Position numbers and translations under genes: made by a program. Source: a candidate division SR1 bacterium Aalborg_AAW-1 (lineage in GTDB: Bacteria; Patescibacteriota; Gracilibacteria; Absconditabacterales; Absconditicoccaceae). Taken from it: a DNA stretch of 64,000 nucleotides. This document shows, piece after piece, positions 1-64,000 of the stretch. Location of the stretch: NCBI GenBank assembly GCA_001007975.1, contig CP011268.1:558001-622000 (forward strand), given 5' to 3'. How positions within the stretch are numbered: position 1 is the stretch's first letter; every line of letters begins with the position of its first letter. Under the pieces are notes generated by a model, which saw only the letters and a program-made list of their open reading frames with translations, was not told the DNA's origin and made no database searches.

Positions 1-130
1 CTCTATCATTCTCTGTGTTTGTTCCCAGACACTACAGTCATGGGGTATAATATCGATAATATGGACACGCATATAATAATTAGCAATTAGTAATTAAAAA
101 TTATCAATTTTTTTTGAAAAGATAATATTC

Positions 131-300
131 TGACAGGGTGGATGTCATGCTGTGTGAAAAAACGTCACTTTCAGAGCGAAAGGTTATGATTGTGCTTGAA
201 CACGAGCACTACATGATCTCACCACACAGCCCTATTGTCCATAACAATAGCTCAGAAAAAACTGTGAACGTATATTGATACTAGTAGTATGCTTCTCAAG
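131..300. ncRNA. candidate structured RNA, family unknown
   Basis: The first 467 bases hold no convincing gene. Within them this stretch is rich in helices. GCTGTGTG near 149 pairs with CACACAGC near 223 and encloses two hairpins, CTTTC/GAAAG and GTGCT/AGCAC. A further hairpin, CTATTGT/ACAATAG, follows, then a small ATACTA/AGTAT hairpin. The composition is less AT-rich than the flanks, as expected for a functional RNA. I compared it by eye with RNase P RNA, tmRNA and SRP RNA and did not see their conserved cores. The strand is undecided because the helices form on both. It could also be a decayed gene. Confidence 0.3.
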
Positions 301-405
301 TGCTCATTGATAGTAAAATTAGTGATAAATAACTACCTCCATAATAAATAAATTATTGAAACTTTGCAAGAGAATTATGAAATGATGATGAATTGTATGA
401 TTTTT

Positions 406-433
406 TTGACAAAAAAAATAATTATCTTATAAT
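406..433 (+). promoter_or_regulatory. sigma70-like promoter of the kinase-like gene
   Basis: A perfect TTGACA (406-411), a 16-base spacer and a perfect TATAAT (428-433) lie 34 bases before the ATG at 468. The promoter lies downstream of the alternative in-frame TTG at 393, so it fixes the start at 468. Confidence 0.85.
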
Positions 434-467
434 TATAGTATTGTTTTATGATACCTATTATTGTACG

Positions 468-1616
468 ATGTCTTTGGAAAGAGTTACACCAACTCCAGAT
501 AGTATGATCTATTGCTCTCCACAACAGAGAACGATCAATACCAACCTCAAAAAGAATTTTTCGCGTACCGTCAATTCAGATACTCTTCAACGTATGAATA
601 GGATGAAGGATAAACATGCACAAGATATTTGAACTATTTTGCAATGAGGTAATTGATCGCAAAAAGAAGTTATTAATCCTCAAAGTTTTCGTAGCGATAT
701 TCTTCGTCAAGTGAATGAGCAGGAAGTAAAAAGTGAACATTTTGCTGAAGGTTTTGCTGGAAAAATTTATCTTGTTGAGTTAGCATTAGGTGAAAAAATC
801 AAGAAATTAACCGTTATTAAAAAATCAAAAAAATATTGAGAAAAAATAGATAATACGGCTATACTTCATGAATATAATTATCATAGTCAAGCACATGCTT
901 TTTTTGCAAATTCGAATATTTATGGTATAGATACGCCTGAAATTTATTGAACAGTGAATTGATTTAATTGAGAGATTCTTTTAGTGATGGAGTATATAGA
1001 GGGACTTACAATTTTTTCTTATAAAAATATATCAACTCTTTTGTATATTGTTGATTTATTAAAAAATCATCAAATAGAATGATATAGTGACTTGATCATA
1101 CAGATAGAATTAATCTTGTCACAAAATCCCCATGATATGGATATTAAAAAATTAATGATTACAGTCTGTGATGCATTTTCTAAGGATGAAAATCCTATAA
1201 TAAGAAATTTTTTTGATAAATATATATCTAGTTCATGAGTTCCTTATACTACCGCTAGAGATAGAATACAATGAGTATTTTTTGAAAAATATTTAGTAAA
1301 TATTTTTGATAAATTATCAAAAGATGTAGGATTATGAATATTTGATGATATGACAAAACAGTCTATCAAAGATAGATTGCAAAATGCTATATTATGACTT
1401 AATACAGTTCTTTATCATAATGATGTCAATACAAGAAATGTTATCTTATGAGAAGATGGAAAAATTTATTTAATTGATTATGATAAGGCAGATATTAAAC
1501 CTTCTGATTTGTTAACAAAAACATATAAAGAATCTCGTAGAATGAGTTATGAAAAACATAATGGTAGGGAAAATATTTACGATCTAGATATTTTAAATCA
1601 TTTTAGTTTGCTATAA
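468..1616 (+). CDS. protein-kinase-fold phosphotransferase-like protein
   Basis: This 382-residue protein has the C-terminal half of a protein-kinase/aminoglycoside-phosphotransferase fold. A hinge-like segment VMEYIEG lies near residues 172-178. The catalytic loop HNDVNTRN starts at His317 with Asp319 as the likely base. A metal-binding LIDYDKA stands in for DFG near residue 338. The N-terminal half has a KLTVIKK strand near 113 where the ATP-anchoring lysine is expected, but the glycine-rich loop is not clear. Such folds phosphorylate small molecules, lipids or proteins; the substrate cannot be told. Many glycines are TGA. The gene stands alone behind its own consensus promoter. RIO-like or LPS-kinase-like families are alternatives. 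Confidence 0.7.
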
Positions 1617-1758
1617 TTGGTATAATATTGTTTTATTAACGTTGAGTTGATTTTAATATAATTTGTCTTAGTGATAATTTTTTTTATTTCTTTCTGATAA
1701 ATTATTATATCACAAAGCTCTATTTGGCAAGAGAAAATGCCGTCAAACTTTTGCAAAA

Positions 1759-1767
1759 TGCTATAAT
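1759..1767 (+). promoter_or_regulatory. extended -10 promoter for the giant gene
   Basis: TG-C-TATAAT is an extended -10 element with no good -35. It would start transcription only about a dozen bases before the ATG at 1786, giving a nearly leaderless mRNA. The rest of 1617-1785 is AT-rich with no other feature seen. Confidence 0.6.
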
Positions 1768-1785
1768 ATTGGTACAATTCGCCTT

Positions 1786-4700
1786 ATGAAAACAGAATTT
1801 TCAAAAAAAACAAAAGTATCTGTACTACTCATCATCTATCTGGTCGCTCGATTGTATCAATCATGGGAGGCTGCTTTTAGAAGTGATGTTTTTGCTGATA
1901 TTACAAAAACTGATACTAATATTGTTGCTGTCTTCGTTGATAAAGACTTGTATAGTAACACAAACCTCAAAAATTCACTTGAACGATATACGACCCAATA
2001 TATTCAATGACAAATATCTAATAGTAAGGCAGTAGTGTTCCCTTTGGATACCACTGTTGTGAAATCATGGGACATTACTAAACTGCTTGAAAATCTTTAC
2101 TATGATGGTATTGAACAAGAACCATCAACGCTTGAATGAGTTATTCTTATTGGTGACAAAATACCACTTCCTGTTGTCAATGATAATGGTGCTATTTTCC
2201 CGACGATATTGCCTTATACCGATTTTGATGATCCAAAATTTTATCGAGATGCTAAAACTCAATATTTTCTTCCTAATGGAGTAGCTAAAGCACAACCGGA
2301 GGTCCGACATAGTGTGATTAATCTAGAATCGAATGTGTCAGATTATGTCGTCTATTTTCAAAAATTGAAGTCTTATTATCAAAATCCTTCGTCCTATGTT
2401 GGTGATCGTGTCTGGTATGAAGATTTTATTGATCAGAAGGGATCGTATAATGACCTTAATCTCGTAAGTTATATGAACAAATTTCTTTTTGCAGAAGATT
2501 TAGCATATCATAGATATAATCCGTTACTGATTGATTTCTTGAACCAGAAAGAATCACAAAAAAAAGATGAACTTATGGGATGACTTGCAAACTTGACAGG
2601 TGAATCATGATCTTATGCGTCACAAGTATGAGCAGTATTTTCTGGTCTGATGGCTGATTATTTGGCTACTGATACTTCTTCAGCTGATCAAATTCCTACT
2701 GTGTTTGTTGATGATGCCTTACAAGGATTTCAAAAATCATATTCTGACCTCTATGGAGTAACGAGTACGGCTCGTATGAGAGATAATATTCTAGCTGGTG
2801 GTAGACGAGATACGACACAAATAGACACTCATTCTACAAAAATAGAATATTTTGATCAACTCTATACTAAACAATTATGACAAGCTTCTGTTCCATTGCT
2901 TGCAGAAGTGAATAAACAATTTGAAGATGCGCTTACAACCGCTGTTCGTAATAATGATTATGCACTTCGTATTGCAATACCTCAAGATGCTCAAATTCAA
3001 AAACACATTATAACTAAAACATGGGATGTAGATAATGCTATCAGTGATGCACAACTTGCTCAATTAGCTCAGCTTGTGAATGGAAGTTATTATCATGCAT
3101 GAATTTATGAAGCATTTTATTATGGTAAAAATGCAAGTACAGTAACAGGAATAGATCAGACAAGTATATTTCTATGATCAGATAATATCTTGGATTATAA
3201 TCTAGATAATCTTACCACTCTTACTTGATATAAGAGTAATGCGAGTATAGGAGTTTCACAAGGTATATTTTCTCAGTTTGTAGAAGCAAATAGATGATAT
3301 GTGACGAGTTTGACACAACCTGACTTAGATAAAAAAACGAATAATGATATCTGTGGAAATGATATGGATAATTTTGTCCAGTATCGTGATGGTTTTTTGT
3401 GATGAAACACTCCTTTAAATCTGACTTGATGAACGAATGGACTTGAATTGGTCAATAAGAGATATGATAGAGGAGGAAAGTCAAGTTGGCTTATTACAAA
3501 CTCTTGATTATTTGGTAGTAGTGTATGATTACTTCCTCAGGCAGGAGAGATTCTTGATGTTGCATGATCGAGAAGAGTAGCTAATCCTCTTGATTGGATG
3601 GTGGCTGCTAATCTTCAATGATGATATCTTCAAAGAGTAGCGTACAGAGATGTTACGTATATTCCATTATTATGATGAACATGGTCAGCTTCTTGGAAGC
3701 AGGTTAATCCTTGTGATCTTAATAATCTTAATTCAGAACCACTCCAAAATCATAATATCTATAATGCAGCCCTCCTCAATCAGACATGATATCAAAAAAT
3801 CTTAAAAATCAATAATACAACATTACTAACAACATCTCAAGCATGTCCAGCTAATCCTAGTGTATGATCAGCTTGTTTCCCTTTATCAAATAAAAGGTCT
3901 ATACCTGCAGGACAATTTGTTCAGAAACAAGAAGTAAACTATAAGCTTATTGATTCTCTTTCTATTCATAATGCACCTAATTCTGAACAGGTAAGTCAAT
4001 TGGAAACAACCACTCCATCAAGACCTATTGATTCAGTCAGATATATCGCTTTTAAGGGTATTGGTTGAGATCAAGTCCAATTACCTTATCCAAATTTGTA
4101 TGAAATAGCGGTCTATAAACAAGATACTCAGAATCCTAATAGATTGATATTAAAAACGCCAGATGAGATTAAAATAGCTATCCGCGATTATCTTTCTTCG
4201 TTAATAGAGTCATATAATGCACGTTTAACAGAACAATTAAATAAAAAAGACACATACTATAATTCTAATGCATCACTATTTACAACATTAGGAGCTATAG
4301 ATTCTTTGGCAAGCCCAAACCGCAGCTATACGCTCCTTCAACCATCTTTATTTAATGGGATGGTATCTGATGAGTTTATTGATTCTCTTGCACAGATTCT
4401 TTATGTGCAAAATTCTTTTGTTCCGCAAAAACAAAAAACATCAAATCTAAAAGAAGAATATGACCAGTATTATACTATTGCCAACATTTCAAACAAAAAA
4501 GAAACAATTATTAAAAACTACTTGACGCAACAGAATCCATCCTCTTTATTAGCATTGCCATGATATCAATCTAATGGCTATGAACTCATTTCACTCGTGT
4601 CTGATGGTGATGACAGTATTGCTACTCAAGAACAACCATCATGGTTGTTGGCATTGCAATCACAAATTACAGAATATCAGAACTATCAAAATGTGATCAA

Positions 4701-7700
4701 TACAAGAGGAGATACTGCATGATGAGATGAGTCTATTCCAACAGATGCTTGTTCAGCTCCTTATGGAGAACCTGTTCCTCTGATTGATTTGAGTAATATG
4801 TCTTTCCCTTGGTTTAAGGTTTTTGCTTGTTGGTTAGAAAATATTGGTGTTCCGAAAGTTACGTTTGATTTTAATAATGCTCAATGACCAGTATTTACTT
4901 CAGATTTCTTTAAATGATTTTTGAGTCAGGCTACGCCAAATATTGGATGAATTGCAGAATCATACACGCTTAGTGCACCAACCTCATCTCTTGCTATGAC
5001 TAGTGAAGAACAAGCATTAGTGAATAATCTTGATCTGTTTCTGAGCACACAAACCTATTCATTACAAGATAATGTACCTTTAGACCTCAAACCATCACTC
5101 CTTCTTACTCAAAAACAAGATATACAAAACCTTACTCTTCGTATATCATCAACAGGAGATTCCTGTATCATCATAGATGGAAAAAATACTTGTACGACTT
5201 CTTTCCAAAGCACTATTACAGAAAAGAATTATATTTCTCCTTATCTTATTCCTTCTCAGCCGAAAGCATGAGCTACTACTTTGATTGTACAGATTTGTCG
5301 TTGATCAGTTTGTAGTAGACAGACACTTCCATTCTTAATAACGCCATGATCACTTCATAGTGCAGAACTTTCTCTTCCGTCCACAAGAATATTGTCTAAA
5401 AGTCAAATTCCTGTACAAGTAGTAGCAAAAGATAAGTATAATAATGTCTTATCAACAAGCTTATCTCCTTTAAAGATACGTACTTTGACAGGTTCTTTTC
5501 AGTGATGAAGTACAGAATTTTCTCTCTCTACATTTCGTGATGTAGGTCAACTCATCGCTCCTTCAAGTACTCAACAAGAAGAAATTGATTTGACTCTCTA
5601 TGATAAAAATTCTACTTTACTTGCAAACAAAAAGTTATCAGTACTGTCTGGTTCTCTTCTTGTGGCATCATCGAATAGTTATTATAACTCATCAAATAAT
5701 TCCCTTACCTATACTCTTCCTAATAAAAAATCACAAATCTATCTTCCAAATAATAATGTTAATGTTGGATTACTACCTCAACTCTCTCTCAAACTCCAGT
5801 GATCTGATGGTAAGAGTATAGCATGACCGGTTATCGTCTCGTCAGAGCAGTGACTGTTTTCTGTTTATGAAAAATCAACTTCTACTTCATCAGCGATTAT
5901 TCCGTCTACAGGATTACAGCAGACGAATACGCTTATTTTTAATGGAACAGACAATATTGATATTGTACTACAACCGAAGCTGAACAACAACATTGGGTCA
6001 GATACTCTTCTTTTCCAATATCCTGATGGAAGTGTTTCTCGTATACCCGTCACGATTCGTCCTGCACAGCAAGCAGCCATTGTTACTGTTCAGTCTAATA
6101 CAACCCAATGATTGCTTGACAATGAAGTTACAGTGCCATTAGTGATTCAATTGATTGATGATTGGGGAAATATCAGCCCTTATAATCAAACATTGCAAGT
6201 CAGTACGGTAGGATCAGTTTCCTTACAATGACCTACAACAGTAACGACAGTATGATGAACAGCCCAAATTATTGTGAAATCGGATAATCTCTGATGACCA
6301 TGATATGTCAAAGTATCCCCTACTGGTTCATGATCAATAATTCCTTGATTATGGACTACCAAAGTAAAAAAATCTATCATACCAACCTCAAACATTAATG
6401 GATTGTACTTGAATCTGATGGGAACAAGTCGATGAAATACGACGGATAGTGAGACAGATTATTATAATACAGTCCCTAATATGTTGAAGACTTCGAAAGT
6501 GCTAGCAACAACGACTGAACTTATTTCTCCACAGACAGTTCCTACTACTGTTCTTACTATCAACCCTGATGGAAGCTTGAGTGGATCTCAAGCAGATCAG
6601 TGGATTATTACTTCTTCTGGTACTATAATTATAGCGCAAAATCCTGATCTCAGACAGCAAGTCACGTTGTGATCTATAAACGAACGGTCTCGATCCTCAA
6701 ATCTCGTTACTACTACAGAAAGTTATCCTGAACAGTTTTCACTGTATCCAAAATTATTACGATCTCAGTGATCGACCAATAGTGAAAAATTATTGACTCT
6801 TGTAGATTCTACTCTGGTTTATGATCCTAATAAACTTGATTCGATCGAGGAGTCAGTCGCTCCTTCAAATAATATTGCTTGGAGAAATAATCAACAACAC
6901 CTTGTGCAATTTAGTCAATGAAAAACAGTTGGTGAAGCGACATTATTGAATGCTTCAGAGTTTTTGATTAACTATGGTGATCCTTTGATTACAAGAACAC
7001 AACGTAATGAGACCCTTACCTGATCAACTATGGATGCTTGACCATGACAACTCGTTGTAAGTAATACGACAAAGACTGTATTGAAGGCATTCTCATTAGA
7101 TGTTAATAATGATAGTCTTGAAGATATTGTTACCGTGTTTACAGATGGTTCAGTGATATGGTCGAAACAATACGGTGGTAAAGATTCTATCTTTGTTGAG
7201 ATGTGACCATTATTACAAATCTATGGAACTATTAAAGCCGTATATGGTGCAGATACTCAATGAGATGGATTTGGTGATATTATCGTACAAACTGAAGAAG
7301 ATGATTTGAGAGTATATACGAATGAATTAGGGATTTTTAATGTAGACGGATATCCTCTTTGTATTGATGCTGAGCAAGATCAACAGTTACCCCAACGTAT
7401 GACGAATGTAGATCAATGGTTTGTAGAAGATATGGATAATGATGGTACATCAGATATTGTTCTCAATAAAGCAGGAGAAATTAGTATTGTCTATGGTGGT
7501 AAAGCAAGCAATGGATATAGTTATATTTCTCAGAATCAACATGGATGTGATGTAAATTGGCAAACAAGACAAAATAATAATAAGAAAATTGTTGATTATT
7601 TATGAGTTCAACTTCATACAGGTAGTACAGTAGATTCAAGTTTGGTTCGTTGGAAGTGATTGACAACTTCTCCAGCAACAGATACTGATGGTAATGAAAT

Positions 7701-10700
7701 AGATACTACATCAGACAATCCTCTTATTAGTAGTCAAATTGGAACAACATTTAGTCCTGGGAATTCAAGTCCATTATGAGTTCCAAACATTTCTACATTT
7801 CCTGTAGAAGATATTGTAAATCAAGCAAGTAGCAATCTTTTAAGACGAAGTGTTTCTCCAATAGATTTTTCACCAAGTTATGAAACATTATCATTAGATG
7901 ATATAAGATATATTAGTGCATCGGCATTAGAAAATTCTGATCAAATTCGTGTCAATAAAACATATCAAGACCTGAATTGAGGTATACTCAAAAAATGAGA
8001 TAGTGTAAAGGTAACGGTCCAAATATCATGATTAAGAAATGATTCTTTGACCTATATAGAACGTATCAATGGTCCTTGGAATATTACTATGCAAAATAAT
8101 ATTATATCATGATGGAATGCATGAACTTTACCATCAAGTGCAACTTATAACAGTATCGAACCCCAAGGTGACTTCTATTTTGTTGTAGATAATATTACCT
8201 TGTGAGCGTCGAATGCAGTAGAATTTTCTTATAATCTTGTGTTTCAATGATGAGCGCCAGTGAAAATATCAGTTTCAGATAGAAATCATGATGATTATAA
8301 AGATATTTCGGTATATCCGCTTGATAGTTGTTCAAAATTTTTACGAACATATACTAATACCAAATCCCTTCTTCAGTCATATAGAATATACCAAAAAGAA
8401 TTTATAGACATTTGATCTCAACTAGAAAATTATCATACTGCTGTGACACAATGATCACAAAATTTCTTGTCTGGTATGGTTAATAGTATAGCTAATATTA
8501 CGGGCTCATCACAAATTCAAGATATATTAAATGGAGCAAGCTCAGAAAATATGTCATTTGGTAACTTTTTTAATCAAGTTGTTGGAAATGGATGATATTC
8601 GTCATTCAATCTCAATGTTAGTTTGATGGGGGAGTTTGATGCGCAAGTGAGTGAAAGTATACAAAATACTTTAGATAGCATCTGTTCATGAGGATGAGCA
8701 CAAGATCAATCTTGTAATAGTTGATTACCTGTACCATTTAATATGGCATTTTTGAGCCCTGGAACATATAATATTATGTGATGTACTCCTAAAGTGCCAC
8801 AAATTGATAATGTGTTTCCCAAAGATGGATGATTCCCTATTTTTGCATTCCCAGCAAATTTTCCTCTTACAACACCAGCCTGAGTTTATAATCTTCCCCT
8901 TCCATTCCCATGGTGATGATTTTTTAAGTGAGAAACTGATAGCTATTGATATTTCGGATTTCCATCTCAAGCATTAGTTAAGCCCGCATATTCATCACAA
9001 ATAAGAATCTATCTTTCACCTACATTGACTCAGCAGATGGGTATGGCGATATGTTTTGGTCCACAAACCGTAGGTAAGAAAATACCAGATCCTTTTAGTT
9101 CGATTGGTTGAAATTGTATTGTAACGAAGGTAAAAATGCCATCCGGAACTTGTAATATATGAGATGGTGAAAATTCACGATGATTGTCTGATCAAGATAT
9201 GCTAGATCTTGCAGAATTTGGTCAATGTACTCAGACTAAATCTCATGGAACTGCAACACAACCAGCGTCAACACAACCAAGTTCTCCCTTTACCATGGTC
9301 AGTATAAATAGTCAATGATCGACATCTAATCCATTTCCTCCATGAACTTATTTTGGTATTATTAACTTTGAAAAAACTCCTGTTCTTCTTTCAGATATGA
9401 ATGTAACACAGGGAGTAATTCTGCAATGAGGGAAGGCTGTTCAACCGCAGATTCAAGGATGATGAGCGAGAGGTATGGTAGCTTGTATTATGAATGATTG
9501 GCTCGATAGACAAACCAACTATATTATCAATAATCTTACCAATATGCAGATTGGAGTATATCTTCCAGATCTAACACAATTATGACAATGATTTGATACA
9601 CTATGACAACAAATAGGTAATGCTGATTTCTTTACAGGATTGAATATACAAGCATGAGGACAAGCTAATAATCCTAATACCTTCTCTTGAAATTTTATAT
9701 CACAAGTAAGAAATTCTACTATTAGCCAATCCCAGACTAATAATCTCTCTACAACAATTAATAATCCATTTAAAACGATAGAAAAACTTTTTGAACAGAC
9801 CCCATTAATTAATATCACGACTCAGGACGTGGCAGTGAATGTTCCTATGATTTATAGTGAAGATATCACAAGATATGAGGCTCATTTGAAATCTTGGATT
9901 GAGAGAAATAAACAAGTTGCTACTGATCGAACAACATTATTACAATGAGTATTTGGTATTTGCTGAAGAAATTATCAACTATGATGATGAAATGCACCAT
10001 ATACACTATGAAACAATCCTTTTGATCCTGCACAAATGACAGCACTCAAAAACCAACTCCAAGCGACACGTACGAATATGACGAGTATTGTTGAACAAGC
10101 TCAGGAATGTAAAAATAATTGATGGAAAAAAGAATGAACGTGTGCTGATTTTATGAGTTTATATGATATAGGTTCTACTAATGAATGAGATCAGACGCTG
10201 CTCTACATGGAAAATACTATGAACATTAATAGTGCTTGTTTAAATATTGTGTGATGAGATCTCAATACGAGTATCGCTAATATTATGACTATCACTTCAC
10301 AAACTGACGCCTTTGAAAATAGAATCAGAGAAAATATAAAAGTATTAGATCAATACAAAAGATTTCCACTTCAATTATATGAATGGATACATGTAACAGA
10401 TAGATATCTATGAGAGGTAACTTCTATGGTTGAAAATTTCTTGTGATATATCAATACGTGGCTCAATCTTAATGCAACGAGATTTGAGCAATATGTAGAT
10501 GCTATTATTACTATATCGACTGCGTTACAAACTTGGCAAGCAATTCTTGACTTAAGTGTTAATCGACAACAAAAATGTTCTACTTGTACTGTAGATAGCT
10601 ATGATGCCTATGCTTGTAGTTTGTGATTCTTATGCGGACAGTTAAAACTCCCTATTCTTAGACTTCCTCCCTTTAAAATACCAAATATTTATATCGATTT

Positions 10701-13700
10701 GACTCATATCGATCTTGGGATGGATATTCTTTTACCTAATTTCCAATTTGTACCAACAAGTGTACCTTTGATTGAGATTCCTGACTTGCCACAACCACCG
10801 AGTATCGTGGTATGAGGTGATATAATGAATGGTAATGGATGACTGCAAGCACAATTGAAGCAGATAGAAGATATCCAAAAAGTTTTAGATAAATTTACTC
10901 AGCTTGTCCCTACACAAATTCCACTTTCAGTACCAACTATCCCCTTACTGCCAGCACCTCCAACTCTTCCAGAATTACCTTCTTTTATTCCTAATATCAA
11001 TATAGAGCTTCCGGTCCTGCCCCCAGCACCAAAACTTCCAAGGATTGCACCAGAGATTGAAACAGCAATTAATGTTGTGAGTTTCTTTAGTGATTTATAT
11101 TGTATTGTGAAATGATGAATAGGTCTTGTGGGAGAAAATAATGTGAAAACAAGAATTGAACAACTTACACAAAGAACACGAGAGATACCTCTTTTCGATA
11201 ATATTAATCTGACGAAAGATATGTCATATCAACAAGATAAATTGGTGTGATTTGATTTTAAAATAGATGCTTTCGTTAACTTTACGATGAATTTTACAGC
11301 AGTCTATGACCTGATTCAGGGGTTGGCTGATCAGATTAATGATCAAACGAAAAAGCTTACTGATTGGAATCCTAATCAGGCTATTGGAACAGACAAACTT
11401 CAAGAATATGCAAATAAATTAAATGATCAAACACAACAAAATATTGATCTCACGAATCCATTTGGATATTCATCTCAGGATGATGATTCCCTTGTAGCTC
11501 TTACTGAAGAACAACAGAATATTAAACAAGTGAATGAGTATATGATGAGTTTGCCACAAACACCACAAGAGAAAAAGTGAATGTTGCAAGAACTAGTGGC
11601 TCGTGTGAATACTCCATCAGAATTTAAACCTCAAACAGAACGTTTGACTCAAGTGCAACATGATGTCGTTGAATCTCTCTATAATTCTCGCACTAATCTC
11701 AAACTTTTGTCTTCTAAAATCGAAGATTATGATACTTTTATTGATTCGTTAGATTCAAATACTACCTATAGTGTGTATGAAGGGGATTCTGTCTACACAG
11801 CATCATTATTTGATAACACAGCACAAATCGAACTTCCAAAAGAATCTCTTGTATCAGATTATGTTTCTCTCCAGAAGAAATTGTTATCAAATTATGATAA
11901 AGGATTATATCAAGTAGCAACAGAAGATAATAAAACTGATGTTACTAACATTAGAGATGAAATAGCATATCTTGATAAATGATTGTCTCTTGCGGAAACG
12001 TTATATACTGATAAACCTTCATCACTTCAAACTATCTCTTATCTTCAAAGAGAATATAATGCCCTGGGCAATCTCGAATATAATAATCAGGCAGCAATGT
12101 GTTCTACATTGGGTAATGTGACTAATCCTACGAATGAGCTCTTAGCTTCTTCAACACCGTGAATAATACCTAATACTTATCCAAATGTTCTCCTTTCAGC
12201 CCAACTATGATCGTCAAGTACTGCATCGAGTAGTAGTTATAACAGCACTAATCTGTACGATTTTGCAAGCTATAAAAACAAACTTATGGTTCCTTTCCAG
12301 AATGGTACAGGAACTCGTTATGTCGATGTTGTACAATCTGATTATTTTTCTCAACGTAATAAATGATATCAACTCACTGAACTCAACTCAGATGGCAAAC
12401 AAGATGTGATTCGTCGAGATCAATCTCAAGTATGGATTAAATATGGAGAACAAAATACTGCTCATACAAGCACCACGCTCCATACCCATACGAATAAATA
12501 TTATGTTGCACCAATTTGGGATGATAGTAATGAATGGGAAGAAAGAACTAATAAGAATGGTTATATGAAGATAAATGGTACATCATTTAAACTCTATAGT
12601 CCTGATTGGTCGGTTAAAAATTTACGTGTCAGATCACAAGATTATGATTCGTTTACTATCTCTTGGACGAACTCTACGAGACAACAACCAGTTGATGGTT
12701 ATGTCCTTGAATTAAATATGTTACCTGATACCTATCATCTCAAAGCTCATGAAGATCTTCCAAAAGCATTGCAATCACGTTATGTTCTTCTGTTGCCACA
12801 AGATCAGTTTACAACATGATGATATCTTTCTATCTATAATCAATTAAGTAGCAAAAAAATGGAAAATCTCATGCCTGACACCTTGATCGATGTCGTTCCT
12901 TATAATGTCGAAGCTGGACAGATAAGTTATACATTTACTGATATTGAAAGAGCATGGTATTATACCCGTATTGCATCTGTCGTATCCAATGATTCCAAAA
13001 AGCCAGTGTATAGTCTTAATAGTCCATGGTCACATCATGTTGTTGCTTGACAGCAATTGATAGCAGATAATGATGGACCTACACCAGAAGTTCGTCTCAT
13101 TAGAGAACAGAATAGTGATGTTGTTGATACCTGACTCAATCCTCAGTGAATTGTCAATACTAGATATAGACTTGATATACAACGAGATGATCCAAGTGGT
13201 ATATTGAGTAATCAAATCATGAACGCGTCATGAGATATACTTTCAAATCAATCAGGAGCATCGAATAATCTGTCAGGGTTGTATTTTGTTGCGAATCAGA
13301 GTATACAATATCGTATTCATGCTCAAGATGGAATGAATAATGAGTCCAGTGAAACGGTTGTAGTCAACATTACTATTCCGAGTATTCAAATCGAAGATAT
13401 TATTGAAGATAATATGATCCCATGATGATTGAATATCCTTGCATCAGTAAGTAGGGGAATGGATGATGGTATTGTAAAATTTGAAAGAAAAAGAAATAAT
13501 ATACGATCTACGTTGTCCAACCCCAATAGTCTATCAGGAATAGCTAATCCATTTAGTTATAGTCTTTGATTCGATCAGACCATAGTTACTTGAGGTGTAT
13601 ATAATCAAACCAATGGTATCGAATTATTTGCTTCTAATGGTACAAGTGTTGCTACAGTGGATAAAGAGAATGGACAAATTACTATTGCTCCAGCATATGT

Positions 13701-14079
13701 CTCTAGAATACAACTGAGATCAGATTTTTCATCACAAGTTCCTGCTATACTCTTGTATGATGTGCAAGAAAATAGGACGTTGTTTACCATTAAACCTAAG
13801 ATGAATAGTACATCATTCCAGGTATTCCCTCCTTATACTCTTGAATCTCTTACATGAGTAACCTATGGTTCTTATAGTGGATGATCATGTATTAAAAATA
13901 CGAGCGATGATTGTATTGTTGTAATGAATAGTGCATGATCTGTGATTGTACCCTCTCCTTATCATACCAGTCTTGTTGGGTCTTCTTATTCATTTACCAA
14001 TGGTGTTACAACAATGGAATTGTCAACTGCATGATGAATTCCAATTGGGTCATTGAGTTTTACTGCTACATTACCATAA
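1786..14079 (+). CDS. giant secreted/surface protein, 4097 aa
   Basis: One open frame of 4,097 codons with very many in-frame TGA(Gly) and a TAA stop at 14077-14079. The N-terminus has a basic start and a hydrophobic segment (about residues 10-25), so it is probably exported. Recognisable parts: Ig/invasin-like beta domains around residues 1430-1530 (for example the IDDWGNISP strand), FG-GAP/VCBS-like blade motifs around 1765-1930 (DNDGTSDIVLN and QGDGFGDIIV), a proline-rich stretch around 2965-3095, another FG-GAP-like motif near 3530, and a fibronectin-III-like domain around 3605-3755. I see no C-terminal membrane anchor. Large proteins of this kind in episymbiotic or predatory bacteria are often proposed to mediate cell contact; that role is inference here. 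Translation is probably coupled to the next gene through the TAATG overlap. Confidence 0.9.
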
Positions 14080-14948
14080 TGAAAAAAATCCTTCTTTGAT
14101 CTCTTATATGAAGTATGACCTTATGGTCAGTTGCTTTTGGTGAATCAACACAAGCAGTAGAATGTATGGAACAATATATGCCTGTTGTATCTACGACGTA
14201 TGCTCAATTTACGAAGATATATCCCTCTTCTCTTCTCAAAATTGCACAACAAAATCACAAAAATTATTGCTGTAAGTATCATAATGATCTGACATCGTCA
14301 TCTGTAGATACATTCTGTGCTGACAATCCTACAACGACTTACGTTGATTCTCCTTGGTTGTTTGATCATCTGGTAGATGTAGGATTTAGGTATCTGGATG
14401 GCGTAGAAGATCTCCAGTATGATGGAGCAGATGTTGATACGAAAGCTAAAGAATGGAGAGAAAAAATTATAGAACTCGCATCTGATCCTAATGGAGCTGT
14501 TCCTTTACAAATTCTTTCTGATTATACGACCTACCGATGAAATAGAAAAACTGACTTGAATATAGTTCAAAGCCAAGATGTAAGTTGTTCAGATTCTCTG
14601 CAAAGATTTGCTAGATATAATGCAGAACGAGATTCTCTTCCTCTGACTCAAAAGTACTATATCATCTGTGAACTGAGCTCTTGTATGGCAAGCAATCAAA
14701 AAAATACCTTCCTGACCGTGTGTCAAGCCGCTGCCCAAAAGAGAGTATTACAAGAAGATGATTATGTACAGTGAGTATTAGTTTATCAATGACAACAATC
14801 GCTTAATACCACGTTCAATGCTTATGCTCGTAGTTATATGAACCATAATAAACTTAATACCTTGTTAGAGAAGATTGTGACGATGGCGAAGTGAATGTGA
14901 TTTGTGGATAGTAAAGTCCCAGAGATGACAAGGATGTGTAGCGCATAG
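14079..14948 (+). CDS. secreted partner protein of the giant gene
   Basis: This 289-residue protein starts at an ATG sharing its A with the stop codon of the 4,097-residue gene, a strong sign of translational coupling. Residues 1-20 form a signal peptide (MKKILLGSLIGSMTLWSVAFG, with two glycines encoded by TGA) and the mature part starts around GESTQAVEC. The chain has about a dozen cysteines, including a CC pair, which suggests disulfides outside the membrane. No catalytic motif or known domain was recognised. The stop is TAG, followed by a terminator. I infer that it is exported together with the giant protein, perhaps as a chaperone or complex subunit. Confidence 0.85.
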
Positions 14949-14965
14949 AGAAATTATATAATAAT

Positions 14966-14998
14966 AAAAACATCAGATAGAATCTCTGATGTTTTTTT
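14966..14998. terminator. bidirectional terminator
   Basis: ACATCAGA pairs with TCTGATGT, flanked by an A-tract on one side and a T-tract on the other. It serves the giant-gene operon from the left and the small minus-strand gene from the right. Confidence 0.8.
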
Positions 14999-14999
14999 G

Positions 15000-15343
15000 T
15001 TATTGAATCATTTCAACATAATCAAACGCTACCATAAATTGAGTTATCGCTTCCTTGCGCTTAAGGTCACGATCATATCTAGAGTTAAATTCACCTATAA
15101 TATAAGTTTCTTTTTCTTCTTTGATATTAAACCAATGATCATTATAAGGACTTAGTTGGTATCTACTACAATTATCCTTTTTAAAATACCATAACATACC
15201 ACCTTCTGAAGGATTTGTTTTTTTATACCTTCATCATTAGGTATATAACCGTTTTGGCAAATAATAGCAGCAGTTTCTATTACTCGTTTGAAATTTTCTT
15301 TCAATTCGTCAGGATTTTTTCCTGAAATTTTAATTATACTCAT
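15000..15343 (-). pseudogene. small hypothetical protein interrupted by a frameshift
   Basis: Two overlapping minus-strand frames join into one plausible protein of about 114 residues if the frame slips at a seven-A run (seven T on the plus strand, 15218-15224). The first part runs MSIIKISGKNPDELK to NDEGIKK. The second continues TNPSEGGMLWYFKKDN to AFDYVEMIQ and ends at TAA 15000-15002. The ATG at 15343 is preferred over an upstream TTG. No family was recognised. The slip could be a true mutation, slippery-site expression or a homopolymer sequencing error. All glycines are GGN. Confidence 0.55.
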
Positions 15344-15382
15344 TTTATTAAAGTCAATAGATTTTGTATGAGAGAGATTTTC

Positions 15383-15411
15383 TTGCAACTGTGAGCCTTT
15401 TTCCGTATCAT
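15383..15411 (+). promoter_or_regulatory. promoter of the ABC-F gene
   Basis: TTGCAA, a 17-base spacer and TATCAT lie 33 bases before the ATG at 15445. It lies just upstream of the divergent minus-strand gene that starts at 15343. Confidence 0.55.
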
Positions 15412-15444
15412 AAAGCGTTATTTATATTATATGATGAGTTTATA

Positions 15445-16929
15445 ATGTCAGGAGCAAATAATAACGTTATCCTTCGTTTTGATAATGTGTCGTTTCACTA
15501 TGGTGAAGATAATAAGAAAAAAGTTATTCTCGATGAAGCAGATTTTTCGATTAGAGAAAATACGAAGATTACTATCATGGGGCAGAACGGAGCGTGAAAA
15601 TCTACTATCTTCAAAATGATACTAGGAGAACTAACACCTCAGTCAGGAAAGATTAATATTTCAGCAGGAGTAAAAATAGCAATTTCCAGACAGGTTATTC
15701 CACGTGATCAGATTGAAATGACCGTAAGAGAGTGGTTCGAGACAGCATTCGATGAAAAGGACTATCAACTCGACAAGAAAATCTCAGATGTACTCAGAGA
15801 AGTTAATCTCAATGCATCATTAGATAAACAACTCAAGGATTTTTCTGGAGGTCAACAAGCGAGATTGCTGCTTGCTTATGCGCTTATTCAAAAACCTGAT
15901 ATTCTTCTTCTCGACGAGCCGACCAATAATCTGGATAAAAATGGTATTGGAGAGTTGATTACGTTCTTGATGATGTATGAGAAGACGGTTGTAGTAATTT
16001 CTCATGATGCTGATTTCTTAAATTTGTTTACGGAAGGAGTACTGTATCTGAATGTGATGAAGCAGAAAGTAGAACAATATCGATGAGATTATAATGATGT
16101 TCAAGATCAGATTGCTGCTCAGATTGAGAAAGAACAAATGTTGAATGCTCGTGAAGAAAAAAGAATTGCTGATGCAAAAGAAAAAATTAATTTCTTTGCT
16201 AATAAGGGAGGTAAGATGCGTAAAATAGCTAATAAGATGCGTGATGAAGTAGAAGAAGCAGAGGATAATAAAGTTGATGTACGTAAAGATGATAAGACGA
16301 TTAAACTCTTTGAAATTCCTTTTGATAATTATATTGGGCCTATTGTGACGGTGAATAATGTATCTCTTATGAATACAGAAATTATGGAAGCCCAAACGTA
16401 TCACCTGCAGTTTCCCATAGAAGCAAAAAAAGGAGATAGGTATATTTTATCTGGTCCTAACGGTATTGGAAAATCTACACTCCTTAAGAGACTTATTCAT
16501 GCTCATGATGAAGACGCAACCATCCATAAGGATGTAAAAGTAGGCTATTATAGTCAAGATTTTGCAGCATTGGATATGAATATGACACCATGGGACGCTA
16601 TGCACGAGATGTCCAATCAAGTAACAGATCAAGAAGTCTATAAAGTAGCGTCTGCATTACTCCTTACAGGAGAAGTACTTAAAAATCCTATCTATATGAT
16701 GTCAGAAGGTCAGAAAGGTCTTCTTTCCTATGCAAGATTTGTGATCCAAAGACCTGACTTGTTGATTTTAGATGAACCAAGTAATCATATTAACTTCCGT
16801 CACTTGCCTATTATTGCACAAGCAATCAATAATTATAAAGGTGCAATTATTATGGTAAGTCATGATGAAACATTTGTCAGTCAGATCGATAATCTTCAAG
16901 AAATTGATCTTGGAAGATTGATTGGGTAG
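15445..16929 (+). CDS. ABC-F type ATPase (ribosome-associated)
   Basis: This 494-residue soluble protein has two ABC domains and no membrane segments, as in the ABC-F family (EttA/Uup/YbiT). Domain 1: Walker A GQNGAGKST at residues 46-54, signature SGGQQAR near 134, Walker B LLLDEPTNN near 154. The Walker A glycine before the Lys is TGA (15595-15597), one of the clearest proofs of recoding here. A basic, glutamate-rich linker (about 215-290) matches the ribosome-interacting linker. Domain 2: GPNGIGKST near 337-345, a degenerate signature MSEGQKG, and LDEPSNHIN near 443. ABC-F proteins bind the ribosomal E site and adjust translation; the exact subfamily is not resolved. The start at 15445 fits the family N-terminus and the promoter. 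Confidence 0.92.
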
Positions 16930-16958
16930 TGTATTTTATTTGGTAAACTCATTATCTT

Positions 16959-17150
16959 ATGAAGATATATATGTTTATGTTGCTTTGTCTCGCTATGGTG
17001 TCATGATGTACTACGGTTCAACCGTTACAATTTGAAGAGGAACCAGTAGCTCCTATACAGACTATCGAACAAGAAGAACCAACAGTGGAATCTGAAATTC
17101 CCTTAACAACTGATGAAGAGATCGTCACTCAGCCTGATACTAGTCTTTAA
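16959..17150 (+). CDS. short lipoprotein
   Basis: A 63-residue protein with a lipoprotein signal peptide, lipobox AMVSGC (the Gly is TGA), then an acidic Glu/Thr/Pro-rich tail with no fold visible. The cysteine would be lipid-modified at the outer face of the membrane. It lies 29 bases after the ABC-F gene and 18 bases before the DUF4230-like gene, so the three probably share a transcript. The function is unknown; the tail could be a spacer or cell-wall contact. Confidence 0.7.
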
Positions 17151-17168
17151 TATCTTCTCTTATTACTT

Positions 17169-17789
17169 ATGAAGAATTTTCTTTTTTTACTTGTGGGGTT
17201 GTTACTTGGTATAGGTGGATTATTTGCTGCCTATTTCTATCGAAACCAATCCCAATCTCAGTATATTATGACGACAACATCGACGATTGTCGACAAATTG
17301 CAGTCTACGAGCAAACTCAGTAGCGCAACTATGACGGTAACGAAGATATTAGAATCACAAAAAGATCTTTCTGACACGTTGTTGGGGTTTGAAATACTTG
17401 GTCAGATTGAGAAGGTTCTCTTTGATGATAAGATGATTATGACGGTAGAATGAGTCGTCAATGCAGGTATTGACTTGAGTAAAATTACTACAGGTGATGT
17501 TCAAGTTGTACGTGAAGGTACAAATACTTTTATAAAGATTAATCTCCCTGATGCAGATATTTTCGATGTGTATCTTACGGAGAAAACAAAGCCTTTTGAA
17601 CGCTCGATTGGTATACTCTCGAAGTGAGATGTGAATCTCGAGACACAGATGAGAAACCAAGCCATCCAAGCTATCAGAACAGAAGCGCTCAGTGGAACAT
17701 TATTAGAACAAGCGACAACAAGTGCACAAACGACAATTACTAAGCTTCTCCATACTATCGATAGTGGATATGTGGTAGAGTATCAGTAA
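17169..17789 (+). CDS. DUF4230-like membrane-anchored protein
   Basis: A 206-residue protein with one N-terminal transmembrane segment (residues 4-24) followed by an extracytoplasmic domain. The motif VNAGIDLSKI followed by a beta strand and KINLPDADIFDVYL matches the DUF4230 pattern as I know it (a GxDLS core, then a xLPxxxI strand). The C-terminal half is helical, with repeated Gln/Ala/Thr. Two glycines (at 17452 and 17626) are TGA. It lies directly behind the short lipoprotein gene. DUF4230 has no established biochemical role. Confidence 0.75.
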
Positions 17790-17983
17790 AAGAATCTCTT
17801 GAAATAGCATATATATATATAACTATATACTAGTTCGTGATTGTAAAATCATGAGTAATTGTCTTCAGGTAAGGTAACTATTCCGTAGGTCATAGATTTA
17901 CCTATGTTATCAGAAATTCAGATTATCATCTGAAAAAATCTATAATGAAATAAAAAGAATGTAAATTAAAAAATCAAACAAAA

Positions 17984-18745
17984 ATGAAAAATTTCAAGAG
18001 CTTCGCTCACCTTATGTTGGTAGTATGCCTATCCATGTTTTCACTCATCTCATGTATAAAAGATGATGACTTAATCCAAGAAGAACAGAATTCAGATCTT
18101 GCATCCAAAGCTCAAGTGGAGTCTAAGTATCAAACTATGGCTGCTACAGCTACTTCTATTCTCTCAGCAACTAGTGCATGGGATATTCCAACACAGTTCT
18201 TTAAAGCAAATCAAGTATATAAGAATAATTATATACACTTGAAACAAAAAACTGGAGAATGTAGTTGGACTAATTATGTATTAAATGCTGGAGCAATAGC
18301 TAGAGCAAAGGGATATTCCTATCCAGCAACTTATGCTCAGGTGACTGCTGTAAAGAATTGGACAGGATCAAATGCACTTATCACGAAATTAAACCAATAT
18401 AGAAGTGCTAATGATGCAAGTAAAGTTTCAGGTGAAATTAAATCTTTTTCTAAAAACTCAACAGGAAGATTTAATATGGTAAAACAAATGATTAATCATT
18501 TGGATACTAGAAAAACACCCTTTATTGCATTAGCTTCTTATTCAGGTATAGGGCATTATTATATTGTTTGGAGTATAGATTGGAAAGTAGGTGTAACTGG
18601 TTCAGAAATATGGTTTACTAATACATTAGATCCAGTATATTCAAGCTTTGATACACAAGTGCGAAATATGAATTTTTCGGACTTCTTAGATCTAATGGAA
18701 GATAATCCAGATGCTTCCTACTATAATTCTCTCTTTCTTTGGTAA
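17984..18745 (+). CDS. C39-like cysteine-peptidase-fold lipoprotein
   Basis: A 253-residue lipoprotein with signal peptide and lipobox SLISC. The mature domain resembles papain-like/C39-type peptidases. TGECSW near residue 87 would carry the nucleophile Cys at the head of a helix, GHYYIVW near 197 the His, and a later FTNTLDP strand the acidic residue. All ten glycines are GGN and none is TGA, unlike its neighbours. The leader is A-rich (ACAAAAATG) without a Shine-Dalgarno. A possible promoter, TTCAGA-N18-TATAAT, ends at 17946. The style is that of Bacteroidetes lipoproteins. A degenerate relative is encoded at 46300. Peptidase activity is inferred, not shown. The upstream 17790-17983 otherwise holds only AT-rich sequence. 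Confidence 0.75.
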   Translation: MKNFKSFAHLMLVVCLSMFSLISCIKDDDLIQEEQNSDLASKAQVESKYQTMAATATSILSATSAWDIPTQFFKANQVYKNNYIHLKQKTGECSWTNYVLNAGAIARAKGYSYPATYAQVTAVKNWTGSNALITKLNQYRSANDASKVSGEIKSFSKNSTGRFNMVKQMINHLDTRKTPFIALASYSGIGHYYIVWSIDWKVGVTGSEIWFTNTLDPVYSSFDTQVRNMNFSDFLDLMEDNPDASYYNSLFLW

Positions 18746-18754
18746 AATTATTAC

Positions 18755-18780
18755 AGTGGAGGTTATTCCTCCACTTGTTT
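18755..18780 (+). terminator. terminator after the peptidase-like gene
   Basis: AGTGGAGG pairs with CCTCCACT around a TTATT loop and is followed by TTGTTT. Confidence 0.7.
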
Positions 18781-18812
18781 AAGGTTTTGGTTTATAAAAA
18801 TATTACAGTATT

Positions 18813-19601
18813 ATGATTAAATTTTTTCTTCCTGTCTTGTTTTTATTATCTTTTCTAATTAGTTGATGTACACAAATAAACCCTATAGATAATGATTTTG
18901 TAAAAACTGATTCTTCTCAAGAAACAGAAAGAATATTACATTCTGTACAACAAAAGGTTATATCACAGGTTAGTATTTTGGATGATTATATAAAAGATGA
19001 ATTTATGAATCGCTGTACTGTAGAACAGGAATATGAAGATGGTAATAGTTATCTTTGTACTAATATTCCATTATATATTCATAGCTATACTATACCGTCA
19101 CTCAATCTAAAATGACGAATCTATGATAGAAATTATTATCAACTTAATGAATATTCTGCTCCATTTTATCTCACAACATGAGATCATAGATCATTTGTTG
19201 TAAGTGGAAACATGCTGATTGATAAATTCATGACAGGGAATGATAAAGATCAACTATGATTTAATGATTACGATTTTTATATAGAAAAGAAATATTTTTG
19301 ATCTGGAGAAACTCAGCAAAATGTTATTGATAATATAAAAAATATGCAATTTTCTGGATATATGTTAGAGCAGGATAGTTTGGTCACAGGTAAACAATCT
19401 TATCAAAGATATGATGGTGATTATGATATTTATCAGATTACATATAAAATCAATCCAGAGAGGTCAATTTATCCACTTATGTCTGTCACATATATCTTTT
19501 CACCTGAAGATAAAGATTATTACTATGTGGAATATAGTAAAACAGATGGAGGAATATGGTTTAAAACAGAAATTAATAGATTACAATTGTTTGTAGAATA
19601 A
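18813..19601 (+). CDS. lipoprotein, family unknown
   Basis: A 262-residue lipoprotein. The signal peptide runs MIKFFLPVLFLLSFLISGC, with the lipobox Gly encoded by TGA, and the cysteine is at residue 19. The mature part is rich in Tyr, Asp and Asn with alternating strands, and I recognise no family. Several further glycines are TGA, so it belongs to the resident genome. It ends in a bidirectional terminator shared with clpB. A surface role is likely from the signal peptide only. Confidence 0.75.
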
Positions 19602-19611
19602 AATTGTAATA

Positions 19612-19647
19612 TAAAAAAAACCTAAGCAAATCGCCTAGGTCTTTTTT
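19612..19647. terminator. bidirectional terminator
   Basis: ACCTAAG pairs with CCTAGGT (one G-U pair) between an A-run and a T-run. It separates the convergent lipoprotein and clpB genes. Confidence 0.75.
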
Positions 19648-22290
19648 CTATGATGAGATTTGGAATCTCTTATGGTTGTAGTCGATAATAATATGTTCTC
19701 AATCGGTTATCTCCCCATTGATAATTGCTCATGCGAGGAGATCTAAAATATACTTTTGTATAACTCTCTTCAGTGGTCTAGCACCGAACACAGGATCATA
19801 TCATAATGTAGCAAGTTCATCTTTTGCTTGGTCAGTAATGTTCAGATCAATATCTTTTTCTTTTTTGAGTAGAGTGATGATGGTTTTGAGTTGAACATCA
19901 ACGATAGCTCTCAATGATACTTGCGAAATAGGATCGAAGATGATAATGTCATCAATTCTATTAAGAAACTCTGGACGGAAATGAGATTTATATTCAGTCA
20001 TGAGTATTTCATTGAGTTCTTCTTTCCTCTGTTGATATTCTTCTGGTTGTATGGTATCATAATTGGCAAGTTTATCCATGATAGTTTGACTTCCAAGATT
20101 AGTCGTCATGATGATGATGGTATTTTTGAAATTGACGGTACGACCTTTGCTATCAGTGAGACGTCCATCATCTAGTATTTGGAGAAATACATGAAATACA
20201 TCAGGATGTGCTTTTTCAATTTCATCAAAGAGTATGACAGAATATGGTTTTCTTCTTACTGCTTCGGTGAGTTGTCCACCTTCATCATGTCAAATATATC
20301 CTGGAGGTGAGCCGATGAGACGAGAGACAGCATGTTTTTCCATATATTCTGACATATCGATACGAATCATAGCATGAGGGTCATTGAAGAGGTAGTCAGC
20401 AAGTGATTTGGCTAATTCTGTTTTACCAACTCCTGTTGGTCCTGCAAAGATGAACGATCCTATAGGTCTATGAGGATCTTGTAATCAAGCTCTACTGCGT
20501 CTGATTGCACTACTCACTGATGATACTGCACTACTTTGACCAATAACTTTATTATTGAGCCATTCTTCGATATGGTTGAGTTTATCGATATCCTTTTCGA
20601 CGAGTTTAGATGCTGGGATACCTGTCCAACGTGAAATAACCTGAGCTATATCTTCAGGAGTAACGATATCATTAACATGGAGCTGTCCATTTGCACGTTC
20701 TTGTTGGATACGAGATTCGAGTTCTTGGAGCTGAGATTGCAAAGTAGGGAGCTGACCGTAACGCAGTTCGGCTACTTTATTATAGTCAGTTTGTTTTTCA
20801 GCGAGCTGTGCCTGGTGTTCTGTTTGAACAATTTGGTCCTTGAGTTCTTTTTCTTTGATGAGTAGAGATCTTTCTTGATCCCATTCGTATTTCAATGCTT
20901 GATGCTGTTCTTTCAATGAGGCGAGCTCAGACTCGATATGGGTCAGGCGGTGTTGCTTTTTTTCATCTTTTTTATCTTTGAATTCCATACTTATAGCTTC
21001 TTTTTCTACTTCAAGATTGCGAATTTTTCTCTCTAAGTCCGTGATTTCTGGAGGGAGTGATATCAAATTCATTTTCACTGCTGCTGTCGCTTCATCCATC
21101 AGATCGATAGCTTTGTCAGGTAAGAATCTATCATTGATATATTTGATACTCAAGTCTACAGCTGATACTATGGCAGAATCTGCAATTTTGACTCCATGAT
21201 ATCTTTCATAATTCTCTTTGATTCCACGAAGTATAGAGACTGCATCGTCACGTTGTGGTTCATCAACAATAACTGGCTGAAATCTACGTTCAAGTGCAGC
21301 ATCTTTCTCGATGTATTTGCGATATTCATTGAGCGTTGTAGCTCCGATGACACGAATTCTTCCACGAGCAAGAGCTGGTTTGAGAATGTTTCATAGGTCC
21401 GATGATCCTTCTGTTTTCCCGGCTCCTACAATAGTATGTAACTCATCAATAAATAAAATTACTTCTCCATTGAGCTGGTCGATAAGTTCAAAGATCTTAT
21501 TAATCTTTTTTTCAAATGCGCCACGGTATTCAGTACCTGACATAAGATCACTCATACGTAATTCAAATATTTTTTTATCTTGCAAGGTATCAGGTACCTC
21601 GCCCTTAATGATGCGTTGAGCAAGTCATTCGACAAGAGCTGTTTTTCCTACTCCAGGATCACCTACAAGAACAGGATTGTTTTTCGTTCTACGAGAAAGT
21701 ATTTGCATAGTACGTCTAATTTCCTCATCACGACCGATAATAGGATCCATCTTACCATGTTCTGCTTGCGCAGTAATATCAATAGCATATTCTCAAAGTG
21801 CTTGTAGAAGTTCTGATCTGTCTGAGGTTTCCTTTGATGATGACTGTTGAGAGGTGTCTTTTATGACGTTTATGATGTTCTTATCCGTAATACCGTATTC
21901 TTTGAGAAAAGAAGCTATCTGATTGTCATATCTGATGAGTGCTATAAGAAGATGTTCACAAGATACAAGTGGCGCGTGAAGTTCTTCTTTAATATTGTCA
22001 GATTTTACGAGTATAACTTGAAGATTTCTTGATATGGCAAAATCACTCGATCCTTGGATTTTGGGTTGGTTAGTATTATACTCAGTGAGCGCATGAACGA
22101 ATGTTATATAGTCTGTATGATTCTGTTCGAATAGTGTTTTTATGACTGATTTGACTGGTGAATTGTGTTGTTTAATCAGTGATTCAAGGAGATGAAATGG
22201 TGTCATTTCAGAAGCATCGTATTTGATTGCAAGTGTACTAGCTTCCTGTAGAGCTTCTTGAGCTAATGTTGTAAAGTTTTTTAAATCCAT
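19648..22290 (-). CDS. clpB: ClpB disaggregase (Hsp104/ClpB AAA+)
   Basis: An 880-residue protein, close to the usual length of about 860. It has a Clp N-domain (about 1-150), AAA-1 with Walker A GDPGVGKT near residue 210 and FIDELHT, a long coiled-coil middle domain (about 400-520), AAA-2 with GPTGVGKTE near 616, DEIEKAH and TNLGS, and a C-terminal [14 protein letters not shown] whose first Gly is TGA. ClpB works with DnaK to pull apart aggregates under stress. It starts from a promoter with a CIRCE-like inverted repeat, the same module found before dnaK. The gene uses few TGA codons relative to its length. Confidence 0.96.
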
Positions 22291-22312
22291 CTTTTGTATT
22301 GTATGATATAAA

Positions 22313-22337
22313 TAGCACGTAAGTTTACTAGGTGCTA
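22313..22337 (-). promoter_or_regulatory. CIRCE-like HrcA operator of clpB
   Basis: Read on the minus strand, TAGCACCT, nine bases, then ACGTGCTA. The classical CIRCE is TTAGCACTC-N9-GAGTGCTAA. Spacing and core match, and the inner bases differ in the same way as at dnaK. It sits at the transcription start, where a repressor would block initiation. Confidence 0.85.
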
Positions 22338-22364
22338 TATTAATCCATTTTTTAAAAAAATCAA
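22337..22364 (-). promoter_or_regulatory. clpB promoter
   Basis: On the minus strand, TTGATT, a 16-base A/T spacer and TAATAT. The -10 touches the operator by one base, exactly as at dnaK. Confidence 0.8.
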
Positions 22365-22380
22365 GAGAAATTTATTATGT

Positions 22381-22406
22381 TAAAAAATCTAAGCTATTGC
22401 TTAGAT
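22381..22406 (-). terminator. terminator of the envelope operon
   Basis: ATCTAAGC pairs with GCTTAGAT around a four-base loop, followed on the minus strand by a T-run. It follows the membrane protein gene ending at 22419. Confidence 0.8.
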
Positions 22407-22418
22407 TATAATCTGTTA

Positions 22419-23174
22419 TTATTGTTGAGGGATCTCTACGGTTACTTCATCTTCCACTTCTTGTGTCTGAGTAATATCAGCGAGTTGTGGTATAAAGAGA
22501 GGATTATTTCATCAACTATAGATGCTGTAATATATTTGTGTCCATATTCCATGCATGAGAGGTATAAGAACATATGATATTAAGAATGGAGAAAGAATAT
22601 ACAGATAGAGTGAGTTTGTTCCCATAGTAGCTTCACCAGCATCAGTACTTCCCATTGTCATAGAATAAATAGCCATATAGACAACGAGGGTTAATCCGAA
22701 TCATAATGTACTACCAATAAGATTTGATGCTGCATAACTAGGATTGGTTGTGAATTCTACTAGAGTATAACTGATAAAAAAAGCAAACATAACATGAATT
22801 GCATAAACAAAGAGTAGTGATGTTAGTTCTCCACTCATCATCAAATAGATTGGCAAGAAAAGGAGAACAAGTAAACCATTGGCGAGTACTGAAAATCCAA
22901 ACATTTTACCAAAATCATAATAGTCCTGACCAAAAGCCATGTTAAGAAGACCAGAGAATATTCCCATCCCAATCAGGGTCACCACAAATGATACAATTAC
23001 AAGAATAAATGCCATAAACATACCAGCGCTTTTCACAAAAAAACTAGATCACAATACTTGCATCAGAGCGAATACGAGAATAGCTAATACAAATCAAATC
23101 AGGAGTCAGATTCAAGTTTTTCCAATTAATTGTCATCCGCCAGGATTTTGTGGTTCAGTGAATAATGAAGACAT
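22419..23174 (-). CDS. multi-pass membrane protein
   Basis: A 251-residue protein with five or six hydrophobic segments between residues 20 and 210, then a short polar, Gln/Glu-rich tail. The start ATG at 23174 opens MSSLFTEPQNPGGG; many glycines in the first 50 residues are TGA. It is the last gene of a four-gene minus-strand operon with two lipoproteins and a small membrane protein. No transporter or enzyme motif was recognised. The shape resembles small integral membrane families such as Yip1/DUF-type, but this is not a firm match. Confidence 0.8.
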
Positions 23175-23208
23175 GTGTGATTCCTTAACGATAAAAGATA
23201 GTATAATG

Positions 23209-23811
23209 TTATGGCTTTGCTGAAAAATTACAAGAAATCGTATTCATCATGTCTTGTAATGTAGTGACATTGTCTTTATTTGATGTACTAGCAGAGATGG
23301 TAATAACTTCTGATAACCTATGTAAATAAGTTTGTACAAAATACAGTGTCTCTGAAGAATTGGTTGTTGGTGCTATACGATAGATACTAAAAGTATTTGT
23401 GATTTTCGGTATGCTGAGAGCAGAACAATTCAGTGTCGATTTTTCAAACTTGATGGATTTATATTGTCACCGTGTATAGGCCATTCATCCAATGCCAGCT
23501 TGTACATAGTCTTCAAGAGACGCATTAGGAACGAGTTTGTCGCTTGAAATAACAATATTATCATAAAAACCATCTCCTTGAAATGAAGAATAGACAGCAA
23601 TAATTTTTTTGACAATTCTTGAATCAACTCGATTACTTACTTCTCCTGAACTGTAAGAATTTGGTATTGTAAATACATAAGAACTAAATGATATATCCTG
23701 TGTAGTGTTTGTCTCAGTAGTGTTTGAAGTTCAAAAACATCCAGAAAGAATAAATATCATACTGAATATAAGAAGTTTTCATCAATATCTAGATAGTGAG
23801 TAATGGAACAT
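23209..23811 (-). CDS. lipoprotein, envelope operon
   Basis: A 200-residue lipoprotein. After a basic N-terminus the lipobox is ILSGC near residue 23. The mature part has alternating beta strands and ends MNTISCNFSAKP. No family was recognised. Its ATG lies one base after the TAA of the preceding 97-residue gene (TAACATG), so translation is probably coupled. Its length and layout are like PsbP/DUF1795-type lipoproteins, a weak resemblance only. Confidence 0.75.
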
Positions 23812-23812
23812 G

Positions 23813-24106
23813 TTATCTCAAGAAAATATAGACAAGTGCAAGTATTACACCAAGTATTGTTCCAATGACAAATGATCTCATTTGTATAGCAGCATGATTA
23901 TTGATGTCATCAGTATTGATGATGGCTAACTTTGAGATGATATATCAAAACATCATACCACACAAGACGAGATATCCTGGAATTATATATTCTAACAATG
24001 ATGTATAGTATGTTCAGAAAAGAAACTCTCATCTTAAAAAAAATACCCCTACAAATATTGTGAGCACATAATAGATGATCTTTACAATATTATAGAAGTA
24101 CTGCAT
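23813..24106 (-). CDS. small membrane protein, three helices
   Basis: A 97-residue protein with hydrophobic segments at about residues 8-24, 38-56 and 78-96, a layout typical of small envelope subunits. Three glycines are TGA. It sits second in the four-gene operon, 33 bases after a lipoprotein and one base before the next. No family was recognised. Confidence 0.75.
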
Positions 24107-24138
24107 GTATAAGAAAGTGTTAGGAGAATAAATTATAA

Positions 24139-24651
24139 TTATTGTGTAACACCAGTTGTATTATCAATAACTGATTTAACTACATCAGAATCATTATTAT
24201 CTCCTGATGTAAGGGCCACTGTTCCTGAAGCAATAGTATCTACTTCCCCACTTACTGTTTCAATAACAGATGGATCTGCAACTGATGAATCTGCACCACT
24301 TGTTGCATTGTTTTCGTCTATAACCGTGTCGTTACTATTTGGAACTTCACATCATTTTTCTTCATATGTTGATTTATATGCTACAGCGGTTGCAAGGGCT
24401 TGAGAACAGACTTGGTTAAGATCAGATTCTGGAAGTGTTTTCCATGCGCTTACTGCTTGGTCTATTACAGCATGAGCTTCTGAGCTACTTTCCCCAGATT
24501 TGTCAGCAACACATCTCATAAGCTTCACATAATCATTACAAGAAGCTACAGTAAATTCTTCTGTTTTACTATCTTTTGATTTGCCGAAACATCAAGCAAG
24601 CACAAGAGCAGAGAGAAGAACTCCACCAATCATAAGTCATTTTTTGTTCAT
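24139..24651 (-). CDS. lipoprotein, first gene of the envelope operon
   Basis: A 170-residue lipoprotein with signal peptide MNKKGLMIGGVLLSALVLAGC; the lipobox Gly is TGA. The mature N-half has four cysteines spread as in a small disulfide-bonded helical domain (SCNDYVKLMRCVADKSG to LNQVCSQAL to EKGCEVP). This spacing recalls short secreted helical domains found in CPR lipoproteins. The C-terminal 60 residues are low-complexity Asp/Ser/Thr/Val, likely a disordered linker. It probably opens the operon that continues to 22419. Confidence 0.75.
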
Positions 24652-24841
24652 AATACAACTATACAATATAGGATAAAAATCATATACTCAAACCAAATAA
24701 TGTGTATATCAATAGACATGTATAGACACTTACACAGGTATTGCAAGTCTTTTTACACTTTTTTCACATTTTTTTTACATTGTCATTGAAGATATAAAAA
24801 TCAATCATATATATAGTCTTATTTATATGGATTTCTTATAC

Positions 24842-24870
24842 TTGAAAAATGATATATGTTTTCTTATACT
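24842..24870 (+). promoter_or_regulatory. promoter of the membrane-anchored protein
   Basis: TTGAAA, a 17-base spacer and TATACT, 46 bases before the ATG at 24917. The divergent intergenic region 24652-24916 holds nothing else I can support apart from a weak TATATT -10 for the minus-strand operon. Confidence 0.65.
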
Positions 24871-24916
24871 AAGATAGTAGATTACTATTTTTACTTCATT
24901 ACATAGTATAGTGCAT

Positions 24917-26461
24917 ATGGCTCTTCCACAAGCAAAAAAACCTAAAGCAAGAGTACAAAAGAAAACTTCTGGATCCACAAAAGATGGATCAGTTTCGCTC
25001 CAAAAAAAACAAATTCCTCAACAAGCATTTACGACACCGGTTACTCTTTTGCAAGAAAAAAAATCATCTTGAGGACGATTATGGTTTATTATCCTTTTAT
25101 GTATAGTTATTCTATGATGGCTATATAGAGATAATCTTTCTTCTATACTAACGAATACAACAATAGATACAGGAAAGCCACTTTCATGAGCTAATAATCT
25201 TTTTGTAGGTAAAGATATAGTGCTGACATGATCAATTACAAGAAATACTGTTACAAAGTATTCTTATACTCATATGTTGACTACTATAGATTATGGAGAT
25301 CTTTGACTTCGTAGTTCTTCAGTAAATCTTTATGGGCTTAGTTGATCTGTTGAAGTAAAATGAAAAATAGTAGATTTTAGCAATAATATGTACATAGTAG
25401 AAGTATCTGGACTTGGAACAGGACAACATACGCAAACAGGGTCAGATACTTTATATTTTTCTACTCCTGGTTTATTGATTAAAAATTTAGAAAAAGACGG
25501 CTTTGAAATTACTCAGCACAATACAACTAATACTATTTCACTTGTCAATTCTAGTACAAATGCAAAAATTAATATTAGGTATTTTGTATGTTCAAAAGAA
25601 AAAACATATGATTGTGCTGTTTTCGAAGAATCATTTAAAAATAGTAGTGGAGCTCAATCAGTAGATAGTTATGATAATATATTCTATAAACTTAATGATG
25701 CTAATACACGGTTTGCAAATCTTGATGATAGATATGGTATTTATATTGAAACCTCAAGTGCTCAGCTCTTCCCATTTGTGGTTGAAAAATCACAATTTAT
25801 TACGAATGCTTGGGCTAAGAAATATTTATCAACACCAGCAAAATCTGTTTGTGTAAATAATACGCTATCTCTCCAAGAAATTACATCATGATCTCTTGCT
25901 CAGACTGGAAATCTTATGATATGGAATATACAAGGTACAGATAATAATTTTGAAAACTTATCTTGTATAGTGACATTTGATCCTGAACAAATAGATACGC
26001 TATCAGGACAAATTGTAAAAGGAAAACAAACACCAGATCCTATTATTCCAGAGGCTAATACAGGATCCACTACTGAACAAGTTGTTGCAACTTCTTGATC
26101 TACGACAGCAAACTTACCTTCTTCTTCTACTCCTCAATTTCCTTTAAGACCAGGTAAAGAAATGCTTTTTTCTACAAGAGGAATGACGATTGCATTTCCA
26201 TCACCAAATATTTCTTTTTCTTCAACTAATATTTTTGACACTGTAAGTGGTGTGAAGTGTTCAGTAAAGACAAATGTAGTCGAATATGCAAAGAAAGATC
26301 AAGTAAATAGTAATCCTTCCGTAGTATTGTACTTCTGTGCTAATAAACCAACATCACTCACAGATACCATGAGAATACTGTCTGTTGGTTGAACTACTAT
26401 CTTAATTGAAGTCAAAAATCCTGCATGGACAAATTTTGCTAATGCGATTACGATTCAATAA
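24917..26461 (+). CDS. membrane-anchored extracytoplasmic protein
   Basis: A 514-residue protein with a basic Lys/Gln/Pro-rich cytoplasmic tail of about 55 residues, one transmembrane helix (about 57-72), then a beta-rich outer domain and a Ser/Thr/Pro linker around residues 360-415. The N-terminal layout is like regulators or adhesion proteins anchored from the inside. Ends ...NAITIQ at TAA. Several glycines are TGA. No known domain was recognised. It lies 22 bases before def but may be independent of it in function. Confidence 0.75.
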
Positions 26462-26483
26462 TTCATTTTTGGTTGTCATTATT

Positions 26484-27008
26484 ATGCGTGTTATGAGTAA
26501 AAAATCACATGATCTTCTAGAACAATATCAATTACAAATAGGCGGAGATAATCCTATTTTAAGAACAGTATGCGATGAGATAACTGATTTTTCTCCTGAA
26601 ATCAAACAATTAAGTAAGGATATGCAAAAACTTATGAGATTATATTATGGTACATGATTAGCAGCGCCTCAAATTTGATATCCTATTCAGCTTATTACTA
26701 CTATTCAGTGGAAAAAAAGAGGTAATAAAATGGTTGAAGTAGGTGAAACAGTATTAGTAAATCCAAAAATTATTGAGCAATCAGATGATACTATCTTATC
26801 AGAAGAATCATGTCTTTCTCTTCCTGACTTTACATGATATGTCGATAGAAAAAAAATGGTAAAAGTATCATATCAAGATATCAATGGTCACAATAAAGTA
26901 AAAGAGTTTACATGATATAATGCAACGGTATTACAACATGAGATTGATCATCTTCATGGGATTTTATTTATTGATAAATTGAGTAAAAAAATACCTAAAG
27001 GGTTATAA
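26484..27008 (+). CDS. def: peptide deformylase
   Basis: A 174-residue enzyme that removes the formyl group from new N-termini. All three motifs are present. Motif I is GTGLAAPQIG, with two glycines as TGA. Motif II is EESCLSLP, where the usual EGCLS has Ser in place of Gly and keeps the metal-binding Cys. Motif III is HEIDHLHG, with the catalytic Glu and two metal-binding His. The start at 26484 is chosen over ATG 26493; either fits. It is followed after 21 bases by the RelA/SpoT gene. Confidence 0.95.
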
Positions 27009-27029
27009 TTTTACTATTATATTATTCTC

Positions 27030-29261
27030 ATGGGAAAGGTACGATATGCATATTGATTAGAAGCTATGGAAGATTTTCTCTCTTATGATGAAGAAGATTC
27101 AAGTAATGACGATGTAAAAATTATGGAACAGATTATCCATACAGCAAGTAAGTATTTACCAGAAGAAGATATTCGTAAAATTCAAAAGGCATATATTTAT
27201 GCCGCACAGGCTCATCTTGGTCAAAAAAGATTGTCAGGAGAAGATTATATTGTACACCCATTGAGAGCAACGCAGATATTATTAACACTAAAACCTGATG
27301 CTGTGACCATACAGACCTGTATTTTACATGATGTGATAGAAGATACAGATATCACCTATGAAGATGTGAAGTCAGAATTTGGACAGGAAGTGGCAGATCT
27401 TTGTGAGGGATTAGTCAAGGTATCAAAGGTAAGATACCATGGAGAAGATAGACAAATTGAAACATTAAAAAAAACTTTTCTGGCCATGGCGAGCGACTTG
27501 AGAGTCATTTTTGTGAAAATTGCTGATCGTATTCACAATATACAGACGCTTCATTTTCATCCAAAAGAAGATAAAAAAATTAGAATAGCACAAGAAACAC
27601 TAAAAATTTATGTCCCTATTTGTAAAAGATTAGGATTGTATCAATTTCAACTTTATCTGGAGAATGGTGTCTTTAAAATTCTTCATCCAGAGGAATATCA
27701 ACAAGTCATTACATTTCTCAAAAAAAAATATCCTTATGCTGATCGTGACATCATTAAAAGTAAAATGAAATTGGAAAAGCTACTATCATCAAAAGGTGTA
27801 CATCACTTTTCTATAACCTGAAGAGTGAAAAGTCCTTATAGAATTTATGAGAAGCTGATTAAAAAATACAATACCTTAGATTTTTCGAAAGTATTTGATA
27901 TTATGGCTTTCCGTATTGTTGTTGATACAATTCCTGAATGTTATAATGTTCTTGGTATTATTCATAGTTCATATAATCCACTTATTAATAAAATTAAAGA
28001 TTATATTGCTGTTCCTAAATTTAATGACTATCAAAGTCTTCATACCACAATTCTTGGTTTGTATCCATTTCCTATAGAGATCCAAATTAGAACAAAAGAT
28101 ATGAATACTATTGCAGAATTTGGAGTTGCTGCACATTTTTTATATAAAGATACTGATAGTTCCAATCCGGTATTGACACAAAGACAATCTGAATGGATCA
28201 GAGATCTTCAGGATAGTGTAAAAAAATATCAAACAGAAGAAAAAAAAGATGCATTTAAAGATAAATTAGCGATTGAGCTTCTTGATAATACTATTTTTGT
28301 ATATACACCAAAATGAGATGTTATAGAATTGACCAAATGAAGTACTGTATTGGATTTTGCGTTTAGAGTACATACTGATGTAGGATTGAAGTTAAAAAAC
28401 GCGACCGTAAATGGTAGTATCAAGCCTATTAGTCACGTGCTTAAGTCAGGAGATGTTGTTTCTATTAATACTTATAAAAATAGATATACAGCTACAAAAT
28501 ATTGGCTCGACTATCTTCATACACCTACTGCTAAATCGAAACTTACCAGATTTATTAAACAGCAAGAAAAAGATACCTATGTCAAAAAATGAATTGAATT
28601 TATTGAGGTAAAACTTTTGAAATATTCTCTTCCTCTTTTGAGTAATGATAAAGATAAGATTAAAAAATTCTATGGTGATCAGTTTGAACATACGATGATG
28701 CAAGTGGCTAGTAAAGCGATAGCACCTATGACAATTTTGAAAGAAGTATATAATCTTACGGGAGAACCTAATAAATCTACAAAAAATTCTGATACATCAA
28801 AAAATATCGAATGAATACATCAGAATACTGTTGTTATTGATGATTCTCAATTATTTGAATATGAGCTTTGTCCACAGTGTCTTCCTCAAGGTCGTGATAA
28901 AATAATTGCTAGGAGCGGGAAAGATGGATTTAAAATTCATAGTCTTCAATGTAAAGCATTACAAACAGTAGCATTGGATAAATTGATTAAAGCACATCGA
29001 TCTGAGCAAACACCGTCGCTGTATCATTTTACTATTGAGTTATATTTGAATACCAGACATGTCAATTTGATTACCTTGTTGTCTACATTACAAGATTTGG
29101 GAATTGCTATCGAATCGGTTAATATACAACGTCCTAATGATCTTAGTTATCATATTCACATTCAGTTTAGCCATGAAAATCCTAGTAAAATTGCTTATGT
29201 AATTCATTACATTCAGAAGAATTATGGCAATAATATAACTATTAAGAAAAAAATTACATAA
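27030..29261 (+). CDS. rel: RelA/SpoT family (p)ppGpp synthetase/hydrolase
   Basis: A 743-residue long RSH protein. The HD hydrolase domain (about 45-200) has intact YIVHPLRAT, LHDVIEDT and ADRIHNIQTL. The synthetase domain (about 240-360) has GRVKSPYRIYEKL, DIMAFRIVV and YQSLHTTILG. A TGS domain starts at IFVYTPKGDVIEL near residue 420, a CPQC zinc-finger region lies near 620, and an ACT domain fills the last 80 residues. Both catalytic halves look active, so this is probably the only, bifunctional Rel enzyme. Several glycines are TGA, including the one in TPKGDVIEL. Confidence 0.95.
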
Positions 29262-29339
29262 TCTGACGCCTTGAAAGTCTTGCTTTCGATATAAATATGT
29301 ATACATATTATGATATAACTTTATCTTTTTGATATAAAA

Positions 29340-29942
29340 ATGAATACTCTTACTGAACTATCTGGTGCTGTAACTACTGGAGTACAAGACATGGTTGAGG
29401 ATATTGTAACGTCTACACAATGAGGTCTTCTTGTTGAAAGCTGAGATCTTCCTAAGATTGTGTTTTGAGATTTATTTTCTTTTACAAGTACTTCTTGGGA
29501 GTTCTATGCTATTATTTTTCTATGGTTGTTAGTAATATTATGGGTAATCAAAGATAGTAATTATAGATCGCACAGTACAGGTTTTGTTATTTTTTCGCTT
29601 GTTCTAGTAACATTGGGAACTCCATTGATTTGACTTCCTGTTTATCTTGCTATCAGACCATTAGGTTATAAATATGAGAGATCATATTGGAAGTCAGTGA
29701 TGACGCAGTGAGCTGAAGATGAAGAAGAATATCCAGAAGAATATAGTATAAATGAGATTGAAAATAATGATACTGACACGGATGAAGATCATCTTGCAGA
29801 ACTTAAAAAAAAGGCAACAGTAGCAAAGAGAAGAGTTTCTAAAAATGCTCCATCAACGACAAAGAAACCTTCTTCACCTTCAAAAACAAAACCTTCTTCT
29901 GCACCTAAAGCTAAAAAACCATCAGCAAGAAGCGCTCAATAA
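29340..29942 (+). CDS. small membrane protein with basic tail
   Basis: A 200-residue protein with a short polar N-terminus, two transmembrane helices (about 50-72 and 82-105), an acidic Glu/Asp stretch (about 123-150) and a Lys/Ser/Pro/Ala-rich basic tail to the end. The tail resembles DNA- or RNA-binding low-complexity tails, but no family was recognised. Glycines at 29420 and after are often TGA. Confidence 0.7.
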
Positions 29943-29953
29943 TTATTATTTAT

Positions 29954-29990
29954 TAAAAAAACTTTCCTCTATGGAAGTTTTTTATTATTG
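29954..29990. terminator. bidirectional terminator
   Basis: ACTTTCC pairs with GGAAGT (one bulged T) around TCTAT, extended by an A-tract and a T-tract. The loop contains the TAG stop of the convergent minus-strand gene. Confidence 0.7.
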
Positions 29991-32278
29991 ATTTTCTTTG
30001 TTGTGTTAAAGGTTGTTATAAGATCTTGATTAATTTTTTCGAGAATAATGTCGTTGTTTTTGATAGAGGTTCACAGATTAACTATTCCACTAAAATCAGC
30101 CGTTCCAATAAACATAATTTCATCTGTAGATCATGGAATGACAATACCTATATATCATTTACCACTATGGAGTTTACTGTTAGTGACTTTTGCTAAATTA
30201 TTTGATCATCATCAACAAAGACAATATTTTCCTGTATGTCTATTTTTTAATGCTTCTTGTAATAATTGTTCTTGCCCTTTATAGAAATAAGATATATCTT
30301 CTCATTCTTTGAGTGTGCCTTGCATTTTATCTGATATATTCTCAATATGGTCGTTGTCATAAATAAACCAGTGTAACCTTCCTTTTGAAAATTGATCTCT
30401 CAAAAGATATGTCGCTACAGCTATTTCTATCTTTTGTTTACAATCTTTATTTTTATCTACTTCTAAATAAGTTAATGGAGATTGTAATCAAGCTATATCG
30501 AGTATCTCCTGTGGTATAGTATTTCTTATAGTGAGTTGATTGTTAATAAAATTTAGAGACATATTTTTTGGTCTTTTAGTTGGGTTGTTGAGATAGTATT
30601 CTAATTTACTTAATTCTTTAATAGTTTTATCGATACCTCAACTGACCGAATCAACAAAAATATCAGTATCAATAGCTGTAGATATTTTTAGTTTAGATTG
30701 TATAGTTTTGAGTGGATCAAGAAAGATATTATGATCAGATAGTCCTCATTCATTTTCTGAATCCATATTTACTATCATGTGTTCATACGACATATTTTCA
30801 ATAATATCATTTGGATCTTTTGGGTTGATAAGTCTGAAAGTAAGTCTAAATTTTATATCTGCATAAGAACCATTTCATCCAGTCTTTGAATTGTCCTTAT
30901 CCATAGCATATTGGATATAATTTTTTGTTCTTTGATCAATTTCTTTATGAGGAAGATCTTTTATAGAGTATTTATAGATACTTCTTATGTTTTGTTCTCT
31001 ATCTCATGTTTGTTGTATAGCATGTTTTTGAATTAATGATTGTTTAGCGTTGTCTAAATTATTTTGATTAAAGGTAATTTCTCCATCGTTAAATTTATTT
31101 GCAAATTCTATATTTCAAAATTCTACATCATATCATTGTTTGTTGAAATAATCTTTGATGTTATGAATTGTTTCATCAAAAATAGATTCTACAAATTGAT
31201 CTTTTTTATCATCATCTTCAAGAATATTACGATCAATCCATGTTCTTCATCTCATATAATCTTTGACATCTTCTCCTCTGAGTTCTTTGAAGGCCATTGA
31301 AGGTAATCATTTTACTCATCATTCTGTATAGATATCTTCTGGATCAATATGTAGATTTTTACTAATATTCGTATCGATAGTTGTAAATGTATCAGAAAAT
31401 GTCTTTGTGATGCTATTGATCTTTGAAACACTATATCTTTGTTCAGTATACATTAATGCATAAAGCATATTAATAACATGAGATTTAAGTTGATTTCTAT
31501 TGTGACGACTTCTCATATCTTCTTGTGATTCTTGTGTATTGCCATGTTCTTTTTCTAGCAAATAATCTATGAAGTCTGCTATTTCATCAAGTGAAAGGTT
31601 TTTCCCTTCAGTAAGTTTGGAGCGTATACCTATAAAAATATTATTCGGGAAAAGACTTTCTATCCAATTTCTTCAAAGAAAATTTGTCTTTTCATTATAA
31701 GAAAGGAAATTTTGTATAATGGTTTGCGAAAAGTATTTTTTTCATTCGTCTGTGATGTCTATAGTATTGTCATTATTTTTTATCCAAAATTCATTATTGT
31801 ATTTTTTTGTTTCGTTGTAAAGTTTATTAATATATTTAACTTTTTTTAATCTTTGTAGTTTTTTTTCTTGATTGTACGATTTATTATATGATTCCTGAAT
31901 ATTTGGATAGATGTTCTGTGATATATAGTCATGTTGTGTCTCAAAAATAATGTTCTTTTGGAGCTGATTAATTTTTTCCAATAGATCAAAATCCTTATGA
32001 TGTAATTTATTATATCATTGTAAAATAGATAATATCTCTTTGCTCTGAGGTTGTGTCATTTTTGAGCTTTTTGCATCTATAATAGATACAGTACCATCAG
32101 TATGTGATATGAGATATTGATTTCAATCTGATAGGGTTACAATATGAGGAGAATAGGGATTATTGGTAAGATGAAAATTATGTGAGATAAGATTTGCATT
32201 CCATTCACGTCATAAAATATGATTTCTTCGTGCCCATTTTTTAAAGTCTTTAGAATTTTGAAATTCTTTCGTTTCCAT
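29969..32278 (-). CDS. 769-residue protein, family unknown
   Basis: One open frame from ATG 32278 to TAG, with glycine TGA codons scattered throughout. There is no signal peptide or membrane segment, so it is probably cytoplasmic. It is rich in Lys, Asn, Ile and Asp with long helical stretches. Near the C-terminus is a CLCGGG motif, in which three successive codons are TGA; Cys-X-Cys there could bind metal, but a partner pair is not clear. I recognise no domain. Its own consensus promoter implies an independent unit. Orphan proteins of this size in CPR genomes are sometimes effector or phage-derived; nothing here decides that. Confidence 0.75.
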
Positions 32279-32310
32279 GTTGATATACAATATATAATAA
32301 ATTCATTATA

Positions 32311-32338
32311 AATATACTGATCTTTACTATTTTGTCAA
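32311..32338 (-). promoter_or_regulatory. promoter of the 769-residue gene
   Basis: On the minus strand, TTGACA, a 16-base spacer and TATATT, 32 bases before the ATG at 32278. Confidence 0.75.
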
Positions 32339-32370
32339 AAAATAGTGAATGTAATATCTTTCATAGAATA

Positions 32371-32398
32371 TTGAAATTATCTTTCTAAATCATATACT
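32371..32398 (+). promoter_or_regulatory. promoter of tsaE
   Basis: TTGAAA, a 16-base spacer and TATACT, 33 bases before the ATG at 32432. Confidence 0.7.
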
Positions 32399-32431
32399 TA
32401 TTTCTATAATGCTTTTATTAGTATTCTTGCT

Positions 32432-32854
32432 ATGAATAATACTTTACTTATACATTCTATAGAAGAACTCAATGCTCTTGCTCAATCGCTGATACAAACA
32501 GGGTATCAGAAATTTTTGTTAGAATGAGAATTGTGAGTAGGGAAGACACAATTTGTAAAAGGAGTCGTACAAGCATTATGAGGTAGTGCCGATGAAGTAC
32601 AAAGCCCAACGTATACGTATATGAATCCGTACATCACACCTAGATGAGACCTTGTTCATATGGATCTGTATCGTTTTGAATCACAAGAAAATGCCTTCTC
32701 CAAAGGAATCTTCGAAGCGATAGATAATCACGACTATATCTGTATTGAGTGGCCCAAACGAGAAGAATTCTATGTGGATGCGACACGAGTCAGACTACAA
32801 TTTTCTTTTCAGTCTGATGGGTCGAGAACAATAACACTTTCATCTCTTTCTTAG
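32432..32854 (+). CDS. tsaE: tRNA t6A biosynthesis ATPase TsaE
   Basis: A 140-residue P-loop protein. Walker A is GELGVGKT near residues 32-39, with two of its glycines TGA. SPTYTYMNPY and HMDLYRF match the conserved TsaE segments SPTFxLxxxY and HxDxYR, and CIEWPKR matches IEWxxR. TsaE helps the TsaB-TsaD complex make threonylcarbamoyladenosine on tRNAs reading ANN codons. Four of its ten glycines are TGA. The PriA-like gene follows after three bases, so the two are co-transcribed. Confidence 0.92.
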
Positions 32855-32857
32855 TCT

Positions 32858-33895
32858 ATGAATTACGAATTGTTTCAACATCCCCATAAATCAATTTATC
32901 TCATTGATATGAAAAACGAGCAATGATATTTTAGTGAATTGGTAGAACAATCGGTACGTAAACATCTTACAGAAAAGAAAAAAATACTTCTTCTGACGAA
33001 TAAGACAGGGTACGCATCAGGAATTTTCTGTACATCGTGTGGTCATGTCCCGCAATGCAAACAATGTAGTATCAGTATTGGGTATCACGAAGCAGAAAAT
33101 AAACTCTTGTATGGATTGTGCTCGGTATGCAAATCCATTTATGATATGCCGACTTCCTGTGAACAGTGTCATAAAAACACTCTCCAGATGTATGGGCTTA
33201 CTATCCAAAAGACGAAAGAACGAGTACAAGACAACTTCCAAATCACGCCTCTGGTTATACATGCCCCTGATGGTGCTTCTTTTCCAAAAGCAAAAAAGAC
33301 ACGAGAATTAGTTCAACAATCTTCTATTGTTGTTGCTACCTATGCACTCATGCCAGTAGAAGAAGTAGCGCTCTTTGATGTCGTGATTATCCTGGCTGCC
33401 GACCAAAGTCTCTCCTTACCAGACTATACGGTCAGAAAGAATACATTTTATAATCTCTATCGTACCTTTACAGGATTCGCTAATAAGTTTTTTTTAGTAC
33501 AAAGTTATGATACAGAGCATAGCAGTATTCATTTGGCTTGTAAGCTAGATGAAGAAAGATTTCTTGCTGATGATACGCTCTTTAGAACTGCTCATCAGTA
33601 TCCTCCTTATGGAGAACTGTGTATCATTAAGTATAATCATGAAAACGAAACATCACTTCATACTGCTATCCAAAATCTTCATAAAGAACTCCAATATCTC
33701 CAACAGAGTTATCAGTATGAGCATATTGAAATATATACGAGCTCTCCACTGATTTACAAAAAATTTGGAAAATTCTATTATCATATTATTTTGAAAGGTG
33801 CAAATATTAGACCTTTTATTGATATCGCTTTCTCGAAACTGAAGATGGCAAAGAGAGGATATAAGATAGACTGGATGGCAGATAGTTTGATTTAA
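32858..33895 (+). CDS. PriA-like protein lacking the N-terminal helicase half
   Basis: This 345-residue protein matches only the C-terminal half of the replication-restart helicase PriA (usually about 730). The eight-cysteine zinc-binding region is intact: CTSCGHVPQCKQC, then CSVC and CEQC. It is followed by a counterpart of helicase lobe 2 (ILAADQSLSLPDYTVRKNTF) and the QYPPYG C-terminal segment. The Walker A and DEAH motifs and the 3'-end-binding domain are absent, and the lobe-2 ATQM region is altered (ATYALM). It starts at ATG 32858 right after tsaE, and the upstream sequence belongs to tsaE, so a missing exon is unlikely. It may act as a non-helicase DNA-binding restart factor. One glycine, at 32925, is TGA. 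Confidence 0.8.
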
Positions 33896-33915
33896 GTAGT
33901 TATGATTTATAATTA

Positions 33916-34932
33916 TTATGGTCTAATAGTTACACATCAGTTTGATATAGAACAGACAGGAACCCATGATATGGTATAATTTCAATTCCACATTCCTCAA
34001 AGAGTAGTGTTATGTCCTATTGATACACCAGTTAATCACATATTTCTATCAAGAGGGTCTCCATTAATATTAGTTACAGTATTGGGGAAATAGACATAAG
34101 TTAATTTGCTGTTTTCAAAAGCTGCATCTCATATTGTTTGAACAGACGCTGGAATTGTTATTGAAGTTATGTTTGTATTTATAAATGCATATGCTCCAAT
34201 AGTCGTGACTGAATTGGGAATAATAACAGAATTAATACCTTCAAAAGGTCTATATCAAATTGTTGTAACATTCACCCCATTAATAGATCATGGAATTACA
34301 ACATCTTTAGGGCAAGAGCTACTGTATGAAGTAATAGTTCCATTCGAAAATCCAAAACAACTTGCATCAGTAGAAGGTATATTAATATCTGTTGTAAGTC
34401 CTTGACCTACTTTTTGGAAGCTACCATCATTGTTTCTGTCGATAGTGTTACCACATGCACTTGCATTACCTTTTTTGGATTCTTTAATAGATGTGATAGC
34501 ATACAGAGAGCCAGAAGGATCGGTATAGTAAGCATAAGAACTACCAGCAGTGATACATTCACCTGCACTGGATGATGAGATTCCAGTTCCTTTAGGATCT
34601 TTGGGTAAAGAAGTCATATAGGATGATAGAGAAGAAGATATTGAATCTAAGGAACTTCAGGCAGTCTGTGCGAAGGTTGTAGGTAGGAGTAATGTACTCA
34701 GCGAAACAGCAGGTTTAACAAATGCATAGATAGCAATAGGATACGTATTGTTATCAATTTTGTATGATTCAAGTGCTGTAGAAACGTTACGCATATCAGC
34801 AGTACGAGCCGTATCACGAGCACGAGCTTGCATACTTGTAATTCTAGGAATGAGAGCAGCTGCGAGTATTCCGATAATGACGATGACGATAAGCATCTCT
34901 ACAAGGGTGAACGCATATTTTTTATTTTTCAT
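33916..34932 (-). CDS. type IV pilin-like protein with BspA-type leucine-rich repeats
   Basis: A 338-residue protein. The N-terminus KYAFTLVEMLIVIVIIGILAA is a class III prepilin signal and pilin helix; cleavage would fall between Ala and Phe. A pilin-like body follows (ARARDTARTADMRN, SYAYYTDPSGSLYA, GNASACGNTID). The C-terminal third carries LRR_5/BspA-like repeats (VTTIGAYAF, SITIPASVQTIGDAAF). This fuses pilus or pseudopilus assembly to a surface recognition repeat. It is a paralogue of the protein at 49693-50979. A probable promoter is TTGATT-N18-TATACT on the minus strand upstream. Surface display is inference from the signal. Confidence 0.85.
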
Positions 34933-35039
34933 GAATATGGTATATATTTTATAAATATAATAGATAGTATAGAGGATATATATCATATAAATCAAGTCCT
35001 TTTACTATTTATAGCCTTATATTTATAAAAAATATGATA

Positions 35040-35066
35040 TAAAAAACTCAACCACAAGGATTGAGT
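35040..35066 (-). terminator. terminator of the SIMPL gene
   Basis: ACTCAA pairs with TTGAGT around a nine-base loop, followed on the minus strand by six T. Confidence 0.7.
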
Positions 35067-35085
35067 GTTGTTCAATTGTGGTAGA

Positions 35086-35814
35086 TTATTTGAGTTCGAA
35101 TACGACATTCACTTGAACAGCAAGTTCTTGTTCTCCAGGATTGATAGATGTTCATCCAACAGCAGAGTCGTTCATAGCCATTTCTCTAGCATAATATATT
35201 GGTGGATTGTAACCTCCGATTACTGTTTCGTTGATGGAGACAGGTTTCCCAAGTTTCATTCCAGCAAGTTTTGCTAATTCTTCAGCCTTCTTTTTTGCGT
35301 TTTCGAAAGCAAGGGATCTAGCAGCTTCTAGTGTAGCAGAATCATCATCGTTATCATAACTTCCACCATTTACAAGTAATCCATCGATTGCAGTCAGATC
35401 ATCAATTATTTTCCCTGCATTTTCGATAGTTCTTACTTTGATAGTAAGGCTATGTGATCCTCTATATCCTTCTACTTTTGAATTATTGTTGTTGTATACT
35501 CGATTTTCTGAGATATCTACATTTTGAGATTGGATATCTTTTTTATCGACGTTATTCTTAGTCAATACTTCTTGTGCAGCATTGATTTTGAGAGCAAGTG
35601 CTTCGTTGACTGCTTTCGTAGTCGATCCTGTTTCGTTCGCACTGACACTAAACGTATAGATATCAGGAACAAGTGATGACTTTCCTTCACCTTGTACTGA
35701 TACGGTCTTGTCAGAGGCGTTATTTGGATTGATACGAGCGATATTCGCTCCAAGGATCACACATCCGATAATAGTAGCTACTCAGATGATAAGTGGTGTT
35801 TGTCGATTTTGCAT
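35086..35814 (-). CDS. SIMPL (DUF541) domain protein
   Basis: A 242-residue exported protein with one N-terminal hydrophobic segment (about residues 7-24, two glycines from TGA or GGA). The SIMPL pattern follows: VSVQGEGKSSLVPDIYTFSV near residue 38, the VDKKDIQSQNVDI segment near 90, and AFENAKKKAEELAKLAGMKLGKP near 170. SIMPL proteins lie in the periplasm or at the cell surface and often have oxidative-stress or envelope links; the function is not fixed. An inverted repeat TGACAC/GTGTCA lies upstream at its probable -35. Confidence 0.88.
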
Positions 35815-35842
35815 GGTGTGGTAAGAATACAAAGTAAAATCC

Positions 35843-35860
35843 TGACACTTATGTGTGTCA
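35843..35860. promoter_or_regulatory. inverted repeat at the SIMPL gene promoter
   Basis: TGACAC, six bases, GTGTCA. On the minus strand it overlaps a TTGACA that would be a -35, with TTTACT 17 bases on. It may be an operator. Confidence 0.4.
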
Positions 35861-35907
35861 ATCTAGTTGTATAACGAGAGCATAGTTGTTTTGTGAAAAA
35901 AAGCAAA

Positions 35908-35946
35908 TAAAAAAAAAGAGATAACCGCATAACGATTATTCTCTCT
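35908..35946 (-). terminator. terminator overlapping a stop codon
   Basis: A bulged hairpin of GAGATAACCG with CGATTATTCTC, followed on the minus strand by a long T-run. It includes the last codons and the TAA of the lipoprotein gene ending at 35936. Confidence 0.6.
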
Positions 35947-36316
35947 TCATTTTATTTTTTTCTTCCATCATCTTTTGAACTTCTTTTCTATGTATTATAG
36001 TACCATCTGAAGCACCAATAGGACTAATAACATAATATTCAGGTTCCCATATTTCTGTTTCCGATACTTTTTTAGCTAATCAGCCAGTAAAGATAATTTC
36101 GTCTTCTGACATAGTACTCCATTTTTTGTATATAGTATTGTTTATAATACCTTCAGATCTCAAAAAAGCTATTTCTTTCTTAATTTGTGGATCAGATACT
36201 ATAAAATTATCAATAGGGATAATTTTATCAGAAAGAATAACCTCATCTTGTTGACACCCTGTTAATAAGAACCCAAAGGATAACATAATAAGTAGTGTGA
36301 AAAATGTTTTTTTCAT
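35936..36316 (-). CDS. small lipoprotein
   Basis: A 126-residue protein with signal peptide and lipobox LLTGC near residue 21. The mature part is helical and charged, ending in a Lys/Glu/Met-rich tail. One glycine (TGA at 36080-36082) proves it is read with the recoded code. It lies nine bases after the RsmF-like gene on the same strand. No family was recognised. Confidence 0.7.
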
Positions 36317-36325
36317 GATTGTATA

Positions 36326-37846
36326 TTACCACTTAAAAAATTTATTTTTGATACTCTTACCTAGGATTTTACCTACTCCGATACCTTTGTCTCTGTAGGT
36401 AAGGATGATATAGTTATTGAAGTATTTTAGTGATGTGGTATCAGGAATTGTAGTAAGTTGTTCATCAGAAAGTTCGATCTCTTGACCTAGACAGTATGAT
36501 TGAAGTTGCGTAGTAGTGAGTTCGACAGTGAAGTGCTTTGCTTGCTCTCCTAAAGTAAGGGAAAATTCATGCTCGAGCGATCGTGTCGCTCCTGTCGATT
36601 TGATGATAGGAATACCGCATTCGTAGAGCCAAACGCCCATAGTGAGTACTTCACGGACACTGGCGTCAGCAAGATAGATTTTGTGTTTACCTTGGATAAG
36701 AGCATATTTGCTTATATCAACATCTATCCCATAGTGTTCCTGTATTCTTTTGACCATCTCTTGTTCAAGTTTCTTATTGTAAGAGAAGGGAGGCTGTGTA
36801 GATGTTTTGTGATCTTTCTTAGCTTGTTGAAGAGCATGTATTTTTTTATTAGTGATATGTTCTTGCGCCGCTTTGAGAGTAGATTTGGTTTTTCTCATGA
36901 CACAGACGAAAAATCATCCGGTATGGTGAATATGAGGTCGACAACGCAGCATCTTGTCTTCATGACCTGTAACAAGATCAGGATCATAGACGATACCAGG
37001 AGATTTGTTTTCGACATTGATGGGTAATATCTCGAGTGCATCACCATATTTATCAAGGAGTTTTTTGATCTGGAGCTCGTTTTCAAAAGGGTTGAGCGTA
37101 CAAGTAGAATAGACGATAATACCTCCTGGCTTACAGGCCTTTACTGCGCTGGTTACGATATGTTCTTGGAGTCAGACTATCTTATTGATAGATTCTTCTT
37201 TTCGCCATTTGTAAGCAGCATCTGATTTGAATCCTGTTCATTCTCCACTACAAGGAGCATCTACCAACATTGCATCAAAAAACTCTGGATACAAGTTTCC
37301 TATCTGACTTCCATCAAGTTTGGTGGCGAGAGTATTATAGAGACCACATCTTTGAATATTTGTAGCTCGTGTGCCAAGTCTCTTCGTCTCTACATCGTTT
37401 CCTCGTACGAATCCTGGGATATTATTTGTTAAAAGAAAATCAGCAAGCTGTGCAGTTTTCCCTCCTGGTGCAGCACAGACATCTAAAAGAGTTAATGGTT
37501 GGGAGTTGAGAGTATAAAGGTCTTTCAGATATCCTTTCAAGATATTTGCTGGTAAGGCAGCAGCGACTTCTTGGATGTAAAATTTACCCGTTAGATGCTG
37601 TCGTGTCTTACCAAGGGCGAGAGTGGTGTCCACTCTGTCAACATACAGCGTGTCAGGAAATTCTTTTCCAAAGGGAGATGGTGTAAGAATAAATTCTGGA
37701 TTGTTGTGTTCAAAATCTATGTCATGATGTCTGTTTATACTGAATGATTTTTTTAGTGGTTCTTGTAGAGATGCAAAAAAAACTTCTTGTTCTGACTGAG
37801 TTGGAAGTAAGGTTGCTATCATATCACGAAATGCTTGGCTTATCAT
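36326..37846 (-). CDS. rRNA m5C methyltransferase (RsmB/RsmF/NSUN family)
   Basis: A 506-residue SAM-dependent enzyme that methylates C5 of rRNA cytidine. The SAM loop DVCAAPGGKT lies near residue 120. The motif IV DAPCSGEG, with the last Gly TGA, lies near 198, and the catalytic motif VI YSTCTLNPFENE near 247. The C-terminal 190 residues resemble the PUA-like RNA-binding tail of RsmF/YebU (LYECGIPIIKSTGATRSLEHEF). The start ATG is at 37846. The enzyme is closest to RsmF in layout, but I do not assign the target base. Confidence 0.92.
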
Positions 37847-37935
37847 GTTTCTTTTCGTACTAAAATTATACTTAATATTATTGAATACCTTTTTTAAAGC
37901 AATAATAACTCTATTCTTGTTTTATATAACAAATT

Positions 37936-37970
37936 AAAAAGGATATCTAATAATGATTAAATATCCTTAA
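37936..37970 (-). terminator. terminator
   Basis: AAGGATAT pairs with ATATCCTT, followed by a T-run on the minus strand. It lies downstream of the gene ending at 37984. Confidence 0.75.
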
Positions 37971-37983
37971 GAATTGTGATTTA

Positions 37984-38490
37984 TTACTTAATCTTTTTAA
38001 AAGCAATAGAGGATAGAAACAAAAATAATAATGATCCTATAAATATTACTGTCTGATTCGGATAAATGGATATCCTTGGTGGTAATATAACATGATCTCC
38101 ATTTTTTGAATGTCCCATGAGACTTTCTCTTAGTTTCATCAATACGTTAGTTCTTTCTTGTAAAGAAGAAGTCTTAGGAATTGATTTTAACTCTTCATAT
38201 GCTGACTTAATATTGGTATACCAATAATTGATATCATTGTCGGGTGTTGCATAGAAGATATGAGTAGAACCAGAAGTAATTTTTTCTTTCTCTAAATACT
38301 TTAGGGCTACTGATAGCTCTTTTTCTGCTAATTCTATTGTATTAGCATTTGCAGCTCTTTCTAAGTGACCACTACAATTTTGTGTGAATGATATGGAGCT
38401 ATATATCCAAAATCCAACACAAGCAACACCACATAAAAAGGTAATAATCATCATAAAGAACAATCCTGAGTTTTTTGTTTTTGTATTCAT
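37984..38490 (-). CDS. two-helix membrane protein without glycine TGA
   Basis: A 168-residue protein with a transmembrane segment at each end (about 10-30 and 145-163) and a helical, Glu/Ala-rich outer or inner domain between them (CSGHLERAANANTIELAEKEL, then a proline-linked helix). All eight glycines are GGN, whereas its neighbours use TGA. It is transcribed from a TTGACT-N17-TATTGT promoter similar to those of other TGA-free genes. Family not recognised. Confidence 0.7.
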   Translation of the reverse strand: MNTKTKNSGLFFMMIITFLCGVACVGFWIYSSISFTQNCSGHLERAANANTIELAEKELSVALKYLEKEKITSGSTHIFYATPDNDINYWYTNIKSAYEELKSIPKTSSLQERTNVLMKLRESLMGHSKNGDHVILPPRISIYPNQTVIFIGSLLFLFLSSIAFKKIK

Positions 38491-38525
38491 AATTTTTAAC
38501 GAGGGGATTTAATCTCGTAACATAT

Positions 38526-38554
38526 ACAATAAGTATTTTATATTTAAAAGTCAA
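38526..38554 (-). promoter_or_regulatory. promoter of the two-helix membrane gene
   Basis: On the minus strand, TTGACT, a 17-base spacer and TATTGT. The leader after it contains an ACGAG/CTCGT hairpin just before the ATG. Confidence 0.65.
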
Positions 38555-38701
38555 GCAATAATAGGAAAATTGCAAGTCAAAATACATAAGAAGGTATATA
38601 CTCAATCTCAAAGGATAGCATTATCGATTCTAATGGAATCAATGAAAATAAAACTTTGAATTTATATTTTATGCTAAAGTGTGGTAGTAATTCTACTTTG
38701 A

Positions 38702-38772
38702 CAGATCGCAGCAGGATCGAACTACTACTTCCGGCTTCGGAGACCAGCGTCCTACCATTGGACCAGCGATCT
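38702..38772 (-). tRNA. tRNA-Arg(CCG)
   Basis: A 71-base cloverleaf. The acceptor AGATCGC pairs with GCGATCT (7 pairs), with G as discriminator and no encoded CCA. The D-arm is GTCC/GGAC, the anticodon arm CTGGT/GCCGG with loop CTCCGAA, the variable loop 4 bases, and the T-arm AGTAG/CTGCT with TTCGATC. The anticodon CCG reads the CGG arginine codon, which is rare in such an AT-rich genome. A37 beside G36 is unusual, since G37 is the norm for CNN-reading tRNAs. A TATACT lies just upstream. Confidence 0.9.
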
Positions 38773-38819
38773 AAAGACAGTAATAGTATAGATATTTAGT
38801 TTTATAATGCACGAGAAAA

Positions 38820-39785
38820 TTATATCACACTTCATGAACCTACTGGCGCGAGAGGCGTCTTGTTGATGATTGGTGTTTTTTTATCATTACTTGTAGTATT
38901 TTTCTTGGCGTTTGTGTTTTTTGCAGCAGTTTTTTTGAGTCTTTCTAGAAATGATACTATTTTATATTTAAATTCAGGTGTTTTGGAGCGTTTACAGAGA
39001 AATCCAATTCCCATAATTGTTCTTCATTCTTTATCAATGTCATAGCTGAGCTTATACTTATATCATTTATATGATTTGTAATGATGTGCTATTTTGGGAG
39101 TGTTAACAGGAAAGAGTTCATCTAAAAAGCTTTTTAATGTTGGTACAAATTCATCAAATGAAAGATGATATGATTCATAATTATAGTGTATTTCAATAAT
39201 CGTTTTCTGAATAGCTGATAAATCTAAATCTATAAGAGAAATTCTATATTGCCAGACTTGATGATTAGGTATGCTGATAAGTTCACCAGTATGCTCACCG
39301 CTTTCATTTCTTCATAGAAGTTTGAGATAGAGAGGAGTAATAGAAATAATTTCTCCTGCATAATCTCCTACTTTTACTGACTGTCATGGAGTATAAAAAG
39401 AAACAAGATACAGGTATACTCCTAATGACAAAAATACACTACCGAAACTAATAACAAATGCTCATAGTGCAATAGCTAATCATGCGAATACATTGGGATT
39501 ATGATAGAGAACAAATCATAATATTACTACTACTCGCATAATTCAACGTATAGTATAGATGTATTGTTTTTTTTTGTAATATTGAACATATCGTTTGTTA
39601 TCTTCGTTTTTGCTTTCTTCTTGATTCATCAAAAACTCTTTTTTTGCTTGATTTCATTTGTGCAATAATATGACATCAATAATCAGAATGATGACAATAA
39701 TCGTTACTGCCTCTTCTGAATTGAGACCTAGTCTTGTTAATATGATAATAATTTTTTCTCGAATGTTATTCACTATTTCTAACAT
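38820..39785 (-). CDS. MscS-like mechanosensitive channel protein
   Basis: A 321-residue membrane protein with transmembrane segments near residues 26-44, 85-100 and 105-130, then the MscS beta domain (PGQSVKVGDYAGEIISITPLYLKL, NESGEHTGELISIPNHQVW), a short alpha-beta part, and a Lys/Asn/Thr/Pro-rich C-terminal tail. MscS channels release solutes during osmotic downshock. At least nine glycines are TGA, including those in the pore-lining helix (FAGLAIALGAFVISFG). The tail is longer than in E. coli MscS and of unknown use. Confidence 0.88.
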
Positions 39786-39936
39786 ATAATATTTTTTTTA
39801 TGATTATAAAATATATACTATAATCTATATATTTTTGTTGTGTTGTATTCAATACTAATACGGGAAAAAGACCTTACATCTTGCAATAGTGGGATAAAAT
39901 CAGTATATACGAATGTTTATTATTATTTTAGTAGAT

Positions 39937-41577
39937 ATGGCAACTCATTTTGATTTAGCAGATATTCTCTTTCCTGAAGTTACTGAAACTATCGATGATC
40001 TCAATCACCGTTATCCGGAGAGAACAACAACTGTTGTCACAAGAATTGCACCAAGTCCGACCGGTTTTTTTCATATTGGAAATCTTTTTACTGCGATCGT
40101 GAACGAAAGATTTGCTCATCAACAGGATGGTGTGTTTTTTTGGAGAGTAGAAGATACTGATCAAGCTCGTAAAGTAGAAGGTGCAGTAGAAGCAGTATTG
40201 GAGAATATGAAACATCTCTGACTTGCTATTGATGAAGGGCCTATTGGTCCAGATTTTTCAGATATTGGAAATTATGGTCCCTATACTCAATCCGAAAGAT
40301 TACCAATTTATAAAGTATTTGCCAAATATCTTGTTCAACAGTGATTAGCTTATCCTTGTTGGATGACGAGCGAAGAGATGGATGCTATTCGTGAAGAACA
40401 GATGAAAACAAAAAAAGTACCAGGAATTTATGGAAACTACTCACTATGGAGAAACAAAACTATCGAAGAATATATAGCTCAATATAAGCAAGACAAGAAC
40501 TGTACACTAAGATTCCGTTCTCATGGAGACTTGAAAGCAAGAGTAGTATTTGAAGATATCAATAGAGGGAAAGTGAGTATGGCTGATAATTATAATGATG
40601 GAGTTCTTTTAAAAGGATGACTCTCATTACCTACGTATCACCTTGCTCATGTCGTTGATGATTTTCTCATGAGAACAACCCATGTTACCAGGGGTGAAGA
40701 ATGGTTAACATCAGTTCCGTTTCATCTTCAATTATTCAATGCTTTCTGAATTACACCTCCACAGTATTGTCATCTTCCTCTTATTTTAAAACTAGAAAAT
40801 GGTAAAAAGAGAAAGATATCAAAAAGATCCGATCCAGAATTTAATATTCAATATCTTTATGAAGCTGGCTATAGTCCAGAATGATTAATTATGTTTAATC
40901 TTACCTTGATCGATTCGTGATATGAAGAGTGGCAAAAGGCACATCCTGACAGTCATTATACAGCATATACTATAGATCTCCATCGCATGAATTCGTCTGG
41001 TGCTTTATGGGATACAGATAAACTCAACCATATCAATAATATCTATATGTCTAAAATTTCTAATGATCAACTTTATGATGAAGTGCTGAATTGGGCAATA
41101 CATTATAATCCTGATTATGCAAGACTCCTTGAATCAAATCCTGACTACGCTAAGGCTGCATTGAGTATTGAACGCCATACTCCTTTAGATCCGAAGAGAT
41201 TTAATACGTATGCAGATACACAAGCACAGGTAATATTCTTTTTCGATGAAGAATATAAGAAGTTGTTATCTGACCGTCCATCGTGGCCTGAGATGTTTAC
41301 TTCAGAAGTAGTATCGTTATTCGTGTCAGAATACAAAGATCTTTTAGATCTTACGATGACAAAAGAAGATCGATTTGTGCAACTCAAAGAAATTGGTAAA
41401 AGATTATGATTTGCTTGATCCAATGCTGAATTTAAAGAATGATGATATATCGGTAAGATTGGAGATTTGGCTATGTGGTTACGTATCCAATTGGCTGCAA
41501 GCAAACAAACTCCTGATTTGTATAGTATGATGCAAGTGATGGGGAAACAAAGAGTATTTGAAAGATTGATGTCGTAA
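39937..41577 (+). CDS. gltX: glutamyl-tRNA synthetase
   Basis: A 546-residue class I synthetase that charges tRNA-Glu. [15 protein letters not shown], with the HIGH-like HIGN near residue 46, and KRKISKR (KMSKS-like) near 292 are intact. The anticodon-binding C-terminal part is present. An in-frame ATG eight codons earlier (39913) is possible, but MATHFDL is preferred. Several glycines are TGA. It is divergent from the MscS gene and ends at a strong terminator. Non-discriminating charging of tRNA-Gln is possible but not shown. Confidence 0.94.
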
Positions 41578-41587
41578 TGTTTACATT

Positions 41588-41614
41588 ATAAAAAACCGCT
41601 TAAGCGGTTTTTTT
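41588..41614. terminator. bidirectional terminator after gltX
   Basis: A perfect palindrome AACCGCTTAAGCGGTT between A- and T-runs, shared with the convergent secreted-protein gene. Confidence 0.85.
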
Positions 41615-43167
41615 TAGTTGAAGAAGAGTGATGGAATATTTCTTTCTATTATCATGAGTGGATAACGGTGACCTATTGCACAGTTTGTTCCTACGACGAT
41701 TTCTACTGTTTCTGCATCAAATTCTCATTTTGGCGTACCTCAACCGCCAGATGATCCATCAGTATCTTTACATTGCCAAGAGAAAAGTGATCAGAGACTA
41801 GCATCCCATTTGTCATTATTATACCATTTATTTCACTGTTCTATAAGTTTTTTATAGTTTGGATTTCTGTTTTCTAATAGTGATGCAAGATGTGATTCTC
41901 TCTTTTCACTTACAGCGGTCATTGTATTGAGTGAGGCAACTCTACCATGAATATATGTTTTGAATGGTATGGTAGTAATGTCTTCGAGATTTGCATTAGG
42001 CGATCATAAAATAACACCATTTACAATAAAGTTACCAGCAATATATGCTCATTGTGTTACTGACTGACTTGAATTGGTGGTTTGAAATCCATTTTGATCA
42101 ATAAGTTTGATTCAGTCACGAGTAATGTTGCTATCAAATATAAGATGTCCATTAGGTATATAGAGAGAAAGATATCTTCTTTGGTAGTCTTGATTGTAGA
42201 TTGATTTGTCCAAAAATACATTACCTCATTTTATGACAATATCTTTATTGGATAATAATTCAAAATTGCTGTTATCAATAACAAAGGTATTGTTTTCTCA
42301 GTTGATACATACTACTTTTTTATTTCCTATATTTTGTGTGGTAAGATTATCTGGATCAAAGTCTTCGCTACAGTATCTTGTCATGTTTTGATTTGCAGTA
42401 TTAATTACTTTTGATGCTATTGCTTCATCATTACTTGTCAAAAGTGTTTTTGTTCCTGCAAGGTTTACGGTTAGAATCTCTCTTTCGTCAGTAGAAACAG
42501 ATTGTCCTATGCCTGCTTGTCCTTGAATATAGATATTGGTGAATGTACCAATAAGATTTCCAACGCCTCATAGATTTCCTAAAGAACTAATTGTTCCTAT
42601 CCCAAACATAGTATCAAAGAATCTTCAGTTGATACCATTAGTGACTTGCCAAGATATTGCTCAAGGAGTGTATGTTCAATTTGCTGTATTATTGATGTTG
42701 TCCGTTTGTACTCAGAAGTAAAGACTACCCATATTCCCTCCATTATAGGTATAGGATATTGATCAGACAAGATCATAAAGACGTACCCCACTACCACAAG
42801 AAGTATATATTCATCAGTTGACATTAACACCGTTGATGGCAGTGTTTGATGAAGAACTTAGTGGTAAAAGTCCAGTTCCTCTGGCTATATTAAAATAATA
42901 TCAATGAATTTGTCTTCTACAAGTTACTAATGTTCAATCTGCAAACTGTACTTGTTGAGTAACAGCAGTTTGGCTTGATATAATAAGTGTTCCTACAAAG
43001 GCATTCCCTCCTCCTCAAAAAGATATGGGGAAAGATCATGGCTGAAGTGAAAGTGGTAGACTAAAATAAAGGTCAATTGCTGATCAAAAAGAGGAAAATG
43101 CTATAACAATTCATATCAGAGTTGCTATACATTTTGTATACCAAGATGAAGTGTGTGTGGTTTTCAT
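41614..43167 (-). CDS. secreted surface protein, family unknown
   Basis: A 517-residue protein. A signal peptide at about residues 10-30 (WYTKCIATLIGIVIAFSSFG) leads to a beta- and Gly/Ser-rich body with a GGGG turn near residue 53 encoded by TGA and GGN together. The C-terminal 130 residues are helical. There is no LPxTG or transmembrane anchor, so it is likely secreted or held by other surface parts. It uses TGA heavily, so it is a resident gene. No domain was recognised. Confidence 0.75.
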
Positions 43168-43298
43168 AGAATATATGAGATAAGGTAAATAAACTATTTT
43201 CATAGATAAGTGTATATATTTTATTTTGTTTGTCAAAAAATCTCTTACCAGATGGAAGAGATAGTTGTTTTTTTATAAAATATATATATAAATGTGAC

Positions 43299-43976
43299 TT
43301 AACTTTCTTGTAGTGGGCTATTTAACATATCAAAAAATGATTTGGCAATGAGATAATCTTGTACAATATCTGAAAAAAACGAATCTGAAAGTACTTCTGC
43401 ATCAGTGTAGGAACGGTAGATAAGAAATTGTTTTTTCTTGACTAGTTCTGGATAAGGAGTTTCGCTGTCTCGTCATCTCGGGAGATTAGTGAGAGAATTC
43501 CCTGAGACACGTCAGAAACGTTGTTTGAATTCTTTACTCTCGATAATCTTGTAGTACTGACTTCCATGTTCTGTCAGGTAAGTTCTTATTTTGTTTAATT
43601 CTGTATTGTCCGCTCGGTAAATTCCTCATGCAAACATGGAATTTCCTGGCTGAAGATGAATGTAAGGAGCGGCTTTGGTTGTCTTTTTTCATTCGGGATG
43701 GATGAGAGCTCAGAAGTTATTTTTGTAGATAGGGTCTCAAGTTTTTAATCTACGAGCATCACGATAGATACGAAACAGACACTTCTTGACATCAAGTTCA
43801 GCGAACGATGGATCAGAGTTGGTAAACTCTTTGGCTAGTGCTTTGATAAAACCTTGTCGATCATGCATAATATCATCATAGAGAGGTCTAATACTAGCAA
43901 AATACTTTCTTGAGTTGTGTTCTTGGATAGTATTGAGGAATTCGAAGAGAGCTGGATGGATAGTTATATTAGGCAT
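43299..43976 (-). CDS. DUF2461 family protein
   Basis: A 225-residue protein. LFEFLNTIQEHNSRKYFASIRPLY near the start, FRIYRDARRLKTGDPIYKNNFGALI in the middle and YIHLQPGNSMFAGGIYRAD match the DUF2461 (TIGR02453) pattern. The family is widespread and uncharacterised. Resident TGA glycines are present, for example after LKT. It is followed downstream by a long AT-rich gap without a gene, up to the secreted protein gene. Confidence 0.85.
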
Positions 43977-44112
43977 TTAATCTTTAGAAGATTTAAATAA
44001 TTTAATTGTTTAAACATTATAAATTATAGATTAGTATTTGCAATATTTACTTACCAAAAAACTCACATTGCTGTAAGTCTAATGGTTTTGGAAGTATAGG
44101 TACTATTAATTA

Positions 44113-45996
44113 TTACTTATCAGCATCGATCACTTCACCATCGACAGAAGATTCATCTTCTACCATATCAGCAGGCGAAGCGTCAGAAGCATTGTTTGCT
44201 GCTTGGTATTTACCAGCCATGTCTTGCATCTCTTTTTCGATTTTATCAATCATTGCTTCTACTTCTTCTTTCGTAGCATCAGCATTGTCTTTGATTCTTT
44301 TACCTTCACTGATAAGAGTTTTTATATTTTCTTGATCAGATTCAGGAATTTTATCTTTATTTTCTTCAAGCATACGTTCGAGTTGGTAAATGGTAGATTC
44401 AAGTCTATTGTTGGCTTCTACCATTTCTCTCTTTTTCTTATCTTCTTCTGCAAATCTTTCAGCATCAGCTTTTGCGCTAGCAATTTCTTCATCAGAGATT
44501 CCAGTAGCTCATTGGATAGTTACTTTCTGTTCTTGTCCAGTAGAGAGCTCTTTTGCTGATACATTGAGGATACCATTTGCATCGATGTCGAACGTTACTT
44601 CGATTTGGGCTTCACCTCTTCTCTTAGCTGGAAGATCGATATTAAACATTCCAAGAGATTTATTATCTTTTGCAAATTGTCTTTCACCTTGTGTTACATG
44701 AACGGTTGCTGAGGGTTGGTTATCAACAGCATTGGTAAAGATATTAGATTTTTTTGCTGGAATAGTAGTATTACGAGGAATCATCACGTGAGCAAGACCT
44801 CCTTCTACTTCTGTAGCAAGAGAAAGAGGAGTCACATCAAGAAGAAGAATGTCTTGTACATCTCCTTGGATAATACCTCCTTGAATAGCAGCTCCTAGTG
44901 CAACTGCTTCATCAGGATTAACAGTAGATTTTGGTTCTTTATTGAAGATATCTTTCACGATAGTGATGACTTGTGGCATACGAGTAGAACCTCCTACAAG
45001 CACAACATCATTTACGTCAGACTTCGACAATCCTGAATCGCTGAGGGCAGCCTCTACAGGTTTTTTTGTTTTTTCAAACAGATCCTTACAGAGTTCTTCG
45101 AATTTTGCTTTCGTAAGTGTCACATCAAGATTACGAGGTTTTCCGTCGACCGACATCGTGATAAATGGGATCGTGATATCAACTCTCTCCGTGACAGAAA
45201 GTTGTTTTTTTGCGCTTTCTGCCTCATCTTTGATACGTTGCATTGCCATAGCATTGTCGCTCAAATCGATACCTTCTTTAGCTTTAAACTCAGCAAGGAT
45301 AAAGTCGATAATTCTTTCGTCCCAAACAGCACCTCCGAGGTGAGTATCTCCAGAAGTTGAGAGTACTTGATAGGTACCTTCACTTCCTATTTCCATCATC
45401 GTTACGTCGAATGTTCCACCTCCAAGATCAAAGACACAGATCTTTTCATCTTTATTTTTTCCTTCTCCGTAATTAAGTGCAGCAGCAGTAGGTTCATTGA
45501 TTATTCTTTCAACCTTGAGTCCTGCGATTTCTCCTGCAGCTTTCGTAGCATTTCTTTGGCTATCGTTGAAGTAAGCAGGAACAGTAATTACAGCAGAGTT
45601 GATTGTTGTACCAAGGAATTTTTCTGCATCTTCTTTGAGTTTTTTAAGGACAAATGATGAGATCTGTTCTGGTTTGTATTCTTTGTCGTCAATGACGATA
45701 AGAACTCCTCCATCTTTCCCTTTTTTAGTTTTGTAGGGCATTCTTTCTGCTTCTGTTTTTACTTCATCGTACTTCATTCCGATAAATCTTTTCACTTCAT
45801 AAACGACATTTTGTGGTTCGAGAACTGCTTTTCTTTTTGCTAATTCTCCCACAAGAAGTTCATCTCCTTTAATATAAACAATAGAAGGAGTAGTTCTGAG
45901 TCCTTCTGCGTTTGCAATAATCTCTGACTTACCATTGACGAGGTGAGCGACAGCAGAGTTTGTCGTACCAAGATCGATTCCAATAATTTTTGACAT
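44113..45996 (-). CDS. dnaK: chaperone DnaK (Hsp70)
   Basis: A 627-residue Hsp70. The ATPase domain opens with GIDLGTTNSAV and carries VFDLGGGTFDV and VLVGGSTRMPQV. The linker DILLLDVTPLSLATEVEGG is present, followed by the substrate-binding domain and a helical lid with an acidic tail. It starts at MSKIIG (45996). Only one glycine is TGA (near residue 496), among several dozen GGN. It works with ClpB; both genes share a CIRCE-like operator. No dnaJ or grpE is beside it in this window. Confidence 0.97.
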
Positions 45997-46064
45997 GATG
46001 TGTTCTATGTAATAGGGTATAAAATATATAATGAATATCAGCTTTTTCTGTGTTATGTAGCACA

Positions 46065-46089
46065 TAGCACGTATAAGTGACAGGTGCTA
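46065..46089 (-). promoter_or_regulatory. CIRCE-like HrcA operator of dnaK
   Basis: On the minus strand, TAGCACCT, nine bases, ACGTGCTA. The two arms are identical to those before clpB; only the nine-base spacer differs. Confidence 0.88.
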
Positions 46090-46116
46090 TATTAATCATT
46101 TTTTTTTATTTTGCAA
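46089..46116 (-). promoter_or_regulatory. dnaK promoter
   Basis: On the minus strand, TTGCAA, a 16-base spacer and TAATAT, touching the operator. The leader to the ATG is about 70 bases. Confidence 0.8.
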
Positions 46117-46156
46117 GAGATTTTTAAAAATGTAAAAGCAAAAATATAAAAATAAC

Positions 46157-46185
46157 TTGTTTTATCTCATTTAGAGCTGTATAGT
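46157..46185 (+). promoter_or_regulatory. promoter of the second peptidase-like lipoprotein
   Basis: TTGTTT, a 17-base spacer and TATAGT, with a leader of about 110 bases before the ATG at 46300. Confidence 0.55.
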
Positions 46186-46268
46186 AGTTATATCTAAAAC
46201 AAAATATATGGTAATATAAAAAAGAATTATTGGTTTATACTAACCAAAAAATCTAACAACAATGTAAT

Positions 46269-46299
46269 AACAAAAAACAACAAAAAACAACAAAAAACA
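46269..46299 (+). repeat. three 10-base tandem repeats in a leader
   Basis: Three exact copies of AACAAAAAAC in tandem end immediately before the ATG at 46300. There is no Shine-Dalgarno. Confidence 0.8.
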
Positions 46300-47124
46300 A
46301 TGAAAACAATGAAATTATTGATAATGAATATACTATTCATTACAATGACTATGTTGTCATGTCGTCATAATGATGATGTGACTCAGAATGATATTTATGT
46401 TACTGAATCTTTTTCAGTAGCATCTAAGGTATCTGTATCTGGTGCTACTTCAACTTATGAAGTAAAGCCAGAAATAACACAGCATGTTCTTCATTTTAAT
46501 GATGTACAGGCTGGCGCTACTGCTTATATGATAGCATCTTCAGCTCTTGCTAAGTATTATCATAATAATGATAGCTATCCATATGGACCAAATAGTAATA
46601 AGTTGGCTGAGATTACTTATCATGTTGGAGCGAATCCAACTATCAATAATCTCTATAATTATGCTGTTAATTATGACAATTCGTTCTTGTTGGCGAATAA
46701 ATTAATTACTCTATCGAAGATAGAAATGATTAATTTTGTAAAAAATTCGCTGACAATGGATAGACCTGTAATAGTCAATAATACGGTCCTTGTATCAACT
46801 GTCAATTCTGAGAGCTTATATAGTAATCTCAGTTCCACCAATGGAGATTTATCTCCAAGTGGTAATATGAATATGGGAATAAAACCCAATTATATTAGTA
46901 CATTAAATGAAAATAATAATACTATAAAAACGAATTTTATAGTTATTATTAAATTTGTTCAAACGACAGCGGACGGTAATGGAGTGGTTCATTATATTGA
47001 CCCACTTGCTAGTGCCCATACTCCTAGTGATGTTAAGTACGTGTCTATGTTTAGACTACTAGACTCCATGAAATGGAGTCAAACTGATAATGATTATTCA
47101 GCCCTTGCTTTAGCAAGTCGTTAA
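46300..47124 (+). CDS. lipoprotein related to the peptidase-like protein, active site lost
   Basis: A 274-residue lipoprotein with lipobox MTMLSC near residue 21. The layout parallels the gene at 17984: QAGATAYMIASSALAKYY aligns with TGECSWTNYVLNAGAIARA, and GVVHYIDPLAS with the FTNTLDP region. The nucleophile cysteine is replaced by Ala or Thr, so it is probably inactive as a peptidase. All nine glycines are GGN. It may be a pseudoenzyme or a binding partner. Relatedness is by eye and needs alignment. Confidence 0.65.
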   Translation: MKTMKLLIMNILFITMTMLSCRHNDDVTQNDIYVTESFSVASKVSVSGATSTYEVKPEITQHVLHFNDVQAGATAYMIASSALAKYYHNNDSYPYGPNSNKLAEITYHVGANPTINNLYNYAVNYDNSFLLANKLITLSKIEMINFVKNSLTMDRPVIVNNTVLVSTVNSESLYSNLSSTNGDLSPSGNMNMGIKPNYISTLNENNNTIKTNFIVIIKFVQTTADGNGVVHYIDPLASAHTPSDVKYVSMFRLLDSMKWSQTDNDYSALALASR

Positions 47125-47139
47125 GTAGAATTAATTATA

Positions 47140-47171
47140 AGATACCTCATGATTTCATGAGGTATTTTTTT
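47140..47171 (+). terminator. terminator
   Basis: ATACCTCATGA pairs with TCATGAGGTAT and is followed by seven T. Confidence 0.8.
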
Positions 47172-47182
47172 ATTGTCTATAC

Positions 47183-47210
47183 TTGTTTTTGGTGATGTAT
47201 TATGTATAGT
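47183..47210 (+). promoter_or_regulatory. promoter of the SbcC-like gene
   Basis: TTGTTT, a 16-base spacer and TATAGT. An ATG at 47202 lies inside this element, so the protein probably starts downstream, at GTG 47241. Confidence 0.6.
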
Positions 47211-47240
47211 AGAGCATATATTTATCTTCAATCATATTCT

Positions 47241-49658
47241 GTGAAACTTCTCTCTATTCAGTATACCAACATCGGTCCGTTTCAAGATCAGACTATCACT
47301 ATCAAACCAAAAAATGGATCGTATATTATCAAAGCACCCATCGGGTCAGGAAAATCTGTCTTGTTTTTTGATGGGCCAATTTTTGCTCTCTATAGAAAAA
47401 GTAGTAGACCATTATTGAATATGAAGTCTCAAAAAGGAGAAGTGGTTATAGAATTTGAACATGAAGGAATGCGTTATTGTATTCAGAGAATCCTTACAAA
47501 AACAAAAACGTGAGAATCTATTAAATCTAAATTGCGACAAAAATTATCTTCCTGACAGCAGATGAATGATTCTGATCCGATTGTGCATATTGGTTCAGTA
47601 CAAGCGTTTGAATTGCCTCATGGTTATGAGATGGTAGAGTTCAAAAATGAGACTGATCTTCAAAAGCTTTTAGATGATCTTCTTCCTCGTAAGGAAGTTC
47701 TTCTAGGAACCTATTTTCTTATGCAAGATAGTACCAATATTTTTGAGCTTCCTCCACAAGAAAGATTGAATATTTTTAAGAGTGTATTCGATTTGCTTGG
47801 TATTGATGAGACTAAGGAAAAAATTGGAGAAGAGAAGAGAGAAATATCTGCGATGATAAAGGCTCGTAGTGATGCTTCATGATATGATACCAAATTACAG
47901 AACTCATTGAAACAGATACTCTCTTTACGAGGAAGTGTCCAAGAGATGTTGCGTTTGTACGAATGAGAACATCTTGCTGATGAACGAAGAGTATTTATAA
48001 ACGAGCAACAACTTTTGATTGATAAAATCATGATTGAACATTTTGCTTTGCCAAAATTATTTGATACTCAAGTGATATATGATGCTATTGCATCGTTACA
48101 AGAACGTTATCATAGATTACAAACTACTCAAGATATTACTTATAAAAGTCTTCGTGAACAGCAACTTTTTATTCAAGAATTGCAAAAAAAATCTGAATGA
48201 GTAACTCAAAAAATCCATCATATAGAACAATTGCTTTCTGTTCAACAAACTTTGAATTATGAGGATATACAAAGTGCATTACTTCTTTTACAAGAGCAAC
48301 AGTCACAATTATGGAATGAACATCAATCTCAACAGATCTATAGTATCTTATGATCTTTAACTCTACAACATTCTCAGGATATTTTTGGAGGAATATTGTG
48401 ATCTGATTTTCCAACAGTCTACCGTGTTGTACAACACTATATTAATCTGTGAAAAGAATATAAATATCGTCTCCAATCATTTGTTGATAAAAGACAATTG
48501 ATTGAACAACAACTCACCCAACTCTGACAACAGATTCTCCAATCTCAGCAATCACTGGCAAATTTTCAGAAAGTAGCGTCAGAACAATCTTTGTTTTTTT
48601 GTGATAAAATCGAAGGGAACTGTCCTTATGTTGATCTTATTAACACCAGTATTGCTAAAAAGAATCAAGAACAACTCACTACTTTGACTGCACATCATCA
48701 GGTATTGTTGAAACAACAATGAGATTTGCAAGTGCAATGAGAGGAAATTCAGAATAATGCTGAATATCAGCAACTTGAACACGACCTTAATCTCTTGATA
48801 CAAGTCATTAAACAACTTGACCGAAAATGAATTGAAGCTACGATGCAAACATGGAATGATTTTGAATTGAAGATTAAATCATCACAACAACAGTTGAATC
48901 GCGTACAAGAACAACATCAAGCATTATTACAACAAAAAGAACAGTTAGTATCATTACAAACTGAACAATTGAGCATACAAGAACAATATCATAATGCTTG
49001 TATGAGAGAGAAAGAACTGAAACAAGAATGAGAACAAAGTAAAACATTATTGTCTTCTCTTCCTTCACTTTGACAACTTCACAACGATACGATGACTTTA
49101 CAACAGTTTGTAAAGTATGTCGAACAATGAGCACAAGTTATTTCCGATTATAAAGAAAATATTCTAGTGATAAAGCAATTGAAACAAAAAGAAAAAATGC
49201 TGTCTGACCTGTATACCGTTTTTTCTAAAGAATTGCTTCTGCTTGTTATTCAAAGTAATCTTCCAAAAATTCAAGATCTCATGAATGCTTATCTTTCACA
49301 AACGGTGGATTATCAGTTGAATATGGATATTGATAAGAAATCAGCAGCAACTGATACTTTAGAGCTTTTTGTAAAAATCATTGATCAACATGGTGATAGA
49401 CAGGTTGAATCACTGTCTGGTGGACAGAAAGTAATCTTAAAACTTGTATGGATGATTGCCATCTCGTTTGTGACGAATGCTCCCATGCTGTTTCTTGATG
49501 AAACGATCAATAATCTCGATGGAGATACAGTTGCGAAAGTGGCTGATATGATTACGAATTTTATTAAAACAAAGTGACCGAATTTTCAGTTTTATGTCAT
49601 CACTCATAGTCAACAAATCCAAGAAATGGGAATTTGGGATGGAATAGTAGAGCTTTAA
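47241..49658 (+). CDS. SbcC/Rad50-like ATPase
   Basis: An 805-residue SMC-like protein. The N-terminus MKLLSIQYTNIGPFQDQTI and the Walker A APIGSGKSVLFF (near residue 38) lead into long coiled coils with a central NCPY that stands where the zinc hook CxxC is usually found. The C-terminal head has signature LSGGQKV near 725 and Walker B MLFLDETINNLDGDTV. SbcCD/Rad50 trims and tethers DNA ends. The hook has lost one cysteine and no sbcD lies next to it here. The GTG start is chosen from the promoter and family alignment; ATG 47202 would add 13 residues. Confidence 0.85.
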
Positions 49659-49692
49659 TCATTGATGCGTTAGTATATACTAGTACTAGATA

Positions 49693-50979
49693 TTATTGTT
49701 TGACCCAAATACTACCTTGTACAATCCATGTTCCACGTGCGTTAGTTGCAGATGTGTAGGGAATATTTGCACCAATAGTATTATTAGTAAAAGCATTGCT
49801 ACCGATAGCAGTAACAGAGTTAGGGATAGTAACTTGAGAGATTCTGTTGTATTGAAAAGCTTGATTACCGATAGATTGGAGAGAATCAGGGAGAGTAAGA
49901 GAGGAAAGATTATTACCATAGAAGGCAAGAGTACCGATAGAGGTAACAGTCGAAGGGATTACAACAGAAGAGATATAATTAGTTTGGAAAGCACTGTTAG
50001 GGATGGAAGTTCTGCCCTCAAGGAAGGTAACGGCAAGGTTGTTGTTATTAGAGAAAGCATTACTACCGATAGCAGTAACAGAGTTAGGGATAGTAACTTG
50101 AGAGATCTGATTGTATTGAAAAGCTTGATTACCGATAGATTGGAGAGAATCAGGGAGAGTAAGAGAAGTAAGTCTATTGCCATAGAAAGCAAGATTTCCG
50201 ATAGAGGTGATGCTCGATGGAATTTCTACAGAAGTAATATTTTGTGACTGAAATACGCTGTTTCCTATAGCAGTAATCCTTTCTCCTCGAATAGTATAAG
50301 GAATGATTACATTTTTAGGACATGAGGCTTTATATGAGATAATTGTTCCGTTGAGTAGTCCAAAACAATCTATTTGTGTTGCTCATTGATTTCGTTCTTT
50401 TTCTTCTTGAGTGAGTTGTAGTTCTTTGAGTCCTTGTCAGTATTTTTTGTATGCACCATCTTTATAGTGATCTATAGTATCACCACAGGCAGAAGCATTT
50501 CATTTTTTAGATTCGGCAATTGATGTAACAGAAAATAAGCTACCAGCAGGGTTAGTATAGTATGCATATGAACTTCATCACTGTATACATCATCAATTAG
50601 TCATTGCTTTTATTCCCTTATTGTTTGGATCTTTAGGGAGATAATTGAAATATTCTTGTATTTTTGGATCTAATCCATCAATAGAACTTCACAAACTTTG
50701 TGCATATGCCTGTGGTATAATAAGTCCATATAATGAACGATTTGTGTATTCAAATGCTGTATATTGCGGTGTTGGGAATTTGTCATACTCTAACTTGTAA
50801 GCATTTATACCCATAGTAATAAGTCTAAGATCACTATCACGAGCTACATCACGTGCACGCGCTTGCATACCTATCACTCTTGGTAAGATAGCGGTAGCAA
50901 GCAATCCAATAATAGCTACTACCACAAGCATTTCTACTAATGTAAATGCTGGCTTTTTTGTAATAGAAGATAGTTTCAT
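49693..50979 (-). CDS. type IV pilin-like protein with long leucine-rich repeat array
   Basis: A 428-residue paralogue of 33916-34932. Prepilin signal KKPAFTLVEMLVVVAIIGLLA, pilin body (QARARDVARDSDLR, SYAYYTNPAGSLF, SKKGNASACGDTID), then BspA/LRR_5 repeats from about residue 225 to 415 (NLAFYGNRLTSLTLPDSLQS, QVTIPNSVTAIGSNAF and so on). An 88-residue block is nearly duplicated, so the repeat number may vary between strains. It is expected at the cell surface via the pilin pathway. Such a repeat is a classic recognition module, so a role in binding another cell is a reasonable guess. Confidence 0.87.
49790..50219 (-). repeat. 264-base near-exact repeat in the LRR gene
   Basis: Segments about 166 bases long starting at 49790 and 50054 are nearly identical, offset by exactly 264 bases (88 codons). 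The copies differ by scattered base changes. Such tandem copies recombine easily. Confidence 0.75.
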
Positions 50980-51018
50980 GGTGTTGTAGAGATAATGTTA
51001 AATAATATAAATAGATTA

Positions 51019-53343
51019 TTATAATTTATTTCTCACTGTGCTTGGTAGAGTTGTATTGATAGTATATTTATATGTTTCACCTTGTCATTTTCTTGATATT
51101 GTTTGATCTAAAGGATAAGATCGATCAGAATCTTCACTTGTTAGTCCTTGTTCTTTGAGATATCGTATGACATCATTACGTAGTAAGGTGTTGAGATTGT
51201 ATCCATAGGCTGATTTAGCTAGAGGACTTGCATCAGTATTTCCAGCTCGAGCAATAACCATGATATCAGGATTGTAAGTAACTAACCATCAATCTCTCGC
51301 TACATTCTTACCTTTGACTTTTGTATTTGTAGTTCATGTTTTAGATGCACATGAAGGACATCAAGGTACGTTTACCGTGTCACGAAAATAAGCAGGAGCA
51401 AATGATGCAGTTTGAGTAATGTAGGTTATTAATCTTGCAACTCCTAGCGGTATTTTACGTTCATATGCTTTGTCAGCATGTTCATAGACTATCATACCCT
51501 GGCTATCAATAATCTTACTTATTCCATGAATAATACCTACATGTTCTTGATCACTGAGATGACTATATCACTGTGCGAGATCGATCATCGATATCGGAGC
51601 TGTACCTAATGCCATAGAAAGTCCATATTCACTGTCAGAACTAAGATTTTTCATTCCTAAGGACTGAAACCATGGAATAAAAGTAGCAGTTCCTCATAAA
51701 GCATTAAACATTTTGATGGCTGGAATATTACGAGATCATGCCAATGCATTTTTGAGTTTGATATTGCCTCTAAATGCACCATCAGCATTGTTTGGGATAT
51801 ATCCACCAAAATTAGTTTTTGTATCTCTTATGATGGTATCCAAACCAAGAGGATACTGACTCATTCCGTACGCATAGATGAGAGGTTTAAGAGTAGATCA
51901 TACTTGTCTGGTACGGCGAATGAGATCAACTTGTCCATCCACAGCGGTATTATAATAGTTTTTTGATCACACATATCCTATAATCTCTCCGTTTTTGGTA
52001 TTGGTTACCAGAAGTGCTCTATTGGTTGCTCAGAGCTTATAGGCACTATCATTATGACTCGTGACGATACGTTCAAGTTCTTGTTGTGTGTCAAGATTCA
52101 GAGTAGTAGTGATGGTATATCATCCTTGTGCGAGTTCTTGCTCTGTAATACCGAGATCTTTGAGTCATAGTATTTCTTCTTTGATATAATGAACAAAGTG
52201 AGGAGCTTGGATGGAATTTACTACTTCTGCTTTGGGATGGAATTCCATAGGTGTTATAATGGCAAGAAGTGCTTCATCTAAAGTTATTTTTTTATCTTGC
52301 CATAATCTCTGAATGACATAGTCTTTTCTACCAGGACTATAATTGATGAATCGATGATGAGTAGCTCATTCTTCATCAGTTGTTGTTCCAGAAAATACAG
52401 GTAATAACGTAGTAATATCTTGTGCTGTATCAGGTAATGAATATCATGTGACAATCATATCAGTAAAAAGATGTCCGTATTCTGTTTGGTTTATGCTAAC
52501 AGGTGCTTTACTATCAATACTAATTTGTCGATTCCCTACAATATTGTCTTTATATCTATAGGGATCGAAATAATAAGGTGATTTAGGTATAGCGGCTAAT
52601 ACTGCTACTTGTTGGAGAGTAAGTTCTGTAGGTGTAGTATCAAAATAGATACGAGAAGCTTCAGATATTCCATAGGCGTTATTTCCAAAAAAAGTACTAT
52701 TAAGATAGTAAGTAATAATATCTTCTTTAGATTTTTGCCAAATTTTGGCACTATTACCAGAAAAGAACTGTTTATTGACGGCGTAGGTATTGTAGGTCAA
52801 CAACCAAGCATGGATAATTTCATGAAGTTTACGGGTCAGTTTTTTTTCTTTTCCTACTACCGTATTCTTAATGATTTGTTGGGTAAGAGTAGATGCTCCT
52901 TGACTGTAACCAAGAAAGCCATTTTCCCATCGATCTCTTAAGGTAACGACTGTACTTCTCACTATCCCTCTGGGATCGAATCCATCATTATTCCAAAAGT
53001 CTTGATCTTCAGCACTGATAAGAGCATCAATCATAAGGGGACTAATAGCATCATAACTTACGAGCACTCTTCTTTCATCAAAAAAGGTATAAAGCTCTCT
53101 TCATTTACTATCTAAGATAGTGCTCGGGAGAGCAAGGGGGAGGTCATAGACCGAATATTGCTGTTGTGAGATAATAAAATTATACATATAAATAGCGGCA
53201 ACTCATCATCCTATAACTCCAGCTATGAGGATGGTCATAAGTAACCAACGTAGTGTTTTCGTCCAAAAATGAAATTCACCAACCAAAAAATCTCGCAAGT
53301 GCGAAAAGAAAAGTATGAGTTTGGATGGTTTGTGATGTTTCAA
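51019..53343 (-). CDS. class A penicillin-binding protein (PBP1)
   Basis: A 774-residue peptidoglycan synthase. One transmembrane anchor lies at about residues 34-55 (with two successive TGA glycines). The glycosyltransferase domain has EDQDFWNNDGFDPRGIVRS and QGASTLTQQIIKN, near 110-160. The transpeptidase domain has active-site STLK in RQVGSTLKPLIYAYG near 482, SRN and KTGTTN, with the Gly before Ser being TGA. It polymerises and crosslinks glycan. The only start consistent with the frame and length is a TTG at 53343. Its presence shows the cell builds its own wall. Confidence 0.93.
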
Positions 53344-53458
53344 TAGAGTAATGATAGTGATAAATATATACGATAATATGTTTTTTTTGAGTTACTTCAA
53401 AAAAATATAAAATCTTATGGTATATCTACTGGACAGTATGTACTAAAAGTATATTTTA

Positions 53459-53487
53459 TTGACTTTTATATTGTTATTTTATATATT
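53459..53487 (+). promoter_or_regulatory. promoter of the adhesin-like gene
   Basis: TTGACT, a 17-base spacer and TATATT, with an A-rich leader without Shine-Dalgarno to the ATG at 53529. Confidence 0.65.
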
Positions 53488-53528
53488 ATTGTTTCGAAAA
53501 TAAAATAACTAACAAAAATTGTAAACAA

Positions 53529-55136
53529 ATGAAAAAAGTAATGAAATTTCTATTCGTATGTGTAAGTATGATCTTACACGCCCAAGTTGGTATTAATAAT
53601 GAAGCTCCTTTAGCGACATTAGATGTCACAAAGAACTCAGTCGTATCTACCATCAATAGTGGCATACTCATCCCACGATTGAAAAAAGGTGATGTTACTT
53701 CAATGACAGAAGGAGTAACGGCCGTGCAGAACAGTTTACTTATCTATGCTACAGAGCCATTTTCGACAGATGTGTCTGTTTTGAATGATCCTGCTAACAG
53801 TAAGTATTATTGGATAGATCGTGAAGGGTATTATTATTACAATGTGAATTCATTGAAATGGTTGCGTTTAGTAACAACTGAACCTACTGGCTTAGAAAAC
53901 ATCGCTCTTAGAGATGGAACCAAAAAATTTGCGTGGAGATTTATTGGAATAAATCCTAGCAATTATGCAACAATAGGTAAGTATGCTGTGGATATGCAAT
54001 ATGTCCCAGCAAATTTATCTGAATTGCTTGTAACACACCCTTCCTTAGGTCCTATTTCTTATAGTAGTATAAGAAGTTTTAATCCAAACTATGGATCGGC
54101 TCTACCTGGTGCTAGTGGAGAAAATTCTTTCGTAACTGGTGTGATGAATATTTCATCTGGATTGGCTTCTCAATCTATGGGAGCAGCTAATATTTCATCT
54201 GGATTAGCTTCTCAGGCATTTGGTGTTGGTAATCTTTCTAGTGGTGCCGGTGCAGTAAGTTTTGGTGCACAGAATATTTCTTCAGGAGATTATTCAATGA
54301 CGGCAGGATCAGGAAATACTGCAACTACTGATCAAACTGTTGCTATGGGCGTTGCTAATATATCTGATGCACTGAATGCTGTAAGTATTGGCCAAGAGAA
54401 CCAAAATTATAGTCAGGCAAGTTTTGCTCTTGGTAATAATAATGAAGTAGGTGTACAAGGTATAACAAAGTTTGGGTCTATAGCAATAGGACAAGAAAAC
54501 CAAGTTTTTTCAAGTGCATCTTCTGCTATAGGAGCTAATAATATAATTGAAGACAATGTAGATGCTTCAGTAGCATTAGGTACAGGTATTGTACTTAACA
54601 ATATTGATATAGCTGGAACAACTTTTTCATTTGGTAGTTATCCTACTCTTGAAACAATAATGGTATCAAATGTCGATGCTCCAAGAAGAATTAATTTTGG
54701 AAATGGTAGTAGAAATGCTTTGACAGCATTGATCACAAATAGGGATGCATTCACTATTTTAAGAAACGGAAAAGTAGGTATAAACTATGATAACTTTGAA
54801 TTATCAACTCATGCAGGACAAAGCGATGCTATCCTGCAAGTGAATGGCAATGGTCAAATGAAAGGACTCTATACCAATATAAGAATTGGTAATACTATCC
54901 TTGCTGATGATCATACTGTCATCTTGACGGGTAATGTATCGTTGCCCACTCCTACTACTACAAATAAGGGTAGGACTCTTGTTCTTTGTGGAGATTCGTC
55001 CACATCCAGAATGATATCTGGTGCACTACAAGACATGGGAGGTACGTATACTTCCGTATCCACCGCTAACGTTCCTGGAGAGAAGTGTTATACATTTCAA
55101 TCTACCGGATCCGTATGGTGGATCATCAGTAGATAA
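53529..55136 (+). CDS. YadA-head-like secreted adhesin, Bacteroidetes type
   Basis: A 535-residue protein with signal peptide MKKVMKFLFVCVSMILHA and a mature N-terminus QVGINNEAPLATLDV, a hallmark start of Bacteroidetes secreted proteins. Residues about 195-370 hold YadA-head-like repeats (SMGAANISSGLASQAFGVGN, SIGQENQN, ALGNNNE, AIGANN and others), giving a left-handed beta roll. The C-terminal part, after a linker, is a small compact domain with paired cysteines. No autotransporter barrel is visible. All of about 54 glycines are GGN, a striking contrast with its neighbours. It probably binds a surface. Confidence 0.85.
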   Translation: MKKVMKFLFVCVSMILHAQVGINNEAPLATLDVTKNSVVSTINSGILIPRLKKGDVTSMTEGVTAVQNSLLIYATEPFSTDVSVLNDPANSKYYWIDREGYYYYNVNSLKWLRLVTTEPTGLENIALRDGTKKFAWRFIGINPSNYATIGKYAVDMQYVPANLSELLVTHPSLGPISYSSIRSFNPNYGSALPGASGENSFVTGVMNISSGLASQSMGAANISSGLASQAFGVGNLSSGAGAVSFGAQNISSGDYSMTAGSGNTATTDQTVAMGVANISDALNAVSIGQENQNYSQASFALGNNNEVGVQGITKFGSIAIGQENQVFSSASSAIGANNIIEDNVDASVALGTGIVLNNIDIAGTTFSFGSYPTLETIMVSNVDAPRRINFGNGSRNALTALITNRDAFTILRNGKVGINYDNFELSTHAGQSDAILQVNGNGQMKGLYTNIRIGNTILADDHTVILTGNVSLPTPTTTNKGRTLVLCGDSSTSRMISGALQDMGGTYTSVSTANVPGEKCYTFQSTGSVWWIISR

Positions 55137-55143
55137 TCATAGA

Positions 55144-55170
55144 AGGCTCAGATTTCTGAGTCTTTTTTAT
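55144..55170 (+). terminator. terminator
   Basis: GGCTCAGA pairs with TCTGAGTC (a TT loop) and is followed by a T-run. Confidence 0.7.
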
Positions 55171-55195
55171 ATTATTGTTATATTCTATAAATATG

Positions 55196-55224
55196 TTGAC
55201 ATTTATATATAATTTATTTATAAA
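55196..55224 (+). promoter_or_regulatory. promoter of the flotillin-like gene
   Basis: TTGACA, a 17-base spacer and TATAAA, followed by a leader of about 170 bases. The 29 bases differ at one position from the promoter at 59599. Confidence 0.75.
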
Positions 55225-55393
55225 TACAAAGTTATGGAGTTCTTTAACATCTTTGTAGGAAACGATATCGAATTGATATTCAAGTACTAACGGGCAATCT
55301 CTAGCTAGCAACAGAACAGAGATATAAATATAAAAAACCGGAGTAAAAGAAAATGCCGATAAGTTTTTCTTAAAAATAAAAAATAAATTTATC

Positions 55394-56754
55394 ATGGAAC
55401 ATGTAAATATTACAACAATTTTAATTATCTTACTAGTCATTCTTGTCTTCATTTTACCACTAGTATTATCATTGTTTTTTAGAGTGGTAGTACCAACAAA
55501 TATGGTACATATTGTTCAGTCTAATAAAAAAACAACTTCTTATGGTACGGGCAAAGAATCTGGTAACGTTTATTACAAATGGCCAAGTTGGTTTCCTGTT
55601 ATCGGTGTTACTCGAATTATTTTTCCAGTAAATAACTTTAATATTAATCTGGATTCTTATGAAGCTTATGATAAGGATAGATTACCATTCATTCTAGATG
55701 TGACGGCTTTTTTTAGAATTGCGCAGATACTAATAAAGCTGCTGAAAGAGTTTCAAGTATTGATGAACTTCATCAACAACTTAAGGCTATTGTTCAAGGA
55801 GCAGCTCGTAAGATCTTAGCATCATTTGATATTAATCAAATTATGACAGATAGAGCAACTTTTGGTCAACAGTTTACTGAGGAAGTGAAAAATGAGCTTC
55901 AGAGTTGGGGTGTTGAACCGGTAAAAAATATGGAATTAATGGATTTGCGTGATGCGAAAGATTCTAATGTAATTTCTAATATTATGAAAAAAAAGTCATC
56001 AGAAATTGAAAAGGAAAGTAGAATTGAGGTTGCTAATAATAGACAAGCTGCCGAAACAGCAGAAATAGAGGCACAGCAAACAATAGATATCCGCAAACAA
56101 GAATCTGAAGAGCTTGTTGGTAAAAGAACAGCTGAGAAGGATAAAGTAGTTGGTATTGCTGCTCAGCAAGCAGAACAAGAAATAAAAACTGAGCAAGCAA
56201 AGACAATAGACAAAGAAATGGAGGTGAGAAAAATTGAAGAAGTAAAAACTGCAGAAATCACAAAATCAGCTGCTATTATTTCTGCACAACAACAGAAAGA
56301 AACTACAGTTTTAGAAGCACAAGGTAAATTAGAAAGTACTAAATTAGATGCCGAAGGGATTAAAGCTCAGGGTGAAGCAAAAGCTGATGCAGAAAAACAA
56401 ATGCAAATGGCTCCTGTTGAAGCTCAAATTGCTTTAGCAAAAGAGATTGGAGATAACGAGGGTTATCAGCAATATCTTGCAATTCAAAAATCTATAGAAG
56501 CTTATACTATAGTAGGTACTGAGCAATCTAAGGTTCTCCAAGCAGCAGACATTAAAGTACTCGCATCTGGTTCTTCTGGAAATGATGGATTAAAAAATGT
56601 GAATGATTTATTTAGTGCAAAAGGTGGATTGGCACTTGGAACGATGTTAGAATCTCTAGCTGCTACTGATCAAGGTAAAACTTTATTAGAGAAGGTATTT
56701 ACTAAAAAAGAATCGTCGCCTGAAATAAATGAACAAGAAAAACCCTTAAAATAA
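55394..56754 (+). pseudogene. flotillin/SPFH protein, frameshifted
   Basis: A membrane-associated SPFH protein in two frames. The first part, MEHVNITTILIILLVILVFI (one transmembrane helix), runs through a beta SPFH start to ILDVTAFFRI. From there the reading moves frame: the expected ATTGCAGAT is ATTGCGCAGAT, a GC duplication at about 55721-55727. The second part continues ADTNKAAERVSSIDELHQQL and the long Glu/Ala-rich coiled coil to LLEKVFTKKE. Without the shift the first frame stops at TAG 55817-55819. The full protein would be about 453 residues. No glycine is TGA. It could be a real pseudogene or an error. Confidence 0.7.
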
Positions 56755-56781
56755 ATAGTTTGTAAACAACTCCATAACATC

Positions 56782-56815
56782 AAAAAAAAGCGTCAGTATT
56801 TGCTGACGCTTTTTC
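56782..56815. terminator. bidirectional terminator
   Basis: AGCGTCAG pairs with CTGACGCT between an A-run and a T-run, shared by the flotillin and glyA genes. Confidence 0.85.
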
Positions 56816-56826
56816 CAAATTAGAAA

Positions 56827-58125
56827 TTATAGACTCGGGACAGGAAACTGAAGTGAAAACTCTTTGATTTGTTCTTTGAGGTTTTTGAGATAGTCTTCAT
56901 CATCGACGTGAGTAAAGGCTTCGTGCATAAACTGAACAATCTGTTTCATATCCTCACCTTTCACTCCTCTGGTCGTCATTGCTGGAGTACCTATACGGAG
57001 TCCAGATGGGCGGAAAGGAGGATTTGGGTCATCAGGGATTGTCGATTTGCTGGTAGAGATACCTATCTTGTCGAGTACTTTCTCAGCGACTGTTCCATCG
57101 AAGTTTGTAAGATTCGTGCCATGGTAGAAGTCGACCACAATCATGTGGTTATCTGTTCCTCCTGTCACGAGATGATATCAGAGTTTGATAAACTCTTGTG
57201 CCATGATTTGTGCATTGTTTAGTGATTGTCTAGCGTAGTCGCGGAATGTGTCAGATCACGCTTCTTTGAGTGCTATGGCAATGGCTGCAATTGTATTCAT
57301 ATGAGGACCTCACTGGACTCCAGGAAAGACCGATCTATCGATGAGTGTTGGGAGATTTTCTATGGTGTTGTCAGGTTTTTTCAGTGGATTGGAGACGATA
57401 CCTTTTGAGAGAATCATAGCTCCTCTAGGCCCTCTGAGTGATTTGTGAGTGGTGGTCATCATGGCGTGAAATCCGTGATCGAGAGGATTCGCTAACAGGC
57501 CAGCAGCAATAAATCCTGAAATATGTGCCATGTCGGCATAGGCGTAGGCTCCCACATCAGTAGCAATTTGAGCAAACTTCGCATAATCTAATTCCCTCGG
57601 ATAGGCTGAAAATCATGCTAAAAGAACTTTAGGTCTGACTTCTTTGGCAGTATGAGCGAGTGCATCATAGTCGATACTACCGTCCGCAGTTGTCTTGTAG
57701 GTGACGAAATTATATATCTTTGAACTCAATGTCATAGGATTACCATGAGTGAGATGTCCACCATGACTGAGATCCATCCCCATGATCGTATCTCCTGGAT
57801 TCATCATCGCGTTGTATGCACATAGATTCGCTGCAGCACCCGAAAGTGGCTGAACGTTGGCGTGGTCAGAATGAAACAACTTTTTAGCTCTATCAATTGC
57901 GATAGATTCTATGATATCAGTATATTCTTGTCCTCCATAATAACGACGACCTGGAGTACCTTCACTGTATTTGTTCGCAAAGACTGATGATTGTGCTTGG
58001 AGCACTGCTGCAGATTGATAGTTTTCTGAAGCAATAAACTCCATACCCTCAGATTGTCTCTGTTGTTCACCGATAATGGCGTCATAGAGTTCTGAATCTT
58101 GAGATTGGATAAGAGAAAATGACAT
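56827..58125 (-). CDS. glyA: serine hydroxymethyltransferase
   Basis: A 432-residue PLP enzyme converting serine and tetrahydrofolate to glycine and methylene-tetrahydrofolate. Conserved [35 protein letters not shown] and the PLP lysine in [12 protein letters not shown] (near residue 228) are all present. At least four glycines are TGA (near residues 171, 273, 289 and 316). It supplies glycine, for which this organism has unusual decoding demand, as well as one-carbon units. Confidence 0.95.
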
Positions 58126-58235
58126 AGATAGCGTGCTATGATATAAATGGTATTAGATGTAGTATAGATTTTGATGGTAGGAAAATCAACTCTTTATATA
58201 CTCAATAGTCTATGTAGATAGGTATTTATTTTCTC

Positions 58236-58263
58236 TTGATTTTCTTTTTTACATTACTATACT
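58236..58263 (+). promoter_or_regulatory. promoter of the ArsR-type regulator
   Basis: TTGATT, a 16-base spacer and TATACT. The -10 is inside the palindrome at 58259-58274. Confidence 0.7.
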
Positions 58264-58274
58264 TCGAAAAGTAT
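58259..58274 (+). promoter_or_regulatory. likely autoregulatory operator
   Basis: A perfect inverted repeat ATACTTCGAAAAGTAT overlapping the -10 of a transcription-factor gene. ArsR-family dimers bind such sites and often repress their own gene. Confidence 0.5.
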
Positions 58275-58303
58275 CGAAATGTTTTGTAATCGTTATTATT
58301 ATC

Positions 58304-58603
58304 ATGATACAACACAACACGCATCAGATCACTAAGATTATGAAGGCTTTGAGTAATCCTTATAGATTAGAGATTTATCTGGATCTGAGAAATACAAAAG
58401 ATGGTAAAATATTTGATGCACAGCATGGATCATGTGCTATATATTCGCTTTGTGAAAAATTTCAAATTGGTACTTCGACGATATCTCATCATCTGAAAGA
58501 ACTAGAACAAGCAAATCTTATTATTCTCAAAAAAAATGGAAAACAATTATTTGCCACTATTAATCCAGACACTCTTCAACTCGTGAAAAATCTCTTCTGA
58601 TAA
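58304..58603 (+). CDS. ArsR-family transcription regulator
   Basis: A 99-residue winged-helix protein. ITKIMKALSNPYRLEIYLDL opens the domain. GTSTISHHLKELEQANLIILKKNGK is the recognition helix and wing. It ends LFG, with the Gly as TGA followed by TAA. One possible ligand residue, Cys in GSCAIYSLC, lies before the helix, but no full arsenic or metal motif is clear. It probably controls itself and perhaps the SDR gene 50 bases downstream. Confidence 0.88.
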
Positions 58604-58653
58604 ACCATAGGAGTCAGAACATTTCTTTTTTATTCTTACAGTATATTCATATC

Positions 58654-59478
58654 ATGACACAAAAAACAATTGTAATTACTGGTGCTAGTAGTGGAATAGG
58701 AAAAGCGACAGCACAATATTTCCATCAGAAAGGTTGGAATGTTGTAGCCACTATGCGTAATCCAAAAAACGAGCAAGATCTGAAAGAAGATGATAGGATG
58801 AAAATCGTAGAACTGGATGTAGAAAACAAGGAAAGTATCCAACAAGCAGTAAAAACGATCTTAGCAACCTTTGACACTGTCGATGTATGGCTCAATAATG
58901 CATGATATGGAGCATGTGGTCCTGTAGAAGCAGGAACAGACGAAGAAATTCGTCGTCAATATGATGTAAACTTCTTTGGTGTAATAGATTGTATCAAAGC
59001 TATTCTTCCTCACTTTAAACAAAAGAAAGCTGGAATGATTATAAATGTAACGTCTATCGGTGGTTTACTGACTCTTCCGTTGTTTGGTATTTATAACTCT
59101 TCTAAATTTGCTCTAGAAGGTCTATCAGAAGGTATGTGGTATGATTTACAACAATTTGGTATCAAAGTGAAACTTATCGAACCAGGTGGTATCAAAACTG
59201 ATTTTTCTGGTCGTTCGCTCAATATCTTTGATATGAAAGATTTTCCAGAGTATAAGGCATATAATGAAAATTTTATTGCAAAGATGAGAGATCCTCAACG
59301 CACAGCAAAATATGGAACACCTGAAATGGTAGCAAACGTGATATATACTGCTGCTACTGATGGAAAAGATATCTTACGTTATTTAGCAGGTAAGGATGCT
59401 AAACAATTCCGATTTATTCGTCGTTGGTTTGGGTATAGATTTCAAATGTCTCAGTTGAAAAAATATTTTTGAATATAA
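58654..59478 (+). CDS. short-chain dehydrogenase/reductase
   Basis: A 274-residue Rossmann oxidoreductase. The nucleotide loop TGASSGIG is at residues 9-16, NNAG (the Gly is TGA) near 82-85, the catalytic Ser in NVTSIGG near 133, and YNSSK near 146-150. PGGIKTDF is a usual SDR segment. The sequence after the Asp at the end of beta-2 does not clearly prefer NADH or NADPH. The substrate cannot be told. The gene lies 50 bases after the ArsR gene and is followed by a terminator. Confidence 0.92.
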
Positions 59479-59505
59479 GAATACGATAAAGAGATGATAT
59501 GTCTT

Positions 59506-59527
59506 AGAGATGTTGTCTCTTTTTTTA
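59506..59527 (+). terminator. terminator
   Basis: AGAGA-TGTTG-TCTCT followed by seven T. Confidence 0.65.
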
Positions 59528-59598
59528 TGACAATAGTATTGTATTGTACCATATGTGCTAAATAATAATATCTTACTATATCAATTTATTAATTATAC

Positions 59599-59627
59599 TT
59601 GACATTTATGTATAATTTATTTATAAA
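59599..59627 (+). promoter_or_regulatory. promoter of the small orphan gene
   Basis: TTGACA, a 17-base spacer and TATAAA, one mismatch from the flotillin promoter over 29 bases. It precedes an A-rich leader. Confidence 0.75.
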
Positions 59628-59657
59628 AATATAACCAAAAACAAAAATATTAAAAAT

Positions 59658-59996
59658 ATGACAATAAAAGAAAAATTTATTAACAATCTCGAGGCTAGTC
59701 TCGAGGAAATGACTGAGTATGACAGAGTTCAGATCAGTTATAGCGTTAGGAAACAAAAAGATGAAATCTCTATCCATTTTTATGACGATAGTGATGGAGA
59801 TTTATCAAAAAGTATCCAATTCCGACCTAAAACATTGTTTACGATGCAATGTGAAAACCTTGATTTTGATGTGAAAAAATCAATTGAAGAATATCTTATC
59901 TCATCACCTGTTTGGAAAAATGCAACTCCATGGTGGTGGAATCTTTTATTCCCATGTCTCGTAAAGGAGATTATTGTAAAAAAAATTAAAAATTAA
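59658..59996 (+). CDS. small orphan protein
   Basis: A 112-residue protein with an Asp/Glu-rich, beta-strand-rich body and a tryptophan-rich, hydrophobic C-terminus (ATPWWWNLLFPCLVKE) that may touch a membrane. It has one glycine, GGA, so its code-usage type cannot be judged. The promoter and leader match those of the TGA-free group. No family was recognised. Confidence 0.65.
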   Translation: MTIKEKFINNLEASLEEMTEYDRVQISYSVRKQKDEISIHFYDDSDGDLSKSIQFRPKTLFTMQCENLDFDVKKSIEEYLISSPVWKNATPWWWNLLFPCLVKEIIVKKIKN

Positions 59997-60000
59997 AATT

Positions 60001-60075
60001 ATGTCCAAACAACTCGTATTATTAGCTAAGATGGGAATAAAGATTCCTGAACTAACCAACAACTCAAAAAAGTAA
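60001..60075 (+). CDS. possible 24-residue ORF
   Basis: ATG to TAA directly after the orphan gene, MSKQLVLLAKMGIKIPELTN and then Lys/Ser. It is short and may be chance; the only support is its position and the ATG four bases after the previous stop. Confidence 0.25.
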   Translation: MSKQLVLLAKMGIKIPELTNNSKK

Positions 60076-60332
60076 AAGTATGACAAAAATTCATTGCCTC
60101 GCTTTGCATGTGGCGTGTGTCTGTATGCAAAGCATCTATGATCCTATCCTTGGACAACGATTTGTCTTTATAAGACATTCAAGAGTGGAGGATATTGATG
60201 AACGATTAATTCTTGTTCACTCTTCTCATCCATGGGAAGAGAAACAGAAACAAATTTCATCATGCAGGACAACGTGCTTATGCACAGAAAGTATATACGA
60301 AACAAAAAGCATATCATCGTATGCAAAAAAAG
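60076..60332 (+). other. possible degraded coding remnant
   Basis: A frame opening at 60080 (MTKIHCLALHVACVCM) runs on into obg in frame and looks non-protein-like. A different frame ends in the basic HHAGQRAYAQKVYTKQKAY at a TAA (60333) right before the terminator. The pattern suggests a frame-shifted remnant of a small basic protein. No function can be assigned. Confidence 0.25.
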
Positions 60333-60333
60333 T

Positions 60334-60364
60334 AATAGGAGGAGCTTTCTCTTCCTATTTTTTA
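60334..60364 (+). terminator. terminator upstream of obg
   Basis: AATAGGAGGAG pairs with CTCTTCCTATT (one G-U or mismatch) and is followed by a T-run. Confidence 0.6.
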
Positions 60365-60445
60365 TTGATCTGAAAAAGAGAAGAGCTTGTTTTTGAACGG
60401 CTTTTTCTGTATACTTACATCATATATTTATTAGAATTAAACTTA

Positions 60446-61951
60446 ATGTTAGATACAATAACAATCACCGTACAGTCAGGAAAAGGATGAGATGGATGTG
60501 TCTCTGCTCGTCGTGAAGCTGGAGTACCATTTTGAGGTCCTGCAGGAGGAGACGGAGGAAAATGAGGAGATATTATCTTCCGTGCCAGTAAAGATGAACA
60601 GACCTTGATTGAATTTCGTCAGAGAAGTACGATAGTTGCTCAAGATGGACAAGATGGTATGATCAAAGACAGATATGGAGCCAATGCGCTTGACAAGTAT
60701 ATTGTCGTCCCTATAGGAACTATTATCACTGATATTCAGTCAGGAATGATTATTTTTCAGTTTACTCAAGATGGAGAAGAATATACGGTAGCAAGAGGTG
60801 GTAAAGGAGGAGCAGGGAATATTCATTTCAAAAATGCTGTAAATCAGTATCCTAACTTTGCATTGCTTGGAGAGCCTGGTCATACTCGTGAACTTAGATT
60901 AGAACTTCAAATGCTCGGAGATGTAGGATTAATCGGTACGCCAAGTGTAGGAAAGTCATCTCTCATCAATACTTGTTGTGCAACCAAAGTGAAAACAGCA
61001 GATTATCACTTTACGACCTTAGAACCCAATATTGGAATCTGTAGTAGTGAGCCCAAAACTTTTTCTATGGTTGATATTCCTGGACTTGTTGAAGGAGCGT
61101 CTCAGTGAAAAGGATTAGGTAATGAATTTTTGCGTCATATCCTCAAAGCGAGAATTTTTGCTTTGGTGGTTGATATTGATAGCTATGAAGCTGGATTTGA
61201 GAAACTGACGACGGTGTTTGATGAAATTATCATGTATATCCAGCAGAGGTTTGTAGGATCTACTGAATTTGGTGAGGCGATCACTTCTATCGAATTACAC
61301 TTACAGACTGAAGATGATGGTTCGCTTCTTCTTCACTGTATTGCCCACAGAGGTGAGTTGTCTGATGTTCTCTTTCAGAAAGCAATCCATATTGTCGCGA
61401 ATAAATATGATATGGTAAATGATCTCGAGATTGCACAAGAGTTTACTCATGAACTTGCTCGTCATCTTTCACGTCATTTTAAGGCTCAACGATGATGGTC
61501 AGTGAGTGAGCAAGAACTTTTGGCTCATACGTTTATTGTATCGGCTGCTACTCACTATGGAATCAAGGAGCGAACAAGTGCATTAGCTACGCTCATCGAA
61601 AGGAGAGATATTGCCTATAGATATCTGTTTGATACAGTAGTGACCCAAGAGATTGTTCATACATTTCTTACTGATAGTACAGAAAGTGATTTACCAATGC
61701 TGTTAGAAGAGTGATACTTGGATCCGTCAGCAACTCGTGCCAAAGTATGGGAGATTCGAGATCCAGAAATTTGTCGTTTGGTGAATATTCTTCCGCGAGG
61801 TAATGAACAAGCAGAACATCGATTTTGGAATGTAATGATGAAAAAAAAATATCTTTCTGACTTAGAGAAAGCGGGAGTACTCCATGGTGATGTTCTCAAA
61901 ATTATGAGTTACTATAATGGAGTCGATGATAGATATATTATGTATGTGTAG
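60446..61951 (+). CDS. obg: Obg GTPase (CgtA)
   Basis: A 501-residue ribosome-assembly and stress GTPase. The glycine-rich Obg domain (QSGKGGDGCVSARR, GGDGGKGGD, ARGGKGGAGN) covers about residues 1-160. The G domain has GTPSVGKSS near 165, switch 2 DIPGLVEGAS near 210 and NKYD near 319. In the Obg domain many glycines alternate between TGA and GGN, a good test of recoding. The stop is TAG. The C-terminal part is longer and different from the usual Obg C-domain. Such proteins respond to ppGpp, so a link to the Rel enzyme here is plausible. Confidence 0.95.
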
Positions 61952-62006
61952 AAGAAGTGGAATTGGTAAAAGAAGTAAAACATATTTACTTATCTAAGAT
62001 TGATAG

Positions 62007-64000
62007 ATGATGAGATATCTTTTGTTGTTTCTCTTATTTGTATGTACTATCATTGCTGGTTGTGCTTCTGATAGTAAAGATCACGATTCGAATTCATCAT
62101 TTTCTGCATATTCAGAAATTTCAGGATTTATTGTAAGCGATAATATATCATCATCTTCATGATTAATTTTGTTTTTGGAAAATATTACTCAAGACCAGCT
62201 TATATCATGATGATATAAAGAAATTCTTCCATATCAAACACCTCATATTCGTGTCTTCGAAATTCATGAAGAAGATCTTGTTACACTTTGATATCCGACT
62301 AAACTTGAAAATTTATATGATTATAGATTATATCTTATACTTCAAGATAGTAAACCAAGACAAGCATTTCGAGGTACAAAGGATCGCTATAATCCATTAC
62401 CAATTCAATATGGTTGAAAAGATAAAAGTCATATTTATACTATGAAAAACAACGATTACTGAACGGGAGAGAAGATATTGTATAAAAATTTTCAAACTGT
62501 TATAGCAACAGGAGTGCTTGATTTTCTTCCTTCCGCTTATAGTGATGATCTTGCAATACAAATTCTTGTACCTAAAGAATCAGAAAAAATTGTTACTCCT
62601 AAAAGTGATTGAGAAGATTCTTCACAAAGTATACATATTACTCATGATAGTGTTATATTGCTTAATAATAGAGAAATTGATCGTAGAGATTATACCGAAT
62701 CAGATATTATCACATTACAGACATTCCAGTCTAATGGCACACTTATCTACGAAGTGCATGAATCACAATCCTCAGGACCTTATGCTGATAAAAATATCTC
62801 TATTATGTCATATAAAGACAGTAATAAAAAAATAATTGATACCTGGACTGGAAATTTTTTAGCAGGAAATTATGCTTTTATTCCTACTGATGCTGGCTTT
62901 GTGATCTGAAGAAGTTATGACGAATGGCCAAATGATATCGTCGAATGAAGATCAACTATTACTGAAGATATTGTTAGAACAATGGAACAACAAGAATCAG
63001 AAATACTCAACCGATATCGTCTTATCAATCAAAAGAAATACCAGGAAGCATATAATAAAATTCATAACCCTGATATCACCTACGATCAGTTCGTCGATCA
63101 GTGGAAAAACTATAATCTGGTCAGTGTGGAATCTATTTCTAATCCTTTCGTAGCATTTGATACTTATGAACAAGACAAACTAGATAATCTAGAAGACTAT
63201 AATACATTTATTCCAAGAGTATTTGTACAACGGCAAGATGGTGAAATTTGATATATAGATTCATTATTAAGAGTAATAGATGATAAAATTATTGTTGAAC
63301 AACCATCTATCAGTGTTGATAGCAATAATCATACTCCTTTTATAGAAAGAGAAAATATTGCTAAATTGTATTATCATCGTATTGCTAATCAGCAATTTGA
63401 ACAGGCATATGAGATGCAATATAGTCATAGCCAATCTTTGGAAGAGTTTGCTCGTACTTATAGAGACGTCTTATGAGTGGCAATAAAACAAATAGACGAT
63501 ATGGTATATGATGGTGATGGAGGAGCGACTTCTTCTTCGTCGAGAGGTGTAAATTGACCCATCAATCTTCTTGTAGATATGGTATCACAAGACTCTGTCG
63601 ATAGATATTATATTCAGAAAGAAGTGATCAATGGTAAACTCAAACATATCTCTAGCGAACAGACAACAGAATCTTGTATGTGATGATGATGTGCATATGG
63701 TTATAAACCTCTTATTTATCTTTATCCAGAGCAAGAGCAAGATATTACTGTCCATCTTCCATTGAAGTGAGAATTTATTATTAGTTATCCAAAAATTGGC
63801 ACTGATCAATCTTGGAAGGTCAAAGCAAAACCTGATGGTAATTTAATAAGTTATGATGATAAGAGAGAATATTCTTATCTGTTCCGAGAAGGGAAATTTA
63901 AAAAACCATGGATCATACAAGAGTGATTTGTGGTTAAAAAAGAAGATACGATATCATTTTTACAAGATAAACTTGCATATCTTTGACTTACACCGAAAGA
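62007..64000 (+). CDS. large lipoprotein, partial at the right edge
   Basis: At least 664 residues, running off the end without a stop. The lipobox IIAGC lies near residue 18. The body has extended beta-rich stretches, a helical TMEQQESEILNRYRLINQKK segment near 330, a second helical repeat near 460, and a cysteine motif CMGGGC near 557 followed by YGYKPLIYLYPEQEQDITV. That KPxIYLYP segment, with a later GNLISYD-like strand, recurs in secreted CPR proteins as I recall it. TGA is common. It is a surface protein of unknown function; the KPxIYLYP domain may be an adhesion or protease-like beta fold. Confidence 0.8.

Follow-up and report, generated by a model that had tools for sequence, protein, structure and literature searches.

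A secreted, barrel-less YadA-head-like protein of probable Bacteroidota type in a CPR bacterium that reads TGA as glycine

How a gene for a secreted protein with a YadA-like head and a Bacteroidota-like N-terminus came to reside in the recoded genome of a CPR bacterium, and what its product might do there, is the question raised by the locus in Table 1. The coordinates refer to the window, that is, the whole analyzed stretch of 64,000 nucleotides. The bacterium is a code-25 CPR organism of the Gracilibacteria/Absconditabacteria type, and it is tiny and probably host-dependent. The gene occurs as a single copy in its one-contig genome of 1,044,756 bases (98.3% complete, 1.5% contamination). A preliminary description of this DNA had called the genome recoded, and this is borne out by the glycine codons, 2911 of 8470 (34%) being TGA in 464 kb sampled; further, the neighbors of the gene are open only under translation table 25. 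The reading frame of the head protein itself is identical under tables 11 and 25. The explanation that we favor, and consider rather probable, is that Flavobacteriia or their phages fairly recently supplied this bacterium with the gene, whose product would be a secreted, barrel-less, probably trimeric protein with a YadA-type head.

Table 1. Features of the head-protein locus (positions in the window)
Feature	Position	Strand	Remarks
Promoter-like site TTGACT-17-TATATT	53459..53487	+	10/12 consensus match only; number of such sites in the region near chance
CDS, secreted YadA-head-like protein, 535 aa	53529..55136	+	TGA-free; ends in TAA
Sec-type signal peptide MKKVMKFLFVCVSMILHA, residues 1-18	53529..53582	+	Judged by eye
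Flavobacteriia-type N-terminal module QVGIN...TLDV...GILIPRL...LLIY...YYYYN...W, residues 19-117	53583..53879	+	Match to a Chryseobacterium plasmid protein
WRFIGINPSNYATIGKYAVD linker module, residues 118-160	53877..54002	+	Viral-contig matches; absent from the other CPR genomes searched
YadA-like head, 14-residue repeats (SGLASQAFGVGNL...), about residues 190-351	54096..54581	+	Sequence and model
Post-head element INFGNG...RDAFTILRNGKVGIN	54690..54785	+	Also behind heads in phage-type and CPR head proteins
C-terminal domain ending VILTGNVSLPTP...STGSVWWIISR	54786..55133	+	No barrel; no sorting motif by eye
Terminator-like hairpin 3' of the gene	55141..55166	+	

The promoter-like site lies 42 bases upstream of the ATG, and Shine-Dalgarno sequences are rare genome-wide in a crude scan and uninformative. 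The hydrophobic signal is immediately followed by QVGIN (residues 19-23). A degenerate DNA pattern for this motif occurs once in the window, where 0.03 occurrences are expected by chance, and once in the whole genome, its reversed-pattern control giving none. The arrangement in which a signal peptide directly precedes (Q)VGIN..P..T.D, a feature of the Flavobacteriia QVGIN proteins, is present in the head protein, and small proteins on several viral contigs also carry a hydrophobic signal and then directly QVGIN. The sole database match of the N-terminal part (residues 1-117) is the Chryseobacterium plasmid protein, and it is weak (26% over 121 columns, E 0.2 in the database and 2e-5 pairwise). 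The Bacteroidetes-style N-terminus proposed earlier is supported.

The linker, taken at first to be Flavobacteriia-like and then tested, has the consensus WRxxGxNPxNYxxIGxxAxD. In an alignment of twelve sequences, numbered so that residue 118 is column 1, the invariant columns include W19, R20, G23, P26, Y29, I32, G33, A36, and D38. A DNA pattern derived from the linker hit 13 loci on viral contigs, where the encoded proteins carry the linker and then head repeats; their trait, WRxxGx(N/D)PxxYxxIGxxAxD ahead of the head, is present in our protein. A profile of this linker matched no other genome among 380 of the phylum and 49 of the family, the match in the own genome being there by construction, since the query was included in the profile.

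The head agrees with solved YadA-type heads both in sequence (CbpF, 4e-7; a second CbpF entry, 2.7e-4; YadA, 1.3e-3; BpaC, 2.6e-3) and in a model, in line with the earlier assignment, and the Pfam family PF05658 matches only below its cut-off. A low-depth AlphaFold model, of mean pLDDT 54.7 overall, has the 14-residue beta-roll periodicity with pLDDT about 79-93 in residues about 198-257, and superposes on the BoaA head with 1.3 A over 99 columns at 28% identity. A single-sequence model (pLDDT 35) was discarded as useless. The absence of a barrel, also asserted in the preliminary description, holds: a Pfam search of the protein returned no family, and so no YadA_anchor barrel was found. No C-terminal T9SS sorting domain was among the Pfam matches, the NCBIfam matches were far below cut-off, and the C-terminus was otherwise judged by eye. 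The C-terminal domain has no relative in the plasmids or phages searched.

The closest matches across several modules come from viral contigs and a Tenacibaculum phage. Linker, head, and post-head element align to the fibre-type protein L108 with E 2e-18 (small local database, no composition correction), and L105 aligns across the same three parts with a pairwise E of 3e-9. These and two further IMG/VR fibre-type proteins (L103 and L107) share with our protein the linker WR(L/I)IGR(D/N)P.NY..IG..A(I/V)D, the head, and the post-head element, but are longer, and their reading frames as read have neither the signal peptide nor the QVGIN module. Also encoded on the L105 contig is a DUF4832/DUF4874 protein that has a signal peptide, and we judge both this protein and the contig to be of Bacteroidota type. 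Of the other viral head proteins, L103 has matches in phages of Flavobacterium, Tenacibaculum, and Verrucomicrobia. The hypothetical protein UXQ88755.1 of Tenacibaculum phage Larrie resembles ours in having a signal peptide, a YadA-like head, and no recognized barrel; a linker GLE..YRL...AVDLS and a post-head element of the RSNALEIFKNG type are similar by eye only. It differs in its N- and C-terminal parts and in being a phage gene, and BLAST aligns the head alone (31%, E 5e-4). Two pattern scans of genome contigs, to which the direct search of Bacteroidota genomes was confined, gave no match and no close donor, and several scans of viral, phage, or plasmid sequences gave no full-length donor.

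The viral and Tenacibaculum phage matches could mean that a Bacteroidota-type or broad-range phage left this gene behind, as a receptor-binding or accessory gene and not a cellular surface gene; moreover, a published study reports phages that interact with CPR as well as non-CPR bacteria (PMC10746230). We nevertheless regard this origin as unlikely: no phage genes were recognized in the immediate neighborhood inspected, and PHROGs has no match for the head protein. The signal peptide, although suitable for a secreted product, does not separate the phage from the cellular reading, since the Larrie protein has one too.

Of the 49 family genomes, only its own has the full-length protein. In two other family genomes the head repeats find matches, and these contain TGA codons. 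Matches in the 380 genomes of the phylum are confined to the head repeats; in all, about 430 other CPR genomes have relatives for these repeats only (25-38% identity). Outside the head, the relatives found are of the Flavobacteriia or phage-fibre type only, and the best hits are therefore not restricted to CPR. The two family members (G005 and G008, other Gracilibacteria) have barrel-less YadA-head proteins, at least in the stretches read, and share with ours the 'NGKVGIG' element behind the head; the post-head 'RDAFTILRNGKVGI' element was also seen behind heads in the viral proteins and in CPR head proteins. It could be supposed from this that the gene is native to CPR and acquired its Bacteroidota-like N-terminus by shuffling or convergence. 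This we hold to be very unlikely, since both relatives differ in the N-terminus where it is readable and have many TGA glycines but no WR linker, which none of the other CPR genomes searched contains. Their repeat arrays, longer than ours and with TGA glycines, were seen at loci L003 (G005:C7) and L002 (G008:C62).

A Bacteroidota-type origin of the head protein is supported. None of its 54 glycines is encoded by TGA. The 464 kb contain 325 ORFs with a length of 150 aa or more, of which 124 have at least 25 glycines, and the head-protein gene is the only one of these without TGA (rank 1 of 124); a beta-binomial fitted to the remaining ORFs gives P about 0.002, a value that applies to a single gene which the finding had singled out beforehand. 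TGA is likewise absent from several genes with 15-22 glycines. The runners-up, identified from their N-termini as DnaK-like (1/44), S1-like (1/33), and FtsZ-like, are apparently conserved native core genes, whereas the head-protein gene is not a conserved core gene. Non-TGA codon usage was tried as a discriminator between donor and recipient and rejected, as it gave no separation, the gene lying inside the range of native genes. Since these codon choices look native, the donor would have been similarly AT-rich, or amelioration is partly done. The native-like codon usage and the low TGA of some native core genes speak against the transfer, as do the weak N-terminal match and the lack of a close donor in the scans.

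The adjacent flotillin-like gene also has zero TGA and is frameshifted, as might be expected if a Bacteroidota fragment had been mis-joined into the genome in assembly. Such a chimera is highly improbable, given the completeness and low contamination of the single contig, the composition and codon use of the segment, which match its flanks, and the CPR relatives of the flotillin-like gene that have TGA codons.

This flotillin/SPFH-like gene (55394-56754) has one frameshift near 55720 and 0/21 glycines as TGA; other Gracilibacteria have full-length relatives of it that contain TGA codons. An 11-base inverted repeat, GTTATGGAGTT, stands on both sides of it (55231-55241 and 56768-56778), and the sampled 464 kb contain it nowhere else in exact form. 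The neighbors of the head-protein gene are a penicillin-binding protein gene, the flotillin-like gene, and glyA, and no partner for anchoring was identified. Elsewhere in the window, a possible surface-displayed binding protein (49693-50979) has BspA-type leucine-rich repeats joined to a pilin-type N-methylation motif, and a 4097-aa ORF under code 25 (1786-14079), with a sub-threshold FG-GAP match, possibly encodes a surface protein.

We infer both the direction and the recency of the transfer into this code-25 CPR bacterium from Flavobacteriia or a phage of theirs. As the gene ends in TAA and contains no internal TGA, it could have been translated correctly from the outset. If the gene is expressed, as we infer, the product would be exported via Sec, and a left-handed beta-roll head would form with beta-rich N- and C-terminal modules on either side. 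The head would most likely be trimeric and extracellular or loosely surface-attached; since no anchor was found, the protein may be released or held non-covalently, acting as a binding or self-associating fibre outside the cell. Host binding or mimicry is plausible, and the bacterium might use the head protein to touch other bacteria. That the Bacteroidota host of this recoded parasite was itself the source of the gene, and that the parasite displays the self-associating surface protein to bind or mimic that host, seems quite unlikely to us.

We know of no hosts for most Gracilibacteria. A gene that is seemingly a recent loan from Flavobacteriia is a sign of contact with them and offers a testable host hypothesis. 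Ornithobacterium hominis is a member of the Weeksellaceae. In a nasopharyngeal study, an unclassified member of the Gracilibacteria grouped with this species (PMC13183296), which for the present genome is only a lead. The gene also suggests a route by which standard-code genes may enter a genome with TGA as glycine, namely with no internal TGA and with a TAA stop.

Among known systems, the trimeric autotransporter adhesins YadA, BoaA, BpaC, and Fusobacterium CbpF have the same left-handed beta-roll head repeats, but in the head protein neither their stalk nor their C-terminal membrane anchor was found, and because it lacks the YadA_anchor barrel we do not file it as a type Vc trimeric autotransporter adhesin. 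In Gracilibacterium BD1-5, a hypervariable putative attachment protein contains a TGA-free repeat shared with Colwellia, a non-CPR bacterium, for which transfer and convergence were both considered (PMC6851277). There the repeat alone is shared, whereas here several modules look foreign. The present gene is an interesting case of probable horizontal transfer rather than a novel kind of system.
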